Assembly (NCBI GenBank): GCA_028713205.1
Contig: JAQTOZ010000004.1
Coordinates: 1-42,285 of the forward strand
Direction of reading: 5' to 3'
Source: Candidatus Omnitrophota bacterium
Lineage (GTDB): Bacteria; Omnitrophota; Omnitrophia; Omnitrophales; Aquincolibacteriaceae
DNA length: 42,285 bases
The position numbers were made by a program, and so were the translations under genes. The notes beneath the pieces were generated by a model. The model did not search any database. It was not told the origin of the DNA and saw nothing but the letters and a program-made list of their open reading frames with translations. Of this stretch, positions 1-42,285 are shown one piece after another. Position 1 is the first letter of the stretch; each line of letters opens with the position of its first letter.

Positions 1-1
1 T

Positions 2-259
2 CCGTATTGTGAAGGCAAAGGGATGGTTAAATCGGCTACGACGATGTCCATCCAGACTGTCCGTGAACTCCGGAAAACCCTGGAAAAATCACAGGGGAGA
101 ATTGTCAATGCCTATGTGCATCCGCAAGTCGCCCAACGGCTGATGGAACAGGAGCGTAAGGCTTTGCAGCTTTTGGAGCGTCAGAAGCACAGCCGCATCT
201 TTATTTTTTCGGAACCTTCGATGCATATCGAGGACGTCAATATCACTTTCGTCAAATAG
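2..259 (+). CDS. rng: Ribonuclease E/G family protein, C-terminal fragment (5' truncated by window edge)
   Basis: Frame 2 is open from base 2: PYCEGKGMVKSATTM...VNAYVHPQVAQRL. The CPxCxGxG zinc-link-like motif followed by a VHPxVAxxL tail is typical of RNase E/G. Confidence 0.82.
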   Translation, partial: PYCEGKGMVKSATTMSIQTVRELRKTLEKSQGRIVNAYVHPQVAQRLMEQERKALQLLERQKHSRIFIFSEPSMHIEDVNITFVK

Positions 260-318
260 CCCGTTTCCTGGACCGGAGGTATCCGTCGGCCCCTGCTTAA
301 ACGAAAGGTCATAAAGAC

Positions 319-1395
319 ATGAATGCACTGTATGCGATTATCCTGGCCATGGGACTAGCCGTGGGCATCTTTGCTTTTCTGCTTTGGTTCTTCAAACGCC
401 ATGCGAAATCGGACAGTGATCGCAGCACTGTCGAAATGTTAATGGCCCTTCAAAAGGATTTGGTCGATCTCCGCGGCAGCATGCATGATCAATCCATCAA
501 CATATCAAAGCAAATGCAATCTCAGCTTGAGCAAAACACCCGGTTTCTTCAGGAAACGCATTCGGGATTCAATCAAACCGTCAATCAGGTCCAACATCGA
601 CTCGGACAGCTCCAGGAAGCCACGCAAAACATGATCAGCGTGGGCAAAGACATTTCATCCCTCCATGACATTTTGCGGGCACCCAAATTACGCGGGGGGC
701 TGGGGGAACTGTTCCTCGGAGAGCTCCTTCGTCAAATTTTGCCGGAGGACCATTTTGCGCTTCAATATTCTTTCCGCGACGGACGTAAAGTCGATGCGGT
801 CATTCTATTGGGGCAGGGCATTATCCCCGTCGATGCCAAGTTCCCGCTCGAGAATTTTAAGCGCCTGATGCAAAATACCGATGAGGTCAGTCAAAAGCAG
901 GCCCGTAAAAGCTTTGTCACGGATGTCAAGAAACATATCGATGATATTTCTTCAAAATACATTTTGCCTGAAGAAGGCACCTTTGAGTTTGCGTTGATGT
1001 ACATTCCGGCTGAAAATGTTTATTACGAAACCATCATCAAGGATGAAATGCAAAACGAAAGTATTGCCACATATGCCCTTCAAAAAAAAGTGGTGCCGGT
1101 CTCGCCTAACAGTTTCTATGCTTATTTGCAGGCCATCGTGAGAGGCCTGAAGGGGCTTCGCATCGAGCGTTCCGCACAGCTCATTCTGGAAAGCCTGGGG
1201 CAGCTTGAAACCGATTTCAAAAAGAGCTTCGATGATTTTGAGAAAATCGGCGCTCACTTATCCGATGCCCAGTCGGCTTACGGAAAGACCTTGCGGCGCT
1301 TTGAGAAGTTCCAGGACCGGCTCAACTCGATTGAGGATGTCAAGCGGGTCCAGATACCGGGGGCGCCGGTCAGCGAAAGCCCTAAATCGGAGTGA
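319..1395 (+). CDS. rmuC: DNA recombination protein RmuC family
   Basis: N-terminal TM helix, coiled coil, then the RmuC core KLRGGLGELFLGELLRQILPEDHF...VDAVILLGQGIIPVDAKFPLENF. Confidence 0.93.
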   Translation: MNALYAIILAMGLAVGIFAFLLWFFKRHAKSDSDRSTVEMLMALQKDLVDLRGSMHDQSINISKQMQSQLEQNTRFLQETHSGFNQTVNQVQHRLGQLQEATQNMISVGKDISSLHDILRAPKLRGGLGELFLGELLRQILPEDHFALQYSFRDGRKVDAVILLGQGIIPVDAKFPLENFKRLMQNTDEVSQKQARKSFVTDVKKHIDDISSKYILPEEGTFEFALMYIPAENVYYETIIKDEMQNESIATYALQKKVVPVSPNSFYAYLQAIVRGLKGLRIERSAQLILESLGQLETDFKKSFDDFEKIGAHLSDAQSAYGKTLRRFEKFQDRLNSIEDVKRVQIPGAPVSESPKSE

Positions 1396-1422
1396 TAACG
1401 GCCATCGGAAGAGTACGAGATC

Positions 1423-2064
1423 ATGACAGAGAAGAAAACGCAGTCACAGTTGCAGGACGAGCGCTTCCGGATGGTTCAAGATCAGATCGTCAGACGTGGC
1501 ATCCACGATAAAAATGTTTTGGAGGTTCTGCGTAAAATCCAGCGGCATCTTTTTTTGCCTGAAAGTTTATGGGCAGAGGCCTATGACGACAATCCTTTGT
1601 CCATTGGGTGGAACCAGACCATTTCTCAACCGTATATTGTGGCCCTGATGACGGAATTGCTAAAATTGGGTCCATCCGACCGTGTGCTGGAAATCGGTAC
1701 CGGATCGGGATACCAAACCGCGGTTTTGGCGGATATCGCCTCCGAAGTTTTTACGGTGGAAGTTTTGGAAGCTTTGCAGCAAACCGCAAAGAGCCGTTTA
1801 CAGGAATTGGGATATCGTAATATCGCTTTTCGATTAGGGGACGGTCATCAAGGTTGGCCCGAAGAAGCGCCGTTCGACAAAATTATGGTCACGGCAGCGG
1901 CTGGAGAGCATGTCCCCAAGGCATTAACGGAACAACTCAAAGAAGGCGGTATCCTTGTGATTCCGGTAGGACAATTTAACCAAATGCTAATCGTAGGAGT
2001 CAAACATCATGGATCTCTTGAAACGACTGAAACAATCCCTGTCCGATTTGTCCCCTTGGTCTAA
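1423..2064 (+). CDS. pcm: Protein-L-isoaspartate O-methyltransferase
   Basis: SAM motif VLEIGTGSGYQTAVLA, upstream ISQPYIVALMTELL, C-terminal VRFVPLV. Confidence 0.95.
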   Translation: MTEKKTQSQLQDERFRMVQDQIVRRGIHDKNVLEVLRKIQRHLFLPESLWAEAYDDNPLSIGWNQTISQPYIVALMTELLKLGPSDRVLEIGTGSGYQTAVLADIASEVFTVEVLEALQQTAKSRLQELGYRNIAFRLGDGHQGWPEEAPFDKIMVTAAAGEHVPKALTEQLKEGGILVIPVGQFNQMLIVGVKHHGSLETTETIPVRFVPLV

Positions 2065-2533
2065 GACAAAGAAAAAACGCAAGCGTCCATCGAAAGTCTC
2101 CAAGCGGAAAATCGTTGCGAAAAAACCTAAAAAAGCCAAAAAGGCTGATCGCAAAAAGGGGAAAACGGTTCCGCGATTAAAGCCGAAAATAACGACCGTG
2201 TCCAAAAAGAAGGTTCCCGCCAAACCTCGCAAAGCTTTAAAACCCGCGTCTTCTAAAAAAGCACGCGTGCAAAAAGAGCAACAGGGGGAATTGCTGGGGC
2301 ACGTGACGCATTATTTCCCGCATGTTCATGCGGCGGCCGCCGTTGTCGAATCCGGGACCCTTTCGATCGGCGACACCATTTTGATCAAAGGGAAAACGAC
2401 AAAGTTTAAGCAAACGGTGTCATCCCTGCAGATCAACCGGGAACCGATTCAAGAAGCCAAGCCGGGAGATGAAATCGGAATTGAGGTCAAATCGCGAGCC
2501 CGAACGCACGATGCCATTTACAAATTGTCCTAA
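2009..2533 (+). CDS. Lys-rich N-terminal extension plus EF-Tu domain 2-like beta-barrel (translation factor-like protein)
   Basis: KKKRKRPSKVSKRKIVAKKPKKAKK... followed by GELLGHVTHYFPHVHAAAAVVESGTLSIGDTILIKGKTT...AKPGDEIGIEVKSRARTHDAIYKL. AGGAG lies just upstream of ATG 2009. Overlaps pcm by 56 bp. Confidence 0.7.
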   Translation: MDLLKRLKQSLSDLSPWSKTKKKRKRPSKVSKRKIVAKKPKKAKKADRKKGKTVPRLKPKITTVSKKKVPAKPRKALKPASSKKARVQKEQQGELLGHVTHYFPHVHAAAAVVESGTLSIGDTILIKGKTTKFKQTVSSLQINREPIQEAKPGDEIGIEVKSRARTHDAIYKLS

Positions 2534-2549
2534 CCGGAGGTAGACGCTC

Positions 2550-2867
2550 ATGCAAAAAATATTTCTGAGGACCTATCACGAATACGATCTGGAAGATGTC
2601 AAAGAACATCTCTTGATCATGGGCGACCTGAGCGCGGATTGCTCAAAATGTCGCGCGATCGGCATCGAGGCTGCGGGAATCAAGAATTGTCCCCAATGCG
2701 GAACGGAGTTCCGTTATGTGACCAGCCGGCGCATTGAAGCCCACGCCGGAGAAAGGTTTCAGATCGTCAAACGAATGCGCGACAAATACCCGGGACTTGT
2801 CTTTATCGATTTCGGTGACTATCAAAGGACACTCGGGGCTCAAAAAGCGAGAGACTTTTTTGGCTAA
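2550..2867 (+). CDS. Conserved hypothetical protein with CxxC...CxxC zinc ribbon
   Basis: CSKCRAIGIEAAGIKNCPQCGTEF gives paired CxxC knuckles. SD-like GGAGG upstream. Confidence 0.65.
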   Translation: MQKIFLRTYHEYDLEDVKEHLLIMGDLSADCSKCRAIGIEAAGIKNCPQCGTEFRYVTSRRIEAHAGERFQIVKRMRDKYPGLVFIDFGDYQRTLGAQKARDFFG

Positions 2868-4083
2868 ATACTCACGGTCGGTTGCGCTTCTGGCTGGAAT
2901 TGTTTATTTTACCCAAGGAGCCCTTGGCATTATCAGTGTCACCTTGCCGGTCTATTTGAGGAAGCTGGGCTGGAGCGTCGGTGAGATCACGGAAGTCCTA
3001 GCCATATCCTCCTTTCCGTGGGTGCTGAAGATCCTCTACGGCCTGTTATCGGACTGTTTTCCGCTCTTTTCGTACCGTCGTAAATCCTATCTCCTGGTTT
3101 TTGCTGTCATTTCATTCCTAGGATGGTTGTCGCTTATTCTGCTGCCGACCCAAAAGATATTCATCATCTGCTCGCTGATGCTGTCCAACTTCGGATTTGC
3201 AGCGACCGATGTGGTTACCGACGGGTACATCGTCGAAAACTCAAGAGGCGTCAGCAGTCACATTTACCAGAGCATCGCCTGGGGGACCCGCAGCTTCGGC
3301 GCCATCGTCAGCGGAGTGACGGGCGGATGGCTTTCGGCTCATTGGCATCCGAAAGACGTTTTTATGGTCGCGGGTGCGCTGCCGTTGATTGTGGTCCCCG
3401 TCACGCTATTGCTCCGGGAACCTCGTTATGAACACGGCCTGTTCCATTCCGTGATAGCACCCTTCAAGCTTTGTCTGGAAAAACTAACGATCGGCAACAT
3501 TCGTTGGTTTTTGTTGCTGCTTCTGATATCTCAGGTTAGCGCATGCTTCGGCACGCCCTTTTTCTTTCACATGAAAGAGCAAATGGGCTTCCAGGAAACC
3601 TTTTTGGGAACTTTGATCAGCCTTGGGTGGATGGGGGCTTTGATTTCCAGTGTTGTTTATGCCAAATGGTTCATCCGTTTTTCGCCCAAAACGGTGCTGA
3701 GCTGGGCTTTTTTGATCAACGCGGCCAATATTCTTTCGACGGTATTTATTCGTGAAAGAATAAGCGCGTTGATTTTTGTGTTTCTCGGAGGAGTGATGGC
3801 CTGCATGACGATTCTGCCGATGATGTCCGTTGCGGCCATTCTAACCCGGCGCTCCGGCGTGGAAGGCACGTTGTTTGCGGTCCTGATGAGCGTTCATAAT
3901 CTTGCTCAGATCGCTTTTGGATTTCTGGGAGGAAAGTTCTATAATCTTGTCGGTTTATACACTTTGATCTATTTATCGGGAGTCATCAGTCTCATTGGCA
4001 TGTGGGTCGTGCAAAAACTTGACTTCAAGGATGCTGAAACATGGAACTCGGCCAGGGAAAAGGACGAATCGCCTACGGTATAG
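2860..4083 (+). CDS. MFS transporter (probable TTG start at 2860; ORF track start 2734 lies inside the previous gene)
   Basis: 12-TM-like hydrophobic profile. YFTQGALGIISVTLPVYLRKLGWSVGEI begins shortly after the in-frame TTG. Confidence 0.8.
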   Translation: MAKYSRSVALLAGIVYFTQGALGIISVTLPVYLRKLGWSVGEITEVLAISSFPWVLKILYGLLSDCFPLFSYRRKSYLLVFAVISFLGWLSLILLPTQKIFIICSLMLSNFGFAATDVVTDGYIVENSRGVSSHIYQSIAWGTRSFGAIVSGVTGGWLSAHWHPKDVFMVAGALPLIVVPVTLLLREPRYEHGLFHSVIAPFKLCLEKLTIGNIRWFLLLLLISQVSACFGTPFFFHMKEQMGFQETFLGTLISLGWMGALISSVVYAKWFIRFSPKTVLSWAFLINAANILSTVFIRERISALIFVFLGGVMACMTILPMMSVAAILTRRSGVEGTLFAVLMSVHNLAQIAFGFLGGKFYNLVGLYTLIYLSGVISLIGMWVVQKLDFKDAETWNSAREKDESPTV

Positions 4084-5378
4084 TCAAACGTCTTGCCGAA
4101 GCAGGGTATGTAGCCTACTTCGCCGGAGGATGCGTCCGTGATGATCTGATGCATGAATGTCCGGGGGATTATGACATCGCGACCTCGGCTTCTCCGGATG
4201 ACGTCGAAAAACTATTTCCGAAGACTATCGCTGTCGGAAAACAGTTCGGGGTTATTATCGTTGTGGAAGGGGATGCCCAGTTTGAAGTTGCCACCTTCCG
4301 CCGAGAGGGCAGTTACCGGGATGGCCGGCACCCTTCGGAAGTAAGTTTCACCGATCCCGAAGAGGACGCCAAACGCCGTGACTTTACCGTCAACGGACTT
4401 TTTTACGATCCGATTCAAAATAAAGTCATCGATTACGTCGGCGGACAGAAAGATCTTCAGGCCAAAATCATCCGTGCGATCGGAGCTCCCGATGAACGTT
4501 TTGAGGAGGATAAGCTGCGGTTACTACGCGCCGTGCGCTTCGCATCCGTTCTGGGGTTCGAAATCGAACCGGCTACCTGGAGTGCCGTGTGCCGTCGTTT
4601 CCAGGAAATACACGATGTCAGCCCCGAAAGGATACGAGATGAAATCGTCAAAATGCTGACGCGTCCCGGTGCCGATCGCGGACTGGACCTGCTATCCCGG
4701 TCATGCCTGCTCAAAGAAATCCTCCCGGAAATCGAGGCGATGAAAAACATTCAACAGCCGCCGGCCTTTCATCCGGAAGGCGACGTCTTCGTTCATACGA
4801 AATTGATGCTTGCGCAACTCAAGAACCCCAGTAAGGAATTAGCTCTGGCCGTCCTTTTCCACGATGTCGGCAAACCTCCGACCCTGGCCGTGCGCGATGG
4901 TCACATCACGTTCTACGAGCACGCGCCGCTTGGCGCCAGGATGACAGAAACCATCATGCGGCGCTTGCGTTTTTCCAATGATGAAATCGAGACCGTTGCG
5001 GGTTGTGTTGAAAATCACATGAGATTCGGTGACGTACAGAAGATGCGGGAAGGAAAATTGAAGCGGCTCTTGACACGACCGACGTTTGAACTCGAACTGG
5101 AACTGCACCGTATCGATTGTGTGACCAGCCACGGGCATTTGGACAATTACGGTTTTCTCAAAGCCAAACAAAAGGAATACGCTGCGGAAGAACTCAAGCC
5201 CGCTCCGTTGATCAACGGCCATGACCTGATCCGGCTCGGCATGCAACCGGGCCCGGACATGAAACCTTTCCTGGAAGAAATCTACGATCTTCAGCTTGAA
5301 GGACAAATCAAAGACAAGGATGCGGCACTCGCGTATGCTCAAAACCAATTAAGGATGAAATCGAAAAAAGCTCAATGA
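4041..5378 (+). CDS. CCA tRNA nucleotidyltransferase / poly(A) polymerase with HD domain
   Basis: AYFAGGCVRDDLM...DYDIATSASPDDVEKLF, RRDFTVNGLFYDP, ERFEEDKLRLLRAVRFA, and the HD motif LFHDVGKPPT. Confidence 0.92.
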   Translation: MELGQGKGRIAYGIVKRLAEAGYVAYFAGGCVRDDLMHECPGDYDIATSASPDDVEKLFPKTIAVGKQFGVIIVVEGDAQFEVATFRREGSYRDGRHPSEVSFTDPEEDAKRRDFTVNGLFYDPIQNKVIDYVGGQKDLQAKIIRAIGAPDERFEEDKLRLLRAVRFASVLGFEIEPATWSAVCRRFQEIHDVSPERIRDEIVKMLTRPGADRGLDLLSRSCLLKEILPEIEAMKNIQQPPAFHPEGDVFVHTKLMLAQLKNPSKELALAVLFHDVGKPPTLAVRDGHITFYEHAPLGARMTETIMRRLRFSNDEIETVAGCVENHMRFGDVQKMREGKLKRLLTRPTFELELELHRIDCVTSHGHLDNYGFLKAKQKEYAAEELKPAPLINGHDLIRLGMQPGPDMKPFLEEIYDLQLEGQIKDKDAALAYAQNQLRMKSKKAQ

Positions 5379-6850
5379 GAAACGTTTTCATCATTCTGGG
5401 AACCTTGCTTGTCGTTGTCATCGTCGCGCTGGCTTGTTTTTCATTGCTTTTCGACCTCAGCGTATTGCGGCCGCAGATTGAGCGATCTTTGGATCAACAG
5501 TACGGAATCGAAACACGTATCGGATACCTTTCAGTCCATTGGGGCCTCAATTTCGGAATCGGCATGGAAGGTTTAATCGTACGCTCAAACGATAAAAGGC
5601 ATCTTCTCATGAAGTCCGACAAAGCCATTTTAGGAATCGATTTGAAGAAGGCTTTTCAACGAAAGCTTAAAATCCGTGCAATTCAATTGATCAAACCCGA
5701 AATATGGGTTATCCGGAATGCCGATGGTTCGATGAACTGGCCCTCAAACACGCTGTTCACAGAACCCCTTTCAGCAAGCCCTGCGACAGGGGAGGTAAGC
5801 ATCCTTGAGGCTAAAGACCCCTTATCACCAAACACGGTACCCTCAAAGGCCTCGGGATGGAATCTGAAATTGTCGGAATTGAGAATCGAAGACGGTGCCG
5901 TGCATTATCAGGATGACTCGGCCGCGAACCCGCTCAAAGTCGATGTTGAAAAACTGCGCTGCGTGGCCTATCAGGCCAAAGCAACTGCGCCCTCACGGAT
6001 ACGGCTCGAGGGGGCTTTCTTCGGCAGCCCCAAACCAAATATTTTTTTGGATGCATTTTATTTCCCAGGTCGAGATGAAATTAATTTTGAAGCCGAATAC
6101 GACAATCGCGTGGTGGAGCTTGCAGGACGGTTGACATCTCTCACGCAAGCAACTAAATTTAAAGGCATGGCCAAGATCCATCAATTCGATTTGTCGACGA
6201 TCATGCCGGCTTCAATCCAAGGACGTGAATACGTGACCGGGATTGTGACCGCGCAAATCGAAGCATCGCTTGAGGCAATCGCGCGGGACACCATTCATAA
6301 AGAAATAGCGGTTATCGGGACCGTAGATATCCGTCAAGGCGCTTTCAAGAACATCAATTTCGTCCGCGGTGCGCTGGAAAATGCGGTATCGATCCCGGCG
6401 ACCGCGGCCATTGTCATCGGGCAATCTCCGCCCGAAATTGCCGTAACCGTTCAAAACAATGACACGGCCTTCGATATTCTTCAGGCGAATTTCAATATTC
6501 AGGGTGGCTATGCGGACGTGGATGACCTCATGGTCAAGCATCCCGATTATTTGATATCCGCGCAAGGCGAGTACGATATCATGAATCAAAACGTCAAATT
6601 CAGCGGACGGCTTGTCCTATTGGAGAAACTCGCCGCTTATTTCGATGCAAAAATCCCCGAATGGGACTCACTGAAAAACCGGCAGGGGAGAATCGTCCTG
6701 CCTTTCCGCTATCTCGGTCATATCCCGGGAGCAAGCGTAAAACCCGAGCTATCCGTTGCCCGTCCGTACGGCGTTCCAAGCCAAGAGGACATTGCTTCCG
6801 ATAAACGACCGGAACCAAGATCCGAAACTATAGGAGATTTAAAAAAATGA
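5375..6850 (+). CDS. AsmA family protein (inner-membrane anchored)
   Basis: N-terminal TM helix; long beta-rich AsmA-like sequence ending in a Pro/charged tail. 4 bp overlap with the upstream gene. Confidence 0.72.
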   Translation: MRNVFIILGTLLVVVIVALACFSLLFDLSVLRPQIERSLDQQYGIETRIGYLSVHWGLNFGIGMEGLIVRSNDKRHLLMKSDKAILGIDLKKAFQRKLKIRAIQLIKPEIWVIRNADGSMNWPSNTLFTEPLSASPATGEVSILEAKDPLSPNTVPSKASGWNLKLSELRIEDGAVHYQDDSAANPLKVDVEKLRCVAYQAKATAPSRIRLEGAFFGSPKPNIFLDAFYFPGRDEINFEAEYDNRVVELAGRLTSLTQATKFKGMAKIHQFDLSTIMPASIQGREYVTGIVTAQIEASLEAIARDTIHKEIAVIGTVDIRQGAFKNINFVRGALENAVSIPATAAIVIGQSPPEIAVTVQNNDTAFDILQANFNIQGGYADVDDLMVKHPDYLISAQGEYDIMNQNVKFSGRLVLLEKLAAYFDAKIPEWDSLKNRQGRIVLPFRYLGHIPGASVKPELSVARPYGVPSQEDIASDKRPEPRSETIGDLKK

Positions 6851-7392
6851 AACAGGCCATGTTGACCGTATTGGGGAAAGACCGGCCCGGAATCATCGCT
6901 TATGTGACCGGCATGCTTTATCGGCGTCATTGTAACCTGGAAGATATCAGCATGACCATCCTGGAAGGCGAATTTGCCATGATGATGGTCGTCAGTATGC
7001 CCAAAACGCAGTTTCGGGCGATCCATCAAGACCTCGAGCGGGATATGCATCAGAAAGGATTGAGCTATTTTTGGCATGATTTCAAATCGAAACTCCTCAG
7101 GGGCGATAAACATCCGTCGGGTTCCGCGCCCTATCTTTTGACCGTCGTCGGCCGTGACCGCACCGGGATCGTTTATCAGACCAGCAATCTGATTTCTTTA
7201 CACGGACTCAATATTACCGATTTAAACAGTAAAATCCTGGGGCGCGGCACAAATACCATTTATACCATGCTGCTCGAAATCGACGCTCCTAAACGATTCA
7301 ATCTTGCAAAACTCAAACGAAGTCTCCAGAATCTGGGGCATCAGCTAAAAATGGAATTTAACCTTAAATCCGTCGAACATATCGACCTCTGA
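6847..7392 (+). CDS. Tandem ACT-domain protein (GcvR-like)
   Basis: Two ACT repeats: MLTVLGKDRPGIIAYVTGMLYRRHCNLEDISM and LLTVVGRDRTGIVYQTSNLISLHGLNITDLNS. Confidence 0.85.
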   Translation: MKQAMLTVLGKDRPGIIAYVTGMLYRRHCNLEDISMTILEGEFAMMMVVSMPKTQFRAIHQDLERDMHQKGLSYFWHDFKSKLLRGDKHPSGSAPYLLTVVGRDRTGIVYQTSNLISLHGLNITDLNSKILGRGTNTIYTMLLEIDAPKRFNLAKLKRSLQNLGHQLKMEFNLKSVEHIDL

Positions 7393-7399
7393 TAACGAT

Positions 7400-7900
7400 A
7401 TGCAAGAACATTCCATACGCCTTTTCCCGGATCCAGTCCTTCGTAGGACTGCCTCGAAAGTAACGAAATTTGACCATGAATTGCGACTCATGATCAATGC
7501 CATGGAGTCCGTGATGAGGACCCAACCCGATGGGATTGGCATCGCAGCACCCCAAATCGGCATATCCAAGCAAATTGCGATTGTCGACGTATCTCCTCGT
7601 ATCCCGGGCGCTAAACGGATCTTATTGATCAATCCTGTGATCCTTAAGACCGAACAGGAGACAATTAGCCGGGAGGGCTGCATGAGCCTTCCAGAATACT
7701 CGGCTTATCTAAAACGGTTCAATCGAGTCATGGTGGGTTGGTATGATGAAAAGGGTGCCTATCATTCTAAATGGGCGGAAGGAATCGAAGCTATTTGCAT
7801 TCAGCATGAGGTGGATCATTTGATGGGAAAGCTATTTATCGACAGGGTCGTTTGCCTAAAATCCGATATGATTCCGCGAAAGGCAAAGACGAAGAGCTGA
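7400..7900 (+). CDS. def: Peptide deformylase
   Basis: GIGIAAPQIG, EGCMSLPEY and QHEVDHLMGKLFIDR active-site motifs. Confidence 0.96.
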   Translation: MQEHSIRLFPDPVLRRTASKVTKFDHELRLMINAMESVMRTQPDGIGIAAPQIGISKQIAIVDVSPRIPGAKRILLINPVILKTEQETISREGCMSLPEYSAYLKRFNRVMVGWYDEKGAYHSKWAEGIEAICIQHEVDHLMGKLFIDRVVCLKSDMIPRKAKTKS

Positions 7901-8024
7901 TTTTCTTATGTTATTCAATGTCCTATAATGTATATTATGTAAAGTATCCTATCTTGTACAACACAATCTGATCGCTTCGGGTTATTTGTTCAAAGCGGCT
8001 GTCAACTGACCTATCCGTGTGCGC

Positions 8025-8474
8025 TTAGGAACCAAGCAAACCGGCCACAATCTCATTAACTTTCCGGCCATCGGCTTTACCTTTAACCATGGGCATCAAG
8101 ACCTTCATGACCTTGCCGACGTCGTCTTTCGATTTGGACTGGCTGTCACCGATGGCCTTCTGGACCAGAGCTTTGATTTCATCGTCATTTAGCTGCTGCG
8201 GAAGATAGACGTTCAGCACGTCCATTTCTTTCTTCTCTTTGTCGGCCAAATCCTGTCGGCCGGCTTTTTCGAAGTTCTCAATGCTTTCTCGTCGTTGTTT
8301 GACCTGCTTTTGCAGGATCGTAATCACGTCCTGATCGTCTAATTTCTCTTTTTTCTTTTCGATGCGGTAATTAGTAATCGCAGCCTTGGTCATACGCAGC
8401 GTCGACAGCGTTAACTCCGCCTTCGCTTTCATTGCCGCGACTAAATCTTGACTGATTTTCTCTTCTAGCCCCAT
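8025..8474 (-). CDS. GatB/YqeY domain-containing protein
   Basis: LSTLRMTKAAITNYRIEKKK...DVGKVMKVLMPMVKGKADGRKVNEIV. Start chosen at ATG 8474, preceded by GGGGAGAG. Confidence 0.92.
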   Translation of the reverse strand: MGLEEKISQDLVAAMKAKAELTLSTLRMTKAAITNYRIEKKKEKLDDQDVITILQKQVKQRRESIENFEKAGRQDLADKEKKEMDVLNVYLPQQLNDDEIKALVQKAIGDSQSKSKDDVGKVMKVLMPMVKGKADGRKVNEIVAGLLGS

Positions 8475-8523
8475 AGCTCTCCCCTTCTCCAAAAGTTCGT
8501 TAGAAAGATGTTAAAAAAGTTCG

Positions 8524-10551
8524 TTACCAATCCTTTTCGACGTGGGGCGGATTCTTATCGACCGGAGGCTTGCGCAAGTCCTGCAATTCCTTTTCTGATT
8601 CCTTGAGCGCATCTAGGATTCTAAGAGCATTTTCAAGGTTCATTTGCCCCTGCAAAGGCTTTGGCATCTTTTTTTGTTCTTCCTGACCTTCTACCGGTTT
8701 CTTTTCCTGCCCCTGTTGTTCTTCCGGGTTTTCGCGTTCTTTTTCTTCGCCTTCTTGCGGTTGCGGCTGTTTTTGTTCTTCCTTGTCGCCCTGATCCATT
8801 TCCTGCGGTTGTTGTTGCTGTTGTTGATCCTGGTCCTTCTGCTCTTGTTGATCCTGCGGTTGCTGTTCCTGAGGCTGATTCTGCTGCTGTTGGTCCTGCT
8901 TGTCTTCTTGCTTCTTTTGCTCTTCTTGTTTCTGCTCTTGCTGGTTTTGTGGTTGATTCTGCTGCTGATCTTGTTGCTGCTGTTGGTCCTGTTGTTGATT
9001 TTGCTGCTGCTGGTTTTGTTGCTGTTGTTGATTCTGCTGTTGCTGGTTCTGTTGTTGCTGCTGTTGTTGCTGTTGCTTTTTCTCATCCTGTTTTTTCTTT
9101 TCCTGGTCCTTCTTATCCATGCGATTTTTTGAGTTTTGGATAAACTCCAGGTTGTACTTGGCATCTTTATCCGTCGGATCGATTTCGAGCACCTTTTTAT
9201 AAGCATTGATGGCTTCCTCGAACTTCCCGAGCCGGTATTGAGTGTTGCCGTAATTATAAAGCTCCTTGGCTTTTAAGGTCTTATCCGCCGTAGCAGCCAT
9301 CGACTTCTCAAGCTCCTGTTTTGCCTGAGCATAATCCCCGGATTGATAAAGCGTGGTTGCCAGATTGTAACGAATGACAGGGTCATCCGGTTTTTTGATC
9401 TGGGCTCGGCGGTACTCCTGAAGCGCCGACTGATATTTTTTCTGATGATATAATTCATTGCCTTTCTCGTTCAGACCGCGAGATGTTTCCAGAAAACCGG
9501 AGAAAAGCATAAAAGCACAGATAAGAGCTGCCAAAGGCGGAATTTTCTTTTGCCGGCGTCTGACGAACATTTCCAGGGCGAGAAAGATAAAGGTCAAAAT
9601 CAAAAACAGCTCGAAATGATCTTCGCGTTCCATGAGCTGCCGTTCACGTAAACGCTTCTGACCGAGGCTCTCCATGTGTTTCAAGATCAAATCAACCTCT
9701 TGCTCGCTCGGACTGCTGGTAATGTAAACACCCCCGGTTTCCTGCGCAATTTTCTCCAAGAGAGGCTTCGTCAGCTTCGTGATAACAACGTTCCCCGCTC
9801 TGTCTTTTTTAAATCCGGCACGTCTCCCCTGTTCATCCTTCAAGGGGATCGGTTGGCCCTGGGTGGTACCGACACCGATGGTATAAATCCGGACATGTTC
9901 TTTCTTGGCATCCTCCAAGACCCCTTCGATGCCACCTTCATGATCCTCACCATCGGTAAAAACAATCATGGCCTTGTATTTTGATTCCCCGGGCGGAAAT
10001 GATTGCATGCCCAGCCTTAATGCTTGTGAAAGAGATGTCCCGGGATCGGGAACGTGACCGACTTCGACGGCATCCAAAAAAAGAAAAAAGGCGGAATAAT
10101 CAAGCGTTAAAGGTGTCTGTAAGAAACTAGAACCTGAAAAAGCGACCATGCCGACACGGTCTCCCTTGAGCTTTCGTATCGTACTCTTGATCTCACGTAC
10201 GGATTTCTCAAAACGATTCGGTTTTGCATCCTCGGCCAGCATACTCAGGGACGTATCCAAAATAAAAATAAGATCGACGCCCTTGCGTTCGACTTTGCGC
10301 ACGTCTTCGCCCCATTGGGGCCGCGCCAGGGCCGTGATGGCACAGAGAAACGCCAGGATAAAGAAGAAAAGGCGGATTTTGTTTTCCGCGGGACGGTATG
10401 CCGGCATCATCTTCTGCTGAATGGTGTCCGCATTCCCGATCTTGCGGATGCGAGCGAGCCAGATCTTTCGGGAAAGAATAAACAATCCGATCAATATCGG
10501 TATCACCCAAAGGAAGATAAAAGCTTTCGGATCATAGAACTGGATCATCAC
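8524..10551 (-). CDS. BatB-BatC type fusion: VWA domain plus TPR repeats plus long Gln-rich C-terminal tract
   Basis: MIDAS-like DLIFILDTSLSMLAEDAKPNRFE, BatB N-terminal TM pair, TPRs (GNELYHQKKYQSALQEYRRA, YNYGNTQYRLGKFEEAINAYKKVLEIDP), then the Q/N tract. Confidence 0.88.
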   Translation of the reverse strand: MMIQFYDPKAFIFLWVIPILIGLFILSRKIWLARIRKIGNADTIQQKMMPAYRPAENKIRLFFFILAFLCAITALARPQWGEDVRKVERKGVDLIFILDTSLSMLAEDAKPNRFEKSVREIKSTIRKLKGDRVGMVAFSGSSFLQTPLTLDYSAFFLFLDAVEVGHVPDPGTSLSQALRLGMQSFPPGESKYKAMIVFTDGEDHEGGIEGVLEDAKKEHVRIYTIGVGTTQGQPIPLKDEQGRRAGFKKDRAGNVVITKLTKPLLEKIAQETGGVYITSSPSEQEVDLILKHMESLGQKRLRERQLMEREDHFELFLILTFIFLALEMFVRRRQKKIPPLAALICAFMLFSGFLETSRGLNEKGNELYHQKKYQSALQEYRRAQIKKPDDPVIRYNLATTLYQSGDYAQAKQELEKSMAATADKTLKAKELYNYGNTQYRLGKFEEAINAYKKVLEIDPTDKDAKYNLEFIQNSKNRMDKKDQEKKKQDEKKQQQQQQQQQNQQQQNQQQQQNQQQQNQQQDQQQQQDQQQNQPQNQQEQKQEEQKKQEDKQDQQQQNQPQEQQPQDQQEQKDQDQQQQQQPQEMDQGDKEEQKQPQPQEGEEKERENPEEQQGQEKKPVEGQEEQKKMPKPLQGQMNLENALRILDALKESEKELQDLRKPPVDKNPPHVEKDW
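8640..9120. repeat. Low-complexity CAG/CAA-type tract encoding the Gln-rich region (reads as CTG/TTG on +)
   Basis: Dense run of ctgttg/ttgctg hexamers at 8810-9080 on +, translating on - to QQQQQQQQQQNQQQQNQQQQQN.... Confidence 0.9.
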
Positions 10552-11528
10552 GGCACCTTCAACAGAACGGTGCGGCTGAGCAAAAGCTCAAACAACAGCA
10601 ACGCCATCGCGGGAAATAGGAACAAATGAAATTGCGGCAAGTAGCTGCGGTATTCCTTGACCTTGACGTCGGTCTTTTCCAACTGATTGATCCTCTCGTA
10701 AATTTCCGCCAATGATTTCGGGTCGCGGGCTCTGAAAAACATGCCTCCCGTGATATCGGCAATTCGTTTGAGAGTCATTTCATCAATATCCACTTTGGCC
10801 TGGACGTATCGTTTGCCAAAGAGCGGGTCGTTGACCGGGAAAGGCACCAATCCCCCTTTACCGACTCCGATCGTATAGACCTTGATGCCGAATGTCTTCG
10901 CCAATTCAGCCGCGGTTATCGGGTCAATATTGCCGGCGTTGTTTTCGCCGTCCGTAATGAGAATAATGATTTTACTTTTGGCATCGCTGTTGCGCAGCCG
11001 GTTGACCGCCGAAGCGATGCCCATACCGATGGCCGTCCCGTCGTCGATCATCCCGATATGGACTTCTTTCAGCAGGTTGATCAAGACATCGTAATCAAGG
11101 GTTAGCGGACATTGGGCGAAGGCTTTGCGGGCAAAAACCACCAACCCCATCCGGTCGTTTTCTCGCCCTTTGATGAATTTGATCGCCTCTTGTTTGGCGA
11201 CCGCAATGCGGTTTTCAGGTTTAAAATCTTCGGCCAGCATCGAACCCGAGATATCCAGGGCGATCATGATATCGACACCTTTGGTTTGATATTCTCGTTC
11301 GGCGGCGATACGTTCCGGCCTTGCCAAGGCACTGATCAATAGGATAAAAACGCCGGCACGCATCCAGGGCAGCATTTTGTAAAAGAATGTCCGTGTCGAT
11401 AAGGCCTTCGTGCGTATCACCGTGGCGGTGGAAAATCTCAGGGTGACTCGTTTCGCCCGTTTCGATATCCAAAAAAGCAACGGTAGCAGCGCAATCAGCA
11501 AAAAGGCATAGGGATACCTAAACTCCAC
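10548..11528 (-). CDS. BatA-like VWA domain protein (GTG start at 11528 favoured over ORF-track start)
   Basis: VEFRYPYAFLLIALLPLLFW... then GVDIMIALDISGSMLAEDFKPENRI (MIDAS DxSxS). Confidence 0.88.
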   Translation of the reverse strand: MEFRYPYAFLLIALLPLLFWISKRAKRVTLRFSTATVIRTKALSTRTFFYKMLPWMRAGVFILLISALARPERIAAEREYQTKGVDIMIALDISGSMLAEDFKPENRIAVAKQEAIKFIKGRENDRMGLVVFARKAFAQCPLTLDYDVLINLLKEVHIGMIDDGTAIGMGIASAVNRLRNSDAKSKIIILITDGENNAGNIDPITAAELAKTFGIKVYTIGVGKGGLVPFPVNDPLFGKRYVQAKVDIDEMTLKRIADITGGMFFRARDPKSLAEIYERINQLEKTDVKVKEYRSYLPQFHLFLFPAMALLLFELLLSRTVLLKVP

Positions 11529-12510
11529 CTTGCGTCTCCTTGGGCTTTGCCTCGTCAATGACTTGCAGCGCCTTTTTGTTGAGATCCAAGATCTGAAAGA
11601 CCTCCGGACGCCACTTCGCAAATTTGGCCAAATCCGAGGCTTCGAGGACCTCATCGATTTTTTCCAGGAGTGATTGATCGACCTGGTTTTGTTTCAGAAA
11701 CCGGACGATCTCATACGTGGTCGATTCGACCGCAAGAACTTTAAACCGTTTCTCGAGATAAATCCTGATAATTTCGGAATACCGGAGGTAATACTCTTTG
11801 AGCTTGCCCTTCTTCAGCAAATCCGAGCCGTATAACCGCTCCAAATTCAATTTAGCCTCTTCCTCCGCCGTCAGAGGCGGGCCTTGCTCGATCCTTTCGG
11901 CCACTTTTTTCCTCACGATGCGATAAATCCATAGACCTAAAAGAATGACACCCAGCGAAGTGATGATCACAAAAATCGCCAGCCGGTATTTCCGCGGTAT
12001 GGAAATCACCGATTTAATACCTCGAATATCGGTTTTGGTCTCCCCTTCCGCAACACTCTTGACCGTCAAATAGATCTTCTCAGTCTGGATTTTGCCCTTT
12101 TGCCCCTTATCGTCGGTATAATCGATACTGATCGGGTCCAGAATAAATTCTCCCAAACGATAGGCCGTAAGCTTCATCCGTTTGCCTTCAACGACCATGC
12201 CGTCTTCTTCACGTCGCAAATCTTCGATTTTTTTGATGGACAGAATGTCGCTTGCAGGTGGCGTAATTTGCGATAAGACCTTGATGGAGGGCACATGGCG
12301 TATGGTTACGGTATAAACAACGGGATCTCCGATCGTGATAAAGGCTTTATCGACCTCGGCTTTGAGCGAAATCGCCGGTTTCTCAGCCCCAAACGTCTGC
12401 CATGGGGCTGTCACCATAAAAAGGAAAGTAAACGCCAGCAAGAGCCGATTCCTGACAACCCATCGGCCCCATTTTGCAGTATGAGAGCAATTGTATACCG
12501 TTGCCATCAC
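11518..12510 (-). CDS. BatD-like membrane protein
   Basis: Signal peptide, Ig-like beta segment (KAFITIGDPVVYTVTIRH), single TM (LAIFVIITSLGVILLGLWIY), cytosolic helical tail; located in the MoxR/Bat cluster. Confidence 0.6.
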   Translation of the reverse strand: MMATVYNCSHTAKWGRWVVRNRLLLAFTFLFMVTAPWQTFGAEKPAISLKAEVDKAFITIGDPVVYTVTIRHVPSIKVLSQITPPASDILSIKKIEDLRREEDGMVVEGKRMKLTAYRLGEFILDPISIDYTDDKGQKGKIQTEKIYLTVKSVAEGETKTDIRGIKSVISIPRKYRLAIFVIITSLGVILLGLWIYRIVRKKVAERIEQGPPLTAEEEAKLNLERLYGSDLLKKGKLKEYYLRYSEIIRIYLEKRFKVLAVESTTYEIVRFLKQNQVDQSLLEKIDEVLEASDLAKFAKWRPEVFQILDLNKKALQVIDEAKPKETQGGV

Positions 12511-13382
12511 ATCCTTCTCTCACGGATCTTGAAAAATTTCATGATCGGTTCCACATAGGAGCATTCTGCCGAAATATCGATCCTATCAATGCCGAGTGTT
12601 TTCAACAGATGGTCGAGTTTCTCATTCCGGGCGACAGCCTCTTGCTGATACATCTGACGAAGGGATTTTCTGGAAAAGTCGGCCAAGGATGATTGCCCGG
12701 TCTCACAATCCTCGACTTCCACCAACCCGATCGGCGGCAGATCTTCCTCCCGGCGATCCTTGAGATGGATCGCAATGACATCATGGCGACGGCTCAGAAT
12801 TTTGAGGGCCTTCTCGTAGCCTTGGTCCATAAAATCAGAAATGAGAAATATGACTGCCGTACGCGTCAGGAAGTTGTGGAGATACTCCAAGGCCTTGCTC
12901 AGATTCGTCTTTCGCCCCTTAGGCTTGTAATAAAGGATTTCGCGCACGACGCGCAGGACATGCGTTTTCCCTTTCTTGACCGGGATGTTCTTCTCAACTT
13001 CGTCGGTGACAATCACCAATCCTGTTTTATCGTTGTTCTTAACCGCCGAAAAAGACAGCAAGGCCGTAATCTCCGCGGCCACTTCGGCCTTTAAACGTTC
13101 CCCCGATCCAAAATATTGCGAACCCGACATATCGACGACAAAAAGAACGGTCAGCTCGCGTTCCTCCACAAATTTCTTAACAAAGGGATGCTGGGAACGA
13201 GCCGTGACGTTCCAATCGATGGTGCGGATATCATCCCCCGGGACATACTCGCGGACATCGGCAAACTCGATCCCCTGCCCTTTGAAGACAGACTGGTATT
13301 CCCCTCCGAAGAGGTCATTGACCAGACGCGTGGTGCGAATTTCGATGTGTCGGACCTTTTTTAAAATCTCCTTGGGGATCAT
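12507..13382 (-). CDS. DUF58 domain-containing protein
   Basis: DLFGGEYQSVFKGQGIEFADVREYVPGDDIRTIDWNVTARSQHPFVKKFVEERELTVLFVVDMSGSQYFGS. Confidence 0.95.
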   Translation of the reverse strand: MIPKEILKKVRHIEIRTTRLVNDLFGGEYQSVFKGQGIEFADVREYVPGDDIRTIDWNVTARSQHPFVKKFVEERELTVLFVVDMSGSQYFGSGERLKAEVAAEITALLSFSAVKNNDKTGLVIVTDEVEKNIPVKKGKTHVLRVVREILYYKPKGRKTNLSKALEYLHNFLTRTAVIFLISDFMDQGYEKALKILSRRHDVIAIHLKDRREEDLPPIGLVEVEDCETGQSSLADFSRKSLRQMYQQEAVARNEKLDHLLKTLGIDRIDISAECSYVEPIMKFFKIRERRM

Positions 13383-14368
13383 GGAACCTCAACTTGCTCG
13401 AAGACCTGTTGAATGATGTTTTCCGAAGTCATTTCTTCCGCTTCCGCCTCGTAGGTAACCAGTACGCGGTGTCGCAGGACATCAAATCCGATTTGCTTTA
13501 CATCATCCGGAGTCACATAACCGCGTCCCCGCAAAAAGGCATTGGCTTTGGCGGCCAGCGTTAACATGATGCTGGCACGCGGCGACGCCCCATACGAAAT
13601 AAGCGGCTTGAGAATATCCAGTTTGTAATGTTCCGGCTCGCGCGTCGCGAACACAAGGTCAATGATGTAATCCTTAACCTTCTCATCCACATAGATGCGA
13701 TGCATGATTTCCCGCATGGCAAGGATCTTTTCCGGATCCAGAACCGGATTCACGGGGATTGTTTTTCCGCCGGACATGCGCTCCAGAATTTCTTTCTCCT
13801 CCTTCTTATTGGGATACGTCACGATGAGCTTTAGCATGAAGCGGTCCACCTGGGCTTCGGGCAAAGGATAGGTGCCTTCCTGCTCGATCGGATTCTGCGT
13901 CGCCAAAACCAGGAACGGCTTCGGCAGAGGAAACGTGGTATCGCCGATCGTCACTTGCCGTTCTTGCATTGCCTCCAGAAGAGCGCTTTGAACTTTTGAA
14001 GGTGCACGGTTGATTTCATCGGCCAGAATAATGCTGGCAAAAATAGGTCCCTTCTTGGTCGTGAAATTTCCGTCCTTGGGATTGTAAACCAGCGTCCCGA
14101 TCACGTCCGCCGGCAATAGATCGGGCGTAAACTGAATGCGTTGAAATTTGGCATTCACAGCCTGCGATAAGGTCCTCACCGACAGCGTTTTGGCAAGTCC
14201 CGGCACACCTTCAATTAAAATATGACCGTCCGCCAGCAAAGCGACCATGAGCCGATCGACCAGGTATTGCTGCCCGACAATGACCTTACCGATCTCCCGC
14301 ATCACTTCCTGCATCGTCGCATTCGCTTCTTTGACTTGCGCACTGACTTCACGTATGGACTCATCCAT
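13379..14368 (-). CDS. MoxR family AAA+ ATPase
   Basis: LIEGVPGLAKT (Walker A), ILADEINRAPSKVQSALLEAMQERQVT (Walker B), LATQNPIEQEGTYPLPEAQVDRFMLK. Confidence 0.97.
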   Translation of the reverse strand: MDESIREVSAQVKEANATMQEVMREIGKVIVGQQYLVDRLMVALLADGHILIEGVPGLAKTLSVRTLSQAVNAKFQRIQFTPDLLPADVIGTLVYNPKDGNFTTKKGPIFASIILADEINRAPSKVQSALLEAMQERQVTIGDTTFPLPKPFLVLATQNPIEQEGTYPLPEAQVDRFMLKLIVTYPNKKEEKEILERMSGGKTIPVNPVLDPEKILAMREIMHRIYVDEKVKDYIIDLVFATREPEHYKLDILKPLISYGASPRASIMLTLAAKANAFLRGRGYVTPDDVKQIGFDVLRHRVLVTYEAEAEEMTSENIIQQVFEQVEVP

Positions 14369-14430
14369 GATATTTCTCCTCCTTCACAGAAAAGCTAGGG
14401 TTAAAATCAATTCAGTTGTTGCGCGTAAAA

Positions 14431-15315
14431 TTAAATCAGCCGTTCCTGAACAATCCGTTTTCCGCTGACGTAGTTTTTGATTTCATTCTGTAACCCGTCA
14501 AATTCGGAATCAGAAAGACCGCTACCCGAAAACCTCATTTCGCTGAGTATATCAAAGAGATGCCGCAGGAATTCACGTTCTTGCCGTGAAACTCCTAGCG
14601 CTTTCAAATCCTCAAGGACATCCGGAATAGCGGTATGCCGCATATCAACTTTGTAATATTCCGTGACGAAATTCCGCAGAAACACGCTGAACTCTTGAAG
14701 CAGATCTTTTGTCGTTTTACCTCCGCGCGCCTCAACCATAGCTTCGAATTTCGCTAAGGCCGCTTCCGCCTTGAGATCGATCGCGTGCTTTGGGACATCT
14801 GTTTTTCGGCCGAACTTCATGAAGAAGATGATTGCGATCACGAATAGTCCGATGACCGTCCCGGCACCCGCGAATATCTGATTCAATAGTTTTTTCGGTA
14901 TTCGCTTGCGATGAACCTTGATGAGTTGGTCCTCAATCTGAAAGCTACCGCCTTTTTGCGTCGACGGGTCGATATAGCCCAAGGTGAAAGCCCGTATCCG
15001 TCCTTCGCCCGAGCGCACCGGTAGAAAGGTTAATGAAAATGTTTTTCTTACCCATGGCTCCCCGTCCGATAAAAAGGATTCCTGGGACTCCCCCTGAGTT
15101 TGAAGCTGAAGATTATCCATCTTCACCTGCGGAAAAAGGAATGCATAAAGGGCCTCGCTCTTGGGCCATTGAATCTTGATGTTCATAACGACCGCTTGGT
15201 CAACTTCCGATTGCGTGGCGCTTAAGGACACATCACAGGTTGGCTTGGCATAGGTATCACCCGCGAGGATCATTCCGAGAAGTAAGAGAAACGGTAAACT
15301 TCTAAAATGCAACAT
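14431..15315 (-). CDS. Second BatD-like membrane protein of the MoxR/Bat cluster
   Basis: Signal peptide, beta domain, central TM, cytosolic helical tail; same architecture as 11518-12510. Confidence 0.5.
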   Translation of the reverse strand: MLHFRSLPFLLLLGMILAGDTYAKPTCDVSLSATQSEVDQAVVMNIKIQWPKSEALYAFLFPQVKMDNLQLQTQGESQESFLSDGEPWVRKTFSLTFLPVRSGEGRIRAFTLGYIDPSTQKGGSFQIEDQLIKVHRKRIPKKLLNQIFAGAGTVIGLFVIAIIFFMKFGRKTDVPKHAIDLKAEAALAKFEAMVEARGGKTTKDLLQEFSVFLRNFVTEYYKVDMRHTAIPDVLEDLKALGVSRQEREFLRHLFDILSEMRFSGSGLSDSEFDGLQNEIKNYVSGKRIVQERLI

Positions 15316-15377
15316 AAGCTATTATTTTACCGGGACTTATGGCAGCAATCAATGACTTTAACGGAGCTCCAAATAAT

Positions 15378-15409
15378 GAAGGGCGAAGATCGCAGGACCC
15401 TCGCCCTTC
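15378..15409 (-). terminator. Hairpin downstream of dnaK, candidate terminator
   Basis: Perfect 9 bp arms gaagggcga / tcgcccttc around a 14 nt loop, about 60 bp past the dnaK stop. Only a weak T-tract (CATTATTT) follows on -. Confidence 0.45.
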
Positions 15410-15467
15410 TGCATTCCCTTAACTCTATCGCATTGCGGCTTGCCTGCAATGTCCGGACGTTCGAGAT

Positions 15468-17402
15468 TTACTTCTTGCTCTTGTCCTTATCCTTATCGTC
15501 CTCATCGACCACTTCGTAATCCGCGTCGACGACCGAATCATCTTTGCCGTCTTTGGCCTTCGGTTCTTCCTTCCCTTTGGAGGCCTGCGCCTTTTTGGCG
15601 GCTTCCTCATAAATCTTTTGCGCCAAGGTATGGGATGCCGTCGACAACTTCTGCGTTACCTGCTGGATCTGCTCGACTGAATCCGATTTGAGCGCTTCTT
15701 TGGCCTCTTTGAGGGCTTCTTCGACACGTTTCTTTTCTTCATCGCTGATTTTGGAACCGTGTTCTGCAACGCTTTTCTCTGTGGCGTAGATAAGATTGTC
15801 CAACTGATTTCGGGCGGTGATCATCTCATGCTTTTTCTTATCGTCTTCCGCATGCGACTGCCCTTCTTTGACAAGCTTATCCACTTCTTCCTTGCTCAAC
15901 CCGGACGAAGATTCAATCCGAATCTTTTGCTCTTTACCGGTCCCAAGATCTTTTGCCGACACATGAACGATTCCGTTCGCGTCGATATCGAAAGTTACTT
16001 CGATTTGGGGCATGCCGCGAGGCGCAGGCGGAATTCCCTCCAGATTAAACAATCCCAAAACCCGGTTGTCCGAAGCCATTTCTCGTTCCCCTTGCAGAAC
16101 CTTTACGGTTACCGCCGTTTGATTGTCCCCGGCTGTCGAGAAAATCTCGGACTTTTTGGTCGGAATCGTCGTGTTTCGTTCAATCAGCTTGGTCATGACA
16201 CCCCCCAAAGTTTCGATGCCCAGCGAAAGCGGGGTGACATCGAGCAATAAGATGTCTTTAACATCCCCTTTCAAAACACCGCCCTGGATCGCGGCGCCCA
16301 CCGCCACAACTTCATCGGGATTAACGCCCTGATGAGGGTCCTTGCCGAACAATTCGCGTACTCTGTTGACGACAGCCGGCATGCGGGTTTGGCCTCCTAC
16401 GAGGATAACTTCATCAATGGCCTTTGCCGTAACGCCGGCATCACGAAGCGCGTTCGTGCAAGGCTCAACGGATTTCTCAATCAAATCCCCGACCAGCTGC
16501 TCAAGCTTGGCACGCGTCAAGGTGATCAAAAAATGCTTGGGCCCCGAGGCATCCGCCGTGATAAAAGGCAGATTGATCTCGGTCGATTGGGATGTCGAGA
16601 GTTCGCATTTGGCTTTTTCCGCCGCTTCTTTCAAACGCTGAAGCGCCATGCGGTCTTTGGTCAGATCGATCCCTTCGGATTTTTTGAATTCATCGACAAG
16701 CCATTCGATGATCCTTTGATCAAAATCATCACCGCCCAAATGCGTGTCCCCGTTCGTCGCCTTGACTTCGAAGACTCCGTCTCCGAGTTCCAGAATGGAA
16801 ATGTCAAATGTGCCACCGCCCAAGTCATATACCGCAATCGTTTCGTTCTTCTTTTTATCGAGTCCGTACGCAAGGGCTGCCGCGGTCGGTTCGTTGATAA
16901 TTCTCAATACCTCGAGTCCGGCGATTTGTCCGGCATCCTTGGTGGCTTGACGTTGGGAGTCGTTAAAATAAGCAGGCACGGTAATCACAGCTTGTTTCAC
17001 CGGTTCGCCCAGATAAGCCTCCGCATCCGATTTGAGTTTCTGGAGCACCATCGCGGATATTTCCGGCGGCGTATAATCACGCCCTTCCGCGGGAATATTG
17101 AACACGGCTTCACCGTGTTTGCCCGCTTTGACTTTAAACGGCACGAGTTTGATTTCGTGCCCCGCTTCATCATAGCGCCTGCCGATAAAACGTTTGGCAC
17201 TGAAGACCGTGTTTTCCGAATTTGTAACGGCCTGTCGTTTCGCCGATTGTCCGACGATTCTTTCTTTGTTTTTTGTGAATGCCACCACGGAGGGAGTCGT
17301 TCGATTGCCTTCGACATTTGCGATAACTTTGGGTTCGCCGCCTTCCATAATGGACATGCAAGAGTTTGTCGTTCCTAAGTCGATTCCTAGAACTTTCGCC
17401 AT
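15468..17402 (-). CDS. dnaK: Chaperone DnaK (Hsp70)
   Basis: [59 protein letters not shown]-terminal [15 protein letters not shown]. Confidence 0.99.
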
Positions 17403-17499
17403 TTTATGTCTCCTTTGACATTGATATTGTTTTCAACCATTAGTGCTTTAATTTCTGAAAACCCCAAAGCGTATTACACACAATTCGCTTCGCATTACA

Positions 17500-17514
17500 T
17501 CAATTATCATGCCA
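17500..17514 (-). promoter_or_regulatory. Candidate sigma54-like -24/-12 element upstream of dnaK
   Basis: - strand reads TGGCATGATAATTGA: GG and G(A) at the canonical 10 bp spacing, but TTGA instead of TTGC. Confidence 0.3.
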
Positions 17515-17667
17515 AACGATCCAAGTTGAATCCCATCGTAAATCATGTATTTGAAATAGGTTACAAATGAGGATTATTTGGATGGTTCTACGAAGTCAAA
17601 TTGTGGGTCACTCTGGCACACGCAAACTGTATCAACACGAAGCAGGGCGAATTAATCCCGCTTCAGA

Positions 17668-19038
17668 TTACAGCTTATAATCGTCAATTTTCCGGTACAG
17701 TGTGCGGCGCGAAATTCCGAGCTTCTTGGCAGCCAATGATTTATTGCCCTTCACGCTTTCGAGCGTTTGAACGATCATTCCTTTCTCCATATCGCTCAAC
17801 CGTCCGGAGGCACCGGCGATCGCGTTCGACGATCCTTCCCGATCGGGAACCCCGCTTCCGCTGCGTATATCTTCCGGCACATTATGCAAGGTTAAGGCAG
17901 GGCTCGAGCTGAGGACCACCATGCGTTCCGCGATGTTCTTGACTTCGCGTATATTCCCCGGCCACGCATACTCCGTCAACGCGCGCATGGCGTCTTCGTT
18001 AATCGCCGTGATCTTCTTCCCGTTGGCCTGGGCATAGTGTTTTATGAAATATTCCACAAGCGGCGGAATGTCTTCCGGACGTTCCCTCAAAGGCGGGATC
18101 TTAAGATAAATAACATTGATCCGGTAATACAAGTCCTCGCGGAAACGCCCCGCTTTGACCTCGTCGATCAAGATTTTGTTCGTCGCGCATAGGAGCCGAA
18201 CATCCACTTTGATCGGCTTCGTTCCGCCAACGCGTTCAAATTGGCCGTCCTGGAGCACCCGCAAGAGCTTGACTTGGGTATCTCGGGAAATCTCCCCGAT
18301 CTCATCTAGGAAGATCGTCCCGTCGTGGGCCCTCTCAAAACGTCCGACACTGCGCTCGGTCGCGCCCGTAAAAGCCCCTTTCTCATGTCCGAAAAGTTCG
18401 CTGGTCAGCAACGTCTCGGTTAGGGCCGCACAATGCACGGCCACGAAAGGCTTGTTCGCACGCGAGCTGAGCTGGTGGATGCGATGCGCGATCAACTCCT
18501 TACCGGTTCCACTCTCACCTTCGATCAAAACGGCAGCGGTTGACTGCGCGATTTTATCGACGGTCTTGAGCAATTCTTTCATCTTGGACGATTTTGCCAC
18601 GATTTCGCCCTGCACAAACTTTTCCTTAAACAGGGCCTGTTTGAGCTCGCGGTTTTCCTCTTCAAGGTCCTGGTTCGCCAGTGCCTTTTTAACCTGAAAC
18701 TCGAGCTCTTCGAGGTTGACGGGCTTGGTCAAATAATAGAAGGCCCCTTTTTTCATGGCCTTGACCGCGTCTTCAACAGAACCATAAGCTGTCAGCAAAA
18801 TCACTTTTGCATTCGGATTGTGATGCCTGATTTTTTCCAGCAAACCGATGCCATCCAGAGATGGCATGCGGATATCGGCCAACACCAAATCCGGCGCTGA
18901 CTTCAAATACTCCTGCCAGGCTTCTTCTCCGTCTACCGCCGGAACGACCTCGTAATCCAGGCCTTCCAGGAAATGCACCAGTCCTTCTCGTGCGTTGGCC
19001 TCGTCCTCAGCGACAAGTATCGTTGCGTAAAGCGACAT
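17668..19038 (-). CDS. Sigma54-dependent NtrC-type response regulator
   Basis: Receiver (DLVLADIRMPSLDGIGLL), AAA+ GESGTGKELIA and GAFTGA motifs, C-terminal Fis-type HTH (KSLAAKKLGISRRTLYRKIDDY). Confidence 0.96.
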   Translation of the reverse strand: MSLYATILVAEDEANAREGLVHFLEGLDYEVVPAVDGEEAWQEYLKSAPDLVLADIRMPSLDGIGLLEKIRHHNPNAKVILLTAYGSVEDAVKAMKKGAFYYLTKPVNLEELEFQVKKALANQDLEEENRELKQALFKEKFVQGEIVAKSSKMKELLKTVDKIAQSTAAVLIEGESGTGKELIAHRIHQLSSRANKPFVAVHCAALTETLLTSELFGHEKGAFTGATERSVGRFERAHDGTIFLDEIGEISRDTQVKLLRVLQDGQFERVGGTKPIKVDVRLLCATNKILIDEVKAGRFREDLYYRINVIYLKIPPLRERPEDIPPLVEYFIKHYAQANGKKITAINEDAMRALTEYAWPGNIREVKNIAERMVVLSSSPALTLHNVPEDIRSGSGVPDREGSSNAIAGASGRLSDMEKGMIVQTLESVKGNKSLAAKKLGISRRTLYRKIDDYKL

Positions 19039-19088
19039 TGGAAATGATCTCCTCACCCTTTCTTTTTACGGTCATGCAAATTGAAAGG

Positions 19089-20267
19089 TTATGCCTTCTT
19101 GGTACTTAAATCATATTTGGGAAGCTGAAGCTTGGGAAGCCGCATGGGCAGCAGGACCGTAAACGTCGTCCCCTTCCCGATTCGACTTTCCACTTCAATG
19201 CGACCGCCATGCTCAGAAATTGCATTGTAAACCGTCATAAGCCCCAAGCCGGAGCCTTCCTCTTTTGTCGTGTAGTAGGCTTCAAAAATATGCGGCAAAT
19301 CCTCGTCGTCGCTCCCTTTGCCGTTGTCCTGAAATTTGACCATGGCAATTTTCCCCTCATGGGAAACTTCGATCCGGAGACGTCCGCCGCGCGGCATGGC
19401 TTCCATCCCATTTTTGATCAAATTGATGAAGGTCAAATTCAGCCGGTCTCTGTCCTGCAAGAAAAGAGGAACGGCCTCGTCCGGTTTGAAATCAACTTTG
19501 ATCCTCTTGTCCTTCAGCTCGGGCATTAAGATATTGAGGGATTCTTCAAGGATTCTGTTGATATTCTCCAGACGATATCGCAACGGATGACGCCGGGTCG
19601 CTTTGAGAAAGTTCCTCACGATACGGTCCAGCCTCTCGGTTTCAGCCGACATGACATTGAGACTATCTTCAATAACCTTTTTCTGGGATTTCGTGAGGCC
19701 CTTGATCTCTTTTTGACAAATCTGGAGATGGATCGAAAGGGAATTCAAAGGGTTCCCGATCTCATGCGCGATACCGGCCGCCAGGCTGATCAATGCCTCG
19801 ATGCGGGCCATGCGCTCCTGATCGATCAGCGGGGCTTTTTCTCCGCTAAGGTTGGTCATCATGACCAGAACATAATCTTCTCGCGTACCGACGACCGGCG
19901 CCAGAATAACCCCCAAATCCAATTCATCGGGCGACAAAACATGCACATCCCCGGCCACGCGCTCTTTGACTTTGCCGATTTGTTCCCTCAGGAACCGTTT
20001 CAGTTCCGAATCTGAGATTTGCTGGATGGTTTGGGGCTTCCCGGACGCCACGGACTCAAATCCCAGCCATACCGAAGCCTGATAATTCACATAACGGATT
20101 TTTCCGTTTCTCTCAATGAGAATGATTCCTTCGTTCAATTGATGCAAGGTCTCCCGGTACAGACGGTTTTCCTCGGCCAAATCGAGCAGATAATTCTGCA
20201 GAGATTCTCTATCGATTCGGTCAAAACTTTTCAGGACCCGCTGAATAAACGGATTTTTAATTGGCAT
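19089..20267 (-). CDS. Cytosolic PAS-histidine kinase (start MPIKNPFIQ favoured)
   Basis: PAS-like segment, H-box LAAGIAHEIGNPLNSLSIHLQI, N-box FINLIKNGMEAM, G-boxes FQDNGKGSDDED / EEGSGLGLMTVYNAISEHGG. No obvious TM. Confidence 0.9.
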   Translation of the reverse strand: MPIKNPFIQRVLKSFDRIDRESLQNYLLDLAEENRLYRETLHQLNEGIILIERNGKIRYVNYQASVWLGFESVASGKPQTIQQISDSELKRFLREQIGKVKERVAGDVHVLSPDELDLGVILAPVVGTREDYVLVMMTNLSGEKAPLIDQERMARIEALISLAAGIAHEIGNPLNSLSIHLQICQKEIKGLTKSQKKVIEDSLNVMSAETERLDRIVRNFLKATRRHPLRYRLENINRILEESLNILMPELKDKRIKVDFKPDEAVPLFLQDRDRLNLTFINLIKNGMEAMPRGGRLRIEVSHEGKIAMVKFQDNGKGSDDEDLPHIFEAYYTTKEEGSGLGLMTVYNAISEHGGRIEVESRIGKGTTFTVLLPMRLPKLQLPKYDLSTKKA

Positions 20268-20895
20268 GTTGACCGCTCTTCGCCTTCGCGATCCGTATAA
20301 ATTGTTCCAACAGCGCCGCATCTTTCTTCCCCGTGCTTGATTCCACACCGCTGGCAACGTCGACCGCGTAGGGATGTAACTTGGCAATGGCATGTTCGAG
20401 ATTATTCACGTTCAACCCGCCCGCAAGAAAAAGCCTCCCTTGGACATACGGCCTGCCTTCGATCAGATTCCAATCGAACGGAATCCCGGTTCCGCCTTTT
20501 TCTTCCTTCGAATAGGTGTCGAAGAGAAACGCTGTGACATTGTATTCGTCGATGCGCTTCAGACTCATGGCATCCTTCACTCGGAATGTTTTGATCACAT
20601 CGTACCCTTTGTTCATGAAGGATTCGCAATAAAGCGCGGTCTCATCGCCGTGAAATTGAAGGATTTTGAGTCCCAATTCTCCGGCAATCGCTTCCACCTT
20701 CTTCTTCGGCTGATTGAAGAACACACCGACGAAGTTTTTAAATTTCGGAAGACTCTGCATAATCTCCCGCACCGTGGCGATATCCACGCGCCTTTTGCTT
20801 TCCGCAAAGATAAATCCGAGATAATCGGCCCCCAACTCAACGGCCAGCTGCGCATCGGCCACGTTTGTATTACCGCAAATTTTAACTTTGGCCAT
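20257..20895 (-). CDS. trpF: Phosphoribosylanthranilate isomerase
   Basis: MAKVKICGNTNVADAQLAVELGADYLGFIFAESKRRV...LFLAGGLNVNNLEHAI...VDVASGVESSTGKKD. Confidence 0.96.
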   Translation of the reverse strand: MAKVKICGNTNVADAQLAVELGADYLGFIFAESKRRVDIATVREIMQSLPKFKNFVGVFFNQPKKKVEAIAGELGLKILQFHGDETALYCESFMNKGYDVIKTFRVKDAMSLKRIDEYNVTAFLFDTYSKEEKGGTGIPFDWNLIEGRPYVQGRLFLAGGLNVNNLEHAIAKLHPYAVDVASGVESSTGKKDAALLEQFIRIAKAKSGQHAN

Positions 20896-21709
20896 AAGTT
20901 CCCCCCGAACCTTTAATCCATTTCCGGTCGCGTCCCAGCAATTCATTCATCGTACTGACAATATCGCGGGATTTCATAAATACGGTACCTGCCAAAAAGG
21001 CATTGATCCCCAAGCTTTTATACTCCATGATCTCTTCGTAATGCTGCAAACCGCTTTCGATGACGATGGGAATCCCCTTCGGGACATGCGGAATCAATTG
21101 CTTGGCCGACCGTGCGTCGACTTCCAGCGTTCTCAGATTGCGATTATTGATACCGATGATCCGAGCTCCCGCATACAAGGCCTTGGACAGGTCCTCGTCC
21201 GCATGGACTTCAACGAGCGCTTCCATTTTGAGTTCAAGGCCCAACTGGATCAAATGCCGCAATTCATCATCCGTGAGTATCGACGCAATCAAGAGAAAGG
21301 CATCCGCTTCGAGCAAGGCCGTTTCATAAAGCTGATAGGATTCCAGGATAAAGTCCTTGCGGAGTATCGGCAACGACGTGACTTGGCGGACCGTCCTGAG
21401 ATAGCTGGGCCGTCCTTTGAAATAATGGGGTTCCGTCAAAACCGAAATGGCAGCCGCTCCCCCGGCTTCATAGGAATTGGCAATACGCAGAGGTTGAAAA
21501 TCCTCACGTAAAATACCCGCACTGGGCGATGCTTTCTTGATCTCGCTGATAAGATTGACCCCGTGCGGGGCACTGATCGCCTTTTTGAAGTCGCGCGGTT
21601 TGGATCGCTTGAAGGAAAGCACGGCCTGTTGAAGCCGATGGGCAGGAAAACGCCGTTTGAGCTCCTCAAGGTCTTTTCTTTTTTGTGTGATAATGTCGTC
21701 GAGTATCAT
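20882..21709 (-). CDS. trpC: Indole-3-glycerol phosphate synthase
   Basis: LISEIKKASPSAGILREDF, LPILRKDFILESYQLYE, IIGINNRNLRTLEVD. Confidence 0.97.
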   Translation of the reverse strand: MILDDIITQKRKDLEELKRRFPAHRLQQAVLSFKRSKPRDFKKAISAPHGVNLISEIKKASPSAGILREDFQPLRIANSYEAGGAAAISVLTEPHYFKGRPSYLRTVRQVTSLPILRKDFILESYQLYETALLEADAFLLIASILTDDELRHLIQLGLELKMEALVEVHADEDLSKALYAGARIIGINNRNLRTLEVDARSAKQLIPHVPKGIPIVIESGLQHYEEIMEYKSLGINAFLAGTVFMKSRDIVSTMNELLGRDRKWIKGSGGTYGQS

Positions 21710-22752
21710 TTTCGATTCGATAGTTTTATGAGCCCGTTCAGGGCTTTCATCGCTTTGCCGGATTCGATTGCATTTTTTGCAAGCCGGATCCCGCTGTTGA
21801 TATCCTTCACAACGCCCGAGATCATCAATCCCGCAGCCGCATTCATCATAATCACGTCCGTCAAAGGACCTTGCCTTTTCCCCGTTAAGATGCGAAGCGT
21901 CAATCGCGCATTCTCCCTGGCCGTACCGCCTGCATAATCATGCCCCTTCGCACGATTAAATCCGCATCGTCCGGGAACGATCTTCCCGTACCGGATACTC
22001 TTATTCCGGATCAATGCGTAACCCGTCGACCGTGCCGTCGAGATTTCATCCAAACCGTCTCCGCTATGGCACACCAAAGCATCGCTTTGCGCGAGGCGGC
22101 GAATGACATGCGCGTAGAGATCCACATCCGTCTCTCGCGACACTCCGACCAGTTGTGCCTCCAGCTTCAGCGGATTGAGCAACGGTCCGAGGTAATTGAA
22201 AATCGTACGCGTTCTGAGCGAGCATCGTAGCCCCTGAACGGTGCGAAACGAAGGATGATAAAAGGGGGCATGGAAATATCCGATACCAAAACGGCGAATC
22301 GCATCAATCATCCTTCCTTTGGGGGCATCCAAGCGAACACCCAGCGCAATCATCAAATCGGAACTGCCGCACTTGGATGAAATCGCGTGGTTGCCGTGTT
22401 TGGCGACTTTGCCGCCGGCGCCCGCAATCACCAATGCGGCCACAGTCGAAATATTGAAAGAATGGCTGCGATCACCGCCGGTCCCGCAAGTGTCCATTAA
22501 ATGAGGAATGCGCACCGTCTCAACCGGTTCCAGATCCCGGATGGCCCGGATACATCCGATGATCTCTGCCGCCGTCTCGCCCTTGTCGGCCAATAAAACG
22601 AGCAGGGCCTTTGCGGCGCCATCCTTCAAGGATCCCCGAAAGAGCGCGCCGAATATTTGTTCCGCTTGAATTTCAGTCAGGCTGCGCCCCTCCAGCAGTC
22701 CGGTCAGAACGCCTGCGATATCACCACCGAAACTCTTCGCCCCTTTTCTCAT
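21706..22752 (-). CDS. trpD: Anthranilate phosphoribosyltransferase
   Basis: MDTCGTGGDRSHSFNISTVAALVIAGAGGKVAKHGNHAISSKCGSSDLMIALGV, RTIFNYLGPLLNP. Confidence 0.97.
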   Translation of the reverse strand: MRKGAKSFGGDIAGVLTGLLEGRSLTEIQAEQIFGALFRGSLKDGAAKALLVLLADKGETAAEIIGCIRAIRDLEPVETVRIPHLMDTCGTGGDRSHSFNISTVAALVIAGAGGKVAKHGNHAISSKCGSSDLMIALGVRLDAPKGRMIDAIRRFGIGYFHAPFYHPSFRTVQGLRCSLRTRTIFNYLGPLLNPLKLEAQLVGVSRETDVDLYAHVIRRLAQSDALVCHSGDGLDEISTARSTGYALIRNKSIRYGKIVPGRCGFNRAKGHDYAGGTARENARLTLRILTGKRQGPLTDVIMMNAAAGLMISGVVKDINSGIRLAKNAIESGKAMKALNGLIKLSNRK

Positions 22753-22776
22753 CGGATTCCGCCAGGCAGGATACTT

Positions 22777-23352
22777 TCAACACTTCCGTGACAACGATAA
22801 AAAATTCTTTAAAATTTGCATTCCCTTCTCCGTCAAAACAGACTCCGGATGGAATTGAACACCCCAAGTCGGGTGTGTCCGGTGCTGCACTCCCATAATC
22901 TCACCATCCTGTGTCCAAGCCGTTAACTCCAGGCTCTTGGGAAAGGAACACTTCTCGATGACAAGTGAATGATAACGCGTCGCCGGAAACGGATTCGGCA
23001 GGTTCTTGAATATCCCCTGCCCTTTGTGATAAATTTCCGAAATCTTTCCGTGCATGATTCGCCCCGCCCTGACGATCTTTCCGCCGAACGCATAACCGAT
23101 GCATTGATGCCCCAGGCATACACCCAAAATAGGAATTTTGCCCGAAAAGGTCTGAATGACCTCGGTGGAAATTCCGGCCTCTTTGGGCGTGCACGGCCCC
23201 GGGGAAATGACAATCTGCCGCGGTCTGAGCCTTCTGATTTTAGCAATCGTGATTTCATCGTTACGCCACACGCGCGGGTCCGCGCGGAGTTCGCCCAGAT
23301 ACTGGACGAGGTTATACGTAAACGAGTCATAATTGTCGATGACCAGTAGCAT
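22777..23352 (-). CDS. trpG: Anthranilate synthase component II (glutamine amidotransferase)
   Basis: [57 protein letters not shown]. Confidence 0.97.
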
Positions 23353-24827
23353 TAAAAGTCCCTCTGCCGTTCGACCGCCTGGATCAAGGCCTTGGCTTTG
23401 TTGACGGTTTCCTGATATTCACGCGCGGGCTGCGAATCCTTAACAATGCCGGCCCCTGCCTGAAGATACATTTGCCTCCGGTCGACGACAATCGTCCGGA
23501 TCGTAATACACATTTCCATGTTCCGATTAAAATCAAAATAGCCCACACAACCGGCATAGGCTCCGCGCTTCTCATGTTCCAACTCGTCGATGATTTGCAT
23601 CGCACGTATTTTAGGCGCCCCGGTCACGGTCCCCGCCGGGAAAGTCGCCTTCAACAGGTCGAAACAGTTTTTGCCCTTCCGAAGTTTTCCGACGACATCC
23701 GAAACCAGGTGCATCACATGGGAATAACGTTCGACACGCGCGTAATTCTTGACTTTGACCGTGTTAAATTCGCAAACCCTGCCCAAGTCATTGCGTCCCA
23801 AATCCACCAACATCAAATGCTCTGCCGTTTCCTTAGGTGAACGTCGGAGGTTCTCCTCATATTTCTGGTCCATTGCCTGGTTCTCCCCGCGCGGTCGCGT
23901 TCCGGCAATCGGTCTTACCTCGGCAACACGCGTCGAGTTCCTTACCAGGAGTTCCGGTGAAGAACCGATCATCCGGAGGGTGCCGGCGCGAAAATAGAAC
24001 ATATACGGTGACGGGTTGATCGATCTCAAGGCACGGTAAATATGGAAATCGTCCATCGGTAAATTCATCCTGAATCTCTGGGACAAAACAACCTGAATAC
24101 AGTCGCCCGCCCGGATATATTCCCGGATGCGCGCAACCTTTTGCTCGAAATCTTTTTTCTTCATATTCGACCGGATGTCAATCGGTGTCGGCCGTCGCAT
24201 TTTCATTTTCGGGCGTAGCGGTTTGCGCAAACACCGGACATGCACCCGGATCTTTTTCAACGCGCCCTGATAGAGGGCGGTCAAACTTTTGTTGGCCTCG
24301 ATCGGTACCAATTCGACAAAGTTGAGCGTTTTGCGGAAATGGTCAAAGACCAGGAAACTGCGTGTCAGAAAAAAAACGGCATCGGGAATCTTGGGCCCTT
24401 TTTTGCATTGCAGCTTGACCTTTTCAAAGTGTTCGACGTTCTCGTAACCGAAATAGCCGACATAACCGCCGCAAAAGCCTGGCAAATCTTCGGGGTTGGC
24501 GAGTTTCGTGCCCTGGACAGAAGACTCCAGCACCTCGATCAAATGATCGCTTGTCCGCAAGCGTGCCTTGCGATTTCCTTTCTGGATCACAATCCTGTCA
24601 TGGTAAGAACTCAGCACCGCCGCCGGTTTGAATCCGATGATCGAATAGCGTCCGACCTGTTCTGCATGTTCGGCCGACTCCAGCAAAAAAGCGTTAGTCT
24701 CTGCACTCGCCAGTTTCAGGAAACTCGAGACGGGCGTCTCCAGATCCGCGGGGACACTGATCTGTACCGCCACCAGGTTCCCTTGCTTGGCCAGCTTTTT
24801 AAACGATGCGAAATCCGGCGTAATCAT
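23352..24827 (-). CDS. trpE: Anthranilate synthase component I
   Basis: [60 protein letters not shown]. Confidence 0.96.
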
Positions 24828-25201
24828 TTTTTATATGTTTTCTCAGGATCAAAGACCTTTTCCTGCGTGACCTTGACAATGTTTCCGTTTTCGTCAAGGA
24901 GGTGGACAAAACAACTGCGGTATCCCAGGTGACAGGCGCCGCCTTTTTGCTTCACACGAATCAGCACGGTGTCGCGGTCGCAGTCCGTCAGGACCTCGAC
25001 AACGTCCTGTGTATGTCCCGAAGTCTCACCTTTGACCCAATACTGCTGGCGGGAGCGCGAATAAAATACGGTCTTTTTTTCTTTGAGCGTCCGCTCAAAA
25101 GCCTTGAGGTCCATATAAGCCAGCATCAGCACTTCCCCACTGTCTGCATCCTGAATAATTGCCGGAATTAAACCTTGCTCGTTCATCTTAAAAGGTGTCA
25201 T
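24824..25201 (-). CDS. hisI: Phosphoribosyl-AMP cyclohydrolase
   Basis: [44 protein letters not shown]...[26 protein letters not shown]. Start chosen at [13 protein letters not shown] track start is 25228. Confidence 0.95.
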
Positions 25202-25430
25202 GAGTATTGCTATCTCCTTATTTTTCAAATAGTTAAGGTAAAGATTAACAGTTTTATCGACGAAATTATCTACGAGTATGCCATATTTAGCATGTGTGTC
25301 AAGTAGTTACACTCACAGAGACACCTCACGCCGCCGGGATTTATGAATATGAATGCAAGGACTCGCTTCACAAAAACGGAGAGATCAACGCTATCTTCTT
25401 AGCACGGTAATCGCTTGCGGAATAAGCGTC

Positions 25431-25760
25431 TTACTTCTTGGCAGTCTTACCCGGTAATTCCTGCTTCAAAATCTCGCGCCGCGCTAATAGAACTTGCGCG
25501 TAATGGGACTCATATCCGCCCATCTGCTTACCCACATTCGCAATCGCGGCTTCGATTTCGGGTAAACTCATGCGGGTCACTTTCTTACGTTTCTCTTCCT
25601 TGGGTTCGGCAGCCTTGACGGCGCCACCGGCTGCCTCGGGAGTCTTTTTTTCATCCGCGGCAACAGCCTTCTTCTCTTCCTTTTTTTCTGCCACGGGCGC
25701 TTCTTTTTTTTCCTCGACTGCGGCTTCCTTCTTTTCCTCATTCTTTGCTTCGTCTGCCAT
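25431..25760 (-). CDS. Hypothetical protein with K/E/A low-complexity N-terminus and a short conserved-looking C-terminal helix pair
   Basis: EEKKEAAVEEKKEAPVAEKKEEKK... then MSLPEIEAAIANVGKQMGGYESHYAQVLLARREIL. Intact ORF with upstream purine-rich SD. Confidence 0.6.
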   Translation of the reverse strand: MADEAKNEEKKEAAVEEKKEAPVAEKKEEKKAVAADEKKTPEAAGGAVKAAEPKEEKRKKVTRMSLPEIEAAIANVGKQMGGYESHYAQVLLARREILKQELPGKTAKK

Positions 25761-25832
25761 TTTCCTTTTCCCCTTTCGCGAGTTTTAGATATGAAATCAA
25801 TTCAAACCACGGAATTATTTTATCGGCATGTT

Positions 25833-26411
25833 TCACGCATTCTTCAGGCTTTTTGTCGGGACCCTTTCCAGATACGCCAGGTTTGCGACATCGATACGCA
25901 CGATTTCGCCCTCATTGACAAACTGCGGGACCAGGATTTTTAAACCGTTTTCGAGTTCAACTTCTTTGTAGGTCGTATCGGTTTGGCCTTTGACACCCGG
26001 AGGTGCGCTCGTGACCTTGAGCTCGGCGATCTTGGGAAAGATCACGCTGATCGGGCGGCCTTCCACAAACTCGACGTCAATTTCCATGTTTTCTTTCAGA
26101 AAAACCTCTTGTTTGCCCACCGAATGTGCCGGCAAAGAAAATTGCTCATAGGATTCGGTATTCATGAAAACGAATTGTTCCCCGTCCTTATAAAGGTACT
26201 GCATCTTGACATGGTGGAGATCCAAATCTTCAATCGTCTCCTCGGCCCGCAACCCCTTTTCGACATGATGCCCGTCTTCAAGGTTTTTCGCCTTCAGATG
26301 GACTGTTTTACCGAATTTCCCCGTGCCGCGTACTTCCTGATGCAAGACCTTGCATATTTTGCCATCCAAGCGAAGCACATTCCCGACGCGGATGTCGATT
26401 GCAGGTTTCAT
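25833..26411 (-). CDS. efp: Elongation factor P
   Basis: IRVGNVLRLDGKICKVLHQEVRGTGKFGKTVHLKAKNL...ENGLKILVPQFVNEGEIVRIDV. Confidence 0.92.
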   Translation of the reverse strand: MKPAIDIRVGNVLRLDGKICKVLHQEVRGTGKFGKTVHLKAKNLEDGHHVEKGLRAEETIEDLDLHHVKMQYLYKDGEQFVFMNTESYEQFSLPAHSVGKQEVFLKENMEIDVEFVEGRPISVIFPKIAELKVTSAPPGVKGQTDTTYKEVELENGLKILVPQFVNEGEIVRIDVANLAYLERVPTKSLKNA

Positions 26412-26633
26412 CGGTCACCTCCCGAGTGTACTCAAGATCGCCGTGCCTTCATCCGTCACGGATCCGAGCACCTTTGTCTTGTGGGAACCAAGATGTTACG
26501 AAATAGGCCGGAGGTAATCAAGGTTCGATTATTGAATAAAATCAAGCCCTTAGGACCTCCGGGAATCCTTAGACAGGCTCAATCTTACTCGCCTCGTTAT
26601 GCAAAAGCCAGTGCATTTATCCACGTACGAGCC

Positions 26634-27578
26634 CTATGCGATGGCAAGCCCCGTTTCGATACGAGATTCTTCCATGGACCGTACAAAGCGTATGAAGGTG
26701 CGAACATTCCCTTTAAAGAAGTCTTTGCTCAGGACCAATTCGAGCCCAAGTGTTTTTCCCGTCCGGCCGGTTAGTTTCAGCGATATTTCGTCGGGCAAAA
26801 TGTTCATCGGATCCTTCATTCCCGCGGTTGTGACATCGGCACTCACCGTGATTTGAGATTTGTGTCCGTCCGGGTTTTTCAGCTCAAAAGAAATCGCGAA
26901 GTCCCGCGCAATTTTCCATTTTCCGGAAAGGATAATCGATCTCTCAACCCGGCGTGCCGCACCTTTTTCGAGTTTGCATTCCATACTCACCTGATACCGG
27001 ATCTCCTCGTCATCCGATAAAATTCTTGCCGATTCAAAACTACCGAGAAAGCGAAAAGCCGATACCGTTGCTTCTCCGCCTTCGGTGGCCGCGACAGACG
27101 CGCCGAGAGAGTACGTCAGGCGTCTCCTGTTTGCGATTTCCCAATGCCCTTTAAAAACCAGCTCATGCGTGCATCGTCGCACGCCCTGCCGGTTTATGCC
27201 GACGTCCTTCGAAATCCTGCGTGTGGAATAGGTATAAACGACTTCATGATTTCGGTTGACCTCCCAGGCACCCCGGAACGTCAGTTTGTCGCTCTGACCG
27301 AAGTCACGCTTCACGTAAAACACAATCCGGTTCTTTTCATCCAGTGACCATCGGCCCGCGAGCTTGACCAGCCCGGTCACACTCCGTTTTTCACTCTCTC
27401 GAATGGTTACGGCCAAAACCAGTGCCTCCGGTTCTGCGGCCACCAGCGAACCGATCAACGATGCTTCCTTGTTGCGGCCCCGGACGCGGTAGGAGATCTC
27501 GTGGTGGTCATCGAGCCGCCACTCACCGGTTTGCGTCTCAAGCGCTTTGATGATTTTCGCGATTGTCTTGGTGCTCAT
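26634..27578 (-). CDS. Uncharacterised beta-rich protein made of degenerate W-motif repeats
   Basis: About six recurring segments: GEWRLDDHHEISYRV, GRWSLDEKNRIVFYV, GAWEVNRNHEVVYTY, GHWEIANRRRLTYSL, GSFESARILSDDEEIRYQV, GKWKIARDFAISFEL. Confidence 0.65.
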   Translation of the reverse strand: MSTKTIAKIIKALETQTGEWRLDDHHEISYRVRGRNKEASLIGSLVAAEPEALVLAVTIRESEKRSVTGLVKLAGRWSLDEKNRIVFYVKRDFGQSDKLTFRGAWEVNRNHEVVYTYSTRRISKDVGINRQGVRRCTHELVFKGHWEIANRRRLTYSLGASVAATEGGEATVSAFRFLGSFESARILSDDEEIRYQVSMECKLEKGAARRVERSIILSGKWKIARDFAISFELKNPDGHKSQITVSADVTTAGMKDPMNILPDEISLKLTGRTGKTLGLELVLSKDFFKGNVRTFIRFVRSMEESRIETGLAIA

Positions 27579-27747
27579 GTTGATAGCTTTTTCGCGTTTC
27601 GTTGCCGAAATCCGGCGTATCCATCACGTGGTTTAATTCCCCTTTGAGGGAAATGAGGCTGTGGGCGTTTCACGACAAGATAGGATAGCGCTGCGAAATG
27701 ACCGGGACAATATAAATGTTCTCCGTAAACCGTAACGGCGGGAGGGA

Positions 27748-30834
<3,087 letters not shown>

Positions 30835-30836
30835 GC

Positions 30837-31766
30837 TCAGTGCCCATGTTCATCATGAAGTTCTTCTTTCATCAATTCCGATTTCAGGTAAAAGCTGCCT
30901 CGTCCCACCACTTTTTCACCCTCCCCCAGTCCCTCCAAAACTTCAATCTGTTCTTCCGATTGCCTGCCGGGACGGATCTCCCTGACATGAAATTCATCAC
31001 CGGCTTGTTCATCCTGCACAAACACAACCGTCTTCGCTTCAAGGGTCTGGACGGCATCATGGGGGATCACAAAAACAGGCTCACCGGATGGCTCTTCGAT
31101 TTGCCCGGTCACAAACATTCCGAACTTCAACAAATGCTCCTCATTTTTAACCTGCACACGAATTTTGATCGTCCTCGTCGTTTCATCCACGCTCGGCGAA
31201 ATAAAGACAATGGCCCCTTCAAAATGTTGGTCGGGATAAGCCACAGAGCCCACCCTCACTTTCTGTCCGAGTTTGATTTTGGAGATGTCTTTCTCGTAGA
31301 CATTAAAACTCGCCCGCAACAAGTCGGGATCCGCCACGGTCACGATCGACGTCAGTTGATCGACGGACTCGCCCGGTTTGACATAGCGCGCCATAACGAT
31401 CCCGTGAATCGTTGAATCTAATGGAATGGTTTTTCCGCCTTTCGTCTCAACCGAAGCCAACGGCGTCCCTTTTTCCACGGTTGCGCCGATTTCTTTAAAA
31501 AACGCCTTCAAGATTCCCGGCTCCGGCGACGTCACATGTGCGACGGTTTCCGTTTCCTTCGCAATTTCGCCGGACACCTCGATGAAGTCCCGAAACGGCT
31601 GCGCATGGACCGGAAGGACCTCGAAGTCAATTAACTTCCGGGATGCCTCGGACATACGGACGATGCCTTCCTCGTCGTGTTCCGGCTCCGTGTGAATGTC
31701 CTTCTTCCCGCATCCGCAACCGGTCACCATGACCGTTACGAAACATAGTATGATGAAGATCCTCAT
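30837..31766 (-). CDS. czcB: RND efflux periplasmic adaptor (membrane fusion) lipoprotein
   Basis: Lipobox VTGCGC, HlyD/MFP-type VEKGTPLASVE...GIVMARYVKPGESV; located directly upstream of czcA. Confidence 0.88.
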   Translation of the reverse strand: MRIFIILCFVTVMVTGCGCGKKDIHTEPEHDEEGIVRMSEASRKLIDFEVLPVHAQPFRDFIEVSGEIAKETETVAHVTSPEPGILKAFFKEIGATVEKGTPLASVETKGGKTIPLDSTIHGIVMARYVKPGESVDQLTSIVTVADPDLLRASFNVYEKDISKIKLGQKVRVGSVAYPDQHFEGAIVFISPSVDETTRTIKIRVQVKNEEHLLKFGMFVTGQIEEPSGEPVFVIPHDAVQTLEAKTVVFVQDEQAGDEFHVREIRPGRQSEEQIEVLEGLGEGEKVVGRGSFYLKSELMKEELHDEHGH

Positions 31767-33028
31767 GGTTTGACTCCTTCCGGAATGGGTGTCGCTTGAA
31801 TGGCCCTTTCAAGGTCCGCCACTTTTTCTTTGTAATTTTTTAAAGCGGTAAAGTACGCAAGCCGCGTTTCTTTGATGGTCTTAATGTTTTCAAGATAGCC
31901 CAGAAAGGGCATTTCGCCTTCTTCGTATTGGATCGTCACTTGCCTTAAAAGTTCATTGGCCCCTTCCAGGGCCTTTTTCTGAAGCGCAACCTGCTTGTCG
32001 GTCAATTCGGCATCCAAAAATGCGCGGTAAACATCGAGGCCGATGTTTTTTTTCAGAGCTTCTAATTTGATTTCCTGTTTTTCTTTCTCCGCTTTCGCTT
32101 TTTTGATTTCACCGAGATTAAAACCCCAGAGCGGATAGGATGCCGATAACAGGATGGCGGTATCGTTCTCATAGTCTTCGGTCGTACGCTCGACGCCGAT
32201 GGACATTTGCGGAAAGACCGTTTTGAGCAGTGCCGCCCAAAATCCTTTTTTGCGTGTCGAAAGGATTGTCGTTTCATTTTTCAAATCGACGCGATTTTCG
32301 AAAGCCCGCGCTTTCATGTCCTGATATTGATACTGCAGGGGTTCGTACTCGAGCGCATCCGACAACTCCAGCGCATCATCGATCGAACGGCCGATAAAAA
32401 GGTTCAATTCCCCTTTGGCGGCCTTCACATCCCTTTGGGTAATGAGCAGCTCGTTCTCGGCGCGCGAGACCTCGATCCTTGCCCGGGTCACATCACTCTG
32501 CAACGCATTGCCCGACTGGTACCGGGTCTGGACTTTGGAAAAGAATTGCCGGGTCGCGTTAAGATTTTCTTCCGCCGTCTGGACGGCTTTTTCAGCGGTA
32601 ATGATCGTGCCATAAATCGTGATCACGTCCCTCCTTATCTCTGCCCAGACGAGGTCAAGATTCCCTTGGCTGACTCGATAGTCATCGCGCGCCATCCTTC
32701 CCCGGAGAAACCGTGTCCCGATCGGATCCAGAGGCTGGCGAATGGAAAATGAATCGATTTTTCCTTCCCGGATCTGTTTCTCGTCTTTGGCATGCTTCTT
32801 CAAACCGCCGATGTCGATTTCCGCCTCTGGGGACGGCAATGCCTCGGCCTGTAGCCATGCACCGTGTGCGGCCAAGATATCCTGTTTGGCCTCCTGCATG
32901 ACCGGATGATGCAGGTATGCAAGCCGCAAGGCTTCTTGAAGGCTCAGAGGTCCGTTGCCGGCCGGTTCAGCGGCCACCGGCCCGCTGACCGCAAGCATCA
33001 ATAGGAACAACCAACGTATATTTCTCAT
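31763..33028 (-). CDS. czcC: TolC/CzcC family outer membrane protein
   Basis: Signal peptide, LSLQEALRLAYLHHPVMQEAKQDILAAHG; OEP-type helical repeats. Confidence 0.88.
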   Translation of the reverse strand: MRNIRWLFLLMLAVSGPVAAEPAGNGPLSLQEALRLAYLHHPVMQEAKQDILAAHGAWLQAEALPSPEAEIDIGGLKKHAKDEKQIREGKIDSFSIRQPLDPIGTRFLRGRMARDDYRVSQGNLDLVWAEIRRDVITIYGTIITAEKAVQTAEENLNATRQFFSKVQTRYQSGNALQSDVTRARIEVSRAENELLITQRDVKAAKGELNLFIGRSIDDALELSDALEYEPLQYQYQDMKARAFENRVDLKNETTILSTRKKGFWAALLKTVFPQMSIGVERTTEDYENDTAILLSASYPLWGFNLGEIKKAKAEKEKQEIKLEALKKNIGLDVYRAFLDAELTDKQVALQKKALEGANELLRQVTIQYEEGEMPFLGYLENIKTIKETRLAYFTALKNYKEKVADLERAIQATPIPEGVKP

Positions 33029-33058
33029 AAATAGTCTTTCTCCGACAGCTTGTCGCCT

Positions 33059-33508
33059 TTAAGCTGAATACGGATATTCAAATTGCAGTTTTTCGAGATG
33101 ACAGGTGTCTCTGCCTTTAACAAGCGTCACCGTTGCCTTAAATCGCGTGACGTCGTCGAGTCGGACGCTCCCTTCGAGATGTCCGGCCGTGCGCCCCGGA
33201 ATAAACAGATGTTTTGTGTTCCATAAATTTAACGTCCAGTTTTTACCGGAATCCGTAACGATGTCGACCGTTGCATAGTAGGAAAAATCCTTGGGCTCCA
33301 GATGATGATCGAAGGCATAGAGCTGAATCAGCCATACCCCGCCCTGCGGGATAGCCACAAATTCAAGATACCGGGGCACACCCTCGTTGATCTGCACCAT
33401 GGGGCCGCCGTGCGGTCCATGTTGTTCGAGCGTTGTGATTTGATGACGGAAGAATGAGCACCCGGAAAATATCAGTAAAAACAAGCAAAGCATAGACGAT
33501 TTTGTCAT
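33059..33508 (-). CDS. Small lipoprotein with HGPHGG motif, probable metal-binding accessory of the Czc operon
   Basis: MTKSSMLCLFLLIFSGC lipobox; EQHGPHGGPMVQINEGVPRYLEFVAIPQ. Start preceded by AAGGGGAA. Confidence 0.6.
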   Translation of the reverse strand: MTKSSMLCLFLLIFSGCSFFRHQITTLEQHGPHGGPMVQINEGVPRYLEFVAIPQGGVWLIQLYAFDHHLEPKDFSYYATVDIVTDSGKNWTLNLWNTKHLFIPGRTAGHLEGSVRLDDVTRFKATVTLVKGRDTCHLEKLQFEYPYSA

Positions 33509-33568
33509 GCGATTCCCCTTTTTCGGACAGATTGATCCCGATTTCGGGATTAGAAGCAAACGATCCGT

Positions 33569-33871
33569 TTAGAGGAACTTCGGTGGCCGGAAAATCGCCG
33601 TTACCGGAGGCGTGATGGAAACATCCATGGCCTGGTCCGGATAAGGATGTTGAGGGACGAATAAATCATCAAAAAAAGACACGGACGGCGCAACCCACTT
33701 GTGATGCATCAAATGGCACATAAAACAGCAATGAGATTGGTCATCCTGCGAATGGCAAATCAGCACGCAAGCAGCGTCGTGCGCAATCGCGGGTTCAACC
33801 GCAACGCACTGAATGACACCGGCAAGCGCAATGATTCCAAGAAATAAATGGATTCGCTTTTTAATTTTCAC
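33569..33871 (-). CDS. Small secreted Cys/His-rich protein at the head of the Czc operon
   Basis: Signal peptide ending ...AIAHD, then CVLICHSQDDQSHCCFMCHLMHHKW; C-terminal RPPKFL. Confidence 0.6.
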   Translation of the reverse strand: MKIKKRIHLFLGIIALAGVIQCVAVEPAIAHDAACVLICHSQDDQSHCCFMCHLMHHKWVAPSVSFFDDLFVPQHPYPDQAMDVSITPPVTAIFRPPKFL

Positions 33872-33883
33872 GGGATCCAGAAT

Positions 33884-33913
33884 AGCACAAACGATTGTTT
33901 GGATCAGTCAATT
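33884..33913 (-). promoter_or_regulatory. Candidate promoter (TTGACT - 18 bp - TGCTAT) with CAAACAATCGTTTG dyad in the spacer
   Basis: Read on the - strand upstream of 33871; 14 bp dyad at 33890-33903. Confidence 0.4.
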
Positions 33914-34042
33914 TTTTTGAATCGATCAGTGCCCGGAATACAAAATTTCCCGGGATTTATCATGGCGAGAAGCCATCTCCATCGGCGATCTGATTCTGCC
34001 CTTCTTGCAGGCCGGCGGGCATTCGGCTCTTCAATGTCCGTA

Positions 34043-34204
34043 TCAAATGAAAAGATTGACGTTACCGTTCTCCGCATTGGCAAGGTCCATGGCCACCCCG
34101 CCCGCTTCGACACCGTCGATCAGCTCTTCCATTTTGATCCCCATGAGATCCATCGACATGGTGCAAGCGACCCGCCGGACTTGTCGATCACAAAGAACAT
34201 AAAA
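34043..34204 (-). pseudogene. C-terminal remnant of a DsrE/DsrF-like sulfur-carrier family protein
   Basis: - strand reading from the aminotransferase stop: FYVLCDRQVRRVACTMSMDLMGIKMEELIDGVEAGGVAMDLANAENGNVNLFI*. ACxMSMDLMGIKxEELIDGVExGG is characteristic. No N-terminal half is present. Confidence 0.7.
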
Positions 34205-35272
34205 CTATAGAACATTGACTTTCTTCATCGCCTCTTGAATGCGGCCGAGACCTTCTTCGATTTGTTTGATATCGAGGGCATAACTGAGGCGAATGCGGTC
34301 CGGCGCACCGAACCATTCCCCCAGGTACGTGATGACTTGATAGTCTTGATAGAGAAGACTCAAAAACTTCCTCGCATTTTTACACTTGGGCAGAACGTAA
34401 AAAGCCCCTTCGGGCTTCCAGAGATCGAATCCCAGATTTAGGAGTCCTTCATAAATATAATCCCGCCGCTGGCGCCAAATCTTCTGCTGCCGGTGAATAT
34501 ATTCTTTGGGTGCTTTCATCGCCGACAGCGCCATGTCCTGTCCCACGAGATTTGTGTTCATGGAGGTATGTGTTTTCATTTCACACACCCCTTCGACCAC
34601 CGATTTGTCGCTGCTCCACAAATAGCCGACGCGGACACCGCACATGCAATAAGTCTTGGAAAAGGAATTGACCGTAATCACATGATTACCGTGAATATGG
34701 TAATTTTCGCGTTCATAGATCAGATCTTTGTACACTTCGTCGGAAACCACGTAAACTCCGAGCTTCTGCGTCACCTTTTCGATGGTCTTGAGTGTTTCGA
34801 TCGCTTCAACACGCCCCGTCGGATTGGACGGCGAGTTGATTAAAACCGCTTTGCACTTCCCTATCTTTTTTTTGAAATCCTCGATGTCGATACGGCCGTC
34901 GATAAGATCCGTAAAGACCGGGACCATGCCCGCCATTTGGATAATGGGCAGATAGGAATAATAATAAGGCCGCGGCAGGAGCACCTTTTGGCCTTTTCCC
35001 CACGAGCGGAAAATCAGGTCCAAGGCCTCGGAGGCCCCGTTGGTAATCACGAAATTTTCCGCGGTCGAACCCGGATACTCGTGAGCCAGCTTCTCCCGGA
35101 GCTTGATCTCGCCCTGAATCAACCCGTAGCGGAGGTCCCGGGTCAAATCGACGCCTTCGAACGTTTCTTTGGGGGGCGGAAGGTCCGGCTGCCCGGAGCC
35201 AAAACTGATTACCCCGGGGCCTTGCTTGCCGATAAAATCGGCGGGACTTTTCAATTTAAGAATTTTTGTCAT
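34205..35272 (-). CDS. Pyridoxal-phosphate dependent aminotransferase, class I/II
   Basis: VITNGASEALDLIFRSW, VLINSPSNPTGRVE, YVVSDEVYKDLIYE, TVNSFSKTYCMCGVRVGYLW (PLP Lys). Confidence 0.94.
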   Translation of the reverse strand: MTKILKLKSPADFIGKQGPGVISFGSGQPDLPPPKETFEGVDLTRDLRYGLIQGEIKLREKLAHEYPGSTAENFVITNGASEALDLIFRSWGKGQKVLLPRPYYYSYLPIIQMAGMVPVFTDLIDGRIDIEDFKKKIGKCKAVLINSPSNPTGRVEAIETLKTIEKVTQKLGVYVVSDEVYKDLIYERENYHIHGNHVITVNSFSKTYCMCGVRVGYLWSSDKSVVEGVCEMKTHTSMNTNLVGQDMALSAMKAPKEYIHRQQKIWRQRRDYIYEGLLNLGFDLWKPEGAFYVLPKCKNARKFLSLLYQDYQVITYLGEWFGAPDRIRLSYALDIKQIEEGLGRIQEAMKKVNVL

Positions 35273-35341
35273 TGATAAAACCTTTCCCCTCATCCATTTG
35301 TGGCCATAACATCACCGAAACCGTCATATTCTCGAGGATGC

Positions 35342-35364
35342 CACTCAACCAAAAGGGTTGAGTG
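35342..35364. repeat. Perfect hairpin beside tRNA-like copy A
   Basis: cactcaacc-aaaag-ggttgagtg, 9 bp arms. Confidence 0.8.
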
Positions 35365-35380
35365 CTCGCCCTGCCGGCTC

Positions 35381-35399
35381 GGAGTGGGATACGGGAATC
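35381..35399 (-). repeat. tRNA-Gly 3'-end-like fragment, copy A
   Basis: + reads ggagtgggatacgggaatc; - reads GATTCCCGTATCCCACTCC, resembling a T-arm/acceptor 3' half. Confidence 0.55.
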
Positions 35400-35481
35400 T
35401 TGAATCCGTAACCGCAACTATAGAAGATGTAATGCATTATATTGATTCTTATTAATTTCGCTACGGTTTTCGCTACATGGA

Positions 35482-35610
35482 TTAGAGACCGCTTAATTTC
35501 AGCGCTTCCATGGGCCCCGATTCGGTCGGGTGTGAATAATAATCGTTCATCACCCGTTCGTCCATACATCCCGTAATTTGCATGATGTCTTTCTTCGTAG
35601 CAATGTCATA
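35482..35610 (-). pseudogene. Orphan C-terminal coding remnant, possibly tyrosine recombinase
   Basis: - frame NYLKYDIATKKDIMQITGCMDERVMNDYYSHPTESGPMEALKLSGL*. Loosely resembles the GH...YxH end of tyrosine recombinases, with GC for GH and one extra residue. Confidence 0.3.
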
Positions 35611-35612
35611 TT

Positions 35613-35948
35613 TTAGGTAGTTGGAACTTTGCGCTCATAGACAAGATGATTAACAAGATGGCGGATGGCTGAAAGAGGATGCCGTACAAACATTCTGGGG
35701 CCTGAATACCGCATCACCATTATGATCCTTTGCCGCTGCTCCATCCTATAACAATGGATCGGGCACTTAGCGCAAACAGGCTTGTCCTCCCCGAATACGC
35801 AATTGTCCAACCGCGCATATGCATATCTTAAAAGCTCTGAGCACGGACCGCAGCAATCACGCCCCTCATAATCATGATTGTTTCCCCGGCAATAGATACG
35901 GATCATGTCTCGAAGTGTTTGTTTTTCGCGCAACAATTCGTTTCCCAT
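35613..35948 (-). CDS. YgbA-like 'nitrous oxide-stimulated promoter' family Cys-rich protein
   Basis: MIRIYCRGNNH...CCGPCSELLRYAYARLDNCVFGEDKPVCAKCPIHCYRMEQRQRIIMVMRYSGPRMFVRHPLSAIRHL. Confidence 0.85.
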   Translation of the reverse strand: MGNELLREKQTLRDMIRIYCRGNNHDYEGRDCCGPCSELLRYAYARLDNCVFGEDKPVCAKCPIHCYRMEQRQRIIMVMRYSGPRMFVRHPLSAIRHLVNHLVYERKVPTT

Positions 35949-35965
35949 GGTGATCGTCGAGAATC

Positions 35966-36421
35966 TTAAATCTTTTGAATGGGATATTGCTTCATTCTTT
36001 CAAAGATGTCGGCTCGTTCCGCATCATTGGCCAAATGATCAGTCATCGGATAAAGAATCGTTTCTTCTTTTTGATTATGCGCGCCAAGCACGGTCAGGAG
36101 CGTGGCTTCTTCAATTTCCGTACGCAGGTTCTGTCTTTCGACCTTCTCACGGATCGCACTGAGCGTTTCACGGATCTCTCGATGTTCCATCCTCATCACG
36201 ACCGTCGGTCCTGAATCCCGCATCCCCGTTTTTGCTTCAAAAAGCGGAAAAAGCAATTCTTCTTCCCATACGATATGCCGTTCGAGTCCCCATTGAAATG
36301 TTTTAAACGCATCGACAGCTTGCTTAACAGCCGATAATTTCAAAGTTTGGTAAGTGCGAAACAATCCATCTAAACGGTTATGATCATCTTGGAAATATTT
36401 TGAGATTTGCGGTATTGACAT
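35966..36421 (-). CDS. Hemerythrin HHE-domain protein
   Basis: DDHNRLDGLF, HIVWEEELLFPLFE, MRMEHREIRE, LGAHNQKEETILYPMTD. Start MSIPQISKYF preceded by GGGG. Confidence 0.85.
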   Translation of the reverse strand: MSIPQISKYFQDDHNRLDGLFRTYQTLKLSAVKQAVDAFKTFQWGLERHIVWEEELLFPLFEAKTGMRDSGPTVVMRMEHREIRETLSAIREKVERQNLRTEIEEATLLTVLGAHNQKEETILYPMTDHLANDAERADIFERMKQYPIQKI

Positions 36422-36466
36422 GATCACACCCCTTTTCAATTAAATTTCCATGACTCGCTTTCTTTT

Positions 36467-36898
36467 TTACCTCTTGATTTCGATTTCTTCATAAAACTCT
36501 ACCAACTCCGACAAACACGTTGATTCGAGGTTTAACAACAAACTTTGTTTGGTCTCTTCCCATGTGCTGTGGAGCAAACAAGGCTTTCGACAATTACATT
36601 TCGAGGAACCCAAGATACACGGCTCAAAGGTTTTCTCTCCGTCAACGGCCTTGATGATTTCCAAAATACTGACCTTATCAGGTTTCCTGCAAAGACGATA
36701 ACCGCCGCCATTCCCAGGGACGGCCTCAAGATAACCACCCCGAACAAGCGATTGAAATACCTTTCGTGCAAAAGACTCTGGGATCTTTGTCTTCCGGCAT
36801 ATTGACTGCGCCGTTTTATTAGACCCGTTTTCTACCGCCGCAAGATAAAGAAACGCCCGAATGGCATATTCACAACCCTTCGAGTAAAGGCGAAACAT
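36467..36898 (-). CDS. Rrf2-family transcriptional regulator, NsrR/IscR-like with Cys cluster
   Basis: MFRLYSKGCEYAIRAFLYLAA...IPESFARKVFQSLVRGGYLEAVPGNGGGYRL, then CILGSSKCNCRKPC. Confidence 0.88.
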   Translation of the reverse strand: MFRLYSKGCEYAIRAFLYLAAVENGSNKTAQSICRKTKIPESFARKVFQSLVRGGYLEAVPGNGGGYRLCRKPDKVSILEIIKAVDGEKTFEPCILGSSKCNCRKPCLLHSTWEETKQSLLLNLESTCLSELVEFYEEIEIKR

Positions 36899-36913
36899 AT
36901 ATTTCAATCCTTC

Positions 36914-36974
36914 CATCATGGATTTTAATGTCCATGATGCAATTAATTCTACCCCTATGATTGTTATTTGTAAA
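36914..36974 (-). promoter_or_regulatory. Promoter and operator of the Rrf2 cassette: TTTACA - 17 bp - TAGAAT plus dyad CATCATGGA-N8-TCCATGATG
   Basis: -35 at 36969-36974, -10 at 36946-36951, perfect 9+9 bp inverted repeat at 36914-36939 around the predicted +1. Confidence 0.65.
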
Positions 36975-37027
36975 TGGATACAACTCAGAGGAACCTGATC
37001 CCCCGCGCCTTATGGAGCGCTCACTTA

Positions 37028-37093
37028 GCAGGATTGCTGCAAGTTTTGGCTGGGATTAAAACTGGGGAAAAAGTGATGGAGCGGGATACGGGA
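37028..37093. repeat. 66 bp direct repeat, copy B, ending in the tRNA-Gly-like 3' fragment
   Basis: gcaggattgctgcaagttttggctgggattaaaactggggaaaaagtgatggagcgggatacggga; matches 41890-41955 at 64 of 66 bases. Confidence 0.95.
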
Positions 37094-37465
37094 TCCCGCA
37101 TACCCCATTTTTTAAGTGGAAGAACTGCAATAAGTTACAAACAGACGATCCTTAAATTAAAAAAACCTACCACCTAATTATGTGAACACTATTGAGTTTC
37201 AGCTAAACTCCCCCGCCTGGCCGACTTTCGGAGTTGGTTGGTGACTTCGGGCGAGGTGGAAAGCCTCAAGATTCTGACAAAAGAACTTCCATTGATTATT
37301 TCTTAATTGCTCATATGCCCAGGCTCTACATAGCGGAGTGCTTCACATAATAGATAAAAAGCAACACGGGCCAGGAAAAATCTAGAAGCCCTGTATAGAA
37401 ACATCTGGATTACGGCCGTAATCGTCGGCCACGGTAATAGCATACCACCCGTCGAGACACTTCCC

Positions 37466-38908
37466 CTAAGACAACCTGTCCAGAATCTCGGGCAGCGAAA
37501 CCAACACGAACGTCGTCTGCCGATCGGATAATGCGTACGGGATAATAAGCGTATCCCCATGGATCATGGCGCCGCACGAATAAACGACGTTGGGAACATA
37601 CCCGGAACGGCTTTGAACTTTCCAATGAATAAGCGGTTCGCTCAATCTGCCGAGTACGCGCGAAGGGTCATCGCGATCAAGCAGAGCCGCGCCGATCGAA
37701 TATTGATGCAGCGGGCCAACCCCATGGGTCAAAAGAAGCCACCCGCGATCAGTCTCGATGGGAGAACCGCAATTTCCGATCTGCACAAACTCCCAGGGAT
37801 ACAAAGGCTCCATGATCGGGACGGCTTCACGCCAGAAATGAATATTATCGGAATACATGAGGAAAAGCCGCTCATTGTCGTTCCGGGAGATCATCGCGTA
37901 ACGGCCGTTTATCCTGCGCGGGAACAAAGCCATCCCTTTGTTGACCGCCGCTCTGCCGTTCAAGGTAATCATTTTAAAATGAATGAAATCCTCTGTCTCC
38001 ATGATCTGCGGGAGTATGACCTTTCCGTCATACGCCGTATAGGTAGCATAGTATTTTCCGCTTCCGTCATCGCCCTTAAAGAAAACGAAACGCGCATCCT
38101 CCATGCCGTTCTGCTCACTGGGCGACATCGGAAACAGAACACGCTCTGAAAGCACAAACCGCGGATCGAAAGTGGCTTCGTAATTACATCGCGCGAGCCA
38201 TAGGATCTTTTCACAGGTAAGCCTGTCGGTTTGAGTTATCGGATGATGATCGAGAGTATAAGTATTGACCTTATCCTGCAGCTGCGCCATGGTAAACTCG
38301 GCCGGTAAAGGATCTATCAAATGTTTTGAGCAGTCATTCGCCAGACCCATTTCATAGAGTTTTCCCATGAAACATACCTTATCATACCGAGCGTTGGGTT
38401 TTGGTTCTGAGGTACAAGCGAAACTGGAAGCCTTATCGATCGATAGAAAACCCCGGTGATCAATGATCCCCGAACGGAATACCAAGGCGGATATGTGCCC
38501 TTCACTCGTCGCGCGTAAAGAAATAATGACACGTAATGAACCGCGGGGTATTCCGCACTGATCGGGATGCGCAACAATGGAGGGATTGAAGAGCGCCGTT
38601 GATTCATACGAACGTTCACCGATAAAATACGCTCCGATGAGGAGCCTGTGCGCTTTGGATGGCTGGAAATCGGAAGGCATACATGCGCGGATGGCTTCAA
38701 ATTGGCGTTCAAGGCTGACATCAAAATCATGGTGCCGTGTCGAAAAATCGCCCATCACTTTCTTTAGCTCTTCTTCGGCGGCGGATTCGTCAAGCTCCAT
38801 AACGCGCGCAATGATCCGCGGAACGCGTGATTGATCGGCGGGGATACACGGCCGGATGATGACACGCTCACGATCAGGGGTGATGACTATACCGGTATCT
38901 TTTATCAT
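37466..38908 (-). CDS. Glycoside hydrolase family 130-like (beta-mannoside phosphorylase type)
   Basis: NGMEDARFVFFKGDDGSGKYYATYTAYDG, NCGSPIETDRGWLLLTHGVGPLHQYSIGAALLDRDDPSRVLGR. Confidence 0.8.
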   Translation of the reverse strand: MIKDTGIVITPDRERVIIRPCIPADQSRVPRIIARVMELDESAAEEELKKVMGDFSTRHHDFDVSLERQFEAIRACMPSDFQPSKAHRLLIGAYFIGERSYESTALFNPSIVAHPDQCGIPRGSLRVIISLRATSEGHISALVFRSGIIDHRGFLSIDKASSFACTSEPKPNARYDKVCFMGKLYEMGLANDCSKHLIDPLPAEFTMAQLQDKVNTYTLDHHPITQTDRLTCEKILWLARCNYEATFDPRFVLSERVLFPMSPSEQNGMEDARFVFFKGDDGSGKYYATYTAYDGKVILPQIMETEDFIHFKMITLNGRAAVNKGMALFPRRINGRYAMISRNDNERLFLMYSDNIHFWREAVPIMEPLYPWEFVQIGNCGSPIETDRGWLLLTHGVGPLHQYSIGAALLDRDDPSRVLGRLSEPLIHWKVQSRSGYVPNVVYSCGAMIHGDTLIIPYALSDRQTTFVLVSLPEILDRLS

Positions 38909-41184
38909 TCCTCCAATGGCTCCTTCAGGCTTTCGAGAATATTTTCCATCTGCGTCATTTCGGTCAGAGACAGAAGAAATGAAAGAGTCGATTCAGCACC
39001 TTGATTAAGATTTACCCGGTTAATATGCAGCCCGTCACAGCATCCACCCGTCACCGGGCTATATAGGGGAATGCCTAGATCATTGCGTCCGAGGAACCAC
39101 TGAAAAGCATTTAGGGCCTTCTCATACCACGTCCTGTCTTTTGTGATGCGATAGGCTTCGAGGCATGCTGAAACGGTGGCATAGGCTTCTATCGGTTGCT
39201 GGTCAAAGATAGGTTTGACCCCGCCGCGACGATATTCGCCATCTGAGCCTACCGGCTGAAACTGACCGCGAGTCGAAGTCTGTATCTTTACGAGCCAGCT
39301 TAGAGCCTCGATTCCCGTTTTCAGCATTTCTTCATTGCCCAGATCGTGTCCACTTAAAAAAAGAGCGTGGGGCAATTTGGCGTCGCAATATGTCAAAGAT
39401 GACTCAAACCATCGCCATTCAGCGTCGCTATTTGCTTTGTAAAGATCGTGAAGCCGCGCAACAAGTGTTTGCATACAGTTACGGGCGAGTCTGTCTCCGT
39501 GGAAGCGCTGCAAATATTCATGTATCCCGAGCAATATAAAAGCCCATGCGCGCGGCGAAGTAAATGATGCCGAGGAAGCAAGAGCTTTCTCAAAAAGCTC
39601 AACCAACATTTGCACATATCCTTCGTTTTTAGACCGCCCTATGCAAGTGCCGATAGCCCACAGCGCCCTTCCGTGGCAGTCTTCGCTGGGCATCTCTTTT
39701 TTCCAATTTCGCTGGAAAGTCAGAAAATTTCTGAATCGGCCGATTGAAGGATCCCACGCGTAGTTAATAAACCCAAGGTAGCAACTCGCGAGATCATTGA
39801 TCTTAAGAGGATTAATGATGCCGAGGTTTTCAAGCAGTACGGCGAGAATAAGTGCTCGCGCATTGTCGTCTGTGCAATAACCTTCGGAAAAGTTGGGGAC
39901 ATTGAATGTGGCATGCTGAAAGACCCCGATGGAATCGGTCATCCTAACGAGATGATCCAGCTTGATGTCGGGCAATACGTGAATCTGTTGTTCAAGAGGG
40001 TACATTTTTATCTTCATTTTCGACGGGGGATATCTCCTAATCCTGGATTCTTCAAAGATCGACGCATATTTAAACAACACATTGGGCCAGGTCATTTCGC
40101 GGCCCAAAAGATAGGCATTCTTGCGCATCGCGTTACGTTCACTTTCGTTACCGATAAGCCTCATAATCGCCTCTCCCATCGCGTTCGAATCGTTGAACGG
40201 CACAATAATACCCTTACCGTCGCTCAGCAGTTCGGCGGCATGCCAGTAGGGGGTCGAGATAACCGCATTTCCTGCACCGAACGAATAGGAAAGCGTCCCG
40301 GAAACGACCTGCGCTTCCTCATGGTATGGAGTAATGTAGATATCAGCGAGTACGAGCAGCTCTTTGAGTTCTTCAGGAGATACAAATCGGTCATGAAAAA
40401 TAACATTCCCCGAAATTTTAAGATCATCGCAAAGGCGTTGTAAAAAAATTCTGTATGCTTCGCCCTCATGCCTTAACAGGTGGGGATGCGTAGCTCCGAC
40501 GATGATGTATACCACATTCGGATATTCTTTGATGACTTGAGGAAGCGTGCGCAGGACAATCTCGATTCCCTTATGCGGTGCGAGTAATCCGAACGTCAGG
40601 AGCGCAGTCTTGCCTTCGACCCCATATTGGTCTTTGTAAAAATTGGGATCGATAAAAGGAACGTCGGGTATCCCGTGCGGGATCAATTGTATCTTAGATC
40701 CGTGTATCTTATTTACCTCCTGAAGTATGTCGACGGCTTTTTGAGTCATTACAACCACATACTCGGATAGGGCGATCAGTTCATCCATAACACGTCTTTG
40801 GCGCGCCGATGGATTTTGCAGTACCGTATGCAAGGTAGTTACGATGGGCATCTTCAATTGACGCAATAACGCCAATATATAACCGCCTGCGTCGCCTCCA
40901 AAAATACCGAATTCGTGCTGAACGCAGACAACATCTATATCGTTCAGGTTGAGGAAATCCGCTGCCGCTTTGTACGAGGCTATGTCCTGCTCCTTGATCT
41001 CGAGACGTACCCGCTCAGGGTAACTGTAGCCTTCTTCGATGTCTGTAACAGGTATCGCGAATACTTGAACGGACGGGTTTTGAGCTGCAAATGTCTCGCA
41101 GAGGTCCGTGGTAAATGTCGCGATACCACAATGCCTCGGAAGATAATTGCCGATAAAAGCTATCTTCTTGATATTATTGGCCAT
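38905..41184 (-). CDS. Fusion: GT4-type glycosyltransferase plus C-terminal alpha/alpha-toroid-like domain
   Basis: N-terminal GT-B: AFIGNYLPRHCGIATFTTDL, VVCVQHEFGIFGG, LLTFGLLAPHKGIEIVL, EAQVVSGTLSYSFGAGNAVISTPYWHAAELLSDGKGIIVPF. Helical C-terminal half FSEGYCTDDNARALILAVLLENLG...GRALWAIG. Confidence 0.82.
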   Translation of the reverse strand: MANNIKKIAFIGNYLPRHCGIATFTTDLCETFAAQNPSVQVFAIPVTDIEEGYSYPERVRLEIKEQDIASYKAAADFLNLNDIDVVCVQHEFGIFGGDAGGYILALLRQLKMPIVTTLHTVLQNPSARQRRVMDELIALSEYVVVMTQKAVDILQEVNKIHGSKIQLIPHGIPDVPFIDPNFYKDQYGVEGKTALLTFGLLAPHKGIEIVLRTLPQVIKEYPNVVYIIVGATHPHLLRHEGEAYRIFLQRLCDDLKISGNVIFHDRFVSPEELKELLVLADIYITPYHEEAQVVSGTLSYSFGAGNAVISTPYWHAAELLSDGKGIIVPFNDSNAMGEAIMRLIGNESERNAMRKNAYLLGREMTWPNVLFKYASIFEESRIRRYPPSKMKIKMYPLEQQIHVLPDIKLDHLVRMTDSIGVFQHATFNVPNFSEGYCTDDNARALILAVLLENLGIINPLKINDLASCYLGFINYAWDPSIGRFRNFLTFQRNWKKEMPSEDCHGRALWAIGTCIGRSKNEGYVQMLVELFEKALASSASFTSPRAWAFILLGIHEYLQRFHGDRLARNCMQTLVARLHDLYKANSDAEWRWFESSLTYCDAKLPHALFLSGHDLGNEEMLKTGIEALSWLVKIQTSTRGQFQPVGSDGEYRRGGVKPIFDQQPIEAYATVSACLEAYRITKDRTWYEKALNAFQWFLGRNDLGIPLYSPVTGGCCDGLHINRVNLNQGAESTLSFLLSLTEMTQMENILESLKEPLEE

Positions 41185-41199
41185 AATTTTTATTTTTGA

Positions 41200-41478
41200 C
41201 TATTTCCGTTTCCTTTCTATATCTCGTTCGTGACATGTTCCTATCTGTACCTCGATTAACTTTAATCCCTTGTTGCTTGTGTTGCGCAATTGGTGCCATT
41301 GTCGATTATGCACTATCTTTACTTTGCGGCTATCAAGGAATACCCACGTTTCGCTTCTGTGTCGATGCCTTTGCAAACTTGTTTTCTCGAATGGCTTGAG
41401 ATATAAGAGTTTAACCTTAAATCCGTTTCCTTTTACAAGAACGATATACCATCCCCACGCCTTAAGAACTTTTTTCAT
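41200..41478 (-). CDS. Minimal cupin resembling the C-terminal domain of mannose-6-phosphate isomerase / mannose-1-P guanylyltransferase
   Basis: KAWGWYIVLVKGNGFKVKLLYLKPFEKTSLQRHRHRSETWVFLD...NRQWHQLRNTSNKGLKLIEVQIG. Confidence 0.7.
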   Translation of the reverse strand: MKKVLKAWGWYIVLVKGNGFKVKLLYLKPFEKTSLQRHRHRSETWVFLDSRKVKIVHNRQWHQLRNTSNKGLKLIEVQIGTCHERDIERKRK

Positions 41479-41889
41479 TTATTACCCAAGTACTCAGCGT
41501 TTTGTTCTATGATAAGCTAGTGGCCAATCATAGTTTGCATGTCCATTTTAAAACTGATTATATCAAGGAAGAGCGAAATACTGAAGAAGTAATCAGGGAA
41601 ACCTCGTCGATCATTACCCACTTAGTAAAATCCTTGAGGATCATCCAGTCGGAATAAACGAATACTCGGATAAATACCCTGGAAATAACTGCAGTACGAA
41701 ATAAGTACATGCCTGAAATTGATGAGCGAGATAGGCCGGGTATGACCTCATAACCCGTAATCAGACAAAAGGACATTCGTGAATTTTCGCTACGTAAACC
41801 GAGTCTGAAACCCAATTCCTGGACTGGGGTTGGCTTGGACCAGCTTGAACAACCTCGTATTGTAACAGGAAGATTATAAAGAGATTGCG

Positions 41890-41955
41890 GCAGGATTGCT
41901 GCAAGTTTTGGCTGGGATTAAAACTGGGGAAAAAGAGATGGAGCGGTATACGGGA
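41890..41955. repeat. 66 bp direct repeat, copy C, ending in the tRNA-Gly-like 3' fragment
   Basis: gcaggattgctgcaagttttggctgggattaaaactggggaaaaagagatggagcggtatacggga. Confidence 0.95.
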
Positions 41956-41968
41956 ATCGGCGTCTCCG

Positions 41969-42006
41969 CACCGATAAGCGAATCTTTCTCAAGATTCATC
42001 GGTGCT
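41969..42006. repeat. Long hairpin (8 + 7 bp arms with 4 nt bulge)
   Basis: gcaccgat-aagc-gaatctt-tctc-aagattc-atcggtgc. Confidence 0.85.
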
Positions 42007-42148
42007 CCGGTCGGCCATCCGCCGGCTCGAATGCGTTCAGTGCTCCCAGGAGGTCGCACCTCTATTGAAAGGGCTCGCCGGCTCCTATTCGATTCCCGTG
42101 TCGAACGCCGTAGACGGCTTTCCTTGTGATTTAATTCTGTTTGCTTCC

Positions 42149-42175
42149 CGCACCGAATCCGTTCGATTCGGTGCG
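42149..42175. repeat. Perfect 11 bp hairpin
   Basis: cgcaccgaatc-cgttc-gattcggtgcg. Confidence 0.85.
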
Positions 42176-42209
42176 CTCCAATCACACCGCGCGTTCCGCG
42201 TTGTGTATT

Positions 42210-42228
42210 GGAGCGGGATACGGGAACC
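42210..42228 (-). repeat. tRNA-Gly 3'-end-like fragment, copy D
   Basis: + reads ggagcgggatacgggaacc. Confidence 0.55.
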
Positions 42229-42285
42229 TCAACTGAATTTATTATAATCGCAGATGGCTTATAATGTTATGAAAATTTGCGGAAT

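Follow-up and report, generated by a model that had tools for sequence, protein, structure and literature searches.

The terminal region of the window (42,285 nucleotides, the whole of contig C90, JAQTOZ010000004.1, in the 3.15-Mb, 295-contig genome of Candidatus Omnitrophota bacterium, GCA_028713205.1) is probably the outer portion of a series of insertions that accumulated one after another at the resident tRNA-Gly(CCC) gene, composed of two gene islands and one mini-element that entered at the T-loop. Its inserts are bounded by four fragments of the 3′ end of that tRNA, A to D (Table 1), and are named here after their boundaries (B-A, C-B and D-C). The D-C interval is the most informative part of the region. 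As had been noted earlier, this DNA is hairpin-rich and holds no credible gene; although set aside at that point, it was shown to belong to a conserved family of structured units.

Fragments of tRNA-Gly(CCC), their flanks and the gene inserts

The original prediction had claimed four same-orientation copies of a short sequence resembling the 3′ end of a tRNA-Gly. Exact matches to the 16-mer GGAGYGGKATACGGGA were indeed located at 35381-35396, 37078-37093, 41940-41955 and 42210-42225, the + strand being used in every case, and a whole-genome search for exact copies yielded a single further site, C72:411-426. Since this fifth copy lies inside the resident tRNA-Gly(CCC) gene (C72:410-483, - strand), the tRNA-Gly guess was correct, the copies matching the 3′ end of that very gene. 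Chance or genome-wide dispersal of the 16-mer was ruled out by the five-site count and by shuffled controls, in which up to three mismatches were allowed, the mean was 0.76 matches and none of the 100 shuffles reached four. On the - strand, every fragment reads as the last 17-21 nt or so of the tRNA, spanning the T-loop to CCA (A, GATTCCCGTATCCCaCTCC; B, TCCCGTATCCCGCTCCA; C, CGATTCCCGTATaCCGCTCCA; D, TTCCCGTATCCCGCTCCA; lower case, mismatch). Displaced fragments of a resident tRNA were thus found in one orientation with the tRNA itself intact, C90 presumably adjoining C72 across an assembly gap. In agreement with what had been claimed, neither a complete tRNA nor an intact integrase was found within the window: the three PF00589 recombinases of the genome are located on C139, C47 and C13, and in the assembled DNA outside the gap neither C90 nor the surroundings of the C72 tRNA gave a PF00589 match.

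The likeness of the boundaries extended beyond the 16-mer, and neither the B-C identity nor the likeness of the C flank to the 3′ side of the tRNA had figured in the original prediction. The ~290 bp directly 3′ of the resident tRNA (C72:144-430) showed 77% identity to positions 41669-41959 of the window (E 2.8e-56), and the 66 bp ending in B showed 83% identity to the DNA 3′ of the tRNA, whereas B and C were 97% identical over 66 bp including the core, each being less close to the resident locus. The C72 flank carries a direct repeat, CGCTAC..CGCTAC, starting 162 bp from the core, and C retains one of its two copies. At the equivalent place, 161 bp behind tRNA-Gly(CCC), TGCAAC or TGCTAC repeats were found in four other genera; other family members are without these repeats behind tRNA-Gly(CCC). 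The arm-like motif is also present on the other side of A, as expected of a second arm, and TTTCGCTAC occurs only three times within the window, every time beside fragments. The repeats thus stand on both sides of the core at a constant spacing and, because both copies change jointly at that fixed spacing, as expected of recombinase arm sites, they are regarded as candidate arm sites on sequence grounds.

A likely functioning counterpart, and a candidate for an active element with arm repeats, was identified in the relative G021 (locus L183, G021:C18), in which TGCTACCAATTCTGCTAC comes after a tyrosine integrase and before the 3′ end of a tmRNA gene. No integrase of this type was found in the present genome assembly. 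The arm-plus-core pattern had no match in viral contigs, and in GTDB contigs it matched three Omnitrophota records only, all among the relatives already compared (Candidatus Omnitrophica relatives including UBA2337, AM-2014-D6 bin-627 and RIFOXYB12_FULL_50_7). An ORF beside the arm repeat in the relative at L146 looked radical-SAM-like by inspection and was rejected as an integrase.

The gene content of the two larger intervals, Rrf2/hemerythrin/YgbA in B-A and cupin/GT4/GH130 in C-B, was as described previously. YgbA was found in 3 of 58 genomes, its own included. The GT4 protein exhibited 79% identity to a protein of G053, which is related at the phylum level only, versus at most 41% to the full-length matches in family members; likewise, the GH130-GT4 pair was 78.6% identical in DNA to that of G053 (L223, G053:C43, 6306-10042), the flanks not being shared. 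The patchy distribution, together with the likeness of GT4 and GH130 to a phylum-level relative, therefore indicated that both gene modules are accessory. The G053 pair has no tRNA nearby. Since they carry integrase-style arm repeats near their cores and no integrase of their own, B-A and C-B look like islands placed by a presumed tyrosine integrase that would have been supplied from elsewhere. An empty-site test through the neighboring aminotransferase and hemH genes showed that synteny is not retained in the relatives, among which was no genome of the same genus. The aminotransferase left of A (34205-35293), 82-87% identical in ~24 relatives and there far above hemH, has a second copy in its own genome (C2) and may itself have been recently transferred. 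Elsewhere in the genome, L125 (G000:C13, 3689-6792) comprises a 190-aa tyrosine recombinase and tRNA-Glu(TTC) close together, as well as an apparent serine recombinase of 529 aa by inspection, and is probably another island.

Table 1. Features of the tRNA-Gly(CCC)-derived region, in window coordinates
Feature	Position	Strand	Basis
Fragment A, tRNA-Gly(CCC) 3′ end, one mismatch in the tRNA-derived part; putatively oldest, chromosome-side boundary	35381..35399	-	
Paired arm-like repeat TTTCGCTACGGTTTTCGCTAC in insert B-A, adjoining A	35456..35476	.	sequence repeat
YgbA-like gene (PF11756), cargo of insert B-A	35613..35948	-	
Hemerythrin-domain gene (PF01814), cargo of insert B-A	35966..36439	-	
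Rrf2 regulator (PF02082), cargo of insert B-A	36467..36919	-	
Flank of B, common to C and to the 3′ side of the resident tRNA	37028..37076	-	
Fragment B, tRNA-Gly(CCC) 3′ end	37077..37093	-	
GH130 gene (PF04041), cargo of insert C-B	37466..38908	-	
GT4-type glycosyltransferase gene, cargo of insert C-B	38905..41184	-	
Small cupin gene (PF01050), cargo of insert C-B	41200..41478	-	
Flank of C, homologous to the sequence following the resident tRNA on its 3′ side; includes the arm-like motif TTTCGCTAC (41785-41793)	41669..41938	-	
Fragment C, tRNA-Gly(CCC) 3′ end, one mismatch in the tRNA-derived part; far end of the mini-element	41939..41959	-	
Structured core of the mini-element (predicted three-way junction; antiT arm and part of fragment C)	41947..42100	-	model R1
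antiT arm CACGGGAATCGAA, matching the reverse-complemented tRNA-Gly T-arm with one mismatch in 13	42088..42100	-	
Fragment D, tRNA-Gly(CCC) 3′ end; near end of the mini-element	42209..42226	-	

The mini-element and its family in Omnitrophota

Read from D to C on the - strand, 254 bp of the D-C interval folded far better than shuffled sequences (z -5.5). A stretch of it showed 74% identity across 100 bp with the segment immediately following tRNA-Arg(TCG) of the same genome, and this segment terminates in a perfect duplicate of the 3′ end of tRNA-Arg. The covariance model R1, made from 15 units, none of them from the window, gave a single match in the window (42100-41947, - strand, 36.4 bits, E 8.6e-8); it also recognized the units at the genome's own tRNA-Arg(TCG), at tRNA-Val of G005 and at tRNA-Thr of G009, and gave a weaker match at the own tRNA-Arg(ACG). 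Separately, the hairpin CACCGAATCCGTTCGATTCGGTG in the spacer of the window unit (about 42150-42180) recurs behind two own tRNA-Ser genes and on C103 (contigs C186, C103 and C109).

Units of this family follow a tRNA gene at a distance of ~100-340 bp; their right end reads GGCCGACC..GGAGG(G)CGC, and directly after it comes a copy of the last ~19 nt of the tRNA. A search pattern taken from this common right end, GGCCGACCSN{8,38}GGAGN{1,2}CGCC, gave 58 matches in 237 Omnitrophota genomes, many of them near-identical, versus about 25 for the reversed control. In 19 of the 31 matches whose loci were fetched, the match lay ~100-340 nt behind a tRNA gene with a tRNA tail immediately after it, and in 14 of these the tail reproduces 14-21 nt of the tRNA exactly; the other 12 comprised L253 at a contig edge, the undecided L238 and ten chance-like matches. 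A second batch of 20 regions yielded 14 matches with an upstream tRNA, 10 of which had a 3′ copy with at most two mismatches in 19 nt. This batch included three regions picked as likely chance, none of which had a tRNA. With model R1, unit-like matches at the pattern loci scored at least 26.8 bits, and below these were only L238 (15.8 bits, no tRNA found) and L254 (15.2 bits). Pattern matches without a nearby tRNA were rejected as chance (L226, L227, L230, L235-L237, L240, L252, L254, L255 and L274-L276), L254 being the only one of these below E 0.1 with the model.

The host tRNAs represent 11 amino-acid classes (Ala, Arg, Gln, Gly, Leu, Lys, Pro, Ser, Thr, Tyr and Val) and span at least six Omnitrophota families; at L257, in another family, the host is tRNA-Gly(CCC), as in the window. 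Of the 33 tRNAs tested in the present genome, five are followed within 450 nt downstream by a second occurrence of their 3′ 19-mer (at most one mismatch), compared with none on the opposite strand and none upstream; with internal 19-mers the same test gave one case, the long copy at tRNA-Leu(CAA). Matches of a tRNA tail behind another tRNA coincided with a real tRNA or with another tRNA's copy. At tRNA-Leu(CAA) (L041, G000:C207, 1500-1585, - strand), a segment of ~60 nt of the 3′ half, starting at the anticodon, recurs downstream, and a small ORF, GIY-YIG nuclease-like by inspection, lies between the gene and the copy. Four other tRNAs of the genome, His(GTG) at L029, Arg(CCT) at L034, Leu(TAG) at L016 and Lys(TTT) at L030, have copies of their own 3′ ends 114-320 nt downstream, without a core detected by the model and, for Lys, with 4 mismatches; these could be either diverged units or other inserts.

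The right-end pattern had no match in viral contigs, and a search of Rfam revealed no family covering the unit; an sX4 hit at L244 was discarded, being below its gathering score and overlapping tRNA-Ser. No description of the Omnitrophota units was found in the open-access literature, and the family is thus apparently undescribed.

In the sense of the tRNA, the unit layout is as follows: tRNA, hairpin spacer, antiT, GGGAG, P2 hairpin, GGGTGGCCGACC(C)GNAGCGAAGCGGAGG(G)CGC and the copied tRNA tail. The antiT arm is the reverse complement of the host T-arm, as exemplified by GAGAGGACTTGAA at tRNA-Leu(GAG). Against their own hosts the arms showed 57 mismatches in all, versus 92.9 ± 5.5 for permuted hosts (n 21, P 5e-5), and with one unit per isoacceptor 38 versus 67.4 ± 4.7 (P 5e-5). 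Pairing between antiT and the copied tail is predicted to close a three-way junction. RNAalifold analysis of 15 units gave 22 pairs, 8 of them with two-sided changes, and a covariation score of 0.341, versus 0.185 ± 0.016 for shuffled and at most 0.138 for slid alignments. P2, in which no tRNA sequence is involved, was 95% paired with four two-sided pairs; the invariance of P3 is partly by construction since the collecting pattern fixes part of it, P1 and P2 being unaffected.

Comparison with rtT, tRNA islands and REP/BIME repeats

In kind, the finding is a variant of two known phenomena, namely tRNA-bounded insertions and repeats of the rtT plan. In E. coli K-12, exact copies of the terminal 19 nt of tRNA-Tyr lie behind tyrV, at +159, +337 and +515; these are the known rtT/tpr repeats, and the tyrT-tyrV spacer has an equal layout. 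These rtT repeats (RttR, RtT RNA, RF00391) are 178-bp units, each ending in an exact 19-nt tRNA-Tyr tail, and their predicted fold is closed by a stem that joins GGGGAAGGAT to its reverse complement within the copied tail, ATCCTTCCCC. The Omnitrophota units likewise stand behind a tRNA and end in a copy of its 3′ end, but differ in their GGCCGACC..GGAGG(G)CGC end and in their many tRNA isotypes. The Rfam RtT model gave no match at E 5 in positions 35000-42285 of the window and none at E 1 or E 2 on the Omnitrophota units, nor did model R1 score significantly on E. coli tyrT. Since neither model links the two groups by sequence, the kinship is read from anatomy and appears to be one of plan rather than of proven descent.

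With tyrosine-integrase islands of the Islander type, the region shares displaced 3′ fragments in one orientation, accessory cargo, paired arm-like repeats and an identity starting at the T-loop, as in the attB of phage Ms6; a crossover at the T-loop is established for such tRNA-integrating phages (PMC1762012). Unlike these islands, the window is without an integrase and its inserts are small, 1.7 kb for B-A and 0.27 kb (270 bp) for D-C. The filters of Islander discard candidates that lack an integrase or are below 2 kb, and three insert intervals in a row, as found here, are rare, only four arrays of three or more islands being listed in 2168 genomes (PMC4383910). REP/BIME palindromic repeats are similarly short, non-coding, strongly folding and repeated, and one group of BIME-associated elements described in the literature is similar to rtT (PMC2965389). 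In contrast to these, the Omnitrophota units occupy a fixed place behind tRNA genes, with a host-tRNA boundary and a host-fitted arm.

Probable serial insertion and its alternatives

Of the two models originally put forward, serial insertion was favored: the resident tRNA was found, exact fragments were confined to this locus and the tRNA and all point in one direction, the flanks are common to the 3′ side of the tRNA, and the cargo is patchy in relatives. Each insertion would enter at the T-loop and supply its own copy of the tRNA 3′ end, the tRNA remaining whole and the old 3′ end being displaced outward as a fragment. The fragments would then descend in age from A through B and C to D, each new insert adjoining the tRNA, and one further insert probably lies between D and tRNA-Gly(CCC). 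Situated between the arm-bearing end of insert C-B and the DNA beyond D, the mini-element would have entered the tRNA after island C-B and before the last insertion, assuming that C90 leads to C72. By analogy with rtT, D-C is most likely a very small element that inserts into the T-loop, restores the tRNA and is transcribed with it; the order of events, the mobility and the transcription are what we infer. On the side against the stack, the contig holds no integrase or complete tRNA, synteny is lost in relatives, and, as A and B are without the right end of the mini-element, two mechanisms must be assumed.

The other original model, a cassette array on one recombination site, was not supported. 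An integron-like array with a tRNA-derived unit boundary would account for the recurrence of same-orientation boundaries with differing content and for the 97% identity over 66 bp between B and C. Its intervals, however, differ in build, two being gene islands with integrase-style arm repeats and one a structured non-coding unit; the exact site occurs elsewhere only in the tRNA, no integrase is linked, and no integron-type integrase was recognized by inspection among the three PF00589 proteins of the genome, two of which look Xer-like. Such an array is very improbable. That only ordinary tandem tRNA islands are present, with C-D as meaningless decayed island DNA, agrees with the island-like behavior of A-B and B-C and with fragments marking ends as in Islander (PMC4383910). 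This is nonetheless highly unlikely given that C-D is recognized by a model from other genomes, folds far better than shuffles and carries a host-matched antiT, as well as the model scores at the pattern loci.

A non-mobile origin deserves more weight, although it is still rather unlikely: the mini-element would be an RNA, either regulatory or a by-product, that is transcribed together with the tRNA in the manner of rtT at tyrT, and would have multiplied by local tandem duplication of the tRNA 3′ end and spacer, with the genes of C-B and B-A entering the array later. Tandem units do occur at several tRNAs, the post-tRNA spacer being repeated after the fragment, the fold covaries, and rtT is a real RNA product (PMC4986893). 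On the other hand, units of a single kind have host tRNAs for 11 amino acids across several bacterial families, different tRNAs within one genome carry homologous units, and some antiT arms suit another tRNA better than their host (the Ser unit on C103 and the Lys unit in L243). The last two observations suggest, at the sequence level, movement of units between isotypes. Hairpin-templated correction is known for quasi-palindromes, and refitting of antiT could come from such correction.

Returning to a mobile mini-element, the units stand a fair chance of forming a separate class. We tentatively propose, at somewhat less than even confidence, a new class of tiny mobile elements that would enter nearly any tRNA gene at its T-loop and rebuild the gene with their own 3′-end copy, bearing a guide-like arm complementary to the target T-arm and refitted for each tRNA, of which E. 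coli rtT would be a relict member. Searches that demand an integrase and more than 2 kb miss this entire kind of tRNA-bounded insertion. Given dozens of copies spread over many tRNA hosts, together with covariation in the fold and a host-fitted arm, what had been an oddity of an E. coli operon, repeats ending in the last 19 bases of a tRNA, becomes a family that can be studied comparatively, and the many comparable copies make its origin and function testable: regulatory RNA versus mobile element, the refitting of the arm and a role in tRNA maturation.
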